Source: Aminobacter sp. AP02 (GTDB lineage Bacteria; Pseudomonadota; Alphaproteobacteria; Rhizobiales; Rhizobiaceae). From it: 64,000 bases of DNA. The stretch is taken from positions 248,001 through 312,000 of the forward strand of contig NZ_QGGX01000005.1 in the NCBI RefSeq assembly GCF_003148805.1, given 5' to 3'. The notes under the pieces are model-generated. The model saw only the letters and a program-made list of their open reading frames with translations. It made no database searches and was not told the DNA's origin. Both the position numbers and the translations under genes were made by a program. Shown piece after piece: positions 1-64,000 of the stretch (position 1 is its first letter; every line of letters begins with the position of its first letter).

Positions 1-1699
1 TGCGCAACAGGCGCTGGTCAAATGGTGCCAGCGTCAGCGTTTCGAAGCCGTGCATGGCGATGTCGCCGCCGGGTAGCCCTGCTGGTGGGGTAACGAGGAT
101 CAGGTTTTCCAGCCGGATGCCGTAATGGCCTTCCTTGTAATAGCCGGGCTCGTTGGACAGGATCATCCCAGCGAGCAGCTTCTCCATGCCGGTCTTGGCG
201 ATGCGCTGCGGGCCTTCGTGCACGGCAAGGTAGGAGCCGACGCCGTGGCCGGTGCCGTGGGCGTAGTCCAGGCCATGCTTCCACAAGGCAATACGTGCGA
301 GCGCGTCGATGTCTGCGCCGCGCGTGCCGGCCGGGAAGCGGGCGGTCGAAATTCCGATCATGCCCTTGAGCACCAGCGTGAAGCGCTCGCGCATCTCCTC
401 TGTCGGGGTGCCTACAGGCACCGTGCGGGTAATGTCGGTGGTGCCATCCTGATATTGCGCGCCCGAATCGAGCAGGAACAACTCGCCGTCACCGAGCACG
501 CGGCTGGTCGCCTTCGAGACGCGATAATGCATGATCGCGCCGTTGGGGCCGGTACCCGAAATGGTGTCGAACGACACGTCGCGCAGCGGCATCTGGGTTT
601 CTTCGCCCGTTGTCCGCCGGCATTCCTCCAGCTTCGTGACGACCGCGATCTCGTCGATCTTGCCGGCTTTCTGCCGGTCGAGCCAGCACAGCAGCTTGGC
701 GACCGCAGCGCCGTCGCGGCGGTGGGCGGCGCGCGAGCCTGCAATTTCGGCGTTGTTCTTCGTCGCGCGCGGCAGGCGCGCCGGATCGGGCGCGGAAACA
801 ACGGTGCCGCCATTGTCCTCGATCAGCGCGCGCAACCTGTCGGCGGCGAGCACCGGGTCGAGCGCGATGTTTACACCCGATTTAGCGAGGTCCGCGACGG
901 CTGCCTCCAGCTCCGTCGGCGCCTTTATGTCGGCGAGCTGGGTGAGGTAGGCCTCTTCGGTGCGCCCGAGCTTGCGCTTGTCCATGAAGACCGCGTGCGA
1001 GCCGTCGGCCGCCAGAATGGCAAAGCCGAGTGCCAGCGGCGTGTGCGGCACGTCGCCGCCACGGATGTTGAAGCTCCAGGCCAGCGATGACGGGTCGGTC
1101 AGGATGGCGTGGGTGGCGCCATCGGCGGAAATCGCCGCCGCGAGCCGCTTCAACTTGTCCTTGGCGAGCTCGCCGGCGAAAGCTTCAGGTTGGATTTCGA
1201 CCGGAGCCAGTGGCGCGTCTGGTTGATCTGCGCAGATCGCGTCGATGGGATTTTGGGAAAGCGGCACGAGCACGGCGCCGACTTTTTCGGCCGAGGCGGT
1301 GAGCGCCTTGACTTCACCGATGGTGTGGAGCCACGGGTCGAAGCCAAGTCGCGCGCCCTTGGGCAGGGTTTCCTTGATCCAGCTTGCCGGCGGGTTGTCG
1401 ATCAGGCTTTCGATGGTGAAGATGCCGAGGTCGACCTCGTCGCGCACCTGCAGCGTGTAGCGGCCGTCAACGAAGACGAAGGCGCTCTTGGCGAGCACGA
1501 TGGCCACGCCCGCCGAGCCGCTGAAGCCGGTCAGCCAGCGCAGGCGATTCGAGCGCGGCGCGACATATTCGCCTTGATGCTCGTCGGCACGCGGCACGAT
1601 GAAGCCGTCGAGTCCGTTGTCCAAAAGCCACTGCCTGAGAAGAGCTACGCGCGGCTTGCCGACGGAGGGGTCGCCGGCGGAATCGAAGGACTGGAACAT
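1..1699 (-). CDS. pepP: Xaa-Pro aminopeptidase (M24B, aminopeptidase P family), C-terminus cut by window edge
   Basis: Dinuclear-metal peptidase that removes the N-terminal residue from peptides with proline in position 2; probably cytoplasmic. Translating the minus strand from the ATG at 1699 gives MFQSFDSAGD and then two creatinase-like N-terminal domains followed by the pita-bread catalytic domain. All five M24 metal ligands can be read: two Asp in LLDSGAQYQDGTTDITRT (about residues 410-421), His in HGTGHGVGSY (about 483), Glu in NEPGYYKEG (about 515) and Glu in GIRLENL (about 529). About 566 codons are present; relatives of this long three-domain type are roughly 600-615 residues, so only the end is missing. 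A GGGAAA-type ribosome site precedes the ATG. It is the last gene of a minus-strand run sco-prmA-pepP. The family call is firm; substrate preference is inferred. Confidence 0.9.
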   Translation of the reverse strand, partial: MFQSFDSAGDPSVGKPRVALLRQWLLDNGLDGFIVPRADEHQGEYVAPRSNRLRWLTGFSGSAGVAIVLAKSAFVFVDGRYTLQVRDEVDLGIFTIESLIDNPPASWIKETLPKGARLGFDPWLHTIGEVKALTASAEKVGAVLVPLSQNPIDAICADQPDAPLAPVEIQPEAFAGELAKDKLKRLAAAISADGATHAILTDPSSLAWSFNIRGGDVPHTPLALGFAILAADGSHAVFMDKRKLGRTEEAYLTQLADIKAPTELEAAVADLAKSGVNIALDPVLAADRLRALIEDNGGTVVSAPDPARLPRATKNNAEIAGSRAAHRRDGAAVAKLLCWLDRQKAGKIDEIAVVTKLEECRRTTGEETQMPLRDVSFDTISGTGPNGAIMHYRVSKATSRVLGDGELFLLDSGAQYQDGTTDITRTVPVGTPTEEMRERFTLVLKGMIGISTARFPAGTRGADIDALARIALWKHGLDYAHGTGHGVGSYLAVHEGPQRIAKTGMEKLLAGMILSNEPGYYKEGHYGIRLENLILVTPPAGLPGGDIAMHGFETLTLAPFDQRLLR

Positions 1700-1814
1700 G
1701 GTGATTTCCCGAAAAATGCTTTCGGGAACCGTATCCGGGCGGGCCGACGCTGGCAACGGCTGCCGCCCAGCGCCGCGCCCTTTCGGGCGACAGCGCTGCT
1801 CTTCAGCGACAAGC

Positions 1815-2687
1815 TCAGCGCTTGAGGTGAATCGTCACCCAGCCTTCCCGATGGAAGGTCGCGACATGGCTAAATTGCTCGGCCGTATAAGCGGCGAGCA
1901 CCGCGTCATGCTGGCGGTCGAGGATGCCAGACAAGATCAGTGAGTTGCCGGGCACGACATGCTTGGCCATGTCTGGCGCCATCTGCATCAGCGGCTGCGC
2001 CAGGATGTTGGCGACGATCAGGTCGAAAGGCCCGCGCGCGGCAAAAATCGGGTTGTCGAATCCTCCGGCGGTCACGGTCTCGACATAGGCGCTGACCTCG
2101 TTGAGCCGGACATTGGCGGTGGCAACGTCCGTGGCGACCGGATCGATGTCGGTGGCAAGCACGGGGATCTGCGCCAGCTTGGCGATTGCGATGGCGAGCA
2201 CGGCACTGCCGGTGCCGACGTCGAGCGCGTTGGCCGGCTTTTCGCTCGTCACGACCTTTTCGATCATCTCCAGGCAGCCGGCGGTCGTGCCGTGGTGGCC
2301 GGTACCGAAGGCAAGGCCGGCTTCGATCTCGATGGTGATCTGGCCGGGGCGGCGTTCGTCGCGGTCATGGCCGCCATGCACCAGGAAACGCCCGGCCCGC
2401 ACGGGTTTCAGCCCCTCCAGCGACTTGGCGACCCAGTCGATGTCGGGCAGGACCTCACGCTCGATCGGACCTGTGTGGCCGGCGGCTGCGACGGCGTCGG
2501 CCATGCGGCGTTCGATGTCTTCGACCTCGCCATCGGCATAGAGCGACACTTCGTGAATGTCGCAATCCTCGTCGATTTCGATCACCGAGATCGGCCAGCC
2601 ATCTTCCTCGAAGATAGCTTCAAGACTGGCGAAGATGCGGTTTGCAGCTTCGCGGCCGGTGGTGAAGTAGAGCCGTGTCTGGGTCAT
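1815..2687 (-). CDS. prmA: Ribosomal protein L11 methyltransferase
   Basis: S-adenosylmethionine-dependent methyltransferase that trimethylates ribosomal protein L11. The 290-residue product has an N-terminal substrate-recognition region and a C-terminal Rossmann methyltransferase domain with the SAM motif [17 protein letters not shown] (about residue 155), the acidic ligand region LATDIDPVA and the NILAQPL motif near residue 228, which corresponds to the NxxxxPL catalytic-loop motif of PrmA. Length matches the family (about 290). It starts 20 bp after the Sco1-like gene on the same strand, so the two are probably cotranscribed, with pepP about 115 bp downstream. Confident from motif order and length. 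Confidence 0.93.
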
Positions 2688-2707
2688 GTCGAATCCGGGC
2701 GAGAGTG

Positions 2708-3286
2708 TCAGCCTTCGTTCGCGAGCCGCTTGAGCTTGGCGAGCGCTGCCGTTGGGTTCTCCTCATAGGCGATGGTTCCGAAGAAATCACCCTTGCTGTT
2801 GAGCAGCAGCACCGAGGCAGTGTGATCCATCGTGTAGTCGCCGCCTTCGGTCTCGACTTTCTTCGAATAGATCCCGAACGACTTCGCCATTGCCGCGATT
2901 TTTTCCGGGGAGCCGGTAATGCCGGTGATGCGGTCGGAGACGTTGGTGACGTAGGAATTCATCACCTCGGGCGTGTCGCGCTCGGGATCGACGGAGACGA
3001 AATAGGCGCGGATGTTCTTGCCTTCGTCGCCAAGCTGCTTGAGCCAGCCGTCGAGCTCGAACAAGGTCGTGGGGCAAACCTCCGGGCAGTGGGTGAAGCC
3101 GAAGAATACGGCGCTCGGCTGCCCGCGGAAAGCGGTCTCGGTGATCTCAGCGCCCTTATTGTCGATGAGTACGAACGGCGCGCCGAACGCCTGGCCGGAA
3201 TTCTGGTTGCGATACCAATCGAAGGTCAGCCAGCCAATACCGGCAGCCATGAGGATCAAAATGCCGGCAAGTATCGTGCGCATCAT
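2708..3286 (-). CDS. SCO1/SenC family copper chaperone (thioredoxin-like, membrane anchored)
   Basis: Sco proteins deliver copper to the CuA site of cytochrome c oxidase and/or act as thiol oxidoreductases on the periplasmic face. The 192-residue product begins with one N-terminal membrane anchor (residues 3-20) and then a thioredoxin-like domain. The copper ligands are all visible: Cys67 and Cys71 in the CPEVC motif after FFGFTHC, and His155 in YTMDHTASV. The motif [14 protein letters not shown] is also typical. Two ATG codons lie in tandem at the start; either could be used. The gene is followed after 20 bp by prmA. A predicted 53-residue membrane protein lies upstream on the same strand. 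Family is clear; whether it serves an aa3 oxidase here is inferred. Confidence 0.92.
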
Positions 3287-3324
3287 CGCGAAAAGTTTCC
3301 GTGGATCGAGTTCTCAAGCAGCAG

Positions 3325-3486
3325 TCAAAAGCACCAGGACATGCCGGCTTCGACCAGCGACATGAAGATTCCGGCATCCTTTTCCAGCCAGGAGGCGAAG
3401 GCGAGGCCCGATGCGGCCGCAAACGCCGCAAGGCCGAGCGCGATCCACGCGGTCGTTGCGAGCGATATGGGCTGGGCCTGTTTCAT
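3325..3486 (-). CDS. Small single-span membrane protein, function unknown
   Basis: A 53-residue product beginning MKQAQPISLATTAW, with one long hydrophobic segment (about residues 9-32) and a short polar tail ending in SWCF. The ATG at 3486 is preferred because the hydrophobic segment then starts close to the N-terminus; the same frame extends upstream to 3552 but adds a basic stretch without membrane character. It sits 38 bp upstream of the Sco1-like gene on the same strand, so a link to cytochrome oxidase assembly is possible but rests on position alone. I do not recognise the family. Confidence 0.5.
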   Translation of the reverse strand: MKQAQPISLATTAWIALGLAAFAAASGLAFASWLEKDAGIFMSLVEAGMSWCF

Positions 3487-3646
3487 GGCTCCTACATAGC
3501 GCGCCCGGTGCCTTGCCAAAAGAGACATGTTGACGCCGTCATTCGTCCACAAGACACCATTTCGCGAGCATGGCCTGAGCTGGCGCCTTGCAACAGGAGC
3601 CTGGCTGTCCCAAGTGTTGGCGACGTCAGGATTTCAGGAGGTTCTC

Positions 3647-4135
3647 ATGCGGCTTGCCCTTTCCATCCTTGCAACCGCTGTCGCGCTGGGTGCTGCGGCA
3701 CCTGCCTTTGCCCAGCAGGTGGGTGAGGTCGGTGTCGACTGGCTCGGCAACGACATCATCGTTGAGGCGATCAAGGACCCCAAGGTCGAGGGCATCACCT
3801 GCCACGTCTCTTATTTCGATCGCGGCGTGATCGATCGGTTGCAGAAGGGCAACTGGTTCGAGAACCCGTCCGATACCGCCATTTCTTGCCGCCAGACCGG
3901 ACCGATCACCATCGGCGCAATTGACCTGAGCAAGGCTGGCGAGGAGGTTTTCAAGCAGGGAATCAGCCTGATCTGGAAGGAGCAGGTGGTAAACCGCATC
4001 TACGACAAGCAGAACCAGACTCTGATCTACCTCGCCCATTCGCGCCAGGTGCAGGACGGCTCGGCCAAGATGTCGATGACGACCATCCCGCTCTATGGCC
4101 AGGAGGTTGTCTGGTCGAAGGGGCAGCCGCAGTAA
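3647..4135 (+). CDS. creA: CreA family secreted protein
   Basis: A 162-residue exported protein. Residues 1-22 (MRLALSILATAVALGAAAPAFA) form a signal peptide with an Ala-x-Ala cleavage site. The mature part has the CreA signature: GVDWLGNDIIVEAIKDPKVEG, CHVSYFDRG and a second cysteine in ISCRQTGP, suggesting a disulphide. The family is widespread in proteobacteria but its molecular role is not established. The ATG at 3647 was chosen because CAGGAGG lies 5 bp upstream and the signal peptide begins there; the same frame is open upstream but without features. It is transcribed divergently from the small membrane gene and sco. Confidence 0.88.
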   Translation: MRLALSILATAVALGAAAPAFAQQVGEVGVDWLGNDIIVEAIKDPKVEGITCHVSYFDRGVIDRLQKGNWFENPSDTAISCRQTGPITIGAIDLSKAGEEVFKQGISLIWKEQVVNRIYDKQNQTLIYLAHSRQVQDGSAKMSMTTIPLYGQEVVWSKGQPQ

Positions 4136-4177
4136 AGGTTGCTTGCGAGGGGGGCAAGGCCGGCGTAAATCGGCCTC

Positions 4178-4819
4178 ATGGACACACAAGCCGACCTTCG
4201 TTTCAAGGATGACAAGCCGCGCATCCACCCGACAGCAGAGCTGAAAGGCTGCCGGCTAGGGCGCTATGTCGCCGTTGGCGAGCGCGTCGTGCTCCGCGAG
4301 GTACAAGTCGGCGACTATTCCTATTTCGAGCGCCATGCCGAGGCTATCTACACGACCATCGGCAAGTTCTGTTCGATCGCGGCCAACACCCGCATCAATG
4401 CGCTGGAGCACCCGATGGAGCGGCTGACCACGCACAAGGTGACCTATCGGCCCAATGAGTATTTCCGCTATCTCGGCGTCGACAGCGAGTTTCGCGAACG
4501 CCGGAAAACCAAGCCGGTGAACATCGGTCATGATGTGTGGATCGGCCATGGCGCGGTAATCATGCCTGGTGTGACTGTCGGCAATGGCGCGGTGGTGGGC
4601 GCGAATGCGGTGGTGACTCGGGACGTCGCGCCCTTCGAGGTTTTTGCCGGTGTGCCGGCCAAACGGCTGAAGCTGCGCTTTTCCCCGGAGATCGCCGCGC
4701 GTGTCGAAGCACTTGCCTGGTGGGATTGGCCGGCGGAGCGGCTTTTCGAAGCAATCCCAGATATGCAGAGCTTGCCGATCGAGGCGTTTCTGGATCGCTG
4801 GGAAGCTCGCGCGATCTAG
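4178..4819 (+). CDS. Hexapeptide-repeat (left-handed beta-helix) acetyltransferase, CatB/phosphonate-associated type
   Basis: A 213-residue acyltransferase of the LbetaH fold. The hexapeptide repeats are visible in two blocks: around residues 22-70 and in NIGHDVWIGHGAVIMPGVTV plus GNGAVVGANAVVTRDVAP (about 113-150), followed by the usual FAGVPAKRLKLRF exit motif. YSYFERHAEAIYTTIGKFCSIA and the ALEHPMERLTTHKVTYRPNEYF segment match the subgroup often encoded in phosphonate-utilisation (phn) operons. No phn genes occur nearby, so the substrate here is unknown. It is followed by a DUF488 gene 42 bp downstream. Family call firm, role not assigned. Confidence 0.82.
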   Translation: MDTQADLRFKDDKPRIHPTAELKGCRLGRYVAVGERVVLREVQVGDYSYFERHAEAIYTTIGKFCSIAANTRINALEHPMERLTTHKVTYRPNEYFRYLGVDSEFRERRKTKPVNIGHDVWIGHGAVIMPGVTVGNGAVVGANAVVTRDVAPFEVFAGVPAKRLKLRFSPEIAARVEALAWWDWPAERLFEAIPDMQSLPIEAFLDRWEARAI

Positions 4820-4861
4820 AATTTCCGATACCCGAAGCCGATCGTTGCTGCGGAAGGTTCG

Positions 4862-5209
4862 ATGGGCCCGATCAGGATCAAACGCATTTACGAGACGGCG
4901 ACGGATGACGATGGATTTCGCGTGCTTGTCGACCGGGTCTGGCCTCGCGGGATAACCAGGGAAAAGGCGGCAGTCGACATCTGGCTCAAGGAGATCGGGC
5001 CATCGACGGAGCTCAGGAAATGGTTCGGCCATGATCCCGCGCGCTGGGACGAGTTCCGTTTACGTTATCGTTTGGAGCTCGCTGCGCAGCCGGCGCTGCT
5101 TGAAGACTTTCGCGAGCAGGCAGGTAAGGGAGCACTGACACTTGTCTACTCGGCTCATGACGAGATGCACAATCAGGCCGTGGTTCTGAAAGAATTCCTG
5201 GAGGGCTGA
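4862..5209 (+). CDS. DUF488 family protein
   Basis: A 115-residue cytoplasmic protein with the DUF488 core: KRIYETATDDDGFRVLVDRVWPRGI near the N-terminus, AVDIWLKEIGPSTELRKWFGHDPARW in the middle and LTLVYSAHDEMHNQAVVLKEFL at the end. The WPRG and HDPARW motifs are diagnostic. A GGAAGG ribosome site lies just upstream of the ATG. The biochemical role of the family is not known. Located between the hexapeptide acetyltransferase and a membrane protein of the low-affinity iron permease family. Confidence 0.87.
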   Translation: MGPIRIKRIYETATDDDGFRVLVDRVWPRGITREKAAVDIWLKEIGPSTELRKWFGHDPARWDEFRLRYRLELAAQPALLEDFREQAGKGALTLVYSAHDEMHNQAVVLKEFLEG

Positions 5210-5283
5210 GCCTTACTCGCCCCCGAGCATGGAACCCGGAGCAGGCATCGATTGTTTCCCTTCGCTGCGAGAAGGAGTTCTCG

Positions 5284-5670
5284 ATGTACGAGAAGGTTTT
5301 TACCAAGATCGCCAACAAGGTGGCCTACGCCGCCGGTCTGCCGTTGACCTTTGCCGCCTGTTGCCTTGTCGTCGTGGTTTGGGCTGTGTCCGGCCCGTTG
5401 TTCGGCTTTTCCGACACCTGGCAGCTCGTCATCAATACGGGCACGACCATCGTCACCTTTCTGATGGTGTTCCTCATTCAGAACACGCAGAACCGCGATG
5501 GAGCAGCAATTCAGGCCAAGCTCGACGAACTGATCCGGGTCAGCAGCGGCCACAACCATTTCATCGGCATCGAACACCTGACCGAATCCGAGGTCGAGGA
5601 GATCCGCCGCAAATGCGAGGAGGCGGCAAAACGGCACGACGCCAAGGCGAAGGTGAGAGCCAAGGGGTAG
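5284..5670 (+). CDS. Low-affinity iron permease family membrane protein
   Basis: A 128-residue inner-membrane protein with two hydrophobic spans (about residues 15-38 and 47-66, the second containing NTGTTIVTFLMVFLIQNTQNRD) followed by a cytoplasmic tail ALDELIRVSSGHN-like and a charged C-terminus. The NTGTTIxTFLMVFLIQ-NTQNRD-AxxxKLDEL signature is that of the bacterial low-affinity Fe/Cu permease family. A GAAGGAG site is 5 bp before the ATG. Transport activity is poorly established for bacterial members, so the name is a family label only. Confidence 0.88.
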   Translation: MYEKVFTKIANKVAYAAGLPLTFAACCLVVVVWAVSGPLFGFSDTWQLVINTGTTIVTFLMVFLIQNTQNRDGAAIQAKLDELIRVSSGHNHFIGIEHLTESEVEEIRRKCEEAAKRHDAKAKVRAKG

Positions 5671-5719
5671 TGGCTACTGCCAAAGTTGACGATAACGCGT
5701 ATCGGGGGTTGGGTTTGGC

Positions 5720-6019
5720 GTGACTGATTGGTTGGACATACTCAAGGAACAGGCTGAGACTGGCGCGGCGATGGCGCGCGAGGTGCCTGTGACGCTTGCC
5801 AATCCCGACATCAGCCGAGAACAGGTCAAAAAGCTGTTTACCGCACTCGAACAGCAGGCCGAATTCGTCGAAAAATTGCGCAAGGTGCTGGAGGCAAATG
5901 ACTTCGAGCCGGAAGTGCTGGTCGCTGCCGAGAAGCTGGAAGACCGCTACGCCGATCTGGCGGCATCTGCAGCCGAACGTCTGAAGGCCATGCGAAGCGG
6001 CAGCACCGCGCGCCAGTAA
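5720..6019 (+). CDS. Conserved hypothetical protein, probably helical
   Basis: A 99-residue acidic protein of unknown function, starting with GTG at 5720 (MTDWLDILKEQAETG) behind a GGGGGTTGGG purine-rich stretch. It is rich in Ala, Glu and Lys and reads as two or three amphipathic helices without cysteine, signal peptide or membrane segment. It lies 49 bp after the iron permease-family gene on the same strand and may be cotranscribed. I do not recognise a domain. Confidence 0.6.
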   Translation: MTDWLDILKEQAETGAAMAREVPVTLANPDISREQVKKLFTALEQQAEFVEKLRKVLEANDFEPEVLVAAEKLEDRYADLAASAAERLKAMRSGSTARQ

Positions 6020-6114
6020 AAACTGTTCTGCCTCACGCGATCGTCGCCGTAGTCACGACTTTCCAAGGCTGTCGATGCATGGTGTGACGATGGCGGGCAT
6101 CGGTCGCAATTTGG

Positions 6115-6306
6115 TCAGGCCGGCGGCGTGCCGGAGTGGATGACCTTCTTGATCTCCGCGCGGAAAGACGGCGTGTCCTTTTCGCCGTGCACTGACACAG
6201 CGTGCTGGACGGCCGCATCGATGAGTTCTTTCTCGGTGTCGGCGGCGATAGCTACCGTGCACTTCATTTCGCTCGGGAACTCACGGCAATCGATATATTG
6301 GCGCAT
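6115..6306 (-). CDS. DUF1059 domain small protein
   Basis: A 63-residue protein beginning MRQYIDCREFPSEMKCTVAI. The pattern of two cysteines near the N-terminus, AADTEKELIDAAVQHAVSVHG and the closing FRAEIKKVIHSG fits DUF1059. The ATG at 6306 has GGGAGG about 8 bp upstream; the frame continues further upstream but without support. It stands alone between a plus-strand hypothetical gene and the convergent fatty acid hydroxylase. Function unknown. Confidence 0.8.
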   Translation of the reverse strand: MRQYIDCREFPSEMKCTVAIAADTEKELIDAAVQHAVSVHGEKDTPSFRAEIKKVIHSGTPPA

Positions 6307-6459
6307 CGTTTTCGCCTCCCAGCGATAAAAATTAGTAATAGCTAATTTACTACCGTGCCAGTGAAGCCGCAATCGGCAAGTGGGGAGGCATTCGCGCGGC
6401 GCAGGTCTGCTTGTTAAGTGTGTGTGCCGACCGTCGTTGGAACAGGCGCGGGGCAGTTG

Positions 6460-7617
6460 CTAACCACGTCTGCGGAACGGCCAGGCCAACTGTCGCGTGA
6501 ATTCTTCGGGCACCGGATCCCCCCGAATTCCGAGCGCATCCGGCCATTTTCCATCCGGCAGGTGGAATGTTCCGAAAATGCGGTCGATCCATGGGAAGTG
6601 GACGGCAAAATTCTTGTCGATCGGCCTTACCGCATGGTGCCAATGGTGAAATCTCGGTGTGACGATCAATTGCTCCAGCCAGCCCAGGTTGATGCGCATG
6701 TTGACGTGATTGAACGTTGCCTGGGCGGCGACGATGACAAGCCAGATGTAGAGAGCCCGTTCGGCGAACCCGAAAACGAACAACGGCAACAAGATGAGCG
6801 CACGAGTGACTATGATGTCGACGACGTGCAGTCGCGAGCCGGCGAGCCAGTCCATGGCTCGCGTGGAGTGATGGATCGCATGAAAGGGCCAAGCAAAACG
6901 TAGGCGGTGGAAACCGCGATGCACCCAATATTGCGTGACATCGGCGATAAGCATGATCAGCAGCACCTGTGCGAGCAAAGGCAGGGCCTTGACCTGGATC
7001 CCAATCGCTTCGGCTTGCCAAGCCTGTGAAACGAGCGTCGCGGGCAGGAGGGTGAAGAAGGTCAGCAGTTCCACAAGCACATGGCTGACGATGAAGTACA
7101 GGCCGTCGGTCGTCCAACCTGCCCGGAACGTTCCTTGATCCGGCCGAAGCGGAAACAGCCTCTCAAGGGGCACGAAAACCAGCGACAGCAGCACGACGTT
7201 GAGCACCAGCCAATCCAGGCCGACATGGATCGGAGCGTCGCCTTGATAGTCGACCTCAATGCCGGCGCCCCCCAGGATTATGGCGAGGGAAGCAAAGGTT
7301 ATTCCGGTGATGCCGAGTTTCTTCGACGGACGGAGCAATATGTTGAGGGTTGAAAAGAAAAAGCTGCAGACGAGGGCAAGCGCCAAGAGCCCACGCATGA
7401 AATCGATGGAATAGGCGCCGCGCAGATCGGTGGTGGTCAGCCATTCCGGAAACTGGAAAACCAGAACGGCGCAGAAGCTGCCCAGACCAAGGATGAGGCC
7501 CAGCAAACCAGAGAACCAGCCGGAACCGAAAGTCTGGGGTCCATGGTCACCAAGCATGCGCTCGAACCAGCGATCCAGCGTCGTATGGCGGGAAGCTGGT
7601 TCGGGCTGGTCATCCAA
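6460..7617 (-). CDS. Membrane fatty acid hydroxylase / sterol desaturase superfamily protein
   Basis: A 385-residue di-iron membrane oxygenase. The histidine boxes are present: HRGFH, HAIHHS and HHWHH, spread from about residue 235 to 330, with the region DVTQYWVHRGFHRL typical of the family. At least five hydrophobic segments precede and flank the boxes (for example about 31-52, 75-92, 100-118, 133-150). The likely reaction is O2-dependent hydroxylation or desaturation of a lipid; the substrate cannot be read from sequence. The gene starts 6 bp after the UvrD-type helicase stop on the same strand, so it is translated from the same message or from a promoter inside uvrD. Confidence 0.87.
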   Translation of the reverse strand: MDDQPEPASRHTTLDRWFERMLGDHGPQTFGSGWFSGLLGLILGLGSFCAVLVFQFPEWLTTTDLRGAYSIDFMRGLLALALVCSFFFSTLNILLRPSKKLGITGITFASLAIILGGAGIEVDYQGDAPIHVGLDWLVLNVVLLSLVFVPLERLFPLRPDQGTFRAGWTTDGLYFIVSHVLVELLTFFTLLPATLVSQAWQAEAIGIQVKALPLLAQVLLIMLIADVTQYWVHRGFHRLRFAWPFHAIHHSTRAMDWLAGSRLHVVDIIVTRALILLPLFVFGFAERALYIWLVIVAAQATFNHVNMRINLGWLEQLIVTPRFHHWHHAVRPIDKNFAVHFPWIDRIFGTFHLPDGKWPDALGIRGDPVPEEFTRQLAWPFRRRG

Positions 7618-7623
7618 GCGTTG

Positions 7624-10122
7624 TCATGCTCCCGTCACGAACCCGTCCAGCACCTTCTTCTGGCCGGCCTTGTCGAAGTCGATGGTGAGCTTGTTGCCGT
7701 CGACAACCGCGACGTTGCCATTGCCGAATTTCTGGTGGAACACCCGGTCGCCAACCTTGAAGCGCGAGGGTTCGGTGGCGACCGACTTTGCGACCAGCTC
7801 GCCATCGATGGTGCGGCCCTTGACCGAGCCGCGACCGGCGCCAAAGCCTGAATCTGTCTCGCCATAGCCGATGCGCTCCACCGAATGGCCAGAACGCGAG
7901 CCCCAGTTGCGGTCGGTCGCCTCGGTGCGGTTCTGCTGGGCGCGCTGCCAGCCCGGCGTTGCATAGGTGTTGGAGAAGGATTTCTGGCCGACATCGTCGA
8001 AACGCGAGGCGCCATAGGGGTTCTGGCGGCCGCCGCCATAGCCGCCATAGGAGTTGCCGGCGTCGGCAACCTCGACATGCGCCTCGGGCAATTCGTCGAG
8101 GAAGCGCGAGGGGATCGTCGACTGCCACAGGCCATGGATGCGGCGGTTGGAGACGAACCAGATATGCAGGTTCTTCTTGGCGCGGGTGAGGCCGACATAG
8201 GCAAGGCGGCGCTCTTCCTCGAGGCCCGAGCGCCCACCCTCGTCGAGCGCGCGCTGGTGCGGGAACAGGCCTTCTTCCCAGCCGGGGAGGAACACGGTTT
8301 CGAATTCGAGGCCCTTGGCCGAATGCAGCGTCATGATGGTGACGGCGTCGAGCTGTTCGTCCTGCTCGGCGTCCATGACGAGCGCGACATGTTCGAGGAA
8401 CGAGCGCAGCGACTCGTAATCCTCCATGGAGCGGATGAGCTCCTTCAGGTTTTCGAGCCGGCCCGGCGCCTCGGCCGAGCGGTCGTTCTTCCACATGTCG
8501 GTGTAGCCGCTCTCTTCGAGGATGGTCTCGGCGAGTTCGGTGTGTGGCGTATTGTCGAGCGCTTTTTGCCAGCGCTCGAAATTGGCCGCGACTTCGCGGA
8601 GCGCGGCGCGAGGCTTGGGCTTGAGCTCGTCGCTTTCGGCGAGGTTGCGCGCGGCCTCGAGCATTGGCACGCCGAGGGCGCGCGCCGTGTCGTGGACCTG
8701 GCGGATCGCGGCCTCGCCAAGACCGCGCTTGGGCACGTTGATGATACGTTCAAAGGCGAGATCGTCGGCACCTTGGGCGACGACCCGGAAATAGGCCATG
8801 GCGTCGCGGATTTCCTGGCGCTCGTAGAAACGCGGGCCGCCGATGACGCGGTAGTTGAGGCCAAGGGTTACGAAGCGGTCTTCGAACTCGCGCATCTGGA
8901 ACGACGCGCGGACCAGGATCGCCATGTCGTTGAGATTGTGCTTCTGGCGCTGCAGCTGCTCGATCGTCTCCCCGACGGCGCGGGCCTCTTCCTCGGAATC
9001 CCAGGCGGCATGGACATTGACCTTGGCGTCCTCGGGATCGTTGCGATCGGTGAACAGCGTCTTGCCGAAGCGGCCTTCATTGTGGGCGATGAGGTGGGCG
9101 GCAGCACCGAGGATATGGGCGGTCGAACGGTAGTTGCGTTCGAGCCGAATGACGGTGGCGCCGGGAAAATCCTTGTCGAAGCGCAGGATATTGTCGACCT
9201 CGGCACCGCGCCAGCCATAGATCGACTGGTCGTCGTCGCCGACGCAGCAGACGTTTTTCTGGCCCGGCGCGCCGGTTTCCTGGGCGAGCAGGCGCAGCCA
9301 CATATATTGCGCGGTGTTTGTGTCCTGGTACTCGTCGACGAGGATGTATTTGAAGCGCTTGTGATACTCTTTCAGCACATCCGGATAGGCGCGGAAGATG
9401 CGGATCGGGTGGCACAATAAGTCGCCGAAGTCGCAGGCGTTCAGCGTCTTGAGCCGGTCCTGGTAGGCCTTGTAGAGCTCGCGGCCCTTGCCATTGGCGA
9501 AGGAACGCGCGTCGCCTTCGGGGATTTCGGCCGGGCCGAGGCCCTTGTTCTTCCAGCCGTCGATCATCATGGCGAACTGGCGTGCCGGCCAGCGCTTGTC
9601 GTCGAGGCCTTCGGCCTGGATCAGCTGTTTGATCAGGCGGATGACGTCGTCGGTGTCGAGGATGGTGAAATCGGAGCGCAGGCCGGCCAGTTCGGCATGG
9701 CGGCGCAGCATCTTGACGCCGATGGAGTGGAAAGTGCCGAGCCACGGCATGCCTTCGACCGCTTCGCCGACCAGCAGGCCGATGCGCTGCTTCATTTCGC
9801 GCGCGGCCTTGTTGGTGAAGGTGACGGCAAGGATCTGGCTGGGGTAGGCGCGGCCCTGGCTCAGGATGTGGGCGATGCGGGTGGTGAGCACGCGCGTCTT
9901 GCCGGTGCCGGCGCCGGCAAGCACCAGAACCGGACCTTCGGTTGTTTCGACGGCGAGGCGCTGCTCGGGGTTCAGGCCCTTGAGATAGTCGGGTGCTGCC
10001 GGTGCCTTGCGCGCGGCCATTGCACGCGCTGCGATACCGCTGGGCGCAGGTGCGCTAGCGGGCCGGGACGGCATTGCGCCGGGCTCGTCAAAAAAGGGCA
10101 TGTCGTCCGGAAAGTCTGACAT
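7624..10122 (-). CDS. uvrD: UvrD/PcrA-type superfamily 1 ATP-dependent DNA helicase
   Basis: 832-residue 3'-5' helicase, probably the repair helicase of nucleotide excision and mismatch repair. After a Pro/Ala-rich N-terminal extension of about 45 residues come the Q motif (LNPEQRLAVET), Walker A (AGAGTGKT, residues 69-76), motif Ia (FTNKAAREMKQRI), Walker B (LVDEYQDTN), GDDDQSIYGWRGA (motif III), YRSTAHIL (motif IV), MTLHSAKGLEFETVFL (motif V) and EERRLAYVGLTRAKKNL (motif VI). The C-terminus (VGDRVFHQKFGNGNV onward) is the Tudor-like RNA polymerase-interacting domain of UvrD/PcrA. Complete; ATG at 10122 is the first in frame. It is followed immediately by the fatty acid hydroxylase gene. Confidence 0.95.
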   Translation of the reverse strand: MSDFPDDMPFFDEPGAMPSRPASAPAPSGIAARAMAARKAPAAPDYLKGLNPEQRLAVETTEGPVLVLAGAGTGKTRVLTTRIAHILSQGRAYPSQILAVTFTNKAAREMKQRIGLLVGEAVEGMPWLGTFHSIGVKMLRRHAELAGLRSDFTILDTDDVIRLIKQLIQAEGLDDKRWPARQFAMMIDGWKNKGLGPAEIPEGDARSFANGKGRELYKAYQDRLKTLNACDFGDLLCHPIRIFRAYPDVLKEYHKRFKYILVDEYQDTNTAQYMWLRLLAQETGAPGQKNVCCVGDDDQSIYGWRGAEVDNILRFDKDFPGATVIRLERNYRSTAHILGAAAHLIAHNEGRFGKTLFTDRNDPEDAKVNVHAAWDSEEEARAVGETIEQLQRQKHNLNDMAILVRASFQMREFEDRFVTLGLNYRVIGGPRFYERQEIRDAMAYFRVVAQGADDLAFERIINVPKRGLGEAAIRQVHDTARALGVPMLEAARNLAESDELKPKPRAALREVAANFERWQKALDNTPHTELAETILEESGYTDMWKNDRSAEAPGRLENLKELIRSMEDYESLRSFLEHVALVMDAEQDEQLDAVTIMTLHSAKGLEFETVFLPGWEEGLFPHQRALDEGGRSGLEEERRLAYVGLTRAKKNLHIWFVSNRRIHGLWQSTIPSRFLDELPEAHVEVADAGNSYGGYGGGRQNPYGASRFDDVGQKSFSNTYATPGWQRAQQNRTEATDRNWGSRSGHSVERIGYGETDSGFGAGRGSVKGRTIDGELVAKSVATEPSRFKVGDRVFHQKFGNGNVAVVDGNKLTIDFDKAGQKKVLDGFVTGA

Positions 10123-10351
10123 TTGCCCCGAATGTAGTGATTCGGGGCGGAAAGGCCAGCCGTGTGTCTGTTTTGTTCTGGTTTAGGCGGGGAAAGTGAT
10201 GTCCCTTGACGTTTTGATCCGGCCGGCAGCCCGCGCCCCATACTCAATCGCACAGGCTTTGGCCGGCAAGCGGAGCTGGTTTCCATGCGAAAGGACGCGC
10301 CCACGCCCCAAGCCTGCGTGGGCGCGTCCACCGGCTGCGATGGCCCGGGCC

Positions 10352-10781
10352 TCAGAGCCCGAAATGGCCCCTCAGCGCCGGAACGGAGTCGACCAGCCCT
10401 TGACGGCCTGGGGGCCGGCAGCACCTTTGGCTTGCTGCAGCAGCGTTTCGCCTGCCATCTCGATCTGGGTCATGTGGAGACCGAGCGCGCAGTTGCGTGA
10501 GGCCGTTGATCATGGCACCCGCCTTTTCGCCAACGGTGCTGCCCAGCAGCGAACTTAGCGAGCCGACAAGCCCACTGTTGCCGTTGGCTTGAGCCATCAC
10601 GTCATGACTGTGAGCCAGGTCGTCGGCGCCCGCGATCTTGGTGAAGATCCCGGCGCTGGCAACGCCAGGGGGACTCATGCTCGAGCACGGAAAAGATGGT
10701 GGCCACGGCTTTTTCCGCGACCGCCGGATCGAGCTTCAACCTGGTCGAAACGGTGTTGACGATATCTTGTGCATTCATCAT
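10352..10781 (-). pseudogene. Frameshifted small helical protein gene (DUF2267/DUF937-like appearance)
   Basis: The minus strand encodes one continuous protein-like sequence only if three frame changes are made. Frame A from the tandem ATGs at 10781/10778 (with AGGAG upstream) reads MMNAQDIVNTVSTRLKLDPA and goes on to SVLEHE. Near 10665-10670, at a run of five C, sense passes to frame B: PPGVASAGIFTKIAGADDLA through AGAMINGLTQLRA. Near 10490 it passes to a third frame: LGLHMTQIEMAGETLLQQAK. Near 10395 it returns to frame B: KGLVDSVPALRGHFGL and stop. Restored, it resembles a small conserved alphaproteobacterial protein with a helical N-terminal AVAEKAV motif and a final VPGL-like motif. It is a pseudogene, or the assembly has several indel errors here. 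Family assignment is tentative. Confidence 0.65.
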
Positions 10782-10789
10782 CCGGCTCC

Positions 10790-11479
10790 TCAACCCTGGG
10801 CCTTCAGCTTACTGTTGCACTGGCTCCAGAACTGCGGCCACTTGGCGCCGGAGGGCAGCGTGCCTGTCGCCTTTTCGCCCTGCCACTCGGTCGAGCATTC
10901 ATGGATACGCTGGCGGAAGGCGATCTCGCCGGGCGAAAGCGCCTTGCCGTTGGCAGAAGTCACGGGCGGTACCATCTTGGCCGAGGCCAAGCTCGGATCG
11001 GGCGGAATGACCGTCGCATCCGATTTGTCGTTCTTGATGCTGGCACTGCAGCTGGAGAGGAAGGTCGGCCATTTCTGGCCGTTGAGGGTGCCAGCCGACT
11101 TGGCTGCCTGATATTGCTGGCTGCAGATCTGCTGGGTCGTCTGATGTCCGGGAACTGCGGCAGGAGCTGCCATGGCCGTGGTGGTTTTTTTGGCCGGCTT
11201 GGCGGGCGTAGCTGGCGCCAGCGCGCTGGTTTTCTTGGCCGGGGCCGTTGCCGGTGCGGCGGTATTGTTCATTGTTGCGCTGCAATTCGACAGGAATTGC
11301 GGCCATTTCTCGCCATTGAGCGTCTTGGCCTTCTTGGCTGCCTGGTATTGCTGGCTGCAGGCCTTCGTGGTCGATTGCGCTGCTGTGGCAGTGGCGGCGA
11401 AGGCAGGTGTGGCAAGTGCCATGAAGGCCACGCCGGTCAAGCCAAGTGCACATCCGGATACAGGTCTGGAGAAGCTCAT
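10790..11479 (-). CDS. Secreted protein with three Cys-flanked repeats, function unknown
   Basis: 229 residues, starting at an ATG with a near-perfect AGGAGG 5 bp upstream. Residues 1-28 form a signal peptide ending AFA. The mature protein has three homologous units, each bounded by two cysteines: C41-C66, C119-C144 and C195-C221. The shared pattern is C-S-x-Q-Y-Q-A-A-K-x-A-x-T-L-N-G-x-K-W-P-x-F-L-S-x-C, with the third copy more divergent (STEWQGEKATGTLPSGAKWP). Long Ala/Pro/Lys/Thr linkers separate the units. Disulphides within each unit are likely. The layout recalls PsiF-like repeat proteins but the motif is different, so I leave it unassigned. It lies 8 bp upstream of the frameshifted gene on the same strand. 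Confidence 0.78.
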   Translation of the reverse strand: MSFSRPVSGCALGLTGVAFMALATPAFAATATAAQSTTKACSQQYQAAKKAKTLNGEKWPQFLSNCSATMNNTAAPATAPAKKTSALAPATPAKPAKKTTTAMAAPAAVPGHQTTQQICSQQYQAAKSAGTLNGQKWPTFLSSCSASIKNDKSDATVIPPDPSLASAKMVPPVTSANGKALSPGEIAFRQRIHECSTEWQGEKATGTLPSGAKWPQFWSQCNSKLKAQG

Positions 11480-12060
11480 TTCAACCTCCTCGCGGGACAT
11501 AGCTACGCCCCCCGGCACGAACCATTCGTTCCGACCAGAAACGCGCTTGTTGAGGCATCGGAATGCGCCAGTGGATCGTCGAACAGCTCGGCGAAGACGC
11601 TGCAAGCATGGCGAAGCCAGCGAAGGTCAGGCTTCGCCTTGATTGTGGCGGCACTATCGGGGTCGCCTTACATGACGAAAATTTAATATTCAGGACAGAT
11701 TGGCGCTCCGACACGGAAAGGTTGCGGCATTGACACTCGGCCCTTGCCGGTCAGCGCGGATGGCATGCGGCAAGCAACATCAAGATATTCATAAGTTTTC
11801 AGGCGAGGGGCGTTTGCGAGATGGCACAGAATGGCAGTCGACCGTCCGCCGGCTCAGGTGACCCGGAAGCTTGCTTGCACATCCACGCGCAAAACCATCT
11901 CGGATGACCGACCATCTGATCACCGATCGTTGACTGGACGATCTACAGACGTCGCTTAGCGTGCAATTTGTGGCGCCTGAACTTGTCCGGGCGGAAAACT
12001 GCCTGGCAGGCGGCAAGGTCGGTAGCTCGTCAGGCACAACAACAACAATGGGAGCATGAC
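11480..12060. other. Intergenic region without a recognisable gene
   Basis: About 580 bp between the divergent three-repeat secreted protein and the dienelactone hydrolase gene. Open frames exist on both strands but their translations are Arg/Ser/Pro-rich and start without ribosome sites, so none is convincing. The region must hold the promoters of both flanking genes; I could not pick a clear core promoter. The only firm sites are the two ribosome sites at its ends. Confidence 0.6.
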
Positions 12061-12939
12061 ATGACCGGACCTGCCATCACCCAGGCGATGATCGACGCCT
12101 ATGACGAATACACTCACCTGACGCTCGACCGGCGTGGCTTCATGGAGAAGCTGACCAAGTTGGCCGGTTCGGCCGCAGCCGCAACCGCGATTGCGCCGCT
12201 GCTCTCGGCTAACCAGGCACGGGCGGCAATCGTCGCCGACGACGACAAGCGGCTCCAGGGACAAGACATCACCTATCCCGGCGCATCCGGTGAAATGAAG
12301 GGCTATCTGGTCCACCCTGCCGATCAGTCAGGCAAGCTGCCCGCCGTCATCGTCATCCACGAAAACCGCGGGCTCAATCCGCATATCCGCGACGTCGCAC
12401 GGCGCATCGCGCTTGAGGGTTTCGTGGCGCTCGCACCTGACTATCTGTCGCCGCTCGGCGGAACGCCCGCCGATGAAGAAAAGGCGCGTGCGATGTTCGC
12501 CGAAATGGATGCTGCCCAAACCGCGGCGAACGGGGTGGCGACCGTGGCGTTTCTCAAGGGGCACGAATTGTCCACCGGCAAGGTTGGGGCCGTGGGTTTC
12601 TGCTGGGGCGGCGGGACGGTGAATACACTCGCAATCAATGCGCCTGATCTGGGAGCCGGTGTTGCCTACTACGGCAGTCAACCCAAGGACGAGACCCAGA
12701 TCGCACAGATCAAGGCTGCTTTGCTTTTGCACTATGCCGGCAAGGACGACCGCGTGAACGCCGGAATCGACGCCTACAAGACGGCGCTGCAAAAGGCCGG
12801 CAAGGACTTTCAGATATATATCTATGAAGGGGCACAGCACGCCTTCAACAACGATACCTCGGAAGCTCGCTACGACAAGCAAGCGGCGGATCTGGCCTGG
12901 GGCCGGACCGTCGCTTTCTTCAAGGAAAAACTGGCCTGA
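12061..12939 (+). CDS. Dienelactone hydrolase family protein with twin-arginine signal
   Basis: 292-residue alpha/beta hydrolase. Residues 24-55 carry a twin-arginine motif (DRRGFMEKL) followed by an Ala-rich hydrophobic stretch ending ANQARA, so the enzyme is probably exported folded by Tat. The hydrolase core shows VIVIHENRGLNPHIRDVARR, the nucleophile in GAVGFCWGGG (Cys181, the cysteine typical of dienelactone hydrolases), an Asp in YAGKDDRVNAG and the catalytic His in EGAQHAFNN. Start at 12061 follows GGGAG at about 6 bp. The group is often annotated as carboxymethylenebutenolidase, but periplasmic Tat members act on unknown esters or lactones. No aromatic degradation genes are nearby. 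Confidence 0.9.
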   Translation: MTGPAITQAMIDAYDEYTHLTLDRRGFMEKLTKLAGSAAAATAIAPLLSANQARAAIVADDDKRLQGQDITYPGASGEMKGYLVHPADQSGKLPAVIVIHENRGLNPHIRDVARRIALEGFVALAPDYLSPLGGTPADEEKARAMFAEMDAAQTAANGVATVAFLKGHELSTGKVGAVGFCWGGGTVNTLAINAPDLGAGVAYYGSQPKDETQIAQIKAALLLHYAGKDDRVNAGIDAYKTALQKAGKDFQIYIYEGAQHAFNNDTSEARYDKQAADLAWGRTVAFFKEKLA

Positions 12940-12988
12940 TCAGTGAATGGGCCAAATGGCGAGGGGCAGATGCTGTCCCTTGCCGGGG

Positions 12989-13186
12989 TCAGGCCACGCC
13001 GCGCTTGGAGCGGGCCTCGCGCAGGATGACTCGCCAGCGCAGCATCTCGATCGGGATCGGGCCGTTGTTGTTGGCGATCTCGAACAGTTCGTTGTTGATG
13101 TTGCGGAGCGAGCGCCAGAAATCATAGTCGCTGATGCGTGGGTCGCAGGCGAGCTTGTTGGCCGTCGCTTCGATGTCAGTATGCAT
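12989..13186 (-). CDS. Small conserved hypothetical protein
   Basis: A 65-residue soluble protein beginning MHTDIEATANKLACDPRISD, followed by YDFWRSLRNINNELFEIANN and a basic end REARSKRGVA. No signal peptide or membrane segment; mostly helical. The ATG at 13186 was chosen because upstream codons in the frame give a low-complexity Arg/Pro sequence. Coding character (hydrophobic periodicity) looks real but I do not recognise the family. Confidence 0.6.
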   Translation of the reverse strand: MHTDIEATANKLACDPRISDYDFWRSLRNINNELFEIANNNGPIPIEMLRWRVILREARSKRGVA

Positions 13187-13334
13187 GCCTTGCCTCAAGC
13201 CGTCCGGTGCCCGCCGCCGCGACTCAACTTCGCTGCGTGGGATTGTCGGAGGGCGGCGCGGGGCGATCAACGAACCTCAGGCTGTGGCGCAGGTTATAAA
13301 CAGGTAAGGTTAATCGCCTGTGGCAGCGCCGCCA

Positions 13335-13814
13335 CTATGCCGGCTTGCGCCTGATGCCGATGCCACGGCCCGCCCGCTCGGGCATGGGCAAAGAAGCGTG
13401 CGCGGCCCGCATCGCCTCGACCTTGGCCAGGATGTCCCCGGGGAAGGGCGCTACCTTGGGGCCGCTCATGTCGACATGCAGCGCCAGAAACTCGGATGTC
13501 GCGGCCAGCCAGCCGTCGACGTGACGCAATTCCTGGTAAACGCGCAGGCGCTTGTCGTCGTGGTCGAGCAGCTGAAAACTGGCGGTGACGCGATGGTCGA
13601 GATGCAATTCCCTGACGTAGCAGACGTGCACCTCGGCGGTGTAGATGGTGAGCTTGCGGTCGCGGACGTAAGCCGCTCCCATGCCCAGCAGGTCGAGTGC
13701 TTCATCGCTGCAGCGGTCGAACAGCACGTTGTAGTAGGCCATGTTGAGGTGGCCGTTGTAGTCGATCCAGCCCTTCTCGATCTCCATGACGTTGGAAATG
13801 AACGGCACTGACAT
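13335..13814 (-). CDS. Acyl-CoA thioesterase, 4-hydroxybenzoyl-CoA thioesterase-like (hotdog fold)
   Basis: A 159-residue hotdog-fold thioesterase starting MSVPFISNVMEIEKGWIDYN. The DYNGHLNMAYYNVLFDR segment is the active-site motif of the 4HBT/YbgC-type group (D..GH.N...Y). The rest (LTIYTAEVHVCYVRELHLDH, RVYQELRHVDGWLAAT) fits a single hotdog domain. Related carnitine-operon thioesterases in rhizobia share this form, but no carnitine genes are present, so the acyl substrate is not assigned. It is divergent from the FAD-linked oxidase with a 112 bp shared intergenic region. Confidence 0.82.
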   Translation of the reverse strand: MSVPFISNVMEIEKGWIDYNGHLNMAYYNVLFDRCSDEALDLLGMGAAYVRDRKLTIYTAEVHVCYVRELHLDHRVTASFQLLDHDDKRLRVYQELRHVDGWLAATSEFLALHVDMSGPKVAPFPGDILAKVEAMRAAHASLPMPERAGRGIGIRRKPA

Positions 13815-13926
13815 GGCGTGATCCTTGTTGGTCGATTGTAGCGCTGGACAAAACTGCTCGGCTGGCAGATTACCCGAGCATAAGGTGCCAGCAAGGCGCC
13901 AGGCTGTTCCAATCGCGGAGGAAAAC

Positions 13927-15342
13927 ATGGCTCTGAGCGACTTGAAGGCGATGGCGCGCAACGAAGAAGGGATCGCTGCGGCGCTGGGCATCCTCAAGCA
14001 GAAGTTCGGCGAGCGTTTCCAGACCGGCCAGTCGATCCGCGAGCAGCACGGCCACACCACCACCTACCTGCCCAACCAGATGCCTGACGGCGTTGTGTTC
14101 GCGGAAAGCACAGCCGACGTGCAGGACGTGGTGCGGGTCTGCGCGGAGCATCGCGTGCCGGTCATCGCATTCGGCACCGGGACTTCGCTGGAAGGTCATG
14201 TAAATGCGCCTGCCGGCGGCATTTCGGTCGATACCTCGCGCATGGACAAGGTGATTGCGGTCAATGCCGATGATCTCGATTGCACGGTCGAGGCGGGCGT
14301 GACGCGCGAGGCGCTTAACACCTACCTGCGCGACACGGGACTGTTTTTCCCCATCGATCCGGGCGCCAATGCGAGCCTTGGCGGCATGGCAGCGACACGC
14401 GCCTCTGGCACCAATGCGGTGCGTTACGGTACGATGCGCGAGAATGTGCTTTCGCTGCGCGCTATCATGGCCGACGGAAGCGAAGTGGTGACCTCGCATC
14501 GTGCCAGGAAAAGCTCGGCCGGTTACGACCTGACACGGCTGCTGGTGGGGTCGGAGGGTACGCTCGGCATCATCACCGAAGTGACGCTCAAGTTGCAGGG
14601 CATTCCGCAGGCGATCTCGGGCGGGGTCTGCCCGTTCCCGAGCGTCGAGGCGGCTTGCCAGGCGGTGATCACGACCATCCAGATGGGGATTCCTGTAGCG
14701 CGGATCGAACTGGTCAATGCGCTGCAAATGCGGGCGATGAAGAACTACTCCAAGCTCGACTATCCCGAAAGCCCGTGCCTGTTCCTCGAATTCCATGGTT
14801 CCGACGCTGGCGTCGCCGAGCAGGCCGAAAGCTTTGGCGAGATTGCTGCCGAACATGGTGGCGGGCCGTTCCTGTGGACCAAGGTTGCCGAGGAGCGGGC
14901 GAAACTGTGGAAGGCAAGGCATGACGCCTACTGGGCGTCGCAGACCCTGCGCCCCGGTGCGCGGGCGCTGTCGACCGACGCCTGCGTGCCGATCTCCAGG
15001 CTTGCCGAATGCATCGCCGAAACGGAGGCCGATATCGAGCGGCTGGGGCTGATAGCACCGATCGTCGGCCATGTCGGCGACGGCAATTTCCACACCCTGG
15101 TGCTGATGGATCCTAATGATCCCGCCGACATCGGCCGCGCCGAAGAGTTCGTCAAAAGGCTTGCCGAGAGGGCGATTGCCATGGACGGCACCTCGACCGG
15201 CGAGCACGGCATCGGCCAGGGCAAGATGGGGCTGATGGAGCGCGAGCACGGCCATGGGGTTGCCGTGATGCGGGCGATCAAGCGGGCGCTCGACCCGCAG
15301 AATATCCTGAATCCGGGCAAGATCCTGCCTGTCGCGGAGTAA
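13927..15342 (+). CDS. FAD-binding oxidase, D-lactate dehydrogenase (cytochrome)-like / GlcD family
   Basis: 471-residue flavoprotein of the vanillyl-alcohol oxidase/GlcD family. The N-terminal FAD_binding_4 domain contains VPVIAFGTGTSLEGHVNAPA and GISVDTSRMDKV, then LFFPIDPGANASLGGMAATRA and LLVGSEGTLGIITEVTLKL. The C-terminal FAD-oxidase domain ends with GHVGDGNFH, GEHGIGQGKMGLM and the closing DPQNILNPGKILP. These motifs match D-lactate dehydrogenase (cytochrome) and 2-hydroxyacid oxidases; likely oxidation of D-lactate or a related acid with electrons passed to cytochrome c or quinone. The ATG at 13927 has GCGGAGG upstream, which favours it over starts upstream in the frame. Confidence 0.87.
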   Translation: MALSDLKAMARNEEGIAAALGILKQKFGERFQTGQSIREQHGHTTTYLPNQMPDGVVFAESTADVQDVVRVCAEHRVPVIAFGTGTSLEGHVNAPAGGISVDTSRMDKVIAVNADDLDCTVEAGVTREALNTYLRDTGLFFPIDPGANASLGGMAATRASGTNAVRYGTMRENVLSLRAIMADGSEVVTSHRARKSSAGYDLTRLLVGSEGTLGIITEVTLKLQGIPQAISGGVCPFPSVEAACQAVITTIQMGIPVARIELVNALQMRAMKNYSKLDYPESPCLFLEFHGSDAGVAEQAESFGEIAAEHGGGPFLWTKVAEERAKLWKARHDAYWASQTLRPGARALSTDACVPISRLAECIAETEADIERLGLIAPIVGHVGDGNFHTLVLMDPNDPADIGRAEEFVKRLAERAIAMDGTSTGEHGIGQGKMGLMEREHGHGVAVMRAIKRALDPQNILNPGKILPVAE

Positions 15343-15508
15343 GCGTTGACGAGTGGGTGCGGTGCTGCTAGTTCCGCGCTGTCCAACAAGGGATTTTATG
15401 CGCAGAGACTTCAATCGCTGAAGCGTCGGCCAAAGAGCTGATGGGGCCGAGAGGCCAAAGCGGGCGCTTGCGCGCCTTTCTCTGATACGCATATTCCAGG
15501 ATAACTCC

Positions 15509-15964
15509 ATGAAACACGCTCACAGCGCGAAGATTCGCGCTTATTTCGACACGACCGACCGCAATCCCCTGGCCGATATCTGGCTCAAGGCTTCGCGCGT
15601 CGGTCATCCGTTCCTGACCGAAGCCGACCTTGTCGACCAGCAGGCCAAGGTGAGGGAAATCTATCTGCCACAGGCAGAAAACTGGGTGGTTGAGCTCGAC
15701 GGCCAGCCAGTTGGCTTCATCGGCCTGATCGACAGCTTCATCGGGGGGCTGTTCGTCGATCCGGCAGCCCATGGGCATGGCCTCGGCAAGGCACTGGTGG
15801 CGCACGCAGCACAGCTGAAAGGCTCCCTCGACGTTGAGGTTTATGCTGAAAACGAGGCCGCCGTAGCCTTCTACGATCGCATCGGTTTCGCGGAGGTTTT
15901 GCGCAAACCACACGATGACGAAGGCCTCCTGCACGAAGTCATCCGGATGCGCCGCACGGCTTGA
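15509..15964 (+). CDS. GNAT family N-acetyltransferase
   Basis: A 151-residue single-domain acetyltransferase. The acetyl-CoA pyrophosphate loop is HGHGLGKALVAHA (about residues 89-101), preceded by IGGLFVDPAA and followed by LDVEVYAENEAAVAFYDRIGF, the usual GNAT motif B. AGGA lies 9 bp before the ATG. Similar to small GNAT proteins such as YjaB; the acceptor is unknown. About 75 bp separate it from the next gene on the same strand. Confidence 0.87.
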   Translation: MKHAHSAKIRAYFDTTDRNPLADIWLKASRVGHPFLTEADLVDQQAKVREIYLPQAENWVVELDGQPVGFIGLIDSFIGGLFVDPAAHGHGLGKALVAHAAQLKGSLDVEVYAENEAAVAFYDRIGFAEVLRKPHDDEGLLHEVIRMRRTA

Positions 15965-16040
15965 CCCTACGGCACTTTGGTTGGACAGTTCGGTCGCCCC
16001 ACCTGATGGGGCGGCCGGATCGTGCAGCGAGGACCAGGAC

Positions 16041-16565
16041 ATGGCCGTTTCCAGAAAGCAGGAAGAACGCGCGTTGAGCGAGGACGAGTGGAAGCTGGTG
16101 CAGAACTCGCATCACCCTGTGGTGCAGCAGCTTTCCGATGCCGAGTTGCGCGATTTGCTGAAGGCAGTGAGGGAACGGCGTGACCGTGCACAGGGCGAAG
16201 CCAATCGCAAGCGCCGCGAAATGCGCGGCAAGGCTGCCCCCAAGCGAGCGCAAGCCGCGACCAAGGATCACGGTACCAAGGCGAAGCTTGGCGTGCTGGC
16301 GATGAGCATGCGGCGCCTGAACGGCGAGCATCAGCGGAGAAGGCAACTGGCAGCGCGGATCGAACTCGTCGAGAACGCACGCCATGCCTTGGCTCTGACC
16401 AAGGAAAAAAAGCCTGCCCGTGCGGCCGATTTCAACACGCGTCAGGCACATCTGGGCATGCGGGCCGTGGAAAACGCCAAAGCCAAGAGCCTTGTGCGGC
16501 CGATGGAAAGGGGACGTCTGCGCAAGGCGGCAGCCGTTGCACAGGCCAAACGCGACGCAAAGTAA
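16041..16565 (+). CDS. Basic conserved hypothetical protein (rhizobial type)
   Basis: 174 residues, strongly basic (many Lys/Arg/Ala), cytoplasmic. It opens with MAVSRKQEERALSEDEWKLV and a helical segment PVVQQLSDAELRDLLKAVRERRDRA, then several Lys/Arg-rich stretches and NTRQAHLGMRAVENAKAKSL near the end. The composition suggests nucleic acid or ribosome association, but no domain is recognised and that is inference only. The ATG at 16041 follows GAGGACCAGGAC; the frame is open further upstream but overlaps the GNAT gene. Confidence 0.65.
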   Translation: MAVSRKQEERALSEDEWKLVQNSHHPVVQQLSDAELRDLLKAVRERRDRAQGEANRKRREMRGKAAPKRAQAATKDHGTKAKLGVLAMSMRRLNGEHQRRRQLAARIELVENARHALALTKEKKPARAADFNTRQAHLGMRAVENAKAKSLVRPMERGRLRKAAAVAQAKRDAK

Positions 16566-16714
16566 CCCTGCGAAGTAGCTTGTCCCGCGCGCTTTTCGCG
16601 GGAGAGGGTGCCGCTTGACGTTGACGTGCCGCGGCGCACAGCCCAACATGCCACCAAATGACCACGCTCCTGCGGTTAGACGCCTGGGACGCATGAAAGA
16701 TTTGCCCCGAGGCA

Positions 16715-19700
16715 ATGCTCGCTCGCCTGTTTGTGATATTTGGTGGACTGTTCGTGCTGGCGCTGTGTGCGGCGCTGGTGGGGCCGTATTTTGTCGACTG
16801 GTCGGGCTACAAGGCCGACTTTGAGCGCGAGGCGAGTGCAATCCTCGGGCGCAAGGTGACTGTGCAGGGCGACGTAACCGCGCGCATCCTGCCGTTTCCC
16901 TCGGTGACATTCTCGGACGTGACCGTTGGTGGCGGCGCCAGTGGCGACAACGCCATGACCGTCGAGACATTCTCGATGGATGCCGAGCTTGCGCCTGTCC
17001 TGCGTGGCGAATTCCTGATCTTCGACATGCGGCTGGTGCGGCCCAAGGCCGTGATCGACGTGGCGGCCGACGGCACGGTCGACTGGGCGATACGGCCATC
17101 CGCACCGTTCGATGCAAGGCAAATCTCAATCGAGAAGCTGACCATCACCGACGGAGAGATCACGCTGCGCCACGCCGCGAGCGGGCGCGAGCATTTGCTG
17201 TCGCAGATCAACACGTCAGTGTCTGCCAAGTCGCTGGCCGGGCCGTGGCGGGTTGACGGCGCCCTTCGCCTCGACGGCATGAAGACGCAATTGTCGGCAT
17301 CGACCGGCACTCTTGATCCAGCCGGCCAGATGCGGCTCAGGATGCGCGCCACCCCGGAACGCTATGGTTTCGTGCTCGAAAGCGACGGCAATGTCAGCGT
17401 GGACAACGGGCGGGGCCTTTATGCCGGCGGCTTCAGCCTCGCAGAAGCGCAGCCAGAGGTGCCGCCGGGGGCTGATGGCGAAAGGGCCAAGGCACCAGCC
17501 AGGCCGACCGAGGCGGCCCCGCGGCTGAAAGGTAAGTTCAGCCTCAATCATGCCAGGCTCGGCGTCGAGGAATTCCGCTTCGAAAGCGGGCCGCTGGACG
17601 ATCCCTATACCGCAGATGGCACTGCCGAGATCGATCTTGGCACCGAACCGCGTTTCATGATCTCGGCCAAAGGCGCGCAGGTGCGTTTCGACGACGCGGT
17701 CGGCGGCGAAAAAGCCAGCGAAGGGCTTTCGATCTCGCAGCGTCTCACGGCGTTGCAGAACGCGCTGGCGAACCTGCCGCGCCCGGCCATTCCAGGCACC
17801 ATCGATGTCGACCTCCCGGCAATCGTTGCGGGGGATACGACCGTACGCGACGTCAAACTCTCGGCCGAGCCGGGAGAGGGGGGATGGAAGCTGAAGTCGT
17901 TGGGGGCGACCTTGCCAGGCCGTACACGACTTGAAGCCGACGGCTTCCTTCGCACGAGCGACAATCTCGGTTTCGATGGGCAACTGCTTTTGGCCGTAGG
18001 TCAGCCGTCGGGTTTTGCCGCCTGGGTGGCCAAGGATGTCGACGAGGCGGTGCGTCGTCTGCCGGCTGCCGGCTTCAAGGCCAAGGTGGCGCTGACCCGC
18101 GAGCAGCAAAAATTCGACGACGTCGAGCTCATCCTCGGCAAGGCCAAGTTCACCGGCGAACTGGACAGCATGTTGCTGGACGATGCGCGGGCGTCGGTGA
18201 CGATGAAGCTCGACGGCGGCGATCTCGATCTCGAGGGTCTGCGCGCCTTCGCGTCGCTGTTCGTTACCGATCAGGGCACCAATCGGTTCGCCGATAGCGA
18301 CCTCGATCTCGCGGTGAAGGCGGGGCCGGTGAATTTCGCAGGCATCAGCGCCGACACAGTCGATACATCGCTACGACTGCGCGAAGGGGTGCTCGAAATC
18401 GACCGGCTGTCGCTCGGCGGGTTGGCGGGTGCATCGCTCAGCGCGACGGGGCGGATCACGGATTTTCCGGCTGCGCCGACTGGCAATCTCGATGCCTCGA
18501 TTGTGGCGGTGGATCTCGCGCCGCTGGTCGCGCTGGCCGCGAAGCAATCGCCTGACAATCTTCTGCTCGCAGGACTTGCGGCACGAGTGGCGGCGTATCC
18601 CGGATTGCTCGAGGATGCCCGGATCGATTTCGTCGCCAGTGCGGTGCCAAACGGCGACGGCTCGACAGGTGTCGCGCTCACGGGACAGGGCGATGGGGGT
18701 GGATCCAAGCTTTTGGCAACATTGTCGGCGCAGGCGATACCGGGCGCGCTGGCAAGCTCGCAGATGAAGCTCGACTTTTCCGCCCGCAATGAAGATGCCA
18801 CCAGCCTGATGGCGCTGGCTGGGCTGCCCGTGCTGCCGCTTGGCGTAACCGGGCCGGGCGAACTGCACCTGACTGCGAACGGTGCTGCACAAAATGGCCT
18901 CGAAGTCAGCGCCAGCCTGAAGGGCGACGACGCCTCTGCCGGTTTTGCCGGCATCGTTTCATTACGCGAAAACGCGCTGAGCCTTCAGGGCCGGACAACC
19001 CTGCAAGCCGCTGACATCGAGCCGTGGCTGATGACTGCGGGCGTATCCCTGCCAAGCATGGGCACGGGTACGCAGTTGGAGTTCTCTGCCGACACCAGCT
19101 TTGCCGGTGGTCCACTGATACTCGACGGAGTGGTTGCTACCGTCAATCAAGGCGCTGTGACAGGCGACCTGAAGGCTGAACTGCGTGAAGGCATGCCGCA
19201 TCTCAGCGGTTCGCTTAGGCTCGACGCGCTCGACATCAGGCCCTTCGCCGAGATGATGTTCGGCGTCGGTTCGCTTGAGGGCGGCAGTGGGATGTGGCCA
19301 GAAGCGCCTTTTGCGCAGAAATCGGCCGCGCCTTTCAGTGCCGACCTCGAGATTGTCGCTAAGACGCTTCTGGCCGAGCCGATTGCAACGGCAACCGACG
19401 CCGTGCTTGGGTTGCAGATGGATAGCCAGGCACTCAGGCTTTCCAACATCAAGGCCAAGCTTTTGGGCGGCGACCTCGAAGGCCTGATCGAGCTCAAGAA
19501 CAATGACGGTTCGGCCCTGTTTTCTGGCCAGCTGAAGCTCGACGGTTCCAATGTGGCGGCGATCCCGGGGGCGGCCGGTCTCGGCGGCAATGGCGATTTT
19601 TCCGCTACCCTGTCAGGCAGCGGCAAGTCGGTTGAAGGTTTGGTCGCGGCACTGTCCGGTTCGGGCACGGCCGTGGTCGACGGGCTGACGATCCCTGACC

Positions 19701-20632
19701 TGAACCCCGATGCGTTCGGATCCTTGATCGACAAGGCGGACGCCTTGGGCCGTGACATCAATGCGGCGCATGTCGCGGAATTTGCGCCCAAGATCGCAGG
19801 CGAAGGCAGCTTTGCCGCCGACAAGGCGGACGTTGCCTTTACGATCGCTGGCGGCATCTTGCGTGCGCCACCGTTGACCCTCAAGAACCCTGCTGCGACG
19901 CTTACGGCTGATCTGCGGGCTGATCTTAATACCGGCGTCGTGGCGGCCAATGGCAGCATCGCCTATGCACCCGGCGAGGAGGCTTTGGTCGGGTCCGAGC
20001 CGTCACTGGGCTTCCAGGTCGAAGGTGAGCCGGGTGCAACGGTAAGGCTGTTCGACAGCGCGCCGATAGCGCAGTTCTTGACGCAGCGCGCGCTGGAAAA
20101 AGAACAGGCGCGGGTGGAAGCGATGCAGGCGGTATTGCTTGAAAAGCAGCGCTTGCGGCGTGAGACGCGCCACTTCGTTGCGCTTCAGGCCGAACGCGAG
20201 CGCATCGCCGAAGAGGCGAGACTGGCGGAGGAAGCACGGATACGGGCCGAAGAGGAAGCAAAGGCGAAAGCCGACGCTGCGCGGCTGCAGGCCGAAGAAG
20301 AGGCGCGCGCAGCAGAAGCCGCTGCCAGGGCCCAGGCTGAAGCCGACGCGCAAGCAGCCCAAGAAAAGGCGCTCCACGATGCTGAACAGGTAAAGCACGC
20401 TGCCGAGGAAAAGGCGCGGCTAGAGGCAGAGGAGAAGGCGAAGCTAGAGGCGGAAGCGGCAAAGCCTGCGCCGGAGGTCCAAAGGGCGCCGTTGCCGGAA
20501 GCGCGGCCAATGGTGGTTCCGAGCGAGCCCGCACCTTTCGAAGCAGCGCCGCCGACGAATGCAGTACCGGCGAAGAAAACGCTCGATCCGGTGAGCCTGG
20601 ACGATTTTTTCAAGTCACTGCAGAGTCAGTAG
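16715..20632 (+). CDS. AsmA family protein with long C-terminal Ala/Glu coiled coil
   Basis: 1305-residue inner-membrane-anchored protein. One N-terminal membrane helix (about residues 5-27, LFVIFGGLFVLALCAALVGPY) precedes the AsmA N-terminal signature FVDWSGYKADFEREASAILGR. The long beta-rich periplasmic middle carries repeated AsmA/TamB-like elements and an AsmA_2-type domain (SGSGTAVVDGLTIPDLNPDAF, residues about 975-995). Proteins of this class are thought to form bridge-like conduits for phospholipid transport to the outer membrane. Unusually, residues about 1120-1245 are an almost uninterrupted Glu/Ala/Lys/Arg coiled coil like that of TolA, followed by a Pro-rich tail and DFFKSLQSQ. GAGG precedes the ATG at 16715. 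Role inferred from family. Confidence 0.85.
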   Translation: MLARLFVIFGGLFVLALCAALVGPYFVDWSGYKADFEREASAILGRKVTVQGDVTARILPFPSVTFSDVTVGGGASGDNAMTVETFSMDAELAPVLRGEFLIFDMRLVRPKAVIDVAADGTVDWAIRPSAPFDARQISIEKLTITDGEITLRHAASGREHLLSQINTSVSAKSLAGPWRVDGALRLDGMKTQLSASTGTLDPAGQMRLRMRATPERYGFVLESDGNVSVDNGRGLYAGGFSLAEAQPEVPPGADGERAKAPARPTEAAPRLKGKFSLNHARLGVEEFRFESGPLDDPYTADGTAEIDLGTEPRFMISAKGAQVRFDDAVGGEKASEGLSISQRLTALQNALANLPRPAIPGTIDVDLPAIVAGDTTVRDVKLSAEPGEGGWKLKSLGATLPGRTRLEADGFLRTSDNLGFDGQLLLAVGQPSGFAAWVAKDVDEAVRRLPAAGFKAKVALTREQQKFDDVELILGKAKFTGELDSMLLDDARASVTMKLDGGDLDLEGLRAFASLFVTDQGTNRFADSDLDLAVKAGPVNFAGISADTVDTSLRLREGVLEIDRLSLGGLAGASLSATGRITDFPAAPTGNLDASIVAVDLAPLVALAAKQSPDNLLLAGLAARVAAYPGLLEDARIDFVASAVPNGDGSTGVALTGQGDGGGSKLLATLSAQAIPGALASSQMKLDFSARNEDATSLMALAGLPVLPLGVTGPGELHLTANGAAQNGLEVSASLKGDDASAGFAGIVSLRENALSLQGRTTLQAADIEPWLMTAGVSLPSMGTGTQLEFSADTSFAGGPLILDGVVATVNQGAVTGDLKAELREGMPHLSGSLRLDALDIRPFAEMMFGVGSLEGGSGMWPEAPFAQKSAAPFSADLEIVAKTLLAEPIATATDAVLGLQMDSQALRLSNIKAKLLGGDLEGLIELKNNDGSALFSGQLKLDGSNVAAIPGAAGLGGNGDFSATLSGSGKSVEGLVAALSGSGTAVVDGLTIPDLNPDAFGSLIDKADALGRDINAAHVAEFAPKIAGEGSFAADKADVAFTIAGGILRAPPLTLKNPAATLTADLRADLNTGVVAANGSIAYAPGEEALVGSEPSLGFQVEGEPGATVRLFDSAPIAQFLTQRALEKEQARVEAMQAVLLEKQRLRRETRHFVALQAERERIAEEARLAEEARIRAEEEAKAKADAARLQAEEEARAAEAAARAQAEADAQAAQEKALHDAEQVKHAAEEKARLEAEEKAKLEAEAAKPAPEVQRAPLPEARPMVVPSEPAPFEAAPPTNAVPAKKTLDPVSLDDFFKSLQSQ

Positions 20633-20671
20633 GCGGTCGTTTGATGGCCCCGCCGGTAAGTCAGCCGATTT

Positions 20672-20905
20672 TCAACTGGTGCGGCGCACGGCACCAAGCT
20701 TCGCCTGTTCCAGCACGAACAGCCTGAGCGCGGAGGAAAGGTTGGCTTCGCGCGGGCGCTGGGCGTCGACTTCGGCCACGAGGGTAGCAAGGGTCATGTT
20801 GCGCGTGACTGATATGGCGACAAGGTCGTCGTAGAACGGCTTTTCAAGCGAATAGCTGGTGCGGTGGCCACGGATCGTCACCGAACGTTTTTCGACCAGG
20901 CTCAC
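20672..20905 (-). CDS. Ribbon-helix-helix domain protein
   Basis: A 77-residue protein with the RHH_4 pattern: KRSVTIRGHRTSYSLEKPFY (beta strand and loop), LVAISVTRNMTLATLVAEVD (helix-turn-helix pair) and LSSALRLFVLEQ. Such proteins can bind DNA as dimers, but the AryA/RHH_4 group has no proven target. It starts with GTG at 20905, overlapping the stop of the DUF4169 gene by 4 bp (GTGA), so translation is coupled. The order SspB, DUF4169, RHH on one strand is a recurrent alphaproteobacterial arrangement as far as I recall. Confidence 0.82.
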   Translation of the reverse strand: MSLVEKRSVTIRGHRTSYSLEKPFYDDLVAISVTRNMTLATLVAEVDAQRPREANLSSALRLFVLEQAKLGAVRRTS

Positions 20906-21093
20906 CGGTCGGCCTTTTCGGGATCCCGGCGATGGCCGTCGACGAACTTTTCCGCGCGCTCTGCGGTCACCTGGTCACGCTGTTTTTCTGCCTTGGTGCG
21001 ACCGTGCAGGGCCCGATTCTGATCGGCACGCGTCTCGCGTTCGGCGCGCGCCTTCTGCTTCTTGAACTGGCGGAGATTGACGATGTCGGCCAT
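20902..21093 (-). CDS. DUF4169 family protein
   Basis: A 63-residue, very basic and polar protein starting MADIVNLRQFKKQKARAERE. The MADIVNLRxxRKxKAR opening and the rest (ALHGRTKAEKQRDQVTAERA) match DUF4169. Function unknown. It follows the SspB-like gene by 15 bp and overlaps the RHH gene start, so these three genes probably form one transcript. Confidence 0.85.
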   Translation of the reverse strand: MADIVNLRQFKKQKARAERETRADQNRALHGRTKAEKQRDQVTAERAEKFVDGHRRDPEKADR

Positions 21094-21108
21094 GCGACCT
21101 CGCCGGTG

Positions 21109-21648
21109 CTACTTCTTGCGGAAGGCGTCGAGTGAAACGACCTCGGCGCCTTTGCCGTGGGCAGGCTCCTCAGCCACTTCCTTCTCGGCGGCTCCGGCCT
21201 TTTTCTTGGGCGCTGCCTTGCGCTCCGCCGGCTTGACCACGGCGATGGGCTCCGGATCCGACGGGGCTTCCTCGAGCGCAGCAGCCGGTTCGGCCTTGAC
21301 CTCGAACTCCAATTCGAAATTGACCGAGGGGTCATAGAAGCCGCGCACGGCGGAGAAGGGGATCTCGAGCTTTTCCGGCACGTCGGAGAAGGACAGGCCA
21401 ACCTCGAAGCCGGTGTCGGTGACCTTGAGGTCCCAATATTGGAACTGGATGACGATGGTCATCTGTTCGGGGTAACGCTCATGCAGGCGCGAAGAGATGC
21501 GTACGCCGGGCGCCCCGGTCATGAAGGTGATGAAGAAGTGGTGGTTGCCCGGCAAGCCTGTGCGCGCGACTTCCGCCAGGACCTTGCGCATGACGCCACG
21601 CAGTGCCTCCTGGGCGAGAATGTCGTAGCGGATCTGGTCTTCGGCCAT
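21109..21648 (-). CDS. sspB: SspB-family ClpXP proteolysis adaptor (alphaproteobacterial type)
   Basis: A 179-residue protein. Residues about 1-130 form the SspB substrate-binding fold: MAEDQIRYDILAQEALRGVM, GNHHFFITFMTGAPGVRISS, and YPEQMTIVIQFQYWDLKVTD are the strands that bind ssrA-tagged peptides. A flexible Ala/Glu/Pro/Lys linker follows and the C-terminus AEVVSLDAFRKK is the ClpX-docking tail (VVSLDxFRKK). It delivers tmRNA-tagged proteins to ClpXP; the ssrA gene itself lies at 25.7-26.1 kb in this window. The start at 21648 is chosen for homology; the frame extends 15 codons upstream without a clear ribosome site. Confidence 0.9.
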   Translation of the reverse strand: MAEDQIRYDILAQEALRGVMRKVLAEVARTGLPGNHHFFITFMTGAPGVRISSRLHERYPEQMTIVIQFQYWDLKVTDTGFEVGLSFSDVPEKLEIPFSAVRGFYDPSVNFELEFEVKAEPAAALEEAPSDPEPIAVVKPAERKAAPKKKAGAAEKEVAEEPAHGKGAEVVSLDAFRKK

Positions 21649-21739
21649 ATGTAAAAGCGGGTCCGATTGAATCGTTCCCTTACCTGTAATCAAGCTTGAG
21701 CCCGCCGTAAACCGGATATAGCGCTGTATCGGATCTTGC

Positions 21740-22399
21740 TTAAGTTCCGTGAGGACGAGCCTTGCCGTAGGCGCGTAGGAAGCAGCGGACGGCGTTGGCG
21801 GCGGCGGCGCGCAATTGCTCTTCCGAGACGGAGTCGCCGAAGATCATCGCCATCTGCAGGTCCGCATTGACCAGGGCCAAAAACTGGCGAGCGGCGACGT
21901 CGGGATCGTCCAGATCGAGCCAGCCGGCATGGGCAAGGCGGGCAAAACGGGCTGCAAGGGCGGCCCAAGTCTTGGCGGGGCCGTGCTCGCGCCAACCGGA
22001 GAAAAGTTCGGGGTAGCGCTCGCCTTCGGTCTGCAGCAGCTTGCGCAGGAACTTGCCATCGCGGTTGCACAGGCAGTTCTGGTTGAGCCGCACGGCGAAG
22101 TCGACCAGTTCGGCCTCAAGGTTGACCGGCTTGTCGGGGAAGGTGGCGAGGGTTTCGAAAACACCGGCGTTTATGCGTTCGGTGATTTCTCGGACTACTG
22201 CGACCAGCAGATTCTCCTTATCGCCGTGATGGTTGTAGACGGTCTGGCGCGATACGCCGGCTTCCGCAGCGATGAGGTCGATGTTGGCGCCGGCAAAGCC
22301 TTCCCGACAAAAGACGCCGGCCGCGGCATCAAGAATCGAGTGGCGCTTGGCGCTGTGGCTGCGGACGACCGCGATGTCAGGAGCGATGGCAGGTGTCAT
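21740..22399 (-). CDS. TetR family transcriptional regulator of the divergent MFS pump
   Basis: 219-residue repressor. The N-terminal TetR HTH is clear: KRHSILDAAAGVFCREGFAG, NIDLIAAEAGVSRQTVYNHHGDKENLLVAVV (about residues 17-70). The C-terminal ligand domain resembles the AcrR C-terminal type (SGWREHGPAKTWAALAARF). It is divergent from a Bcr/CflA-type efflux transporter, with an operator-like inverted repeat at 22429-22446 overlapping both core promoters, which indicates autoregulation and control of the pump. The promoter position puts transcription start within a few bases of the ATG, so its mRNA may be leaderless. Confidence 0.88.
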   Translation of the reverse strand: MTPAIAPDIAVVRSHSAKRHSILDAAAGVFCREGFAGANIDLIAAEAGVSRQTVYNHHGDKENLLVAVVREITERINAGVFETLATFPDKPVNLEAELVDFAVRLNQNCLCNRDGKFLRKLLQTEGERYPELFSGWREHGPAKTWAALAARFARLAHAGWLDLDDPDVAARQFLALVNADLQMAMIFGDSVSEEQLRAAAANAVRCFLRAYGKARPHGT

Positions 22400-22407
22400 G
22401 GAATTTT

Positions 22408-22449
22408 TATATACAGGTGATTGACGATTTGGACAAGCCTGTCTAAAAA
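22408..22449. promoter_or_regulatory. Divergent tetR / MFS promoters with TetR operator
   Basis: Plus strand: TTGACG (22421-22426), 17 bp, TAAAAA (22444-22449), directed at the MFS gene. Minus strand: TTGTCC (22436-22431), 17 bp, TATATA (22413-22408), directed at tetR. Between and over them lies TTGGACA-AGCC-TGTCTAA (22429-22446), an inverted repeat matching at 6 of 7 positions per half, of the GACA-N4-TGTC kind bound by many TetR repressors. Binding there would block both promoters. The sites are read by eye; no binding data. Confidence 0.6.
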
Positions 22450-22561
22450 TATGGACGTGAAATGCCGGTTCGGGAGGAGTCGGGATTTCAGATTGCCAGA
22501 CGTCCTTGGATTACACGTCGCCGTGTTTCGCGGCGGAAACCAGATCCGAAAGATTCACGCC

Positions 22562-23767
22562 ATGACACCCCAATTTCTCCGCGTAGCGGTCGTGCTCGGC
22601 CTGTTGTCGGCAATCGGCCCGTTTGCGATCGACATGTATCTTCCCGCCCTTCCGACAATCGGAGCTGACCTCAGTGCCAGCACCGCTGCCGTGCAGATGA
22701 GCCTGCTTGTCTTCTTCCTGGCCATGGGCCTTGCGCAGATCGTCGTTGGGCCGATCTCCGACATGATCGGCCGCAAGGCGCCGCTCTATATCGGTCTCGT
22801 GCTGTTTGCCATTGGCGGCGTCGGTGCCGCGCTCGCGCCAAACATCGACTGGCTCATCTTCTTTCGCGTCATCCAGGGCTTGGGTGCATCCGCAGGCATG
22901 GTGGTGCCGCGCGCCATCGTGCGAGACCTGCATACCGGCACCGAGGCCGCACGCCTGATGTCCTTGTTGATGCTGGTATTTTCCGTTTCGCCCATTCTTG
23001 CGCCGCTGACCGGTTCGCTGGTGATCGAGGGCTTTGGCTGGCGCGCCGTGTTCTGGGTCGTCACTGCGGCCGCGGTGCTGGCGCTTGTGCTGTTGTCGAC
23101 GTCGCTGAAGGAGACTCGCCCGGTTGAGCATCGCGGCGAAAGCTCGGTGCGCAGCGCGCTCAGTGGCTATCGCTTTCTGCTCGGCGATCGCAACTTCCTT
23201 GGCCTGACCTTCATCGGCGGCTTCGGTATTGCCAGCTTCTTCGTCTACCTTGCCAATTCGTCCTTCATCCTGATCGACCACTACGGCCTGACGCCGTCGG
23301 TCTACAGCGTCTTCTTCTCGATCAATGCGGTGGCCTTCATCGGCATGTCGCAACTGACGGGCATGCTGACCGAGCGCTTCGGGCTCCGACGCGTGGTGCG
23401 GGTCGCGGTCGTGGGCTATGCGACGATGATGGTCGTGCTGTTGGCGGTATTTGCCTCAGGCGTCGATCGTCTCGACGTTTTGGCAACGCTGCTGTTCATC
23501 GGCTATGGCTTCCTTGGTCTCGTCATCCCCACGACCTCGGTGCTGGCGATGGAGGAGCATGGCGAAATCGCGGGTACCGCGTCGGCCCTGATGGGCACGC
23601 TGCACTTTGCCACCGGCGCTGTCGCCATGGCGGTGGCTGGCCTGTTCTTCGATGGCACGCCTTTGCCGATGGTTTTCGGCATTACGATCTCCGCCGTCAT
23701 CGCCTTCGTGCTGGCCCAGCTGACGCTCGGCCGCAGCCGGGTCGTCGTTGAAGCACCGGCCGAATGA
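22562..23767 (+). CDS. MFS multidrug efflux transporter, Bcr/CflA type
   Basis: 401-residue inner-membrane protein with 12 predicted membrane helices. The Bcr/CflA (DHA1) signatures are the N-terminal GLLSAIGPFAIDMYLPALPTIGADLSAS, the motif A loop GPISDMIGRKAPLYIGL, and RVIQGLGASAGMVVPRAIVRDL (motif C region). Proton-coupled export of drugs or metabolites such as sulphonamides, bicyclomycin or cysteine in relatives; the substrate here is unknown. The ATG at 22562 is chosen because the first helix and family homology start there. Controlled by the divergent TetR. Confidence 0.9.
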   Translation: MTPQFLRVAVVLGLLSAIGPFAIDMYLPALPTIGADLSASTAAVQMSLLVFFLAMGLAQIVVGPISDMIGRKAPLYIGLVLFAIGGVGAALAPNIDWLIFFRVIQGLGASAGMVVPRAIVRDLHTGTEAARLMSLLMLVFSVSPILAPLTGSLVIEGFGWRAVFWVVTAAAVLALVLLSTSLKETRPVEHRGESSVRSALSGYRFLLGDRNFLGLTFIGGFGIASFFVYLANSSFILIDHYGLTPSVYSVFFSINAVAFIGMSQLTGMLTERFGLRRVVRVAVVGYATMMVVLLAVFASGVDRLDVLATLLFIGYGFLGLVIPTTSVLAMEEHGEIAGTASALMGTLHFATGAVAMAVAGLFFDGTPLPMVFGITISAVIAFVLAQLTLGRSRVVVEAPAE

Positions 23768-23772
23768 CTTTG

Positions 23773-23798
23773 AGTGGGCCGGCCCGGTTCGGCCCACT
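23773..23798 (+). terminator. Terminator-like hairpin after the MFS gene
   Basis: AGTGGGCCG (23773-23781) pairs perfectly with CGGCCCACT (23790-23798) around an 8-nt loop, directly after the MFS stop codon. The following TTCTCGTCTC is only weakly U-rich, so intrinsic termination is likely but not certain. Confidence 0.5.
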
Positions 23799-23934
23799 TC
23801 TCGTCTCGCGCAATTGTGAAGCGCTCAGACCCCAATTCGCCAGACCTTGATATCGTCTTGTTTACCTATCGCCGGGTAAGTCTCCACCAAGATCACCGGA
23901 AGTAGAGCTGAGACGCTCGAGGCCAGCCAAGAAA

Positions 23935-25077
23935 TTGCAATTCATCCCTTCCGCCTTGCTCCTGCTGTTTGCAGTGACGTTCTTCTGCGTATGGCTGCTA
24001 GAGCGGCGCCGACGTCACTTGCTGTTTTTCTCGCTTGCATTCCTGTCGGTTGGAGGCGGCACCATTGTGCAGTTCGCCCTTTGGCCGCCAGACATCGGAT
24101 ACAACACGATCGTCTCTGCCATGCTTTATAGCGCGGGGCCGCTACTGCTGGTCGAAGGGGTACTCGCGCGCTCCGGACGTTCGATGCCGCTGGCCCTCCA
24201 TGCAGCCTGGTTCGCTGCCATCGTTGGTCTGCTCTGCTACTTCTACTACGTCGAGAACAACCTCCAGATCCGCGTGTATGCGCTGAACGTAGGCATGGGC
24301 TGTATCATCCTGAGCGGCGCGTGGAAGCTGCGCGACCTGGTGCGCGGCAACGTCATCGACCGGGCCATGGTCTGGCTGTTGTTCGGGCTGGGGCTGACTT
24401 TTTTCGCCCGCGTGCTGCTCGACAACAGTTCCGTCCCCGAGGACAATATCGAAGCGTTCTTCGAATCCGAGTTCTGGATCTGGGCGCAGTTCACCATGTC
24501 GGTACTTGGCGTCGCCATCGGGCTGGGGCTTCTGGTCGTGGCTTGCGCCGACGTCATCCTGGCGCTGAAGGTCGAGCGCGACAGCGATCCGCTGACCGGC
24601 CTGCTCAATCGACGTGGATTGCAAGGCAGGGCGGCACGATTGCTGGCCATCGGCAAGTGCAAGCCGCTGTGCATCGTTGCCTGCGACATCGACCGGTTCA
24701 AGGCGATCAACGACCGTTTTGGTCATGCTGCCGGCGATGTCGTGCTGTCGACTTTTGCCGGTGTCATCAAGGCAAAACTGCGCGCAAGCGACGTTGCAGC
24801 GCGCACCGGTGGCGAAGAGTTCATCGTGGTGCTGAACAGTTCGGTCGATGATGCCTTCAGCTTGACCGAAAGGCTGCGCCGCGAGATCGCCGGCCGGCGG
24901 TTTGCCAGCCTGCCGGCGGACTTTACGGTGACCTGCAGCTTCGGCATCGCCGAGTTCCATGCTGGCGAAGGCCTGTGGGATGCGATCGGCCGCGCCGACA
25001 AGATACTCTACGCGGCCAAGCGCGCCGGCCGCAACCGCACTTTTGCCGAGGGGCTGCAACTGCCGAGTGCTGCCTGA
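23935..25077 (+). CDS. Diguanylate cyclase with N-terminal multi-span membrane sensor
   Basis: 380 residues. About seven hydrophobic segments occupy residues 1-210 (MASE-like sensor), followed by a GGDEF domain with DPLTGLLNRRG, CDIDRFKAINDRFGHAAGD and the active-site GGEEF (292-296). The inhibitory I-site RASD (283-286) is in the standard place five residues before it, so the enzyme should make cyclic di-GMP and show product inhibition. No EAL domain. The start is a TTG at 23935 without a strong ribosome site; the next ATG in frame would remove two membrane spans, so TTG is kept with moderate certainty. Confidence 0.88.
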   Translation: MQFIPSALLLLFAVTFFCVWLLERRRRHLLFFSLAFLSVGGGTIVQFALWPPDIGYNTIVSAMLYSAGPLLLVEGVLARSGRSMPLALHAAWFAAIVGLLCYFYYVENNLQIRVYALNVGMGCIILSGAWKLRDLVRGNVIDRAMVWLLFGLGLTFFARVLLDNSSVPEDNIEAFFESEFWIWAQFTMSVLGVAIGLGLLVVACADVILALKVERDSDPLTGLLNRRGLQGRAARLLAIGKCKPLCIVACDIDRFKAINDRFGHAAGDVVLSTFAGVIKAKLRASDVAARTGGEEFIVVLNSSVDDAFSLTERLRREIAGRRFASLPADFTVTCSFGIAEFHAGEGLWDAIGRADKILYAAKRAGRNRTFAEGLQLPSAA

Positions 25078-25081
25078 CCCG

Positions 25082-25630
25082 TCAGGCCTGCTCCATATTT
25101 TCAAGAATGAAGGCCAGCCGTTCCTCGACGGAGGTCTTGGGGACTTCAGTCAGCTCATAGTTGCAGGCGATGTAGGTCGCGACCATGCTGGCATGGGTGC
25201 GCTGGGCTTCGTCTTCATCTTGCTTGCGCTCGCTATCCTGAGCAAAGATCTCTGGCCAATGCGGCAGGACGAACACCTTGCGGTAGCGAAACTCCTGCGC
25301 CGCCTTGGCGGCGTGCGGCGGCACCGGCAGGCCGACGAGCTTGAGATAGCCGATCACGTCGGGCACGCCACGGTCGAAAAAGACCGGCCCTGACGCAACT
25401 GAGGCGATAGCGTGCGAGCGCATCTCCCATGACAGCATGAGTTCGGCGAAGAGTGCGCGATCGGCCCAGGGCAGGGCTGTTCCCGAAATCGCCGCCTGGT
25501 CCCTGATGATGCCGCGTCCGGCCTCGACCGAGGTGGCATAGCCCGCGGCCGCCAGGCGTTGGATCAATGTTGTCTTGCCTGAGCCGGGGCCGCCGGTCAG
25601 CACGAAGAATCTGTTGGAAGTCTGGGGCAT
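25082..25630 (-). CDS. P-loop ATPase/kinase-like protein (AAA_28 type)
   Basis: 182-residue soluble protein. Residues about 8-22 hold the Walker A motif (FVLTGGPGSGKTTLI). Further features: EAGRGIIRDQAA, the FFDRGVPDVIGYL segment (Walker B-like aspartate) and FVLPHWPEIFAQDSERKQDEDEA, which is the pattern of the AAA_28/NadR-like predicted ATPases. Likely a small-molecule or nucleotide kinase-like ATPase; substrate unknown. It is convergent with the diguanylate cyclase gene, only 4 bp apart. Confidence 0.85.
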   Translation of the reverse strand: MPQTSNRFFVLTGGPGSGKTTLIQRLAAAGYATSVEAGRGIIRDQAAISGTALPWADRALFAELMLSWEMRSHAIASVASGPVFFDRGVPDVIGYLKLVGLPVPPHAAKAAQEFRYRKVFVLPHWPEIFAQDSERKQDEDEAQRTHASMVATYIACNYELTEVPKTSVEERLAFILENMEQA

Positions 25631-25744
25631 GCAAGGTCTCCGAGGAAGCGGGACCGGCCATGGGCAAGCCTACGGTGACTGGCTGCGACCAGGCAACGGC
25701 AAAGCCAGCGTTAGCCGGCCGTGTGGAATAGTGGGAAGGGGGAG

Positions 25745-26065
25745 AAGTGGAGGTTTCTGTTGCCAGGTACCTCCGAACCCCGCCTAGAAGTGCGAACCTC
25801 TAGGGCTTAATTTGAAGCTATCGCACTGCATTAAGCAGCGAGACGTGCTTCCGCATAGTTGTCGTTTGCAACTACAAGTTTAGCCCGATAACGGTGGTAC
25901 TATGCCGGGCAAAAGTCCGATCTTTACACCCTCGTCGATCCTATTTCGCCCCCATCAAAAACCGTCGCTCAATCGCACGGCAGCTTTTGGTGGAGGCGCC
26001 GGGTACCGCCCCCGGGTCCGAATGGCTTATTTCATCGGCAGTTTATCGCCATAGTCAGACAAGCT
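25745..26065 (-). ncRNA. ssrA: Circularly permuted two-piece tmRNA (ssrA)
   Basis: Transfer-messenger RNA that rescues stalled ribosomes. Read on the minus strand, the acceptor piece comes first and ends GGCGCCTCCACCA (CCA at 25990-25988). A spacer of 34 nt (25987-25954) follows, then the coding piece starting GGGGGCGAAATAGGATCGAC (from 25953). GGGGGCG and CGCCTCC form a 7-bp acceptor stem with a G3-U wobble, the alanine identity element. The tag frame lies at 25869-25831. The coding piece ends near 25745, after ACCTGGCAACAGAAACCTCC. A TATATC -10 box (26080-26075) sets the start near 26065. Outer ends are estimates; identity is very secure. Confidence 0.95.
25831..25869 (-). other. tmRNA tag-peptide reading frame (ANDNYAEARLAA)
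   Basis: Thirteen codons GCA AAC GAC AAC TAT GCG and so on to GCT GCT TAA encode the tag ANDNYAEARLAA, appended to nascent chains on stalled ribosomes. The -LAA end is the ClpX degron and the AND start is the part recognised by alphaproteobacterial SspB. There is no start codon, as expected for tmRNA resume translation. Confidence 0.95.
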
Positions 26066-26290
26066 GACAGCACTGATATAAGGAGGCCGGACGGAAAAGG
26101 AAAGATGCGAACCGCATCTCGCGCCAGCCATCCGCAACAGATTTATGAGACCACGCGAAGACGCAGGGTTGACTCGCGTCGTGCGCGAACCGAAGCTTCG
26201 GCCGCTGGGGTGCCTGCATTGCGCGTGAACCGGTCAAGGCCGGCAGTCCCCAAGGGAGATGACATCAATTCGTCGACGAGGGGAATTCGC

Positions 26291-26602
26291 ATGACCGACT
26301 ATCTTGCAGACGTGAAGAAGTACGATGCCGGCGCCAAGGAAGAGGTGGTGACAAAGATTGTCAAACACCTGGGCATCGCACTCAGGAACCGCGATTCCTC
26401 CCTGGTCTCTTGCACCGACCCCAAGGAACTCGACCGGGTCAAGGCTGGCTGGATCGCCAAGAAGCTTGGCGTCGAGGACGCAAAGAAGGCGGATGGCGCT
26501 CTGGAAAAGGTCTGCAACGCGATGTCGGCCGACAACACCAAGAACCGCGTCACCTTCTACTATCTGGTCGCCAAGGAACTCGGAAAGCTCGGCGCGCTGT
26601 AA
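26291..26602 (+). CDS. DUF2853 family protein
   Basis: A 103-residue soluble helical protein beginning MTDYLADVKKYDAGAKEEVV and containing DPKELDRVKAGWIAKKLG and NRVTFYYLVAKELGKL, the DUF2853 pattern. Structure of a family member is known as a helical fold but its job is not. The ATG at 26291 has GAGGGGA about 7 bp upstream; the open frame upstream overlaps the ssrA promoter region and is ignored. Followed by a hairpin terminator and thyA. Confidence 0.87.
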   Translation: MTDYLADVKKYDAGAKEEVVTKIVKHLGIALRNRDSSLVSCTDPKELDRVKAGWIAKKLGVEDAKKADGALEKVCNAMSADNTKNRVTFYYLVAKELGKLGAL

Positions 26603-26630
26603 GCTGCGCCACTGCTGTCAATTCTGCCGG

Positions 26631-26651
26631 CGCCGGGCTTCATGCCCGGCG
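26631..26651 (+). terminator. Hairpin after the DUF2853 gene
   Basis: CGCCGGGC (26631-26638) and GCCCGGCG (26644-26651) form a perfect 8-bp stem with a TTCAT loop, followed by TTTGACGTTT. A strong GC stem with a broken T run; probable intrinsic terminator between DUF2853 and thyA. Confidence 0.55.
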
Positions 26652-26745
26652 TTTGACGTTTGGCAGGTGGGGATAATGGCGCTTTCGTTGCCTTGGGCCG
26701 CGCTGGTCCGCTATGATCGGGCGCCCTCCGAATCGAGCCCGACCG

Positions 26746-27540
26746 ATGCGCCAATATCTCGACCTTCTCAGCCATGTCCTCGAAAACGGCACCGACCGTG
26801 GCGACCGCACCGGCACGGGCACGCGCTCGGTGTTCGGCCATCAGATGCGTTTCGATCTGGCGCAAGGCTTTCCTGTCGTCACCACCAAGAAGCTGCATCT
26901 CAAGTCGATCATCCACGAGCTCCTGTGGTTTCTCGCCGGCGACACCAACATCAAGTATCTGAACGACAACGGGGTGACGATCTGGGACGAATGGGCCGAC
27001 GAGAACGGCGACCTCGGTCCAGTATACGGCAAGCAGTGGCGGTCGTGGCCGACGCGCGACGGCGGCGAGATCGACCAGATCGCGATGCTCCTAAATCAGA
27101 TCCGCAAGAACCCAAATTCGCGGCGGCTGATCGTTTCGGCGTGGAACCCCGAGGAAGTGGATGCGATGGCGCTGCCGCCGTGCCACTGCCTGTTCCAGTT
27201 CTACGTTTCGGACGGCAAGCTGTCGTGCCAGCTCTACCAGCGCTCGGCCGACATTTTCCTGGGCGTGCCGTTCAATATCGCGTCCTATGCGCTTTTGACG
27301 ATGATGGTGGCGCAGGTGACGGGGCTCAAGCCCGGCGATTTTGTCCATACGCTGGGCGACGCCCATATCTACCACAATCATTTCGACCAGGCGCGTGAGC
27401 AACTGACGCGCAGCCCAAAGGCACTGCCGACGATGTGGATCAATCCCGACGTGAAAGACCTGTTTGCCTTTCGCTTCGAGGATTTCCGGCTGGAAAACTA
27501 CGTTGCCGACGCGACGATCCGCGCACCGATAGCCGTGTAG
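26746..27540 (+). CDS. thyA: Thymidylate synthase
   Basis: Converts dUMP to dTMP with methylene-tetrahydrofolate as carbon and hydride donor, producing dihydrofolate for recycling by FolA. The 264-residue product is exactly the E. coli ThyA length when started at the ATG at 26746. Motifs: [31 protein letters not shown], catalytic Cys146 in [33 protein letters not shown] and GDAHIYHNH. Complete. In related genomes folA usually follows closely; here about 7.5 kb separates them. Confidence 0.97.
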
Positions 27541-27543
27541 GTG

Positions 27544-28092
27544 TCAGAAGTCGCGTAGCAGTTCCGCCGCGTTGCCCTGGCCGAATTTGCGGCTCATCAA
27601 AACAGCCGCGACGATCGACGCCAGCAGTAGCACCAGCACCCAAAGCGAGATAGCTTGCCGGGATGGCCAGGGCGTCCGGCGGCGGGTCAAGACGCCGGTC
27701 AGCAGCTTAACCAACATCCAGGCCATGGTGAGCCCCGAAAGCAGGCCAAACACAAGCCCACCTACGGTCACGAGCAAGCCTTCGCCCCACAGGAATGCAG
27801 CGAGCTGGTGTGGTTTTGCGCCGATTGCCGTCAGGATGGCAAAACTGCGCCGACGGTCGAGGAAACCCAGCCCCAGCATCAAGCCTGCGGCTGCAACAGC
27901 CATGCCCAGCGCGAAAGCAAGCTCGATCGAAGTGAGGCCGGAAAGGTCGACCGCCGTCAAGCTGGAGCCGATGATATGGGTCGCCGAACCGACATCCTTG
28001 ACCTGTAGCGCCGGGTCGTCGGCCAGCGTGGCCGAGACGGACTGGGCAAGGGCGGCTGGTTCGCCCTTCGCCCGCGTCACATCAGCTTCCAT
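27544..28092 (-). pseudogene. Remnant of an FtsX-like ABC transporter permease (5'-truncated and frameshifted)
   Basis: The minus-strand frame from 28092 reads MEADVTRAKGEPAALAQSVS and then an FtsX-like C-terminal domain: LSGLTSIELAFALGMAVAAA, LDRRRSFAILTAIGAKPHQL, WGEGLLVTVGGLVFGLLSGL, ending ELLRDF. It is only 182 residues, the last third of such permeases. Near 27686-27693 the expected LTGVFDPPPDALAIPASY reads as GVLTRRRTPWPS: the sense continues in another frame for about 60 nt and then returns, implying two compensating indels. The 5' end abuts a truncated periplasmic protein gene. Most likely a non-functional scar. Confidence 0.72.
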
Positions 28093-28634
28093 TGGTCGAC
28101 ATTGTCGGCGACGAGTGGCGCATAAAGCTCGAGTGCGAGCAGTTTGCCGTTCCTGAAATAGAAAAAGCGCAGGTTTTCCAGGCGAATCTGCTTGGATGTC
28201 ACCTGGTTGGGTTCGGAGTTCGAGCTGTAGGCGATGCGAATGACCTTGCCCGCAGGCAATGTGACCGCCTTGACGGCATCGATCTTGACGGCGCGCTCCT
28301 TCTTTTCCAGTTGCGGCAGGTAGTCGGAACGCGCGCTGGCGACGGTGGGGGGCACGCCGGCGTCGGTCAGCGTTACGATGACACCGTCGAGCTTGTCGGC
28401 GAAACGCGCTCCCGCCGGCATGTCGGTGCGCGCCCAGCCCTCGGGGACCTTGAGGGCGTAGCCGTCCTTGGACTTGGAGGCGATGAAGACCTGGGTGTCG
28501 GGAATGTCGCCGGGCGGGTTCTTTTCGGCCTGCACAGGTTGTTCCGCCGCGACAGCATCGGGCACAGTGGCAAGGGCGCAGGCCGCCGTCGCGAATGAGC
28601 CAATAAGGTTCGACAGGCTCACGGTCCGAAACAT
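28077..28634 (-). CDS. Putative periplasmic protein, C-terminally truncated
   Basis: 185 residues. Residues 1-30 are a signal peptide ending VAA before EQPVQAEK. The mature part (DGYALKVPEGWARTDMPAGA, GVIVTLTDAGVPPTVASARS, VKAVTLPAGKVIRIAYSSNS, FFYFRNGKLLALELYAP) resembles single-domain periplasmic proteins found beside ABC transporters; such proteins, as I recall them, end a few residues later than the DQWKLM seen here. The stop falls at the point where the permease remnant begins, so the 3' end was probably replaced by a deletion. AGGGAAAG precedes the ATG at 28634; a further in-frame ATG lies 6 codons upstream. Function unknown. Confidence 0.65.
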   Translation of the reverse strand: MFRTVSLSNLIGSFATAACALATVPDAVAAEQPVQAEKNPPGDIPDTQVFIASKSKDGYALKVPEGWARTDMPAGARFADKLDGVIVTLTDAGVPPTVASARSDYLPQLEKKERAVKIDAVKAVTLPAGKVIRIAYSSNSEPNQVTSKQIRLENLRFFYFRNGKLLALELYAPLVADNVDQWKLM

Positions 28635-28836
28635 GTCGAGCTTTCCCTGCATTCCGACGGCGGCCACCGCCCAGTTCACCATCGCATTGTGACATTACCG
28701 GCGCCTCGCCGGTGCAATACGCTTTCGTAAGGTTGGCGAGGCAGGGTGGGACAATTGACATGACGTCTAGCAGCCGATGCCCTATTGTCCGGAAACGTTC
28801 GTCTTACGCCTCCTGAATGCATGCAAGGGGACTGGA

Positions 28837-31224
28837 ATGGGACAAGTCGCGCCGGGCCGTGGACAAGACACTATCGAAACCAGGGAATTGGAACTGATCC
28901 ACCGCTACTGGCAGGCGGCGAACTATCTCTCGGTCGGCCAGATCTATCTTCTCGACAATCCGTTGCTGCGCGAGCCACTGAAGCCCGAGCACATCAAGCC
29001 CAGACTGCTTGGACATTGGGGCACGACACCAGGCCTCAACTTCATCTATGCCCATCTAAACCGGGTCATCAACGCGCGCGACCTCGACATGATCTACATC
29101 TGCGGCCCCGGCCACGGCGGGCCTGGCATGGTCGCAAACACCTATCTCGAGGGCAGCTACAGCGAAATCTATCCGGAGATCGGCCGCGACATCGACGGGA
29201 TACGCAAGCTGTTTCGCCAGTTCTCCTTTCCCGGCGGAATCCCCAGCCATGCGGCGCCCGAAACGCCCGGGTCGATCCATGAGGGTGGCGAGCTCGGATA
29301 TGCGCTAGTGCACGCCTATGGCGCTGCCTTTGACAATCCCGATCTCGTCGTTGCCTGCGTGATTGGCGATGGCGAAGCCGAAACCGGCACACTGGCGGCT
29401 TCCTGGCATTCCAACAAGTTCCTGAACCCGGTGCATGATGGCGCGGTGCTGCCGATCCTGCACCTCAACGGGTACAAGATCGCCAACCCGACGATCCTGG
29501 CGCGGATGGAGAGGTCGGAACTGGAAAGCCTGATGAGGGGCTATGGCCATGAGCCGCTGTTCGTCGAAGGCGACGATCCCGCCGACATGCACAGGCAGAT
29601 GGCGACAACGCTCGATTTTGCCCTCAAGCGCATAGCTGAGATTCAAGCAAAGGCGCGCAGTGCCGGCAATTCCGATCGGCCGCAATGGCCGATGATCGTG
29701 CTGCGCAGCCCCAAAGGTTGGACCGGACCTAAGGAGGTCGACGGCAAGAAGGTCGAAGGCTTCTGGCGCGCGCATCAGGTGCCCGTCGCCAACACGAAAA
29801 AGGATGCCGGTCACCTGAAACTGCTTGAAGAGTGGATGCTCAGCTACAGGCCCGACAAGCTTTTCGATGAAGGGGGACGGCTGAACGAAGAGCTGCAGGC
29901 ATTGTCGCCAAAAGGCAAACGCCGGATGGGCGCCAATCCCCACGCCAACGGCGGATTGCTCAAGCTCGACCTCGTGCTGCCGGATTTTCGCACACTCGGC
30001 GTCGAGGTCACCGCGCCCGGTGCCGTCACATCCGAAACCACGCGCGCCATGGGGCGCCTGTTCAAGCAACTGATGGCGCTGAACGCCGGCAACCGCAACT
30101 TCAGGCTGATGGGCCCTGATGAAACCGCTTCCAATCGCCTGGATGACGTCTTTGCCGTGACTGACCGCGTCTGGATGGAAGGCATCGAGCCCTATGACGA
30201 ACATCTGGCTCGTGACGGCCGGGTGATGGAGGTGCTGAGCGAAAACCTTTGCCAGGGTTGGCTGGAGGGCTATCTGCTGACCGGCCGGCACGGCTTCTTT
30301 TCATGCTACGAGGCCTTCATCCACATCGTCGATTCGATGTTCAACCAGCATGCCAAATGGCTCAAGGTTTCGCGCGAGCTGCCCTGGCGGCGGCCCGTAG
30401 CGTCGCTGAACTACCTGTTGACCTCGCACGTCTGGCGCCAGGATCACAACGGCTTCAGCCATCAGGATCCGGGCTTTGTCGATCTCGTCGCCAACAAGAA
30501 GGCGGACATCGTCCGCATCTACTTGCCGCCAGATGCGAACACGCTGCTTTGGGTCACCGATCACTGCTTGCGTACCTATGACCGGATCAACGTCATCGTT
30601 GCCGGCAAGCAACCGCAGCCGCAATGGCTGAACATGCCTGATGCGATCGCCCATTGCGAAGCCGGTGCCGGCATTTGGCATTGGGCGGGGACGGAGCGCC
30701 GAGAAGGCGAGCCCGACGTGATCATGGCTTGCGCGGGCGACGTTCCGACACTTGAAACGTTGGCCGCCGTGGACCTGCTTCGGGGTACGCTACCTGACTT
30801 GCGGATTCGTGTCGTCAATGTCGTCGACCTGATGACGCTTCAGCCGGACAGCCAGCATCCCCACGGCCTGACAGATGATGTTTTCGACGCCTTGTTCACG
30901 CGCAACAAGCCGGTGATCTTTGCCTATCACGGCTATCCATACCTCATTCACCGGCTGACTTACCGGCGCAACAACCACGATAATTTCCACGTCCGTGGCT
31001 TCGAGGAGGAGGGTACGACGACCACGCCCTTCGACATGGCGGTGCTCAACGAAATGGACCGCTATCATCTTGCCATCGAGGCGATCGACAGGATCGGCGA
31101 TCTGGGGTCTGCCGGGGCGAAAGCCAAGCGCGGCTTCGAGGACAAGCTGGCAGAGCACTGGCGGTTCGTTCGCGAGCATGGCGAAGACATGCCCGAAGTG
31201 CGCGACTGGGCCTGGCGAAACTAG
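28837..31224 (+). CDS. xfp: Phosphoketolase (xylulose-5-phosphate/fructose-6-phosphate)
   Basis: 795-residue thiamine-diphosphate enzyme that splits xylulose 5-phosphate (and often fructose 6-phosphate) with phosphate to acetyl phosphate plus glyceraldehyde 3-phosphate or erythrose 4-phosphate. Signatures: [78 protein letters not shown], the ThDP motif [20 protein letters not shown], and the C-terminal [26 protein letters not shown] in two parts. The ATG at 28837 has AAGGGG upstream. Its stop is 3 bp before ackA, so the pair makes acetyl phosphate and then ATP plus acetate. Full length. Confidence 0.96.
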
Positions 31225-31227
31225 GCG

Positions 31228-32406
31228 ATGGTTGTCCTTGCGCTCAACGCCGGCTCGTCGAGCCTCAAGTTCGGTGTGTTCAAGGCTTTGTCGAAAGGCG
31301 ACGTCGAGCCGCTCATACGTGGCGTTTTCGATGGTCTTGCCGATTCTCCGCGCTTGTCAGTGAAGGACGCAACCGGGCACGTTCTTGCCGACAGGCCTCT
31401 CAGCGTGCCCGACAGGTCGACGGGCGTGTTGTTGCGGGAGCTTTTCTCTCTTCTTGATCCGCTGCTCGGCGGCGAGCAGATCGAAGCGGTTGGGCATCGA
31501 ATCGTCCATGGCGGCAGCCGCTTCGTAGCTCCCGTTCACCTGACGAATGAGGTCATCGCGGCGCTGGACGCGTTGACGCCAATTGCTCCCCTGCATCAGC
31601 CCGCGAGCCTGGGGGCGGTCAGGGCGTTGGCCGAGCTGCGGCCGGACCTGTTGCAGATCGGCTGTTTCGACACGGCATTCCACAGCACGCTCGCACCGCC
31701 TGCCAGCCGCTATGCCATTCCGCGCGAATATGAAGAGATGGGATTGCGACGCTACGGCTTTCACGGCCTGTCCTACGAGTTCATTGCCCGCCAACTGTGC
31801 GAAATCGCACCGGCGCCGTCGGCCAGGAAAACCGTTGTTGCGCATCTGGGCAGCGGTTGCAGCCTGTGCGCGATGGTCGACGGCAAAAGTCGCGACACGA
31901 CCATGGGCTTCACCGCTCTGGATGGCCTGGTGATGGCGACACGATCCGGGGCGATCGACCCGGGTATTATCCTCTACCTTCAGCAAGCCTTGGGAATGTC
32001 GGTCAAGGAGGTCGAGCAACTGCTCTACCGCCGTTCGGGATTGATCGGCGTGTCCGGCATTTCGGGAGACACGCGCGTACTGCTTGCCAGTGACGATCCG
32101 CGTGCCGCCGAAGCGCTCGACCTGTTTGTGTTCAGTATCGCACGCAACATCGCGGCGATGGCCAGCACGCTCCAGGGACTTGAACTGCTGGTCTTTACCG
32201 GGGGCGTGGGCGAGCATGCCGGTGAAATCAGAAAAGGGATCTGCGATCGTCTCGGCTGGCTAGGGGTAAGGCTTGATCCGTCAGCCAGTGCCGAAATCAT
32301 CAGCCTGTCTGACAGTAAGGTGGAGGTTCGGGTGATCGCCACCAATGAGGAGATGACGATCGCCCGTCAGACTTGCGAGCTGCTCGGCGAGATGGCGGGC
32401 GGGTAA
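31228..32406 (+). CDS. ackA: Acetate kinase
   Basis: 392-residue ASKHA-fold kinase that makes ATP and acetate from acetyl phosphate and ADP. Motifs: LNAGSSSLKFGVF (N-terminal signature), VGHRIVHGG, the second signature RRYGFHGLSYEFIARQ, HLGSGCSLCAMVDGKSRDTTMGF split by the phosphate loop, and LVFTGGVGEHAGEIR. Directly coupled to xfp (3 bp spacing), forming a bifid-shunt-like operon. Complete and in family length range. Confidence 0.95.
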   Translation: MVVLALNAGSSSLKFGVFKALSKGDVEPLIRGVFDGLADSPRLSVKDATGHVLADRPLSVPDRSTGVLLRELFSLLDPLLGGEQIEAVGHRIVHGGSRFVAPVHLTNEVIAALDALTPIAPLHQPASLGAVRALAELRPDLLQIGCFDTAFHSTLAPPASRYAIPREYEEMGLRRYGFHGLSYEFIARQLCEIAPAPSARKTVVAHLGSGCSLCAMVDGKSRDTTMGFTALDGLVMATRSGAIDPGIILYLQQALGMSVKEVEQLLYRRSGLIGVSGISGDTRVLLASDDPRAAEALDLFVFSIARNIAAMASTLQGLELLVFTGGVGEHAGEIRKGICDRLGWLGVRLDPSASAEIISLSDSKVEVRVIATNEEMTIARQTCELLGEMAGG

Positions 32407-32410
32407 TCGC

Positions 32411-33463
32411 CTAGGCCAGCGACTTTTGATGCCGCAGCAGCATGCCGAACAGGTCGCGCGGCTCGTCCGGGTCGGCGAGCAGGTCAAGCTCCTCATAGCG
32501 CTTGGTGCTGCGAAGCTGGTCGCGGACATAGCGAAGCGCTGAGAAGTCCTCGATCGCGAACCCGACCGAATCGAACAGCGTGATCTGCCGCTCGTCCGTG
32601 CGGCCAACCGTCTGCCCGGTGATCACCTGCCAGAGTTCGGTGACGGGATAGTTGGCGTCGAGCTGCTGGATCTCGCCTTCGATGCGGGTCTGCGGCGGAT
32701 ATTCGACAATGATTTTGGAACGCAAAAGAATGTCGCGGTGCAGTTCAGTCTTGCCGGGGCAGTCGCCGCCGACGGCGTTGATATGGACACCTGTGCCGAC
32801 CATGTTGTCGGTGAGGATCGTCGCATACTGCTTGTCGGCGGTGACGGTGGTGATGATCTGCGATCCTTCCACTGCTTCCTGGCCGGTTGTGCAGATGGTG
32901 ATCTCGAAGCCGAGCCCGTCGAGGTTGCGCGCGCATTTGCGGCTTGCCTCGACGTCGATGTCGTAAAGGCGCAGCTTGTTGACGCCGAGCAGCGCCTTGA
33001 AGGCCAATGCCTGAAATTCGGACTGGGCGCCGTTGCCGATGATCGCCATGGTGTCCGAGGCTTTTGGCGCCAGGTACTTCGCTGCTACCGCTGAAGTGGC
33101 GGCGGTGCGCAAGGCGGTCAGGATGGTCATCTCGGTCAGCAACTTCGGATAGCCCGAACCGACATCGGCGAGTACGCCGAATGCCGTTACGGTCTGACGG
33201 CCGTCACGCGTATTCTTGGGGTGGCCGTTGACATATTTGAAGCCGTACAACTGGCCGTCGCTGGTCGGCATCAGCTCGATGACGCCGTCGTGGCTATGCG
33301 AGGCAAGCCGGGGCGTCTTGTCGAAGAGCTCCCAGCGCTTGAAATCCTCTTCGATGTAGCCGGCGAGGTCGGTGAGGAAACGGTCGACGCCGATATCCAG
33401 AACCAGCTTCATCATGTTGTCGACGCTGACGAAGGGCACGATGTTGAGGTTGGCGATAGGCAT
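32411..33463 (-). CDS. ocd: Ornithine cyclodeaminase
   Basis: 350-residue mu-crystallin-family enzyme that converts L-ornithine to L-proline and ammonia using bound NAD. Motifs: PRLASHSHDGVIELMPTSDG, FKYVNGHPKNT, the Rossmann MAIIGNGAQSEFQALAF, VGGDCPGKTELHRDIL and LFDSVGFAIEDFSALRYVRD. The ATG at 33463 has AAGGAG 6 bp upstream and its A is the last base of the arginase stop codon, so the two genes are translationally coupled. Arginase followed by ornithine cyclodeaminase gives the arginine-to-proline route known from rhizobia and Agrobacterium. ackA is convergent, 4 bp away. Confidence 0.94.
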   Translation of the reverse strand: MPIANLNIVPFVSVDNMMKLVLDIGVDRFLTDLAGYIEEDFKRWELFDKTPRLASHSHDGVIELMPTSDGQLYGFKYVNGHPKNTRDGRQTVTAFGVLADVGSGYPKLLTEMTILTALRTAATSAVAAKYLAPKASDTMAIIGNGAQSEFQALAFKALLGVNKLRLYDIDVEASRKCARNLDGLGFEITICTTGQEAVEGSQIITTVTADKQYATILTDNMVGTGVHINAVGGDCPGKTELHRDILLRSKIIVEYPPQTRIEGEIQQLDANYPVTELWQVITGQTVGRTDERQITLFDSVGFAIEDFSALRYVRDQLRSTKRYEELDLLADPDEPRDLFGMLLRHQKSLA

Positions 33464-34383
33464 CAGAAGCTCCTTGTCGGGCGGTCCATGATACGCCGGC
33501 CCATCAGCGAGGCCGTCAGGTCGACCATCAGGCTGGCCGTGCGTCCGCGTTCGTCGAGGAACGGGTTGAGTTCGACGAGGTCGAGGCTGGAGACAAGGCC
33601 GCTGTCGTGCAGCATCTCCATCGCCAGATGGGCCTCGCGGAACGTGGCGCCGCCCGGCACAGTCGTGCCGACGGCTGGCGCAATGGAGGGATCGAGGAAA
33701 TCGACGTCGAGGCTGACGTGCAGGAGCCCGTTTTCGGCCGCGACGCGCTCGAGAAACGCCCGCAGCAGCGGTGCGATGCCATATTCGTCGATCGTGCGCA
33801 TGTCGTGGACGGTGACGCCTGCCTGCATCAGTGCCAGGCGCTCGGCCGGGTCGACGCTGCGGATGCCGAGCGTGCAGATACGCTTCGGATCGACCTTGGC
33901 AGAAAGGGTCGGGAAATAGCCGTCGAACCCAGGAAGGCCGCTCGCATAGGCAAGCGGCACGCCATGCAGGTTGCCGCTGGCCGTTGTGTCGAGCGTGTGG
34001 AAATCCGGATGGGCGTCGAGCCAAAGCACGAACAATGGCCGGCCGCGTTCGGTGGCACGCCGCGCGACACCAGAGAGCGTGCCGGCGGTGATGCTATGGT
34101 CGCCACCCAGGAAGATGGGCATGCCGTCGGCGCTCGCGGCATAGGCGGCGTCGGCGATGGCAGCCGTCCAGGCTGCGATCTCGGGCAGCGACTTGAGCGC
34201 GCCGTTTTTGTGTTCAGCGACCTCGAAAGGCTGCGGAACGACCGTACCCAGATCGGTGAGGCTATGGCCCAATTCGGTCAGTGCGGCGGCGAGGCCTGCC
34301 GTGCGCAGCGCGCTCGGCCCCATCTCGCAGCCCATGCGGCCGGCTCCATCCTGAACCGGTGCTCCCAAAATCTTGCAGTGCAT
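33463..34383 (-). CDS. rocF: Arginase
   Basis: 306-residue ureohydrolase that splits arginine to ornithine and urea with two Mn ions. Metal-binding motifs: FLGGDHSITAGT, LWLDAHPDFHT and SLDVDFLDPSIAPAVGTTVPGG. N-terminal GAPVQDGAGRMGCEMGPSALR binds substrate. The start MHCKILGAPVQ at 34383 is set by homology; further upstream codons cross the regulatory region. First gene of the arginase-ocd operon, divergent from an Lrp/AsnC regulator that presumably senses arginine or ornithine. Confidence 0.95.
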   Translation of the reverse strand: MHCKILGAPVQDGAGRMGCEMGPSALRTAGLAAALTELGHSLTDLGTVVPQPFEVAEHKNGALKSLPEIAAWTAAIADAAYAASADGMPIFLGGDHSITAGTLSGVARRATERGRPLFVLWLDAHPDFHTLDTTASGNLHGVPLAYASGLPGFDGYFPTLSAKVDPKRICTLGIRSVDPAERLALMQAGVTVHDMRTIDEYGIAPLLRAFLERVAAENGLLHVSLDVDFLDPSIAPAVGTTVPGGATFREAHLAMEMLHDSGLVSSLDLVELNPFLDERGRTASLMVDLTASLMGRRIMDRPTRSF

Positions 34384-34470
34384 TCGTTGCCGTCCATGTG
34401 AAAGGAACGTGCATTGAACAGGCACCGCCTGGCAAAATGAAGCGCTTGAAGTGACAAGTTTGATATGAGA

Positions 34471-34501
34471 TTTGTGCATTATGTAGGCCAGATTGCACAA
34501 A
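34471..34501. promoter_or_regulatory. Inverted repeat, candidate Lrp/AsnC operator
   Basis: TTTGTGCA (34471-34478) and TGCACAAA (34494-34501) are perfect inverted 8-mers with a 15-bp AT-rich spacer, lying 11 bp before the regulator start and about 90 bp before the arginase start. Lrp/AsnC proteins bind such 15-25 bp spaced dyads. Likely the site for autoregulation and arginine-dependent activation of the arginase operon. Inferred from position and symmetry only. Confidence 0.6.
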
Positions 34502-34512
34502 ATGGAACCAAG

Positions 34513-34950
34513 ATGGACGATTTGGACAAACGGCTGGTAACGCTGCTTCGCCATCAGGGACGACGCAGCATTTCAGATCTGGCTGTCGATCTCGGCGTAT
34601 CGCGCGCCACGGTGCGCACGCGCATGGAGCGCCTGGAGAAGTCTGGCGACATAATCGGCTACACCGTCATCCTCCGGGCCGAAGCGGTGGGCCAGGCAGT
34701 TCGCGGTATCATGCTGATCGAGATCGAAGGGCACGTCTCCGACCGGGTAATCAGGGCGTTGGGTGGCTTTTCCGAAGTGTCGCAGATCCACACCACCAAC
34801 GGGCGCTGGGATCTGGTGGTTGAACTGGGAACGTCGACGTTGACGGATTTCGACGCCGTCTTGCGCCGCATCAGGCTCATCCCTGGAATTACCGGGAGCG
34901 AGACCAGTATCTTGCTGGCAACGCCACGCAGCACCAAGGCAAAGCTGTAG
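34513..34950 (+). CDS. Lrp/AsnC family transcriptional regulator (arginase operon)
   Basis: A 145-residue regulator: winged HTH (MDDLDKRLVTLLRHQGRRSI, DLAVDLGVSRATVRTRMERLEKSG) and C-terminal RAM ligand domain (VRGIMLIEIEGHVSDRVI, VSQIHTTNGRWDLVVELG). Starting at 34513 gives the usual family N-terminus; the longer frame upstream passes through the inverted repeat. Divergent from rocF-ocd, as in Agrobacterium and other rhizobia where an Lrp-type protein activates arginine catabolism, so arginine or ornithine response is inferred. Confidence 0.9.
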   Translation: MDDLDKRLVTLLRHQGRRSISDLAVDLGVSRATVRTRMERLEKSGDIIGYTVILRAEAVGQAVRGIMLIEIEGHVSDRVIRALGGFSEVSQIHTTNGRWDLVVELGTSTLTDFDAVLRRIRLIPGITGSETSILLATPRSTKAKL

Positions 34951-35071
34951 AAAGTTGGCGAACGGCAGCCTTGCGGCCGAGCGATCGCAGTTTGCCAATC
35001 TGGACTGTGATGCCCGACCAAAATAAGACTTGGCCGCTAGGAATGACGTTGGACGGGACGAAGGGCGGCAG

Positions 35072-35590
35072 ATGGACGTTGCGATCTATGTGGCGATTGC
35101 CGAAAATGGCGTTATCGGGCGCGACAATGGGCTGCCTTGGAAGCTTTCGAGCGATCTCAAACGCTTCAAGGCCGACACCATGGGCAAGCCGATCATCATG
35201 GGCCGCAAGACCTATGAGAGCATCGGCAAACCGTTGCCCGGCCGGGTCAACATCGTGGTCAGCCGCGACCCAAACTACCGAATCGATGGCGCGGAAACAG
35301 TGCAATCGGTGGAAGACGCCATCACCTTGGCCACAGCCAAGGGCCGCTGCATGCCTGGTGCCAATGAAATCTGCGTGATTGGCGGTGGCGAGATCTACCG
35401 CCAGGCTCTGCCGTTGGCGGACCGGCTGCATGTCACCCATGTGCTGGCCAGCCCCGATGGCGATACACGCTTCCCTGCAATCGAGCCGAACATCTGGGCC
35501 GTCGCCAGTTCACAGGACTTCCCCGCGGGCGAAAAAGACAGCCATGCGACACGCTACACAGTTTACGAGAAGCGCCGTGCGGTGCAATGA
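35072..35590 (+). CDS. folA: Dihydrofolate reductase
   Basis: 172-residue enzyme reducing dihydrofolate to tetrahydrofolate with NADPH, closing the cycle with ThyA. Motifs: VAIAENGVIGRDNGLPWKLS (with LPW and the acidic active-site region), DLKRFKADTMGKPIIMGRKTYESIG (NADPH-binding), PGRVNIVVSRDP and EICVIGGGEIYRQALPLADRL. The ATG at 35072 has AAGGGCGG upstream; homology supports it. Length is usual for alphaproteobacteria. hflK follows after about 150 bp with its own promoter. Confidence 0.96.
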   Translation: MDVAIYVAIAENGVIGRDNGLPWKLSSDLKRFKADTMGKPIIMGRKTYESIGKPLPGRVNIVVSRDPNYRIDGAETVQSVEDAITLATAKGRCMPGANEICVIGGGEIYRQALPLADRLHVTHVLASPDGDTRFPAIEPNIWAVASSQDFPAGEKDSHATRYTVYEKRRAVQ

Positions 35591-35643
35591 AGGTGCGCTT
35601 CATACATATGTAGTGAAATCAGAGGTACTTACGGGGCGTCGCG

Positions 35644-35672
35644 TTGAAAGCGCTTGCTCGCATCCCTATAGA
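35644..35672 (+). promoter_or_regulatory. Candidate promoter of hflK-hflC
   Basis: TTGAAA (35644-35649), 17-bp spacer, TATAGA (35667-35672), about 65 bp before the hflK ATG. The extended form GTTGAAA and CCCTATAG also resembles the alphaproteobacterial RpoH (heat shock) consensus, which would fit a membrane protease regulator next to degP. Assignment to sigma-70 or RpoH cannot be made by eye. Confidence 0.5.
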
Positions 35673-35738
35673 TGGTGTCAGTAATTAAGCGGCCATCTCA
35701 GGCGCGGCCGCCATTGTTTCGTAGTCGAAAGGACATTC

Positions 35739-36836
35739 ATGCCCTGGAACAATCAAAGTGGAGGCGGCGGCGGCCCATGGGGCGGCGGCGGCGGTGGAGG
35801 CGGTGGCCCTTGGGGGCAGGGTCCGCGCCCGAGCGGCCCACAGGGTTCTCCTCCCGATCTCGAAGACATCATTCGCCGGGGCCAGGACAAGCTCAAGCGC
35901 GCGCTTCCGGGCGGCGGCGGTTCGAGTGCCGTGCTGTTCGGACTGATCGGTGCGGGATTGATCGCATTTTGGGCGTTCCAGTCGATCTACACCGTTCAGC
36001 CTGACGAACTCGCCGTGGAATTGCGTTTCGGCAAGCCCAAGCAGGAACTGTCGCAGCCAGGCCTGCACTTCCATTGGTGGCCGATCGAGACGGTCGAGAA
36101 GGTCAACACGGCTGAAAAGCTTGTCGATATCGGCGAGATTCGCGGCAACACGTCGTCTGGCCTGATGCTTTCGGGCGACCAGAACATCGTCGACGTGAAA
36201 TTCTCCGTCGCCTATCAGGTCTCGAACCCGCAGGCCTATCTCTTCAACGTCTCTGAACCCGACATCATGGTGCGCCAGATCGCCGAAAGTGCGATGCGCG
36301 AGGTTGTCGGCCGCAGGCCGGCGCAGGACATCTTCCGCGACGATCGCCAGGGCATCGCCTCGGGCGTGCGCGACATCATCCAGGCGACGCTCGACGAGTA
36401 TGGCGCGGGCCTTTCAGTCAACGCGATTTCGATCGAGGACGCCGCACCGCCACGTGAAGTGGCCGATGCGTTCGATGAAGTGCAGCGTGCCGAACAGGAC
36501 GAAGACCGCTTCGTTGAGGAATCCAACCAGTATTCCAACCAGAAGCTCGGCCAGGCGCGCGGTGAAGCAGCTCAGGTCCGCGAAGACGCGGCCGCCTACA
36601 AGAACCGCGTTGTCCAGGAAGCCGAAGGTGAAGCCCAGCGCTTCATCTCCGTCTATGACGAATATGCCAAGGCGCCTGACGTGACCCGCAAGCGTCTCTA
36701 TCTCGAGACGATGGAAAAGGTGCTCCAGGGCTCCGGCAAGGTGATCGTCGAGCAAGGCAACGGCCAGGGCGTGGTACCTTATCTGCCACTTCCTGAACTA
36801 CAGAAGCGCGCTCCGGCGGCAGCGGGAGGCAAATGA
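35739..36836 (+). CDS. hflK: FtsH protease modulator HflK
   Basis: 365-residue SPFH/stomatin-family membrane protein. A Gly/Pro-rich N-terminus (residues 1-35), one membrane span (about 63-83, SAVLFGLIGAGLIAFWAFQS) and a periplasmic SPFH domain (VQPDELAVELRFGKPKQEL, GLHFHWWPIETVEKVN, MLSGDQNIVDVKFSVAYQV). A coiled-coil region follows (EVQRAEQDEDRFVEESNQYS). With HflC it forms a large cage around FtsH and restrains its proteolysis. The stop overlaps the hflC start by 4 bp (ATGA). Confidence 0.95.
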   Translation: MPWNNQSGGGGGPWGGGGGGGGGPWGQGPRPSGPQGSPPDLEDIIRRGQDKLKRALPGGGGSSAVLFGLIGAGLIAFWAFQSIYTVQPDELAVELRFGKPKQELSQPGLHFHWWPIETVEKVNTAEKLVDIGEIRGNTSSGLMLSGDQNIVDVKFSVAYQVSNPQAYLFNVSEPDIMVRQIAESAMREVVGRRPAQDIFRDDRQGIASGVRDIIQATLDEYGAGLSVNAISIEDAAPPREVADAFDEVQRAEQDEDRFVEESNQYSNQKLGQARGEAAQVREDAAAYKNRVVQEAEGEAQRFISVYDEYAKAPDVTRKRLYLETMEKVLQGSGKVIVEQGNGQGVVPYLPLPELQKRAPAAAGGK

Positions 36837-37786
36837 TGATGTCGAATCGTCTTCCCATCATCGGCGTCTTCGCCGCAATCATCCTGTTTCTGATCTGGTC
36901 GTCGATCTTCGTGGTCAATGAACGCCAGCAGGCGATCGTGCTGCGCTTCGGTGAGATCGTCGACGTCAAGACCGATCCCGGCATCTACTTCAAGGCGCCG
37001 TTCTCGATGTTCGATGCCGACAACGTGCAGATCATCGAAGACCGCGTCATGCGGCTCGACCTCGACGATATCCGCGTCCAGGTCTCGGGTGGCAAGTTCT
37101 ATGACGTCGATGCCTTCATCGCCTATCGCATCAACGATGCGCGCAAGTTCCGACAGACCGTGTCGGGCAGCGTGGAACTGGCCGAACAGCGCCTGCGCAC
37201 CCGTTTCGACGCGGCACTGCGCCGGGTCTACGGCGTGCGTGGCTTCGAAGCTGCGCTCTCCGAAGAGCGTGCTGCGATGATGCGCGAGGTTCGCGACCAG
37301 TTGCAGCCTGACGCGACATCGCTCGGCCTCGAGATCCAGGATGTCCGCATCCGCCGTACCGATCTCACCCAGGAAGTGTCGCAGCAGACCTTCGACCGCA
37401 TGAAGGCCGAACGTCTGGCCGAGGCCGAAAGGCTGAGGGCGCGTGGCCGCGAAGCAGCACAGCGCATCCGCGCCCGTGCCGACCGCGAAGTGGTCGAGAT
37501 CGTTGCCGAGGCGCAGAAGGAATCTGAAATCCTGCGCGGTGAAGGTGAAGCCCAGCGCTCCGCCGTATTCGCCGATGCGTTCAATCGCGATCCCGAGTTC
37601 TTCGACTTCTACCGGTCGATGAGCGCATACGGCACCGCGCTGAATGCAGATGGCACGACCATGGTGCTGTCGCCGGAATCGGAGTTCTTCCGCTACTTCC
37701 GCAGCCCGGATAGCGGCACGGCTCCAGCAGCCAAGGCAACGCCGGCTCCTGCCGCCGGTGCTGCAGGCCCCGCCACCAGCAACTAA
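36833..37786 (+). CDS. hflC: FtsH protease modulator HflC
   Basis: 317-residue partner of HflK. Residues 5-24 (LPIIGVFAAIILFLIWSSIF) are the membrane anchor; the SPFH domain follows (VVNERQQAIVLRFGEIVDVK, DPGIYFKAPFSMFDADNVQ, DLDDIRVQVSGGKFYDVDAF) and then a helical segment rich in Ala/Arg/Glu. Starts inside the end of hflK (ATGA overlap). The Ala/Pro-rich C-terminal tail (AAKATPAPAAGAAGPATSN) is common in alphaproteobacteria. Confidence 0.95.
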   Translation: MMMSNRLPIIGVFAAIILFLIWSSIFVVNERQQAIVLRFGEIVDVKTDPGIYFKAPFSMFDADNVQIIEDRVMRLDLDDIRVQVSGGKFYDVDAFIAYRINDARKFRQTVSGSVELAEQRLRTRFDAALRRVYGVRGFEAALSEERAAMMREVRDQLQPDATSLGLEIQDVRIRRTDLTQEVSQQTFDRMKAERLAEAERLRARGREAAQRIRARADREVVEIVAEAQKESEILRGEGEAQRSAVFADAFNRDPEFFDFYRSMSAYGTALNADGTTMVLSPESEFFRYFRSPDSGTAPAAKATPAPAAGAAGPATSN

Positions 37787-37789
37787 GCA

Positions 37790-37975
37790 GTGCGGGACTT
37801 TATTGTCGCCATAGGCCTGGTCCTCGTTATCGAGGGCCTGGTCTATGGCGGCTTTCCTTCCGCCGCCAAGAAGATGGCGGCGCAGGCAGCCGAAATACCC
37901 GAAGCCGTGCTCAGGGTCGTGGGTCTCATCGCGATCGTCATCGGCGTCGGCATCGTGTGGCTCATCCGGGGATAA
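37790..37975 (+). CDS. DUF2065 small membrane protein
   Basis: A 61-residue protein with two hydrophobic helices (about residues 4-22 and 41-60). The pattern MRDFIVAIGLVLVIEGLVYG and ending IGVGIVWLIRG matches DUF2065 (YjeT-like), which commonly accompanies hflK/hflC. Starts with GTG at 37790, 3 bp after the hflC stop, so it is part of the operon. Function unknown; perhaps connected with the HflKC-FtsH assembly. Confidence 0.88.
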   Translation: MRDFIVAIGLVLVIEGLVYGGFPSAAKKMAAQAAEIPEAVLRVVGLIAIVIGVGIVWLIRG

Positions 37976-38099
37976 CGGATGAATTGCGCCGCACCGGTAG
38001 CAATGGCCGCAAACAGGCCTTATTTGTTTTCATCATGACGCTTCGCGTTCGGACGGCCCGGCGCGATCAATGCCAAGACAGCCTCGGGAGGCTTCCCTG

Positions 38100-39620
38100 A
38101 TGATTTCCACGACCCTTTTGCGTACCATGCGAAAGGCCTCTCTGGCCGCCACGACAGCGCTGATGATCGGCGCTGTAGCTGCGCCGGCCTTCGTGGCACC
38201 GGCTTACGCGAACGGCCCTGAATCGGTCGCCGACCTAGCGGAGGGCCTGCTGGGCGCTGTCGTCAACATCTCGACGTCGCAGACGGTGAAGGGCGGGGTG
38301 GACGGGGAAGGCGGCGAAAAAGCGGTTCCGATGCCGCAGTTGCCGGAAGGCTCGCCGTTCCAGGATTTCTTCGACGAATTCTTCAAGAATCGCGAAGGCC
38401 AGGACAATGGCGACTCGCAGAAGGTGCAGTCGCTTGGTTCCGGCTTCGTCGTCGATGCCGAGCAGGGCATTGTGGTGACCAACAACCACGTCATTGCCGA
38501 CGCCGACGAGATAGAGGTGAATTTCTCCGACGGTTCGAAACTCAAGGCCGAGCTGGTAGGTACCGACACCAAGACCGATATTGCCGTTCTCAAGATCGAC
38601 CCCAAGGCCAAGAAGCTGACGGCGGTGAAGTTCGGCGACTCCAACAAGATGCGCATCGGCGACTGGGTGATGGCGATCGGAAATCCGTTCGGCCTCGGCG
38701 GAACCGTGACGGTTGGCATCATTTCGGCGCGCAACCGCGACATCAATTCCGGCCCATATGACGACTTCATCCAGACCGATGCCGCAATCAACCGCGGTAA
38801 TTCCGGCGGACCGTTGTTCAACATGGATGGCGAGGTCATCGGGATCAACACGGCGATCATTTCGCCGTCGGGCGGTTCGATCGGCATCGGCTTTTCGATC
38901 CCTGCCGAGATCGCGTCTGGTGTGGTTGATCAGCTGAAGCAGTTCGGTGAGACCCGCCGCGGCTGGCTCGGCGTGCGCATCCAGCCGGTGACCGACGACA
39001 TCGCCGAAAGCCTCGGTATGGCAACGGCCAAGGGAGCGCTGATTGCCGGCATCATCAAGGGCGGACCGGTCGACAAGGGCCAAATCCTGCCCGGTGACGT
39101 TGTGATCAAGTTCGACGGGAGGGACATCGTCGAGATGCGCGATCTGCCGCGCGTGGTCGCCGAAAGCCCGGTGGGCAAGGCCGTCGACGTGGTGATCGTG
39201 CGCAAGGGCGTCGAGCAGACCGTCAAGGTGACGCTCGGCAGGCTCGAGGACGGCGAGAAGCTGGCCGAAGGCGAACCCGCCAAGCCGGAAGAAGGTGCCG
39301 ACAAGGGTGCCCAGGTTGCCGCGGCAAGCGTGCTCGGCATGACGGTCGGCGAACTCAATGCCGACACCCGCGCCAAGTTTGGCATCGCCGCCGAGGTGTC
39401 GGGTGCGGTGGTGACAGCCGTCGCCAAGGATTCGGCCGCAGCGGAGCGGGGCATTGTCGCCGGTGAGGTGATCACCGAGATTGCCCAGGAATCGGTGTCG
39501 ACTCCTAAAGAGGTGATGGATCGTATCGCCGCGCTCAAGGAACAGGGGCGCAAGAACGCATTGCTGATGCTCGCGTCCAAGACCGGAGAACTGCGGTTCG
39601 TGACGATCCGCATGGACTGA
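38100..39620 (+). CDS. degP: Periplasmic serine protease DegP/Do family
   Basis: 506-residue HtrA-type protease/chaperone that degrades misfolded periplasmic proteins. Residues 1-37 make a signal peptide ending AYA. The trypsin-like domain has the triad His130 (VVTNNHVI), Asp160 (TKTDIAVLKI) and Ser235 (NRGNSGGPLF), and a Q-linker region rich in Gly/Glu near 65-85. Two PDZ domains follow (RRGWLGVRIQPVTDDIAESL at about 285 and GAVVTAVAKDSAAAERGIVA at about 440). The ATG at 38100 gives the signal peptide proper. Sits 125 bp after DUF2065 and may share hflKC control. Confidence 0.95.
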   Translation: MISTTLLRTMRKASLAATTALMIGAVAAPAFVAPAYANGPESVADLAEGLLGAVVNISTSQTVKGGVDGEGGEKAVPMPQLPEGSPFQDFFDEFFKNREGQDNGDSQKVQSLGSGFVVDAEQGIVVTNNHVIADADEIEVNFSDGSKLKAELVGTDTKTDIAVLKIDPKAKKLTAVKFGDSNKMRIGDWVMAIGNPFGLGGTVTVGIISARNRDINSGPYDDFIQTDAAINRGNSGGPLFNMDGEVIGINTAIISPSGGSIGIGFSIPAEIASGVVDQLKQFGETRRGWLGVRIQPVTDDIAESLGMATAKGALIAGIIKGGPVDKGQILPGDVVIKFDGRDIVEMRDLPRVVAESPVGKAVDVVIVRKGVEQTVKVTLGRLEDGEKLAEGEPAKPEEGADKGAQVAAASVLGMTVGELNADTRAKFGIAAEVSGAVVTAVAKDSAAAERGIVAGEVITEIAQESVSTPKEVMDRIAALKEQGRKNALLMLASKTGELRFVTIRMD

Positions 39621-39650
39621 GTCCGGAAATCCCGGCAAGTCTCTGAGGTA

Positions 39651-39688
39651 AAAGAAAAAAGGCGGCTAGGTAGCCGCCTTTTTTCTTT
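39651..39688. terminator. Bidirectional intrinsic terminator between degP and the GNAT gene
   Basis: A perfect 18-bp inverted repeat: AAAGAAAAAAGGCGGCTA (39651-39668) against TAGCCGCCTTTTTTCTTT (39671-39688), loop of two G. GC core with A/T flanks gives a U run on both strands, so it serves degP (plus) and the convergent GNAT gene (minus). The last codons and stop of the GNAT gene lie inside the stem. Confidence 0.92.
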
Positions 39689-40241
39689 GCTGCCATTCGG
39701 CTTGTGATAGCCGGTAATATACGTGGCGCTTGAGCTCCGGCTGAGTGTCCGGCACCCGCGGATGGTCGAAGTCGCGCGACGGATCGTGACGCATGGCCAG
39801 GCGCTTCATGACGGCGGTGGAGCGGTGGTTGTTCCAAACCGCGAAGGAGACGACCTCGCCAAGCTTCAGCGTCTCGAAGCAATAGGTGAGCCACGCTTCC
39901 GAGGCTTCGGTGACGTAGCCCTTGCCCCAGAATTCGGGCGCGAGCCGCCAGCCGATCTCCATTGTGCCTTTGGGGATGAATGGCGCGAGATCGGTAGGGT
40001 TGATGCCGACAAAGCCAATGCATTCACCTGTGGCGGCAATCTCGGCCGCGGTGAAGCCATAGCCGTCGCGGTCGATGTTGCCGCGGAGCCTGTCGAACAG
40101 TTCGTCGCTCTCCGCCCGGCTGCGGAGTATGCCGAAGAACTCCATCACCTGCTTGTCCGAATTGATGCGGTGGAAGAGCGCGCGGTCGCGCTCTTCCCAG
40201 TTGCGCAGGGTCAGGCGAGCGGTGCGGATCGGTTCCATCAT
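39666..40241 (-). CDS. GNAT acetyltransferase, RimJ/RimL type
   Basis: 191-residue acetyltransferase of the Acetyltransf_3 group: MMEPIRTARLTLRNWEERDR at the start, ECIGFVGINPTD, MEIGWRLAPEFWGKGYVTEA (acetyl-CoA loop) and VVSFAVWNNHRSTAVMKRLA. Such proteins modify ribosomal protein N-termini or small molecules; substrate not known. Start overlaps the serB stop by 4 bp (ATGA), so the two are coupled. Its final codons for QRKKAAT form one arm of the shared terminator. Confidence 0.88.
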   Translation of the reverse strand: MMEPIRTARLTLRNWEERDRALFHRINSDKQVMEFFGILRSRAESDELFDRLRGNIDRDGYGFTAAEIAATGECIGFVGINPTDLAPFIPKGTMEIGWRLAPEFWGKGYVTEASEAWLTYCFETLKLGEVVSFAVWNNHRSTAVMKRLAMRHDPSRDFDHPRVPDTQPELKRHVYYRLSQAEWQQRKKAAT

Positions 40242-41122
40242 ACAAACTCGTCGCGGCTGTAGCCCTGGAGGTAAAGCAGGGCGGTCAGGTCTGAATTGTC
40301 GATGCGGATCTTCGCCTGGGCAGCCACCGACGACTTGGCGTGAAGCGCAACGCCCGAGCCGGCGAGGCGGATCATGTCGAGGTCGTTGGCGCCATCGCCC
40401 ACCGCTATGGCATCGGCAGGGGTGAGGCCGAGGCGGGCGGAAATCTGGTTCAGCGCATCGGCCTTGGCGGCGCGGCCGAGGATCGGCTCCGAGACCTTGC
40501 CGGTGAGGCGACCGTCGGCTTCTATCAGGTGGTTCGCGCGGTTTTCATCGAAACCGAGCATCTTGGCGATGCGTGAGGTGAAGACGTCGAAGCCGCCGGA
40601 GACCAGTGCCGTGTAGGCGCCATGCGCCTTCATCGTGGCGACCAGCGTCTTGCCGCCGGAGGCTAGGGTCAAGCGGTTGTCGATGATCCGGTCGATGACC
40701 GCAGCGTCGAGACCGGCAAGCAAGGCAACGCGCTCGCGCAAGGCCGGTTCGAAGGCGATCTCGCCATTCATCGAACGTGCCGTGATGTCGGCGACGCGAT
40801 CCTTGACGCCGATCTCGTCGGCAAGTTCGTCGATGCATTCCTGGTCGATCATGGTCGAATCCATGTCGGCGATCAGGATCTTTTTCCTACGGTCGGCGTT
40901 ATCCTGAACGACGAAATCGATAGCTTCGCCGCCAAGGGCGGCCGCGAGCGCCCCTTGGGCATCGTCGGCGGAAAGTGTGGCGGGCAAGGCGATGTCGCAG
41001 GCGACTGCTTCGCCCAGCCAGACAATGCCGCTTGCACCGAGGGCGCGAGAGGCCTTATCGGCAAGGGACGGAGCCAGCAGTGCGCGGGCCGGATGGGAAA
41101 TCAGCGTGGCGATCAGCGGCAT
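40238..41122 (-). CDS. serB: Phosphoserine phosphatase
   Basis: 294-residue HAD-superfamily enzyme for the last step of serine synthesis. The nucleophile motif is ILIADMDSTMIDQE (Asp86-Asp88), then motif II in ALVSGGFDVFTSRIA, Lys in LGRAAKADAL and motif III in AIAVGDGANDLDMIRLAGSG. An N-terminal ACT-like region of about 75 residues precedes it (MPLIATLISHPARALLAPSL). The ATG at 41122 fits family length and overlaps the divergent miaA start by 17 bp. Followed by the GNAT gene on the same transcript. Confidence 0.94.
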   Translation of the reverse strand: MPLIATLISHPARALLAPSLADKASRALGASGIVWLGEAVACDIALPATLSADDAQGALAAALGGEAIDFVVQDNADRRKKILIADMDSTMIDQECIDELADEIGVKDRVADITARSMNGEIAFEPALRERVALLAGLDAAVIDRIIDNRLTLASGGKTLVATMKAHGAYTALVSGGFDVFTSRIAKMLGFDENRANHLIEADGRLTGKVSEPILGRAAKADALNQISARLGLTPADAIAVGDGANDLDMIRLAGSGVALHAKSSVAAQAKIRIDNSDLTALLYLQGYSRDEFV

Positions 41123-42059
41123 CGAAAATTCCGGAAAAGGCGAGGGGCGCATCAAGAATGCGACCCTGATAGCCGGGCCGACCGCCAGCGGCAAGTCGGC
41201 GCTGGCGCTGCGCCTGGCCGAACGTGACGGCGGGGTGATCGTCAACGCCGATTCGATGCAGGTCTACAGCGTGCTCAACGTTCTGACCGCACGGCCGGGT
41301 ACTGACGATTTGGCGCGCGTTCGCCACTTCCTCTACGGCCACGTGTCGCCGGCGACGGCCTATTCCACCGGCAGCTGGCTGCGAGACGTCGCCGTGGCGG
41401 CCGACAGCGGGCTGTTCGTGGAAAAACCGCCGATCTTCGTCGGGGGCACCGGGCTCTATTTCCGGGCGCTGGCCGAAGGCATCTCTGAAATGCCAGACAT
41501 TCCCACCGAAATCCGCGACCGCTGGCGCTGGCGGCTCAACGAGGAGGGGGCGCCCAGGCTGCACCGGCTGCTGATGAACGTGGACAGCGCTGTTGCCATG
41601 CGCCTCAAGGCCAGCGACGGCCAGCGCATCGTGCGCGCATTGGAAGTGCTGGAGGCCTCGGGCCGTTCGATCCTGAAATGGCAAGCCGACAAGGGACACC
41701 CGATGATCGATCTCGCCACGGCGCGTTTCATTGTCATCGAGCCGGAACGCGAGTTGCTGATCACGCGGATAGATGCCCGTTTCGACAAGATGATCGAGCT
41801 TGGCGCCCTTGATGAAGTGAAGGCGATCACCGCCATGCGGCTGGCGCCGGAACTTCCCGCAATGAAGGCGATCGGCGTGCGCGAGCTGGCAAGCGCAATG
41901 GCCGGGGAGCAGAGCTTCGACATGGCAATCGAGCGGGCCAAGATTGCGACTCGCCAATATGCCAAGCGGCAATCGACCTGGTTCCGCAACCAGTTCGGGC
42001 CGGAATGGCGTCGCATCGGCGGCGAGGCTGGTAGGGACCCTGGCGCGGCTGATGCATAG
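41106..42059 (+). CDS. miaA: tRNA dimethylallyltransferase
   Basis: Transfers a dimethylallyl group to A37 of tRNAs reading UNN codons. With the GTG at 41106 the product is 317 residues, the normal length. Motifs: P-loop LIAGPTASGKSALALRLAE, NADSMQVYSVLNVLTARP, RHFLYGHVSPATAYSTGSW, PPIFVGGTGLYFRAL and TRQYAKRQSTWFRNQF. No ATG is suitable: the frame is open far upstream, but that part lies antisense to serB. With GTG the two divergent genes overlap by 17 bp, so promoters must lie inside each other's coding sequence. The start is the only uncertain part. Confidence 0.92.
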   Translation: MAISGIENSGKGEGRIKNATLIAGPTASGKSALALRLAERDGGVIVNADSMQVYSVLNVLTARPGTDDLARVRHFLYGHVSPATAYSTGSWLRDVAVAADSGLFVEKPPIFVGGTGLYFRALAEGISEMPDIPTEIRDRWRWRLNEEGAPRLHRLLMNVDSAVAMRLKASDGQRIVRALEVLEASGRSILKWQADKGHPMIDLATARFIVIEPERELLITRIDARFDKMIELGALDEVKAITAMRLAPELPAMKAIGVRELASAMAGEQSFDMAIERAKIATRQYAKRQSTWFRNQFGPEWRRIGGEAGRDPGAADA

Positions 42060-42133
42060 GAAACGCTGCTAGGGATTAACCCTCCGTAAGGCGTGGCATG
42101 GCATAAAGCCCATAGGGGTTCATCAGGGGTGTC

Positions 42134-42925
42134 ATGCGCTTTCACCGGGCTGAAGCCGCATTTTTCGTCTTTATCGCGCTGATTTTGACTGCGGCGCTGG
42201 CGATTTTCTATGCCTGGAGCCTGGTCGAAGGTCCAGCTGACGCGCTCTACATGCCCGGGCGGGTCGAGAGCATAGCGGTTCTCCAGAAATTGTTGCTCGT
42301 CACTGCCGTCATGTTGACCGGCACGCTTCTGTTTGGAATGTTCTTCATCTTTCCCCAGATACGTACGCAGGTGAAGGAAGGCGGCAAGCTGCGCGAGATG
42401 ACGGCTTCTCTCAGCGCGCGTTCGCGCAATCTTGAACAGGCAGCCCTTACCGACGGGCTGACCGGGATGCAGAACCGGCGCTATTTCGACGATGCCCTGA
42501 AGGAATATCTGCAGGAATTCCGTCGCATCGATAGGCCGGTCGGCTTGATGATCCTCGACCTCGATCATTTCAAGCAGGTCAACGATACCTACGGTCACGA
42601 TGCCGGAGACGAGGTGTTGCGATCGGTGGCCAAATGCCTGAAGAGCATGACCAGATATCACGACGTGGTAGCACGGCTCGGCGGTGAGGAATTCGCCATC
42701 GTCGTGCCCAACATGGACATCGAACTGTTGCATCGTGTTGCCGACAGGATGCGCAAGGCGATTGCCTCGCTGTCCATCGAGACGAGCGGCACCCAACTCA
42801 ACGTCACCTCAAGCGTTGGTCTTGCCTTGTGGGACAAGGAAGAAACCGCCGAAGAGTTCTACCGCCGGGCCGACAAGCAACTCTATGAAGCCAAGCGGCA
42901 GGGCCGCAATCGAGTTTGCGCCTGA
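42134..42925 (+). CDS. Diguanylate cyclase, membrane anchored, minimal sensor
   Basis: 263 residues: two membrane helices (about 9-29 and 50-73) around a short periplasmic loop, a coiled linker (REMTASLSARSRNLEQAALT), then a GGDEF domain with TDGLTGMQNRRYFDDAL, LDLDHFKQVNDTYGHDAGDE and GGEEF (183-187). I-site RYHD (174-177) is intact. Makes cyclic di-GMP; the small sensor region does not reveal the signal. The ATG at 42134 lies 74 bp after miaA. It is the second of two GGDEF genes here; a PilZ protein is encoded at 62.2 kb. Confidence 0.9.
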   Translation: MRFHRAEAAFFVFIALILTAALAIFYAWSLVEGPADALYMPGRVESIAVLQKLLLVTAVMLTGTLLFGMFFIFPQIRTQVKEGGKLREMTASLSARSRNLEQAALTDGLTGMQNRRYFDDALKEYLQEFRRIDRPVGLMILDLDHFKQVNDTYGHDAGDEVLRSVAKCLKSMTRYHDVVARLGGEEFAIVVPNMDIELLHRVADRMRKAIASLSIETSGTQLNVTSSVGLALWDKEETAEEFYRRADKQLYEAKRQGRNRVCA

Positions 42926-43233
42926 CAGCCATCTCTGAATTCGTGGTGCCGCCCGTCTGAGTCGATTCAGCGCGCCCTGCAGACGCCTTTGCTCGTCGAT
43001 CCGGTCAGATTGCGGACATAGCTGGACGTTTTCCACAGCCGAAAATCTGCCTGCGGCCCGGGAACGCCCGGCGCGGGCTTGGGCCTTTCAACGCTGGAAT
43101 TCCTACCGTTGCAGCCCGGCAACTAGGTTTGAAAACCGTCGGAGGCGGGTTGCTAGGCACGCACGAAAGGCGATTTACGTTTTGTTCACCATCGCCTACA
43201 CCCGCGATTCACCTCGCAAGGACCTGCCCCTCC
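42926..43233. other. Intergenic region before minC, no clear gene
   Basis: About 308 bp between the diguanylate cyclase and the preferred minC start. It must carry the minCDE promoter, but I could not choose a core promoter with confidence. Short frames on both strands lack ribosome sites. A frame continuous with minC extends through 43129 but is not family-like. Confidence 0.5.
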
Positions 43234-43941
43234 GTGAACAGCGTTGCCGCCGACCCCAAGAAGTCCATACGCTTTCGCGCGCGCTCATTCGTCGCCTTCG
43301 CGCTTGTGCCGGAAGCCCCCCTGGATGAGTGGCTGCGCAGCCTGGATGGCTGGGTCGAGAACTCGCCGGGGTTCTTCGCAGGCCGGCCCGTCGTACTCGA
43401 CCTGAACGTCCTCAAGCCGGAACCGGGTGAAGTTGCAGACCTGGTGTCGCAACTTACCGAGCGTGGCATTCGAATCTACGCTATCGAAAACAAAGCTGTC
43501 GATGCCATGGGTCCTGACCTGCCACCGCTGCTCATAGGCGCCAGGGAAGCGGTTATCGAAGAAGCGCCGGTTGAGCCTGCTTCGCCGCCCGAGCCTGAAG
43601 AGCCGCTGCCATCCACCACACTGATCGTGGAAGCGCCAATCCGCTCGGGCCAGTCGATCTTTCACCCCGACGGCGATGTGATCGTGCTTGGCTCGGCCGG
43701 CTCCGGTTCCGAAATCATGGCGGGCGGGTCCATCCACGTCTACGGCGCCTTGCGCGGACGCGCCTTCGCCGGTGCTTGGGGAAACCGCAAGGCACGTATC
43801 TTCTGCCGGAAGAACGAAGCTGAACTTCTGGCCGTAGACGGCTGGTATCGCACAGCGGAAGACATGGAATCATCCTCGCGTGGCATGCCGATACAGGCCT
43901 TCCTGGACGAAGGCGGTGTCGTGGTCGCGGCTCTCACCTGA
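43234..43941 (+). CDS. minC: Septum site-determining protein MinC
   Basis: 235 residues with GTG at 43234. MinC blocks FtsZ polymerisation away from midcell. The N-terminal domain (KKSIRFRARSFVAFALVPEA, VVLDLNVLKP) binds FtsZ; after an acidic Pro/Glu linker (about residues 110-130) comes the C-terminal beta-helix domain with VEAPIRSGQSIFHPDGDVIV, GSEIMAGGSIHVYGALRGRA and FCRKNEAELLAVDGWY, which dimerises and binds MinD. Start is uncertain: an upstream ATG in frame at 43129 adds 35 residues without homology. minD follows after 19 bp. Confidence 0.92.
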   Translation: MNSVAADPKKSIRFRARSFVAFALVPEAPLDEWLRSLDGWVENSPGFFAGRPVVLDLNVLKPEPGEVADLVSQLTERGIRIYAIENKAVDAMGPDLPPLLIGAREAVIEEAPVEPASPPEPEEPLPSTTLIVEAPIRSGQSIFHPDGDVIVLGSAGSGSEIMAGGSIHVYGALRGRAFAGAWGNRKARIFCRKNEAELLAVDGWYRTAEDMESSSRGMPIQAFLDEGGVVVAALT

Positions 43942-43960
43942 CAAGATTGGAGATTGGAAC

Positions 43961-44776
43961 ATGGCCAAGGTAGTGGTCGTCACATCTGGCAAGGGAGGCG
44001 TCGGGAAAACAACCTCGACTGCCGCGCTTGGAGCAGCCCTGGCCCAGAGCGGCAAGAGGGTCGCTCTCATCGACTTCGACGTTGGCCTGCGCAATCTCGA
44101 TCTGGTCATGGGCGCCGAGCGGCGCGTTGTGTTCGATCTCGTCAATGTGACGCAAGGGGTGGCCAAGCTTTCGCAGGCTCTGATCCGCGACAAGCGGCTG
44201 GAGTCCCTTTTCCTGCTGCCCGCGTCGCAAACGCGTGACAAGGACGCTCTGACCGAGGAGGGCGTGGCCAGTGTGATCGCCAGGTTGCGCGAAAAATTCG
44301 ACTATGTGCTGTGCGACAGTCCAGCTGGCATCGAGCGCGGCGCGCAGCTTGCCATGCGCTTTGCCGATGAGGCGGTGATCGTCACCAATCCTGAGGTGAG
44401 CTCGGTTCGCGACTCCGACCGTATCATCGGTTTGCTCGACTCCAAGACATTGAAGGCCGAGCAGGGCGAGAGCGTCACCAAGCACATTCTCGTCACCCGC
44501 TATGATGCGGCGCGCGCCTCGCGTGGCGAGATGCTCAGCATCGACGACGTTCTGGAGATCCTGTCCACGCCGCTGCTCGGGATCATTCCGGAGAGCCAGG
44601 GGGTTCTGCGCGCGTCCAACGTCGGCTCGCCGGTGACGCTCAACGAGCCCACGAATGCAGCCGCCCGCGCTTATGTCGACGCGGCGAGACGATTGCAGGG
44701 CGAAGATGTGCCCGTGGTTCTGCCGGTCGAAAAGCGAGGCTTGCTCAACCGGCTTCTGGGAAGGAGAGTGGCATGA
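43961..44776 (+). CDS. minD: Septum site-determining ATPase MinD
   Basis: 271-residue ParA/MinD ATPase. Deviant Walker [21 protein letters not shown] (residues 4-23), then [19 protein letters not shown], Walker B in [18 protein letters not shown] and the membrane-targeting amphipathic helix at the C-terminus ([13 protein letters not shown]). It dimerises with ATP on the membrane, recruits MinC and is released by MinE. Stop overlaps the minE start by 4 bp. Confidence 0.97.
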
Positions 44777-45036
44777 GCCTGTTCGACCTTTTCAAACGTC
44801 GCCGCAGTGCACCGGTGGCGCGCGAGCGCCTGCAAGTCCTGCTGGCCTACGAGCGCAAGAACCGCAACCAGCCCGATCTCGTTGCCGTGTTGCGCGAGGA
44901 GATCATGGCGGTGATTGCCAAGCACGTTCAGGTCAGCCAGGAGGATGTGCGCATCACCATGGATCGCGGTGATACGACGTCGACGCTCGAGATCGACATC
45001 CACATTCCAAACGCAAGCGGTGCGGCCGCGCTGTAG
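44773..45036 (+). CDS. minE: Cell division topological specificity factor MinE
   Basis: 87 residues: [20 protein letters not shown] contains the membrane-binding and MinD-contact helix, then [31 protein letters not shown] and the topological domain [21 protein letters not shown]. Activates MinD ATPase and drives pole-to-pole oscillation. Overlaps minD (ATGA). Complete, normal size. Confidence 0.96.
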
Positions 45037-45239
45037 CAGGCAGCGCTACGGCACATGCTGAAAGTCATCGGCGCCACGGCCACACACGGCCATGGCGGCC
45101 GGTGACCGGCACTGTCGCGACTGAGCCAAAAGTACCGGCGCGCGCAAACTTGCCGCTGGACGTCCTTCTCCAACGCAGCAACACTGGGCTAGGCCACCGC
45201 CACCGCGCGGCGGCGATTGCAGTGCGGAGGAGGAATGCG

Positions 45240-45551
45240 ATGGATGATCCTGAGCGGTGGCGGCACATGGCGAGCGCGCCAAAGGATGGCAGCCGAATCC
45301 TTGTTACCGTGCGGCCATCGGAGCAGGGGCCAGCGGAAGTCGACGTGGCCTATTGGGCAAGGCCCGACACGGCCGGCATCGAAGGCTGGCGTGCCGCGGA
45401 TTCCTATCCGGGTTGCGTGATCGGATATGCCGAGCCGGAATTGAAATGCTGGATGCCGCTGCCGAAGGCCAATCTGAGCAAGAATTCAGCTGCGATGCCT
45501 ACTCCTTGGGAAGGCGAGGACGAGCAGCAATTGGACGGTTCGGGCATCTGA
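45240..45551 (+). CDS. Small conserved protein, DUF551-like appearance
   Basis: A 103-residue soluble protein: MDDPERWRHMASAPKDGSRI, LVTVRPSEQGPAEVDVAYWA, WRAADSYPGCVIGYAEPELK and CWMPLP. The order W-x3-AxAPKDGxxIL, then a line about the tested item and WMPLP resembles DUF551-type proteins found in phages and bacteria. A strong GAGGAGG site precedes the ATG at 45240. Function unknown. Located after minE and convergent with the HerA-like gene. Confidence 0.7.
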   Translation: MDDPERWRHMASAPKDGSRILVTVRPSEQGPAEVDVAYWARPDTAGIEGWRAADSYPGCVIGYAEPELKCWMPLPKANLSKNSAAMPTPWEGEDEQQLDGSGI

Positions 45552-45590
45552 CAGTCAGAAGCGGGCCCGGCCGTCGTAGCTCGTTTCAGG

Positions 45591-47426
45591 TCAGCTTTGC
45601 GGCGATCGGCCGCCAAATGTCGACGGGCGCAGTCCGAAGCGGGTCTCGAAGTCATCGTCGGGTTGCGGTCTGACAGGCGGCTTGCGGTAATCGCTGTCGC
45701 CGGCCTGGCGCTGGGCGTCAACCACCTCGGCAAATCCAAGCGCGGCAGCTTGTGGCCTGGGCACGTTGCGGAGCCGTTCGACCACGGTTGCCAGATCGAC
45801 ATCGTCGCCATTGCCGATCGTGGCCTCAGCCGCGCGCTTGCCAGTTCCGGGAATGAGTTCGCTCGAAAGCTTCTCGAATTTCAGACGCATGGTGGTGGCG
45901 ACGCCTTCGCCGAAGGCGATGGCTTCGCGCTGGCCCATCGACGACAGGAATGATAGCGTCGAGGCGGAAGAGTCGGCGATCGCCGAGCGGATGATCGCCT
46001 GGTCCTGCTCGTTGGCAAGCCGCATGGCAAAGACAGTGGAGCATTGCGAAAGTATGGTGGGGTCGAGTTCGCCTGGACGCTGGGTGACGACGCCGAGATA
46101 GCAGCCATATTTGCGGCCTTCCTTGGCGATGCGCGACAGCGCGTGCCTGGTCGGTGCGAAACCGAGCCGGTGGTCGGCGGGCATATAGCGGTGGGCCTCT
46201 TCGCAAAGCAAAAGCAGCTTCAGGCGGCCTTCGCTCCACAATGCGAGATCGAAGGCGAGGCGGGCGAGCACCGAACAGACCGAATTGACCACCTCGGAGG
46301 GCATGCCGGCCATCTCGAAGCAGGTGACCGGACGGCCATGGGTCGGCACGCGGAAGATGTTGCCGATGGTCTCGTGAATGGTGTCTTCGATCAGCCTGGA
46401 ATGGAACATGAAGCGGTAGCGCGGATCGGCCAGCGCCGATTCGATGCGGGTGCGCAGCGACTTCAGGATCGGCCGCTCGTTCTTGGATTCGAGCATGCCC
46501 ATGCGTTCGTCGATCTGCTTGATCAGGTCGGCGATTCGGTAGGGTACAGGTGTGTCGGCGGTCAGCGCATCGACACCACGGCGCAGGAAGGCGCCGCCCT
46601 GGGGGCTGCGGTACAGGTTCTTGGCGACCGGGATGAGGTCACGCAGCACGTCGATCTCTTCGGCGTCGGTCTCGCGGCCGCGAAACAGCACCTCGGCGAA
46701 CTCTTCGAGGCGGAAGAGCCAGAATGGCAGGTCGAGCGTATTCGAATCGACCTTGACGCAATGCTCGGGCAGCGAGGCGGCGAACTCGTTGTGCGGGTCC
46801 ATGATCAGCACGCGCAGATCGGGCCGTGCGGCGATCGCCTTGCGCAGCAACAGCGAGACGGCGGTCGACTTGCCGACGCCGGTAGTGCCTACAACGGCGA
46901 AGTGGCGGGCGAGCGTCTCGTCGATGGCGATGCAGGCGTCGATGGTGTCGTCCTGCGACAATTGCCCGATGGTGACGGTGCGGCGGCCGGCGAGGTCGTA
47001 GACCGCCTGGAGGTCGCGGCTGCGGATGCGGTGTGCGACAGCACCGATGTAGGGATAGGCGGTGATGCCTCGATCGAAGACCGGGCGCTTGTCTAGACCA
47101 ACATCTCTGACTTCTCCGATCAGTTCGACATGGACCTCGATGGGGTTGTCGCCCTGGCTGCTCCAGGAACGGTCCGATTTGGCGATCGAATAGACAAGCC
47201 CGATGGTGCGCGTTTCACCGAGATTGATGCAGATCATGCGACCAACGGTCCAGAGGCCGACGACGCCGGAGCTATCGCCCTCGGCGTAGGCGCTGATGAT
47301 GGCACGGGCGCCGTCACATTGCACGACGTTGCCAAGGATACGGGCATCGTCCTGCTTGGGATCGCGCCGCTCCTGCGAGGTGGTCTCGCCACCAGCGGCC
47401 TGACGTTCTACGTACATCGGCTTCAT
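45591..47426 (-). CDS. HerA-like hexameric ATPase (DUF87), no NurA partner seen
   Basis: 611 residues. N-terminal HAS-barrel-like region (GNVVQCDGARAIISAYAE, VGLWTVGRMICINLGETRTI), then a FtsK/HerA ATPase with Walker A VVGTTGVGKSTAVSLLLRKA (G180-T188), IMDPHNEFAASLPEH, Walker B LKLLLLCEEAHRYMPAD (about 404-415) and sensor VVTQRPGELDPTILSQCST. In archaea HerA works with the nuclease NurA in end resection; bacterial HerA proteins also occur in defence pairs. Here neighbours are minE/DUF551 and ilvIH, with no nuclease or effector gene, so a chromosome-maintenance role is more likely. C-terminal 90 residues are polar and unassigned. Confidence 0.88.
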   Translation of the reverse strand: MKPMYVERQAAGGETTSQERRDPKQDDARILGNVVQCDGARAIISAYAEGDSSGVVGLWTVGRMICINLGETRTIGLVYSIAKSDRSWSSQGDNPIEVHVELIGEVRDVGLDKRPVFDRGITAYPYIGAVAHRIRSRDLQAVYDLAGRRTVTIGQLSQDDTIDACIAIDETLARHFAVVGTTGVGKSTAVSLLLRKAIAARPDLRVLIMDPHNEFAASLPEHCVKVDSNTLDLPFWLFRLEEFAEVLFRGRETDAEEIDVLRDLIPVAKNLYRSPQGGAFLRRGVDALTADTPVPYRIADLIKQIDERMGMLESKNERPILKSLRTRIESALADPRYRFMFHSRLIEDTIHETIGNIFRVPTHGRPVTCFEMAGMPSEVVNSVCSVLARLAFDLALWSEGRLKLLLLCEEAHRYMPADHRLGFAPTRHALSRIAKEGRKYGCYLGVVTQRPGELDPTILSQCSTVFAMRLANEQDQAIIRSAIADSSASTLSFLSSMGQREAIAFGEGVATTMRLKFEKLSSELIPGTGKRAAEATIGNGDDVDLATVVERLRNVPRPQAAALGFAEVVDAQRQAGDSDYRKPPVRPQPDDDFETRFGLRPSTFGGRSPQS

Positions 47427-47566
47427 GCCCCCATTCCCCTGGTCACGAAGCCTAGCGCAGGTCGGTTAAGGTGCGATGATGGCGCATGGTATAGGCAGGG
47501 TTAAACGCGTCGATCGGATTTGAGCTATCGGTGGATTGACGTTGCGGAAAATTTGTTCCGGTCCGG

Positions 47567-47595
47567 TTGACAGTTCGCCTTCTTGCGCATTAACG
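47567..47595 (+). promoter_or_regulatory. Promoter of the ilvIH leader
   Basis: TTGACA (47567-47572), 17-bp spacer, TTAACG (47590-47595). A consensus -35 and acceptable -10. The predicted transcription start, 6-8 bp after the -10, is at about 47601-47603, one to three bases before the leader-peptide ATG at 47604, so the leader would be translated from a leaderless or nearly leaderless message. Confidence 0.65.
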
Positions 47596-47603
47596 TCCGC
47601 GCC

Positions 47604-47657
47604 ATGAATACGACACTCATTCTCGTAGTAGGATTGCGCATGGGCAAGGCGGTGTAA
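47604..47657 (+). CDS. ilvIH leader peptide (attenuation)
   Basis: Seventeen codons read MNTTLILVVGLRMGKAV and TAA. Residues 5-9 are Leu-Ile-Leu-Val-Val (CTC ATT CTC GTA GTA): all three end-product amino acids of the pathway in a row, as in classical ribosome-mediated attenuators. Followed by a pause hairpin and an intrinsic terminator before ilvI. There is no ribosome site, which fits the promoter position and suggests a leaderless start. Translation itself is inferred. Confidence 0.8.
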   Translation: MNTTLILVVGLRMGKAV

Positions 47658-47683
47658 CCGCCGGGCGAAATCCCCCCATGCGC
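47636..47683 (+). promoter_or_regulatory. Pause/anti-antiterminator hairpin of the ilvIH attenuator
   Basis: GCGCATGGG (47636-47644, inside the leader peptide frame just after the Leu-Ile-Leu-Val-Val codons) pairs perfectly with CCCATGCGC (47675-47683). An inner GGCGG/CCGCC hairpin stabilises it. A ribosome stalled at the control codons would cover the left arm. The freed C run 47672-47677 could then pair with the G run 47702-47706 of the terminator, acting as antiterminator. Pairings were done by eye. Confidence 0.65.
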
Positions 47684-47691
47684 AAATGTGA

Positions 47692-47714
47692 AGGCTCCCT
47701 CGGGGGCCTTTTTT
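47692..47714 (+). terminator. Attenuator terminator before ilvI
   Basis: AGGCTCC (47692-47698) pairs with GGGGCCT (47703-47709), one G-U, with a CTCG loop, followed by TTTTT (47710-47714). It lies 68 bp before the ilvI start, so transcription would end here when branched-chain aminoacyl-tRNAs are plentiful. Confidence 0.85.
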
Positions 47715-47781
47715 ATTGCCCGAAACAGGACTAACAGAGCAGCAACCGCCGAGAACGGCGAAGGAAAGACGGGACGGACCG

Positions 47782-49566
47782 ATGAGCGGACATAGTGACA
47801 GCGGACGACGCGAAATGACCGGCGCCGAGATGGTGGTGCAGGCGCTAAAGGACAATGGCGTCAAGCACCTCTTTGGCTATCCCGGCGGCGCCGTCCTTCC
47901 GATCTATGACGAACTGTTCCAGCAGGACGACGTCCAGCACATCCTGGTGCGCCACGAGCAGGGCGCGGGCCACGCGGCCGAAGGCTATGCGCGTTCGACG
48001 GGCAAGGCCGGCGTGATGCTGGTGACGTCGGGCCCGGGTGCGACCAATGCGGTGACGCCGCTGCAGGATGCGCTGATGGATTCGATCCCGCTGGTGTGCA
48101 TCACCGGCCAGGTGCCGACCTCGCTGATCGGGTCCGACGCCTTCCAGGAATGCGACACCGTCGGCATCACGCGGCCTTGCACCAAGCACAACTGGCTGGT
48201 GAAGGACGTCAACGATCTGGCGCGCATCCTGCATGAGGCCTTCCATGTCGCCACCACGGGCCGTCCCGGTCCCGTGGTTGTCGACATCCCCAAGGACGTG
48301 CAGTTCGCCAAGGGCATCTACTCGCCGCCGCAGACCGCGCCGCGCACGTCCTACCAGCCCAAGGTCCAGGGCGACCTCGACAAGGTCAAGGAGGCGGTTG
48401 CGCTGATGGCGGAGGCCAAGCGGCCGATCATCTATTCGGGCGGCGGCGTGGTCAATTCCGGCCCCGAGGCAAGCCATCTGCTGCGCGAACTGGTCGACCT
48501 GACCGGTTTCCCGATTACCTCGACGCTGATGGGCCTGGGTGCGTATCCGGCATCGGGCAAGAACTGGCTCGGCATGCTGGGCATGCATGGCAGCTACGAA
48601 GCGAACATGGCGATGCATGACTGCGACGTCATGATCTGCATCGGCGCGCGCTTCGACGACCGCATCACCGGCCGTCTCAATGCGTTCTCGCCGAACTCCA
48701 AGAAAATCCACATCGACATCGACCCATCGTCGATCAACAAGAACGTGACCGCCGACGTGCCGATCCTGGGCGATGTCGGCCGCGTGCTCGAAGACATGGT
48801 GCGGCTGTGGCGGGCGACCGCCAAGGCCGACAAGAAGGTGCTCTACCCGTGGTGGGAGCAGATCGCCAAGTGGCGCGCGCGCGACAGCTACGCCTACAAG
48901 GCCAACAGCGAAGTGATCATGCCGCAATACGCGATCCAGCGGCTTTACGAGAACACCAAGCACCTCGACACCTACATCACGACAGAGGTCGGCCAGCACC
49001 AGATGTGGGCGGCCCAGCACTACGGTTTCGAAAAGCCGAACCGCTGGATGACCTCTGGTGGCCTCGGTACCATGGGCTACGGCCTGCCGGCGGCACTTGG
49101 CGTGCAGATCGCGCACCCCGACGCGCTGGTCATCGACATCGCTGGCGACGCGTCGGTACAGATGTGTATCCAGGAGATGAGCACGGCGATCCAGTTCGAT
49201 GCGCCGATCAAGGTCTTCATCCTCAACAACTCCTACATGGGCATGGTACGCCAGTGGCAGCAGCTGCTGCACGGCAACCGGCTGTCGCACTCCTACACCG
49301 AGGCGATGCCCGACTTCGTCAAGCTCGCCGAAGCTTATGGCGGCCATGGCATCCGTTGCGACAAGCCCGATGAACTCGATGATGCGATCAAGGAGATGAT
49401 TGCGGTGAAGAAGCCGGTGATTTTCGATTGCCGCGTGGCTACGCTCGCCAATTGCTTCCCGATGATCCCTTCGGGCAAGGCGCATAACGAGATGCTGCTG
49501 CCCGACGAGGCGACCGACGAGGCGGTGGCCAATGCCATCGACGCCAAGGGCCGCGAACTGGTGTGA
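47782..49566 (+). CDS. ilvI: Acetolactate synthase large (catalytic) subunit
   Basis: 594-residue thiamine-diphosphate enzyme forming acetolactate or acetohydroxybutyrate, the first common step of Val/Leu/Ile synthesis. Motifs: FGYPGGAVLPIYDEL, catalytic Glu in VRHEQGAGHAAEGYARSTGK, TSGPGATNAVTPLQDALMDS, and the ThDP motif IAGDASVQMCIQEMSTAIQF followed by NNSYMGMVRQWQQ. The ATG at 47782 is preferred by homology over a TTG 22 codons upstream that lies in the terminator. First structural gene after the attenuator; ilvH follows. Confidence 0.96.
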   Translation: MSGHSDSGRREMTGAEMVVQALKDNGVKHLFGYPGGAVLPIYDELFQQDDVQHILVRHEQGAGHAAEGYARSTGKAGVMLVTSGPGATNAVTPLQDALMDSIPLVCITGQVPTSLIGSDAFQECDTVGITRPCTKHNWLVKDVNDLARILHEAFHVATTGRPGPVVVDIPKDVQFAKGIYSPPQTAPRTSYQPKVQGDLDKVKEAVALMAEAKRPIIYSGGGVVNSGPEASHLLRELVDLTGFPITSTLMGLGAYPASGKNWLGMLGMHGSYEANMAMHDCDVMICIGARFDDRITGRLNAFSPNSKKIHIDIDPSSINKNVTADVPILGDVGRVLEDMVRLWRATAKADKKVLYPWWEQIAKWRARDSYAYKANSEVIMPQYAIQRLYENTKHLDTYITTEVGQHQMWAAQHYGFEKPNRWMTSGGLGTMGYGLPAALGVQIAHPDALVIDIAGDASVQMCIQEMSTAIQFDAPIKVFILNNSYMGMVRQWQQLLHGNRLSHSYTEAMPDFVKLAEAYGGHGIRCDKPDELDDAIKEMIAVKKPVIFDCRVATLANCFPMIPSGKAHNEMLLPDEATDEAVANAIDAKGRELV

Positions 49567-49642
49567 CGGATCGCGTGCGGCCTTCATGCAAGGCCGCACA
49601 ATCAATGAGTTGGCGCAAACGCCTGAGATCGAGATTCATCTT

Positions 49643-50215
49643 ATGAACGCACAGCTACAACCTACCGGCTCCGCCTATTTCATCGCCAAGGAAACCGAAA
49701 AGCCGGAAAACCACACGCTATCGGTGCTCGTCGACAACGAACCGGGCGTGCTTGCCCGCGTCATCGGCCTGTTTTCCGGCCGCGGCTACAACATCGAAAG
49801 CCTGACCGTCTCCGAAACCGAGCATGAAAAGCATTTGTCGCGCATCACCATCGTGACGCGTGGTACGCCGCACGTACTGGAACAGATCAAGCACCAGCTC
49901 GAGCGTATCGTGCCGGTCCATCGTGTCGTCGACCTGACCGTCATGGCGCAGGAACTGGGCACCGGCGGCGCGCTGGCGCGGGAACTCGCCCTGGTGAAAG
50001 TTGCCGGCACCGGCGAGGCCCGCGTCGAGGCGTTGCGCCTGGCCGAAGCCTTCCGTGCCAAAGTGATCGATGCCAACACCGAGCACTTCATCTTCGAACT
50101 GACCGGCAAGGTGTCGAAGATCGAGCAGTTCATCGCCATCATGAAGCCACTCGGCCTGGTCGAGATCTGCCGCACCGGCGTCGCTGCGATGAACCGCGGC
50201 CCCCAGGGGATGTGA
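49643..50215 (+). CDS. ilvH: Acetolactate synthase small (regulatory) subunit
   Basis: 190-residue ACT-domain subunit that activates IlvI and gives valine feedback inhibition. N-terminal ACT: HTLSVLVDNEPGVLARVIGL, FSGRGYNIESLTVSETEHEK, RITIVTRGTPHVLEQIKHQL. C-terminal part: DLTVMAQELGTGGALARELA, VIDANTEHFIFELTGKVSKI and EQFIAIMKPLGLVEICRTGV. The ATG at 49643 matches usual annotation; an in-frame ATG at 49586 would add 19 residues. Spaced 76 bp from ilvI, followed by an intrinsic terminator. Confidence 0.95.
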   Translation: MNAQLQPTGSAYFIAKETEKPENHTLSVLVDNEPGVLARVIGLFSGRGYNIESLTVSETEHEKHLSRITIVTRGTPHVLEQIKHQLERIVPVHRVVDLTVMAQELGTGGALARELALVKVAGTGEARVEALRLAEAFRAKVIDANTEHFIFELTGKVSKIEQFIAIMKPLGLVEICRTGVAAMNRGPQGM

Positions 50216-50235
50216 GACTTCTTTTGCTGGAATGA

Positions 50236-50269
50236 AAAAAGCCGCCGATGCGATGCACGGCGGCTTTTT
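50236..50269. terminator. Bidirectional terminator between ilvH and the 2OG oxygenase gene
   Basis: AAAAAGCCGCCG (50236-50247) pairs perfectly with CGGCGGCTTTTT (50258-50269) around a 10-nt loop. T runs exist on both strands, so it ends both the ilvIH transcript and the convergent oxygenase transcript. Confidence 0.9.
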
Positions 50270-50295
50270 GTGTTCTGAGACCGCTCTCGTAGAGC

Positions 50296-51054
50296 TCAGA
50301 AGCCGACGTTTTCGTTGATGTAGAACGTGTTGAGCAACGAAACGCGCGGACGCTCGATTGTCGTCTGGATCTTCGGGCGGCCGTGCCAGCTCATCTTCAT
50401 CAGCGAGTGATAGGCCTTCAGCACGACGAAGGCGTAGCCGACATTGGGCAGGAACGGCAGGGTCTTGACCGGCTCCAACCCGTAGGAGCCGACATTCAGA
50501 AGCCCTTTCAGCGAAGCCTGGTAGAGGGTCGTTCCCAGGTCGCGCTGGCTCTCGTCGGCGGGGCAGTAGAGCTGCATCGTCACGACCTTCTTGCGCGCAT
50601 CGGGATGCGGTTTGATCTGGTAGCCATCCTTGTCGCTGTAAAGGACTGGCTTGGCGACCAGCCGGAGATCGTCCACGCTCTTGACCTTGTCGCCACGCGC
50701 ACGGATTTCCAGGCCTTCGTGAAGCTGATCGCGGATCGCGGCTTCGATTTCGGGCGATGTCAGCATCTGCGACACGGCTGCCCACATGTCGCGGACACCT
50801 GCATCGACCTTGCCGACATTGTCGCCATAAAGGCGCAGTGCCATGCGGGTGCCTGTACCGGTGATTGGGTCGTATCCCTCGGTGGGGATCGACTGGATCA
50901 GTTCGGCGTAGAAATCGGCGGGAAAGAAGTCGCGGAAGAAAATGTGCGGAAAGGGCAAGGAGAAGCGGTCGGACGCTCCGATACTGGTCACCGCGTGATC
51001 GATCAGTTCCCGTGTAAGACTATTAGCTGTCTCGGCTTTGGCAGTTGCTGACAT
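50296..51054 (-). CDS. 2-oxoglutarate/Fe(II) oxygenase-like protein
   Basis: 252 residues. The region YQIKPHPDARKKVVTMQLYC gives an HxD metal motif at the start of a double-stranded beta-helix core, and LKAYHSLMKMSWHGRP can give the distal His and the Arg that binds 2-oxoglutarate. N-terminal FPHIFFRDFFPADFYAELIQ is typical of 2OG-Fe(II) oxygenases linked with glycan or small-molecule hydroxylation. Substrate unknown; no neighbouring pathway genes. The ATG at 51054 is the first in frame. Family call moderately strong. Confidence 0.72.
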   Translation of the reverse strand: MSATAKAETANSLTRELIDHAVTSIGASDRFSLPFPHIFFRDFFPADFYAELIQSIPTEGYDPITGTGTRMALRLYGDNVGKVDAGVRDMWAAVSQMLTSPEIEAAIRDQLHEGLEIRARGDKVKSVDDLRLVAKPVLYSDKDGYQIKPHPDARKKVVTMQLYCPADESQRDLGTTLYQASLKGLLNVGSYGLEPVKTLPFLPNVGYAFVVLKAYHSLMKMSWHGRPKIQTTIERPRVSLLNTFYINENVGF

Positions 51055-51273
51055 TTTCTCCCCCGAGAGTCAGTTGCTGTTTGTCGTTTGACGTAAGGCC
51101 TTACCGGTTGGTCAATCAAGCCTTTTCGTTACGCTTTGACGCAGGAAAGGGCTCTCAAGCGCTGCCCGCGACGCCTTGCATCACCTTGGCTGGCATAGCC
51201 CTTAGGTATGATTTGTGCTCTTTACCCGCAACAATAAGGTCAATAATGCTGACATAAAACAAGGCGGCATTCG

Positions 51274-51870
51274 ATGTCTTACGACGCATTCCTTGCACTG
51301 CTGGTCTATGCTTTCGTGACCTCGATCACGCCGGGGCCCAACAATTTCATGCTGCTGGCTTCGGGTGTCAATTTCGGCTTCGTGCGCACCATTCCGCACA
51401 TGCTGGGCATCGGCTTCGGCTTTCTTTCGCTGCTGCTCGGCGTTGGTTTCGGTTTGGGTGCCGTTCTGACAGCCTTTCCGGCGCTGCATGACGGCCTCAA
51501 GATTGCCGGCGGTGCGTATCTGCTTTATCTCGCCTGGCGTGTCGGCATGTCGCGCTCGCTGGGCAAGGACGGTGAGACCAGCGCACGGCCAATGACTTTC
51601 CTGGAAGCTGCCGCATTCCAATGGATCAACCCCAAGGCCTGGGTGATGGCGGTAACGGCGATGGCTGTCTACACCAGCCCGGAAGCACCGTTTCTGTCGG
51701 TGCTGCTGATTTCGGGTGCCTTTGCGCTGGTCAATCTGCCGAGCGTGTCGAGTTGGGCTGGCTTTGGCATGGCGCTTCGAGGCTTCCTCGCCGATCCTGT
51801 GCGGCTCAAATGGTTCAACATTGCCATGGGCCTGCTGCTGGCCGCGACCCTGTGGCCAATGCTGAAGTGA
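51274..51870 (+). CDS. LysE/RhtB family amino acid exporter
   Basis: 198-residue inner-membrane protein with six hydrophobic segments. The N-terminal AFVTSITPGPNNFMLLASGV is the diagnostic TPGPN motif; also GFGFLSLLLGVGFGLG and AFQWINPKAWVMAVTA. Exports an amino acid or derivative; substrate unknown. The nitrile hydratase operon starts 47 bp downstream on the same strand, so the two may be linked, but this is positional only. Confidence 0.9.
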   Translation: MSYDAFLALLVYAFVTSITPGPNNFMLLASGVNFGFVRTIPHMLGIGFGFLSLLLGVGFGLGAVLTAFPALHDGLKIAGGAYLLYLAWRVGMSRSLGKDGETSARPMTFLEAAAFQWINPKAWVMAVTAMAVYTSPEAPFLSVLLISGAFALVNLPSVSSWAGFGMALRGFLADPVRLKWFNIAMGLLLAATLWPMLK

Positions 51871-51917
51871 GCATCGACTTGCTTGCGCAATCGCGCAGGC
51901 GGGCATAGCTTTTGGCC

Positions 51918-52529
51918 ATGTCGCACGATCATGACCATCATCACGACAACGAACTGGACCCAATGGCCGCGCGGGTGCGCGCGCTGGAGACGATCCTCAC
52001 CAAAAAGGGGCTCATCGATCCGGCGGCAATCGACGTCATCGTCGATACCTACGAGACCAAGGTCGGTCCGCGCAATGGCGCTGCCGTGGTGGCGAAAGCG
52101 TGGAGCGATCGAGATTATGCCGATTGGCTGAAACGCGATGCCACGGCGGCGATCGCCTCGCTCGGCTTCACCGGCCGCCAGGGCGAGCACATGCAGGCGG
52201 TGTTCAACACCGACGATACCCACAATCTCGTCGTGTGCACTCTGTGCTCTTGTTATCCGTGGTCGGTGCTTGGCTTGCCGCCGGTATGGTACAAGGCGCC
52301 GCCTTATCGCAGCAGGGCCGTGATCGACCCGCGCGGTGTGATTGAAGAGTTTGGCGTTACGCTCCCGGCGGACAAGAAAATCCGCGTGTGGGATTCCACC
52401 GCCGAATTGCGTTACCTCGTCGTGCCGCAGCGTCCCGAAGGCACTGACGGCTTGAGCGAGGCGCAACTCGCCGATCTGGTGACGCGCGATTCCATGATCG
52501 GAACCGGACTTGCCAAGGGTGCCGCATGA
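51918..52529 (+). CDS. nthA: Nitrile hydratase alpha subunit, cobalt type
   Basis: 203-residue catalytic subunit that hydrates nitriles to amides. The metal site is VCTLCSCY (Cys107, Cys110, Ser111, Cys112); Thr at position 108 and Tyr after the last Cys mark the cobalt class rather than the iron class (VCSLCSCT). The two last cysteines would be oxidised to sulphinic/sulphenic forms. A His/Asp-rich N-terminus ([11 protein letters not shown]) may bind metal. The ATG at 51918 is used; a TTG lies 6 bp upstream. Overlaps nthB by 4 bp. Confidence 0.95.
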
Positions 52530-53185
52530 ACGGCCCGCACGATCTTGGCGGTCAAATGGGTTTCGGGCCGATCGCGCCTGAAAAGGACGAGCCCTATTTC
52601 CACGCCGAATGGGAAAAGCGCGCGCTGGGCGTGACGTTGACGGCAGGTGCCATGGGCGCCTGGAACATCGACGAAAGCCGGCACAAGCGCGAGAGCCTGC
52701 GTCCGGCCGACTATTACAGCTCAAGCTACTATGAAATCTGGATCAAGGCGCTGGAAGGACTGCTCGAGCGCCACGGCTTCGTTACCGCGCGCGATCTCGC
52801 TTCCGGGGATGCCATCGATCCGGCGGCGACACCCAAGCGGGTGCTGAAGGCCGAGAATGTGCCTGCGGTCCTGGCCAAGGGCGGCCCCTGCGACCGGCCG
52901 GTTGACGCCCCGGCACGGTTCGCCTCCGGCCAGCACGTGCGGACGAAGAATTTTCATCGCACCGGGCATACGCGCCTGCCACGTTATGCGCGCGGCAAGC
53001 AAGGCGTAGTTGACGCGGTTCGCGAAGGCTTTGTCTTTCCCGACGACAACGCGCATGGAAAAGTCGAGAATCCGCAATGGGTCTATACGGTGGTGTTTAC
53101 GGCCGACGAATTGTGGGGCGAGGGCGCGGATCCGACGCTCGAAGTTAGCATCGACGCCTGGGAGAGTTATCTTGAGCCGGTATGA
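52526..53185 (+). CDS. nthB: Nitrile hydratase beta subunit
   Basis: 219-residue structural partner of NthA. Signatures: [70 protein letters not shown], and the SH3-like end [53 protein letters not shown]. The two conserved Arg that contact the metal claw are in the GESRHKRE-like region. Starts at the nthA stop (ATGA) and overlaps the accessory gene by 14 bp. Confidence 0.95.
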
Positions 53186-53528
53186 GGGGCGGCTTCCGGT
53201 TGGGGCCGATGGCCTCGATGCACCGGTGTTCGCCGAGCCGTGGCAGGCTGAAGCCTTCGCCATAGTGGTGGCGCTGCACGAGCGTGGCTTGTTCACGTGG
53301 GCGGAATGGGCCGAGCGGTTGTCGTCGGAAGTGAAACGCCCGGAAGCTGCCACCGACGGCAGCGACTACTACGAGCGTTGGCTTGCAGCCCTTGAGCGAT
53401 TGATGGCGGACAAGGGCCTTGCCGGGCACGACGAGGTCGATGCAATGGCCGCCGCCTGGGAGCGGGCCGCGCACGCCACGCCACATGGCAAGCCGATTGC
53501 GCTGGAGAATGATCCGGAGAGGAATTAG
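53172..53528 (+). CDS. Nitrile hydratase accessory protein (cobalt-type activator)
   Basis: 118 residues with a TTG start at 53172, overlapping the end of nthB by 14 bp. The product [79 protein letters not shown] is homologous to the beta-subunit N-terminal half and to small activators (P14K/NhlE-like) that mediate cobalt insertion by subunit swapping. No cobalt transporter nhlF is seen next to it. Start is inferred; no ATG is available. Confidence 0.88.
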   Translation: MSRYEGRLPVGADGLDAPVFAEPWQAEAFAIVVALHERGLFTWAEWAERLSSEVKRPEAATDGSDYYERWLAALERLMADKGLAGHDEVDAMAAAWERAAHATPHGKPIALENDPERN

Positions 53529-53576
53529 CGCCTATTTGGTCTCGGCGCTGATGCCCGTGGCCTTCGGGGGTCGAAA

Positions 53577-54215
53577 TTGACGACAAAGCCGCGTCTGTTC
53601 GGCGCTGATTACAGCGTTTATGTCCGCGCCGTCCGGCTGGTACTTGCGGAAAAGGGCGTAGCCTACGACCTAACGCCGGTCGACGTCTTCGCCAGCGAAG
53701 GTGTGCCGGCGGCTCATCTGGCAAGGCAACCGTTCGGCCGTATTCCTGCCTTCGAGCACAATGGTTTCAGCCTCTACGAGACGGGCGCAATTACAAGGTA
53801 TGTCGACGAGGTCTTCGACGGCCCCAGGCTCCAGTCTTCCGATCCTCTGAAACGTGCGCGCGCCAACCAGATCATCAGCATTGCGGACAACTACGTCTAT
53901 CCCATTCTGGTTTGGGGCATCTATGTCGAGCGGGTCTCAAAGCCTTCAAAGGACGGCGTGGCCAACGAAGCTGCTATTTCTGCGGCGCTTCCGAGAGCAG
54001 TTGTATGCCTCAAGGCGCTCTCCGAACTCATGGGGCGTGGCACTTGGCTTGCCGGCGCTGAACTGTCGCTGGCGGATCTTCATGCCGCGCCGATGTTTCA
54101 CTATTTCCTTTTGACGCAGGAGGGACGTGACATGATGCAGCGTCACGTCAATCTTGCATCGTGGTGGGTGCGCATGGCCGCGAGGCCAAGCATGCTGGGG
54201 ACGATGCCAAGCTAG
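53577..54215 (+). CDS. Glutathione S-transferase family protein
   Basis: 212 residues with a TTG start at 53577 behind GGGGGTCG. Thioredoxin-like N-terminal domain (PRLFGADYSVYVRAVRLVLA, ARQPFGRIPAFEHNGFSLYE with cis-Pro and the glutathione-binding ETGAITRY) and a helical C-terminal domain (GRGTWLAGAELSLADLHAAP with the N-capping Asp). Substrate unknown. About 48 bp after the nitrile hydratase accessory gene. Confidence 0.88.
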   Translation: MTTKPRLFGADYSVYVRAVRLVLAEKGVAYDLTPVDVFASEGVPAAHLARQPFGRIPAFEHNGFSLYETGAITRYVDEVFDGPRLQSSDPLKRARANQIISIADNYVYPILVWGIYVERVSKPSKDGVANEAAISAALPRAVVCLKALSELMGRGTWLAGAELSLADLHAAPMFHYFLLTQEGRDMMQRHVNLASWWVRMAARPSMLGTMPS

Positions 54216-54232
54216 CGCCCGGACGCCGTAAT

Positions 54233-54769
54233 CTAGAGTTGCAGTGCCATCCTGTGCACGACATGCGTTTTCCGGCCGAGTTTGAAGTCAGGAATGCTTT
54301 TCACCAAACGAAAGCCCTCGCGCTCCCAAAAAGCGCGGGCGCGTAGGTTTTCATCCAATACTGCAATCAGAAGCCGGCTGGCGTCGTGTGTCTGCGCGAG
54401 GCCTTTCAAATGACGAAGGAAAACATGCCCGAGACCCATGCCGCGGCAGCCTTTGTCAATCAGCAGCAGCCCGATATAGGCGTCATCGATTTCGGGGTAT
54501 CCAAAGGCGAGGTCGGCAATCGCAACGAGCTGGTTAGCCAAGAACAGCCCAAGCTTTTGTGATTTTGCGATGTCGGCGCCGGGTGGGCAGTCCGCGAAGA
54601 ATCCCGCAACCGTGGTGTTGTTGGGCCTCGACCCCGTTTCCATCGCCACAAAATCGGCGGCACGATCGTACAGGTCGCGGACTGCATGGGCGTCATTCCC
54701 CTGAACCAATTGGCGAACCTGTGGAACTTCAAAGTCAGACGGCACAAGAAATTCCTTTTTCAGTCTCAT
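54233..54769 (-). CDS. GNAT family N-acetyltransferase
   Basis: 178 residues. The acetyl-CoA loop is LLIDKGCRGMGLGHVFLRHL (about 103-122), then SRLLIAVLDENLRARAFWEREGFRLVKS, the usual GNAT motif B. N-terminal SDFEVPQVRQLVQGNDAHAV. Acceptor unknown. Convergent with the GST gene and divergent from the RecD-like helicase (78 bp apart). Confidence 0.85.
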   Translation of the reverse strand: MRLKKEFLVPSDFEVPQVRQLVQGNDAHAVRDLYDRAADFVAMETGSRPNNTTVAGFFADCPPGADIAKSQKLGLFLANQLVAIADLAFGYPEIDDAYIGLLLIDKGCRGMGLGHVFLRHLKGLAQTHDASRLLIAVLDENLRARAFWEREGFRLVKSIPDFKLGRKTHVVHRMALQL

Positions 54770-54846
54770 GGCGCGCCGACGCTTGGCGGAGCCGGCGGAC
54801 TCACGATCCCCTTGCCCTTCTTACGCGAATCCTGTCAGTCAAACCC

Positions 54847-55974
54847 ATGGAATTCTCACCTCAGCAGGACGATGCGCTGCAGGCCGTGGCGCGCTGGCTC
54901 AAATCCGGAAGGCCCCAGCTCTTCCGCCTGTTCGGCTATGCCGGCACCGGCAAGACGACATTGGCGCGTTATTTCGCCGAGCACGTCGACGGGCAGGTGC
55001 AGTTCGCCGCCTTCACCGGCAAGGCAGCGCAGGTGCTGCGCTCGAAGGGGGCCACGAACGCGCGTACCATCCATTCGCTGATCTACCGGCCAAAGGGCGA
55101 GGAGGCCATTGCCGACGAGACGACGGGCAAGACGTCGATGTCGCCGACGTTTTCGCTCAACCGCCAAAGCCCTATCGCCAAGGCAAAGCTTGTGGTCATC
55201 GACGAATGCTCAATGGTCGACGAGCAGCTTGGGCGCGATCTTTTGACCTTTGGAACACCGGTACTGGTGTTGGGCGATCCGGCCCAGTTGCCGCCGATCT
55301 CGGGTGGCGGGTTCTTCACCGAGCATGAGCCGGACTTTCTGTTGACCGAAATCCACCGCCAGGCGCGTGACAATCCGATCCTGCGGCTGGCGCTCGACGT
55401 ACGCGAGGGCCGCGAGTTCATGCGTGGCGACTATGGCACCGCCCAGGTGATCGGCAAGGAGGACGTCAACCAGGACCTGGTGCTCGACGCCGACCAGGTG
55501 CTTGTCGGCACCAACCGGACGCGCAGGCGGTACAATCAGCGTTTGCGCGAACTCAAGGGGTTTGCCGCAGGCTATCCGCAGGCCGGCGACAAGCTGGTGT
55601 GCCTGCGCAACGATCCTGCCAAGGGCTTGCTCAATGGTTCGTTGTGGAAGGTGATGACCTCGTCGCGCGAGACCGTGAAGCCGGGCATCAACCTTCTGGT
55701 CGCGCCGGAAGAGGACGATCCTGACCGTGGCGTCGCCAAGATCAAGCTGTTGAAGCAGGTGTTCGAAAGCCCGGACGAAGAAATCCCCTGGGGCACCAAG
55801 AAGCGTTATGACGACTTCGACTATGGCTACGCGCTGACCGTGCACAAGGCGCAGGGCTCGCAGTGGAACAATGTCGTGTTGTTTGACGAAAGCTACGCCT
55901 TCAAGGAAACGCGCCAGCGCTGGCTCTACACGGCAATTACCCGTGCGGCCGAGCGTCTGACCATCGTGCGCTAG
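54847..55974 (+). CDS. RecD-like superfamily 1B DNA helicase (AAA_30/UvrD_C_2)
   Basis: 375-residue short 5'-3' type helicase. Walker A FGYAGTGKTTLARYFAE (residues 29-45), motif Ia FTGKAAQVLRSKG, Walker B LVVIDECSMVDEQL, LGDPAQLPPISGGGFF (motif III), TEIHRQARDNPIL (motif IV), and C-terminal DYGYALTVHKAQGSQWNNVVL (motif V) with LYTAITRAAERLTIV (motif VI). Similar to exodeoxyribonuclease V alpha subunit or Dda helicases but standalone, common in alphaproteobacteria. ATG at 54847 from homology. Precise repair role unknown. Confidence 0.9.
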   Translation: MEFSPQQDDALQAVARWLKSGRPQLFRLFGYAGTGKTTLARYFAEHVDGQVQFAAFTGKAAQVLRSKGATNARTIHSLIYRPKGEEAIADETTGKTSMSPTFSLNRQSPIAKAKLVVIDECSMVDEQLGRDLLTFGTPVLVLGDPAQLPPISGGGFFTEHEPDFLLTEIHRQARDNPILRLALDVREGREFMRGDYGTAQVIGKEDVNQDLVLDADQVLVGTNRTRRRYNQRLRELKGFAAGYPQAGDKLVCLRNDPAKGLLNGSLWKVMTSSRETVKPGINLLVAPEEDDPDRGVAKIKLLKQVFESPDEEIPWGTKKRYDDFDYGYALTVHKAQGSQWNNVVLFDESYAFKETRQRWLYTAITRAAERLTIVR

Positions 55975-56022
55975 GATTTCCGCAGGCCGGCACTTTCGGA
56001 TCTGGGACCAGAATCGGCCGCG

Positions 56023-56895
56023 TCAGGCAACGACCTCGAAAAGCACTGCGGTCGCATCGTCCGAAACCTTGAACCGCGGGAATTTCTTGCCGTCTGGGTC
56101 TTCGACCTGCTCGATCTGACGCAATTGCTGCAACAGTGGGGCGAGCCCGGTTTCCGCCGCAGCGCGAACGAATTCACCGACGCCATAGCGGCCGTACTGG
56201 TCGACAAGGGCGGCAAAACCGTCGGAACACAGCAGGCCTCGCGCAGGCAGGGCTACTGCGAGCTGCTCGGTGACGAGATGATCGGCTGCTTCAGGTTCAG
56301 TCCCCAGCGTCCAGACTGAACCGCCGGGGCGATTGTAGGCGGCGCGGCGACGGCGCAACTCTTCGCGCACGACAGGGGCGTCGGCGAGCGCCTGATGCGC
56401 AGCGAAGCCGCCCGAAAGGGCGATCGCCGTGCGGGCGCCATCGCGCTCGTGGGCATGGGCACTTTTGATGGCGCTGGTTTCGAGCTCGACACCTTCGGCG
56501 TCGACGAGGAAAAGGCGGCAGTCGCCCAGGCCATGCGTGACCAATGCTTCGCCTTCCACGCGAACCATCTGGAAACTGGCGACCGGCATGTTCCAAGGCT
56601 CGATCGGCAAGGCGTGGGCCGCCTCATGAACGACATTGAAGGCGCGCTGGTTGAGTTCGCGCACGATATCGGCCACCGGGCGGCCGTTGCGCACCAGCTC
56701 TTCGAAGGTGCTCTGTGCAAAACGGGCGAGCCAGGCGGCATCAGAACCGTGCAGGCCAACGATGCTGTTGCCGCCGAGGCCGGTGGCGCCATCGATGACG
56801 AATGCACAGCTGGCGTTGCCGCCGGCACTATCCTCGTTCGGACGCGAGGGCGAGCCGGGGGCGGTGATCGAATCGATGATGCGAATATTGGGCAT
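56023..56895 (-). CDS. PP2C-family protein phosphatase
   Basis: 290-residue metal-dependent Ser/Thr phosphatase-like protein. PP2C motifs in order: RPNEDSAGGNASCAFVIDGA (metal-binding Asp in VIDGATG), VTHGLGDCRLFLVDAEG, LPARGLLCSDGFAALVDQYG and KVSDDATAVLFEVV (final metal-binding Asp). The opening MPNIRIIDSITAPGSPSRPN sets the start at 56895. Upstream by 47 bp on the same strand is an SpoIIAA-like gene, so the two are likely an operon. Target unknown. Confidence 0.85.
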   Translation of the reverse strand: MPNIRIIDSITAPGSPSRPNEDSAGGNASCAFVIDGATGLGGNSIVGLHGSDAAWLARFAQSTFEELVRNGRPVADIVRELNQRAFNVVHEAAHALPIEPWNMPVASFQMVRVEGEALVTHGLGDCRLFLVDAEGVELETSAIKSAHAHERDGARTAIALSGGFAAHQALADAPVVREELRRRRAAYNRPGGSVWTLGTEPEAADHLVTEQLAVALPARGLLCSDGFAALVDQYGRYGVGEFVRAAAETGLAPLLQQLRQIEQVEDPDGKKFPRFKVSDDATAVLFEVVA

Positions 56896-56942
56896 GATGA
56901 TCGCTGTCTGGCGCGCGCCGGTGACCGGAGTGTGACCGCAGG

Positions 56943-57341
56943 CTATTCGACCGGTTTGGCGCCAAGCCATTCCCATGCCTTGGTCTCGTCGGCATCGGAG
57001 AAGTGTCTTGTTTCGATCGAAGTCAGCGGCGCGAACAACCCGATCATCGGTCCCATCCAGACCGGCCCGCCGACGAGCGCGTAGCGGCGAATGCGCTGCA
57101 GCGCTTTCATCTTTCCCTTGAAGGTTGTTGGGTCGAACAGGGCTGACCAGTCAAAGCCGTCGTAGCCGCTGGCCCGCAGCAAAATGTCGATCTTGTCGTG
57201 TCCTTCATAGGCCGCGTCGAGCAGTCCGTAGGCATTTTCGATGTCGGCCTGGGTGAAGTGGCCAGCGATCTCGAAGGCAAAAACATCGCCTTTGTCGGTG
57301 TCGATGCGTCGAAACGGCGGTGGGGCATCCATGGATTTCAT
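56943..57341 (-). CDS. SpoIIAA-like (STAS-fold) protein
   Basis: 132 residues: GDVFAFEIAGHFTQADIENA, YGLLDAAYEGHDKIDILLRA, GYDGFDWSALFDPTTFKGKM and RRYALVGGPVWMGPMIGLFA, then HFSDADETKAWEWLG. This matches the SpoIIAA-like family (PF11964 type), which has the STAS fold but usually lacks the phosphorylated Ser of true anti-anti-sigma factors. ATG at 57341 with AGGA upstream; MDAPPP three codons later is an alternative. Followed by a PP2C gene on the same transcript. Divergent from pdxJ. Confidence 0.83.
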   Translation of the reverse strand: MKSMDAPPPFRRIDTDKGDVFAFEIAGHFTQADIENAYGLLDAAYEGHDKIDILLRASGYDGFDWSALFDPTTFKGKMKALQRIRRYALVGGPVWMGPMIGLFAPLTSIETRHFSDADETKAWEWLGAKPVE

Positions 57342-57463
57342 CCTGAGTCCTCGACGATCTGGGGGCTGCGCATCCGCATCCACCCTGGAACACATAAAAG
57401 CGCTCTCTGTTCCCGCCCAAGCCGTGATAGGTGCGTTGTTCTCATTGTTACTGTGAGTTGCCT

Positions 57464-58204
57464 ATGCCCGCCAAGCTTTCCGTGAACGTCAATGCCATCG
57501 CCATGCTGCGCAACCGGCGCGATCTGCCCTGGCCAAGCGTGACTGGCCTCGGCCGCATCGCCCTTGCAGCCGGCGCGCACGGGCTGACGGTGCACCCGCG
57601 CCCAGACCAGCGCCACATACGCTTCTCCGACCTTCCGGAGATCAGAGCGCTGATCGACGATGAATTTCCAAAGGCCGAGTTCAACATCGAGGGCTATCCG
57701 AGTGAGGATTTCCTGCAACTCGTCGAAAAACATCAGCCCGAACAGGTGACGCTGGTGCCGGACGATCCGTCGCAGGCGACGTCCGACCACGGCTGGGATT
57801 TCACCAGCCAAGCAAGCCTGCTCAAGCCGGTGGTCGCGCGGCTGAAGAAGGGTGGCTTCCGTGTTTCGCTGTTTGCCGATGCCGATCCTGCCGCGGTGAG
57901 TGCCGCGCGCGATACCGGTGCTGACCGAATCGAGCTTTTCACCGGCCCCTACGGAGCGTGCTTCGACGATTCATCAAAGGCTGCCAAAGAGCTGGAAATG
58001 CTGGCAAAAACTGCGGAGGCCGCGCTCGCCGCAGGTTTGGCTGTCAATGCCGGACACGACCTTGTTGTCGATAATCTGCCGCCGCTGATGCGTCGCATCC
58101 CGAAGTTGGCCGAAGTTTCGATCGGCCATGGCCTCACGGCCGATGCGCTCGAATATGGCATGACCGGGACAATTAAGCGCTATCTCAAGGCGTGCGGATG
58201 GTAA
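57464..58204 (+). CDS. pdxJ: Pyridoxine 5'-phosphate synthase
   Basis: 246-residue TIM-barrel enzyme joining 3-amino-2-oxopropyl phosphate and 1-deoxyxylulose 5-phosphate to pyridoxine 5'-phosphate. Motifs: [80 protein letters not shown] and [15 protein letters not shown]. The ATG at 57464 gives the family start. Followed 105 bp later by kup. Confidence 0.95.
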
Positions 58205-58309
58205 TATCCTCGCAAGCCATGCATGGCGCGAACATTAGCTGCCGCAAAAGAGCTGTTGCTTTTGCGACACGGCAAGCGTAGAGCCCCGCCGCTTCACGGA
58301 GAGTCGTTC

Positions 58310-60226
58310 ATGACCGGTGCCGGCGCTGACAAGGCGGGAACAAGCGGGCAGGCGGTCCAGGCGGACGGCCACTCGCACGACATCAGACTGCTTGTGATCG
58401 GCGCGCTGGGCGTCGTCTTCGGCGACATCGGCACGAGCCCGATCTACGCGTTTCGCGAAGCGCTGGTGGCGTCGGCGGGCGGGCAGGTCGCCTCGCGCGA
58501 GGATATCCTCGGCGTGCTGTCGCTCATCATTTGGGCACTGACGATCATCGTCACCATCAAATATGTCATGTTCGTGCTGAGAGCCCACAACCGCGGCGAG
58601 GGCGGAACGCTGTCGCTGATGGCGCTGGCGCGACGCACACTGCCCAAACGCTCGGGCATCATCCTCGCACTCGGCATGATCGGCGCTTCGCTGTTTTATG
58701 GCGATGCGGTCATCACCCCGGCGATCTCGGTGCTGTCTGCGGTCGAGGGCATGAACGTCGTCACGCCGGCTTTCCAGCCCTATGTCGTGCCACTCACGCT
58801 GGTTATCCTGGCGATCCTGTTTTCGGTGCAGCGCTTTGGGACTGGCAGCGTGGCGATCGTGTTCGGCCCTATCACGCTGGTTTGGTTCATAGCCATTGGC
58901 TATTCCGGTGTCGTCCATATCGTCGAGGACCCGGAAATCCTCTGGGCAGTGAACCCGATCTACATCGTGCAGTTCCTGGCCCACCAACCGGAGGTGTCAT
59001 TCGTAACTATCGGCGCAATCTTCCTGGCAGTGACGGGTGCCGAGGCGCTTTACGCCGATCTCGGACATTTCGGACGCCGGCCAATCGTCCTGGCTTGGCT
59101 CTGCATCGTCTTTCCGTGCCTCTTGCTCAATTATGTCGGCCAAGGCGCATTCGTACTCAGCCATGGCGGCAATGTCGGCCATCCGTTCTTCGAGATGAAT
59201 GAAGGCTGGATGCTGGTGCCGATGGTCGTTTTGGCGACCGCTGCTACCGTCATCGCCAGCCAGGCGGTGATCACCGGCGCCTATTCGCTGACGCGCCAGG
59301 CGGTGCAGCTCAATATGCTGCCGCGCCTGGTAATCCAGCATACGTCGGAAACCACGCTGGGCCAGATCTACATGCCGCGCGTCAACATGCTGTTGGCGCT
59401 AGTGGTGATGCTCCTGGTCGTCGGTTTCGGCGAATCGAGCAAGCTGGCTTCCGCCTATGGAATCTCGGTGACCGGCAACATGCTGGTGACGACGCTGCTG
59501 CTTTCAGTGGTGATGTTGCGCGTCTGGCGCTGGCGGGTCGCTGCCGTCGTCGTTGCGATAACCGTTTTTGGCCTCATCGATCTCGGCTTCTTTGCCTCCA
59601 ACATCGTCAAGGTGTTCGAGGGCGGCTGGGCGTCGCTTGCAGTAGCCTTCACCATCGTCACCGTCATGTGGACCTGGGTGCGCGGCAGCCGCTATCTGTT
59701 CGACAAGACGCGCAAGAACGAGATTCCACTCAATTTCCTCGCCGAGAGCCTGATCAAGAAGAAGCCGCATATGGTGCCCGGCACTGCGGTATTTCTGACC
59801 AGCGATCCCGACAGCGCGCCGACCGCGCTGATGCACAGCCTCAAGCACTACAAGGTGCTGCATGAGCAGAACGTCATCTTGTCGGTGGTGACGGCACAGC
59901 AACCGGTGGTGCCCGACAGCGAACGCGTGAAGATGGAGCAGGTCAACGAGCTGTTTATGCGTGTGAAGCTGAAGTTCGGCTACATGGAGCAGCCCAACAT
60001 CCCCAAGGCGCTGGCCATCTGCCGCAAGCAAGGCTGGAAGTTCGACATCATGACGACGTCGTTCTTCCTGTCGCGGCGCTCGCTGAAGGCGTCGCCCAAC
60101 TCGGGCATGCCGGTGTGGCAGGACAGGCTGTTCATCGGCCTGGCGCGTACGGCTGCGGACGCGACCGAGTACTTCCAGATCCCGACCGGTCGCGTGGTGG
60201 AGGTCGGAACCCAGGTTTCGATCTGA
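58310..60226 (+). CDS. kup: Kup family potassium uptake protein
   Basis: 638-residue KUP/HAK/KT transporter; proton-coupled K+ uptake. Starts [20 protein letters not shown], then about 12 membrane helices with the signatures [60 protein letters not shown] and [18 protein letters not shown] cytoplasmic C-terminal domain ([20 protein letters not shown] to the end) is present. GGAGAG is 5 bp before the ATG at 58310. Full length. Confidence 0.95.
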
Positions 60227-60348
60227 GGCTGCGGCCAGGAAGCGAAGCATTTCCGACCTGGATCGATCGGGCGGAACATGCGGCCGGCAAGGATCCTGCC
60301 TGAGCCGGCAACTGCGTAGGCTTCGCACCAGAAATTTTCGCCGATGTC

Positions 60349-60400
60349 TTGCGAAGCGTCGGTGATTACGGCATAAGCCGAACCGTAACGTACGGTACGG
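60349..60400 (+). promoter_or_regulatory. Promoter and near-palindromic operator of the tetR-ilvC operon
   Basis: TTGCGA (60349-60354), 17 bp, CATAAG (60372-60377). Just after the expected start lies CCGTAACGTACGGTACGG (60383-60400), an 18-bp palindrome with one mismatched pair (positions 6 and 13). Such symmetry and position suggest a TetR operator acting as a block to transcription. Regulator is probably the gene starting at 60441. Unverified. Confidence 0.55.
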
Positions 60401-60440
60401 CCCTTTGAGGTGCTCGACGTTACGTGACAGGTCGGGAACA

Positions 60441-62139
<1,699 letters not shown>

Positions 62140-62198
62140 GAAGCCATTCCGCACTGACGGCGTCGTGGCCGGCGCGGCTATTGGTTTCGGAAATACAG

Positions 62199-62225
62199 AA
62201 CCGGCGGAGCAATCCGCCGGTTTTT
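62199..62225. terminator. Bidirectional intrinsic terminator after ilvC
   Basis: AACCGGCGGA (62199-62208) pairs perfectly with TCCGCCGGTT (62213-62222) around a GCAA tetraloop; a T run follows on the plus strand (62221-62225). The AA side gives a short run for the convergent PilZ gene as well. Confidence 0.9.
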
Positions 62226-62241
62226 CATTTCAAGGATTTGC

Positions 62242-62538
62242 TCAGCCGTAGTGCCAGGCGGGTTTGGGCTCGGTGCCTTCGAATTGCACGCCGACGCGGT
62301 CGCTACGGCGCCAGCGCACGACCGAGCGATAGCCGATCCCGTCGACCGGCACGTAGAGCAGGAAGCGCTCCGGGATGCGCGCGTCGGCGCCGACGCGCAG
62401 TTCCGCGCCGCCCTGGTGCATGTTGCGGATCGTGCAGGTAATTTCCGAATTGCTGACGCCGGTGATGATCGACGCACCCTTGAGCACCCGGTTGCGATGC
62501 TCGCGCTGTTTGTTGGTCGCGGTGTCGTCGGTCATCAA
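62242..62538 (-). CDS. PilZ domain protein
   Basis: 98 residues, a single PilZ domain. The cyclic di-GMP motif RxxxR is in QREHRNRVLKGA and the second motif (D/NxSxxG type) is changed to NMHQGGAEL, so binding is probable but not certain. RSVVRWRRSDRVGVQFEG closes the barrel. Likely a cyclic di-GMP effector; two diguanylate cyclases are encoded at 23.9 and 42.1 kb. Convergent with ilvC. Confidence 0.85.
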   Translation of the reverse strand: MMTDDTATNKQREHRNRVLKGASIITGVSNSEITCTIRNMHQGGAELRVGADARIPERFLLYVPVDGIGYRSVVRWRRSDRVGVQFEGTEPKPAWHYG

Positions 62539-62636
62539 GCTAGCTCAGAATCATGCGGGCGAGTCGGTCCGGCGCCGTCATGGGCCCGACTTCTAAACAT
62601 CCGGTTTGCGGCTACTACACAGAAAACGCCGCAGCC

Positions 62637-63188
62637 TCAGCCGTATGGTGACCAGCACTGCTGGCGCGGTCCATTGTAGGGCTGGAAGGTGTTGGTGTAG
62701 ACCGAATACGAACGGTAGCGGTTGTAGCACCAGCGGATGTGGGCCCTGGAGAGCGCGACCGGGGCGACGTAGCGCGGCCTGACATAGCTTGGCTGCACGT
62801 AGATTGGGTCATAGTTGTACGGGCCATAGGCGTAGAGTGGGGCAGCTAAACCCAGTCCCAGGCCCAAGGCGAAGGCGTCGCCGCCCCAGCCACCCCAGCC
62901 GCCGTACCAACCGCCACGCCAGCCACCGCCGTGCCAGCCGTGACCGTTCCAGCCGCCGCCATGCCAACCACCACCGCCATGCCAACCACCGCCATCGCGA
63001 ACAAGTTGCACCATTCGGTCAAGATTGCCGTCCGCCCGGAGTACAGCGTTCTGGGGTTGAGGCGCATCCGAAGGCCTGGCCGGATAGGGCATCGAAATGG
63101 GACCAGCCAATGTTGGCAAGGTTGTGCAGGCCAGCGTGCCGAGGACCAGCAGTCCTGAGCGCGCCACCGCTGAGAAGATGTACATCAT
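62637..63188 (-). CDS. BA14K-like secreted protein with Gly/Trp/His-rich repeats
   Basis: 183 residues. Residues 1-28 form a signal peptide ([20 protein letters not shown], ending TLAG). The middle holds about 40 residues of GGWHGGG-type repeats, then a hydrophobic [20 protein letters not shown]. The C-terminal motif [20 protein letters not shown] plus [11 protein letters not shown] is the BA14K signature with two cysteines. In Brucella BA14K is an immunoreactive protein with lectin-like activity. A paralogue lies just upstream (63323-63832). Confidence 0.87.
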
Positions 63189-63322
63189 GGCGACCTCCAC
63201 GGAAAAACGGCGTCCGTGCAGGTCCGGAGCGGCTGCACTACGGCGCACACATTAACGCGCCGCTAGTGCAGACGTTCCAGCAGGTAACGCCGTCTCACGG
63301 GTGATGTCGCGCTAAGTGCCGA

Positions 63323-63832
63323 TCAGCGATAGGGGGACCAACACTGCTGGCGCGGACCATTGTAGGGCTGGAACGTGTTGTCCCAGGCACGGTAAGAACG
63401 GTACCGGCTGTAGCACCAGCGCGCATGCGGTGACGAGACGCCGGAGCGATAGACGCGGCGGGGCTCATAATAGCGCGGCTGGTAGTAGCGGGGTTCGTAG
63501 TAGCGGTAGGCCGGGACACCAAAATTGAAGTAGATGCCGGTGCCGCCGAAATAGTTGGGGCGGTAGGGCCTGTAGTTCCCACGCCAGTTGTTGTCGTAGC
63601 GGCGATAGTCGCGCCCGCGCCAGCCGTCGCCGCCCCAGCCGTCGTTGCGATACGGCCTGCAGCCGTAGCCGCCGCAATATTGTACTTTCGTCAAATCCGC
63701 ATTTGCTTGAGGAACAGGCGTTGCCGGTCGCGCCAAGCTGGCCGGCCCGGCGGACGCCGCCAAGGGCAAGCCCACCACCAGGCCAAGGGCGACAAGGCCT
63801 GAGCGTGCAAGTGATGAGAGTTCGCGTTTCAT
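63323..63832 (-). CDS. BA14K-like secreted protein
   Basis: 169 residues. Signal peptide [20 protein letters not shown], ending ASA. The middle is Tyr/Arg/Trp/Asn-rich ([20 protein letters not shown] and [17 protein letters not shown]). The C-terminus [20 protein letters not shown], then [13 protein letters not shown], is the BA14K signature and is nearly identical to that of the downstream paralogue. AGGAGA is 6 bp before the ATG at 63832. Probably cell-envelope or secreted; function inferred from the family only. Confidence 0.87.
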
Positions 63833-64000
63833 TGTCGTCTCCTGATATCCGAATCCCAGAGGCCCCAGCCCATAGTTTCGATGGAGGTGAGGCAACTTCC
63901 GCCTTTCAGCCTGAACGTGTCATGAACGGCGCCGGTTCCGGGGCAGGGCTTGTATTTGGCCCGACATGAAGGCAATGCTCGCGGCCATGTCGCTGCGCCT

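Follow-up and report, generated by a model that had tools for sequence, protein, structure and literature searches.

A probable branched-chain amino acid attenuator with a predicted leaderless start ahead of ilvIH in Aminobacter sp. AP02

The ilvIH genes of Aminobacter sp. AP02 are preceded by an RNA leader that is probably a branched-chain amino acid (BCAA) attenuator, in which a ribosome loading onto a leaderless message would act as the sensor. The leader lies at positions 47567-47714 of the window, by which we mean the whole stretch of DNA that was analysed (64,000 nucleotides; contig NZ_QGGX01000005.1, positions 248,001 to 312,000, of assembly GCF_003148805.1). We propose that a ribosome initiates at the very 5' end of the leader transcript, on its AUG, and that, when charged Val, Leu or Ile tRNA is scarce, it would be held on the codons CTC ATT CTC GTA GTA. 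Because the last of these control codons ends 3-5 nt before a hairpin that we call stem A, the front edge of the stalled ribosome would rest on the base of that stem, and transcription would proceed into ilvIH. With plentiful amino acids, the ribosome would reach the stop codon in a second hairpin, B, and leave; transcription would then end at the terminator T, releasing an Atu_C8-type RNA of about 111 nt. Stem A, rather than a 2:3 hairpin, is taken here as the ribosome-sensing element. The promoter spacing, the frame, its codon choice, stems A and B, the stop codon inside A, the terminator and the linkage to ilvI were all read in the sequence or in its comparison with relatives. From them we infer where transcription starts, that it terminates in the cell and which way the regulation runs.

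The leader, its genes and its relatives

The features of the leader and of the genes that follow it are collected in Table 1. A sequence-only reading of this DNA had described a 17-codon frame, a perfect 9-bp hairpin and a terminator before ilvI, all of which are indeed there. The core of stem A consists of nine perfect pairs between GCGCATGGG (47636-47644) and CCCATGCGC (47675-47683) and can be extended to 11, and 67 nt separate the T run from the ATG of ilvI at 47782. The fold of the window leader has a z-score of -4.2, and none of 200 shuffles was equally stable. A terminated RNA would be predicted to run from 47603 or 47604 to about 47714. The frame listed for ilvH probably begins too early, with the true start further in, as the NF008864 match covers residues 59-226.

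Table 1. Features of the ilvIH leader and downstream genes (window positions)
Feature	Position	Strand	Basis
-35 element TTGACA	47567-47572	+	sequence; 75 of 81 family leaders have exact TTGAC 35-38 nt 5' of the start codon
-10 element TAACGT, 18-base spacer	47591-47596	+	sequence; TANNNT in 47 of 75 leaderless-type family leaders
Predicted transcription start	~47603-47604	+	promoter spacing
Leader frame MNTTLILVVGLRMGKAV plus TAA, 17 sense codons	47604-47657	+	sequence
Leader start codon ATG	47604-47606	+	sequence
Leader stop codon TAA	47655-47657	+	sequence
Control codons CTC ATT CTC GTA GTA	47616-47630	+	sequence, codon bias
Stem A, 5' arm TTGCGCATGGG	47634-47644	+	sequence, covariation
Stem A, 3' arm CCCATGCGCAA	47675-47685	+	sequence, covariation
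Hairpin B GGCGGTGTAACCGCC, contains the stop codon	47648-47662	+	folding
Intrinsic terminator T, stem GAAGGCTCC/GGGGCCTTT, T run 47709-47714	47690-47714	+	terminator prediction
RF02502 Atu_C8 match	47603-47725	+	105.8 bits, alignment
ilvI, acetolactate synthase large subunit	47782-49566	+	NF006581 1212.8 bits (cut-off 974); TIGR00118 802.1 bits (cut-off 538.35)
ilvH, acetolactate synthase small subunit	49532-50215 (frame as listed)	+	NF008864 225 bits (cut-off 119)

The promoter was read somewhat differently before. Its TTGACA element stands, but the -10 hexamer TTAACG at a spacing of 17 gives way to TAACGT behind an 18-base spacer, which fits better in having A at position 2 and T at position 6. 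The transcription start that had been placed 1-3 nt before the ATG accordingly moves closer, and the predicted 5' UTR is 0-1 nt long. An automatic promoter scan that required at least four of six matches per hexamer called neither of the two -10 readings. Elsewhere in the window, the divergent neighbour of the leader (45591-47426, minus strand) is a frame of 611 aa that carries a Walker-A-like motif, GTTGVGKST, and by eye resembles HerA, and an alphaproteobacterial tmRNA lies at 25746-26107 (minus strand; 307.5 bits).

The leader matches the Rfam family RF02502 (Atu_C8, 'Rhizobiales sRNA') over model positions 1-122 of 122, with a score well above the cut-off of 50 bits and an E value of 3.3e-22 over the whole window. 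Two other candidate identities, Phe_leader and ctRNA_p42d, were rejected with matches far under their cut-offs. Among 101 genomes searched, the window's own included, RF02502 was found in 76 at an E value of 0.001 or better and in 62 above the cut-off; it was found in none of 14 control genomes. In the window's family (group f1) the element is present in 59 of 61 genomes. The check for ilvI in genomes without a match covered the two exceptions in f1 (G014 and G053), whose TIGR00118 scores of 274.9 and 20 bits fall below the cut-off of 538.35. Within the order, a model built from 78 leaders detected the element in 287 of 397 genomes; a sample of 289 genomes from across the class gave seven matches, three of which came from members of that order. 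Two of these seven matches (L335 and L336) are likely due to chance, having no ilvI or MFS match downstream. A leader in another family of the class (L334, genome G703) precedes ilvI and reads MNNVVLIVGKQRMGR; it has the same GCGCATGGG stem, and by eye the linker between stem A and the terminator is absent.

For the comparisons below, 154 leaders were collected from 26 groups that we call families, 81 of them from f1. They comprise 78 from the 101-genome search and 76 more from the order-wide search, chosen for genus spread and hence non-random. A short frame rich in BCAA codons occupies the expected site in all 154. In 144 of them a same-strand gene for the acetolactate synthase (ALS) large subunit, at least 69% identical, lies downstream, which bears out the earlier reading of the element as a leader of ilvIH whose control codons are those of branched-chain amino acids. 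In the remaining ten, the gene that follows is an MFS gene. The terminator hairpin and its T run are conserved across the alignment. Aminobacter niigataensis and A. anthyllidis have a leader peptide identical to that of the window and IlvI proteins 95-97% identical to its own.

Several further observations concern single leaders or sites. A similar leader stands before an ALS paralogue, 62-74% identical to the window's IlvI, in genome G038, Rhizobium hidalgonense (L235) and Mesorhizobium carmichaelinearum (L278). Genome G364 (L194) has tandem ilvI genes 2.7 kb apart with leaders at 201 and 2899, both encoding the peptide MRLLLVVLRWRTVAEVSS. The six bases after the T run (47715-47720 in the window) are conserved across the 154 leaders although they would lie outside a terminated RNA; the commonest letters, ATTGCC, occur at 80, 97, 79, 68, 77 and 84%, and by eye these bases could pair with the 3' arm of the terminator.

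Predicted leaderless start, control codons and stem A

In 75 of the 81 f1 leaders, the exact TTGAC that defines the promoter spacing precedes the start codon by 35-38 nt; the distance is 53-60 nt in five (genomes G010, G013, G019, G043 and G048) and 30 nt in one (G015). Of these 75, 47 also have a TANNNT element, resembling a -10 hexamer, that ends 5-9 nt upstream of the start codon. Since the spacers are 17-18 bases long, these distances would place +1 on the AUG or about 2 nt from it. Among 80 named public loci, 78 have the 35-38 nt distance directly, and the two others have it if the next in-frame ATG is used. Judged by promoter spacing, leaderless initiation, which the sequence-only reading had called probable, is implied for the f1 leaders. 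In many members of RF02502 (offset -2), including the Rhizobium skierniewicense locus L010, the Rfam model starts at the G of the AUG, and this would fit RNA reads that begin at the AUG.

Outside f1, the spacing is mixed. TTGAC is found at 35-38 nt in 20 of 73 leaders and at 50-85 nt in 44 (42 of these at 53-68 nt), with nine showing neither; the short distance is that of f23 (7/7), f28 (6/6), f22 (2/2), f16 (1/5) and f6 (4/12, these being the MFS leaders). A Shine-Dalgarno-like match of at least four bases was seen in 40 of these 73 leaders as opposed to 12 of 81 in f1, bearing in mind that matches this short also occur by chance. Mapped onto an IlvI tree with 141 rows, the mode of initiation needs eight changes, compared with an average of 44 for shuffled labels, and strongly supported branches force at least five changes of the leaderless label when unclear rows are counted as not leaderless; the tree was a quick one in which 55 of 138 inner branches are open, and the labels were inferred from the promoters. 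The trp leader of the window genome (MNTTSLQNNWWRAS; L329, G000:C6 near 19545), which stands before a long trpE-type frame, has its ATG 36 nt after TTGCGT and looks leaderless too. This spacing agrees with the leaderless rnTrpL of S. meliloti as described in the accessible part of the published account (PMC7298713).

The choice of codons in the leader frames is strongly biased. GTA accounts for 88 of 158 Val codons in the leaders of 75 f1 loci and for 93 of 126 in those of 69 loci from other families, compared with 2.3% and 1.5%, respectively, in the ilvI genes that these leaders precede; in a set of 26 long frames from the window it makes up 6.7% of the Val codons. ATT (Ile) and CTT (Leu) are enriched in both sets of leaders, and CTC in those of f1. 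As the leader rows are related to one another, the p-values of the codon bias are overstated, and the effect size is independent of them. This is selection at the level of the codon, which would be expected if control were timed by the ribosome. In 128 of 154 leaders, stem A follows the last BCAA codon at a distance of 2-5 nt.

Both stem A and hairpin B show covariation. In 78 leaders, 93.3% of the cells of the two stems are paired compared with 81.9% in shuffles, none of 500 shuffles being as high; 14 of the 18 stem pairs show compensating changes, double-change cells number 167 compared with 47 in the shuffles, and pairing is far lower when the partner is slid by 1-3 columns. The pairs of A and B also head the APC-corrected covariation list obtained from 228 distinct sequences. 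The sequence-only reading had proposed checking relatives for conserved codons and stem, and both are found: the GTA bias is kept in the two sets of leaders, and stem A covaries. Of 153 leaders, 151 have the stop codon within a hairpin inside stem A; the linker from stem A to the terminator is 2-8 nt long in 143 of 154. At alignment columns 44-47, pairs of stem A carry compensating changes in 11-25 of the 78 sequences, and in leaders with such changes the RMG of the window peptide is replaced by RTR, RIA, RAA and others. Because the compensated changes alter the peptide, it is the RNA stem that is conserved and not the residues.

Search for an antiterminator and rival readings

Pairing of the terminator 5' arm with upstream RNA was computed by a fold test at the point just before the 3' arm is synthesized, with the region covered by the ribosome masked at a control codon (stall) or at the stop codon (stop). 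The E. coli thr, trp, his, ilv and leu leaders and the trp leader of the window genome served as controls. They gave values of 0.54-0.87 for stall and 0.01-0.15 for stop, with a stall-minus-stop contrast of +0.45 to +0.86 in all six. For the 154 ilv-type leaders the means were 0.22 for stall and 0.43 for stop, and the classical antiterminator was not seen in this test; the contrast, averaged over control codons, was -0.3 or lower in 53 leaders, with a median of -0.22. The window leader itself gave 0.13 and 0.20. With stricter masks, in which everything 5' of the ribosome was also masked and three footprint sizes were used, the mean stall value was 0.19-0.28, compared with 0.53-0.90 in the controls. 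The contrast of the his leader and of the window genome's own trp leader (and that of leu at the smallest footprint) dropped under +0.3; thus, the absolute stall value is the sturdier measure.

One possible reading of these leaders is a classical three-hairpin attenuator of the trp type, in which stem A would be 1:2, a stall would produce a 2:3 antiterminator and T would be 3:4. The control codons abutting stem A and the stop codon inside it are what a region 1:2 would need, 62 of the 154 leaders have at least one stall position at which the terminator arm is at least half sequestered (0.5 or more), and the best stall position exceeds the stop state by 0.3 in 14-23 leaders. The stall value averaged over positions, however, reaches 0.5 in only four leaders, and a contrast of at least +0.3 was found in one of 154, as opposed to six of six controls, and in three of 154 with the stricter masks, which also push two or three controls out of six below +0.3. 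Among the 45 best covarying pairs (228 sequences), the sole pair involving a terminator arm lies within the terminator, none joining an upstream arm to it, although invariant bases are invisible to such an analysis. We therefore regard the trp-type scheme as unlikely. The further claim of the sequence-only reading, that the ilv leader works in the same way as the trp leader, was not supported, in that an antiterminator of the kind seen in the window genome's own trp leader and the five E. coli leaders was not found. The two other readings make an RNA or a peptide the product. If the element were a free-standing sRNA gene, T would be constitutive, the RNA would act in trans and ilvIH would have another promoter. 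Rfam assigns the family the type 'Gene; sRNA', the terminator is autonomous, and trans functions are described for the related rnTrpL and peTrpL in the part of PMC7298713 that is accessible. We nevertheless consider this quite improbable, given that TTGAC[ACG] occurs in just 5 of 144 leader-to-ilvI gaps, that ilvI follows 144 of 154 leaders, that the two are jointly absent from two family genomes and that the branched-chain codons are so strongly biased. Least probable of all, and by our estimate very improbable, is that the leader peptide is itself the product and acts in trans like peTrpL. The short frame is present in every one of the 154 leaders and peTrpL offers a precedent, but the compensated changes in stem A alter residues while the stem is kept, which speaks against a residue-specific peptide, and the N-terminal residues of the frames vary.

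An attenuator sensed by a ribosome on a leaderless message remains the reading that we prefer. Within the reach of the folding models, which take in neither pseudoknots and tertiary contacts nor kinetics, no conserved secondary-structure antiterminator is visible; we do not claim from this that regulation is absent. On secondary structure alone, termination would be the predicted outcome whatever the state, and because no classical antiterminator pairing was found, the folding gives no route by which the ribosome would act on the terminator (stem A to T). Two candidate pairings were considered by eye and rejected. Pairing of the stem A 3' arm with the terminator 3' arm (CCC:GGG) is not fully formable where the arm is CGTGTGCGC, as in leaders L045, L046, L049 and L051-L055, and an extension of stem A into the terminator by GGA:UCC is not kept in the same leaders. 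Two further analyses carry no weight here. Full-length equilibrium folding with ribosome masks of 78 loci (two with a misplaced terminator) gave mean terminator pairing of 0.92-0.94 in all states, and was dropped because the E. coli controls also keep the terminator at 0.77-1.00 when stalled. Shuffling of the terminator 5' arm in 60 of the 144 ALS leaders gave 0.41 for native and 0.53-0.54 for shuffled arms, which points away from an antiterminator. In the thr, his, ilv and leu controls, 0, 7, 7 and 8 of 60 shuffles were as high as the native arm; in the two trp controls 13 and 40 of 60 were, so that these were not singled out, and the test was given no weight because both trp controls fail to stand out.

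Copies before putative MFS efflux genes and comparison with known systems

The ten leaders that precede an MFS gene come from six f1 genomes (G009b, G246b, G340b, G367b, G442b and G453b), G009 being of the window's genus, and four f6 genomes (G186, G318, G390 and G426). Named cases are Rhizobium aethiopicum, Rhizobium sp. R634 and BK602, Mesorhizobium sp. WSM4311 and a Mesorhizobium MAG; the MFS-leader loci are L203, L199, L198, L201, L202, L144-L147, L032 and L331. They occur in Rhizobium, Mesorhizobium, one genome of the window's genus, f6 and one genome outside the order, with three families noted. All ten MFS frames match two MFS queries at 46-100% identity. Against TIGR00710 (Bcr/CflA efflux; cut-off 200.9), one of the two MFS proteins that were scanned scored 214.8 bits and the other, falling just short, 181.4 bits; the EmrD, Bcr and CmlA/FloR models came next, under their cut-offs. 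The MFS leader frames are rich in Val, with Val, Leu and Ile making up 59, 14 and 27% of these three residues (15 leaders, duplicates included) compared with 38, 33 and 29% in the ALS leader frames. None of 30 family MFS loci at 34-46% identity, among the places listed, has this leader.

The four f6 MFS leaders are of the leaderless type with a Rhizobiaceae-type stem, whereas the ilvI leaders of the same genomes have TTGAC at 59-68 nt and a Shine-Dalgarno-like match. Outside the order, genome G559 (L331) has the same leader-MFS pair, with MRMMQVSVVVGRRMGKAA and an MFS protein 67% identical to the f6 one. This mismatch of leader types and the out-of-order pair make horizontal transfer probable, and the MFS copies are probably mobile. 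They suggest that amino-acid attenuators may be reusable as translation-stress switches for efflux genes. A wider hypothesis, which we hold only tentatively and think rather doubtful as a whole, is that these leaders form a class of attenuator without an antiterminator: the position of the ribosome would determine whether stem A is present, and stem A would alter how RNA polymerase handles the terminator. On this view the leader is a self-contained leaderless cassette that would report slow translation of rare Val codons; it would have been copied to Bcr/CflA-like MFS genes, there to turn the pump on as ribosomes slow (e.g., with ribosome-targeting drugs), and would have moved between families, in one case outside the order.

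The RNA itself is not new, as it is Atu_C8 in Rfam and an alphaproteobacterial ilv leader has already been described. Apparently unreported are the series of leaderless starts, the bias in codon choice, the lack of a visible antiterminator and the copies before MFS genes, the evidence for their novelty being weak: a literature search that took in titles and abstracts, with supplements and most subscription papers outside it, found no paper on a leaderless ilvIH leader, on RF02502 as an attenuator or on an MFS leader. Word searches of PMC10117765 ('ilv' 0 times), PMC2873474, PMC4201532 and PMC3738593 found nothing on the window leader. The comparison ties an sRNA family that had no stated role to a concrete regulatory context. 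It also offers the same attenuator in natural variants with led and with leaderless starts, so that the influence of initiation mode on attenuation could be measured, and raises the question of how a ribosome could control a terminator where no competing hairpin is visible.

Drug-sensing leaders of the cmlA, cat and erm type place a short leader frame ahead of an efflux or resistance gene. The MFS leaders described here differ from them in being copies of an amino-acid-type leader, the two that were scanned scoring 84.3 and 101.8 bits to RF02502. A leader of the Caulobacter ilvIH/ilvBN genes was reportedly described by Tarleton in 1994. In the accessible part of PMC4117421, a Caulobacter leader frame with Ile/Val codons and a terminator is said to attenuate ilvIH, the ALS genes. 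It resembles the window leader in its Ile/Val frame, terminator and ALS genes; the present model is essentially one of the window's order. The tabulation of an 'ilvIH cis regulatory' element for S. meliloti (PMC2573895) and the mention of an alphaproteobacterial ilvB leader peptide (PMC1273637), both seen in parts of these papers, go back to Vitreschak 2004. The ilvB-II motif of Corynebacterium, with the C. glutamicum ilvBNC attenuator, has a BCAA-rich frame of usually 15-17 codons that overlaps a stem and is followed by a terminator (PMC10272879, in the part available). An antiterminator pairing is proposed there, unlike in the window leader, and the likeness noted is one of layout.

RF02502, which the accessible part of PMC5913331 names in a benchmark list, is the same element as the window leader. 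Rfam files it as an sRNA gene, whereas the present comparison ties it to ilvIH and sometimes to MFS genes, with a conserved frame. Finally, rnTrpL/peTrpL of Sinorhizobium is leaderless and has end-product codons, a terminator and a released RNA, the RNA and peptide acting in trans (PMC7298713, as far as the accessible part goes). The ilv leader shares with it the end-product codons, the terminator and, by prediction, the leaderless start and the released RNA; it is not known to act in trans. The two types of leader part at the antiterminator, in that the trp leader of the window genome shows one in the fold test (less so under the stricter masks) and the ilv leader shows none.
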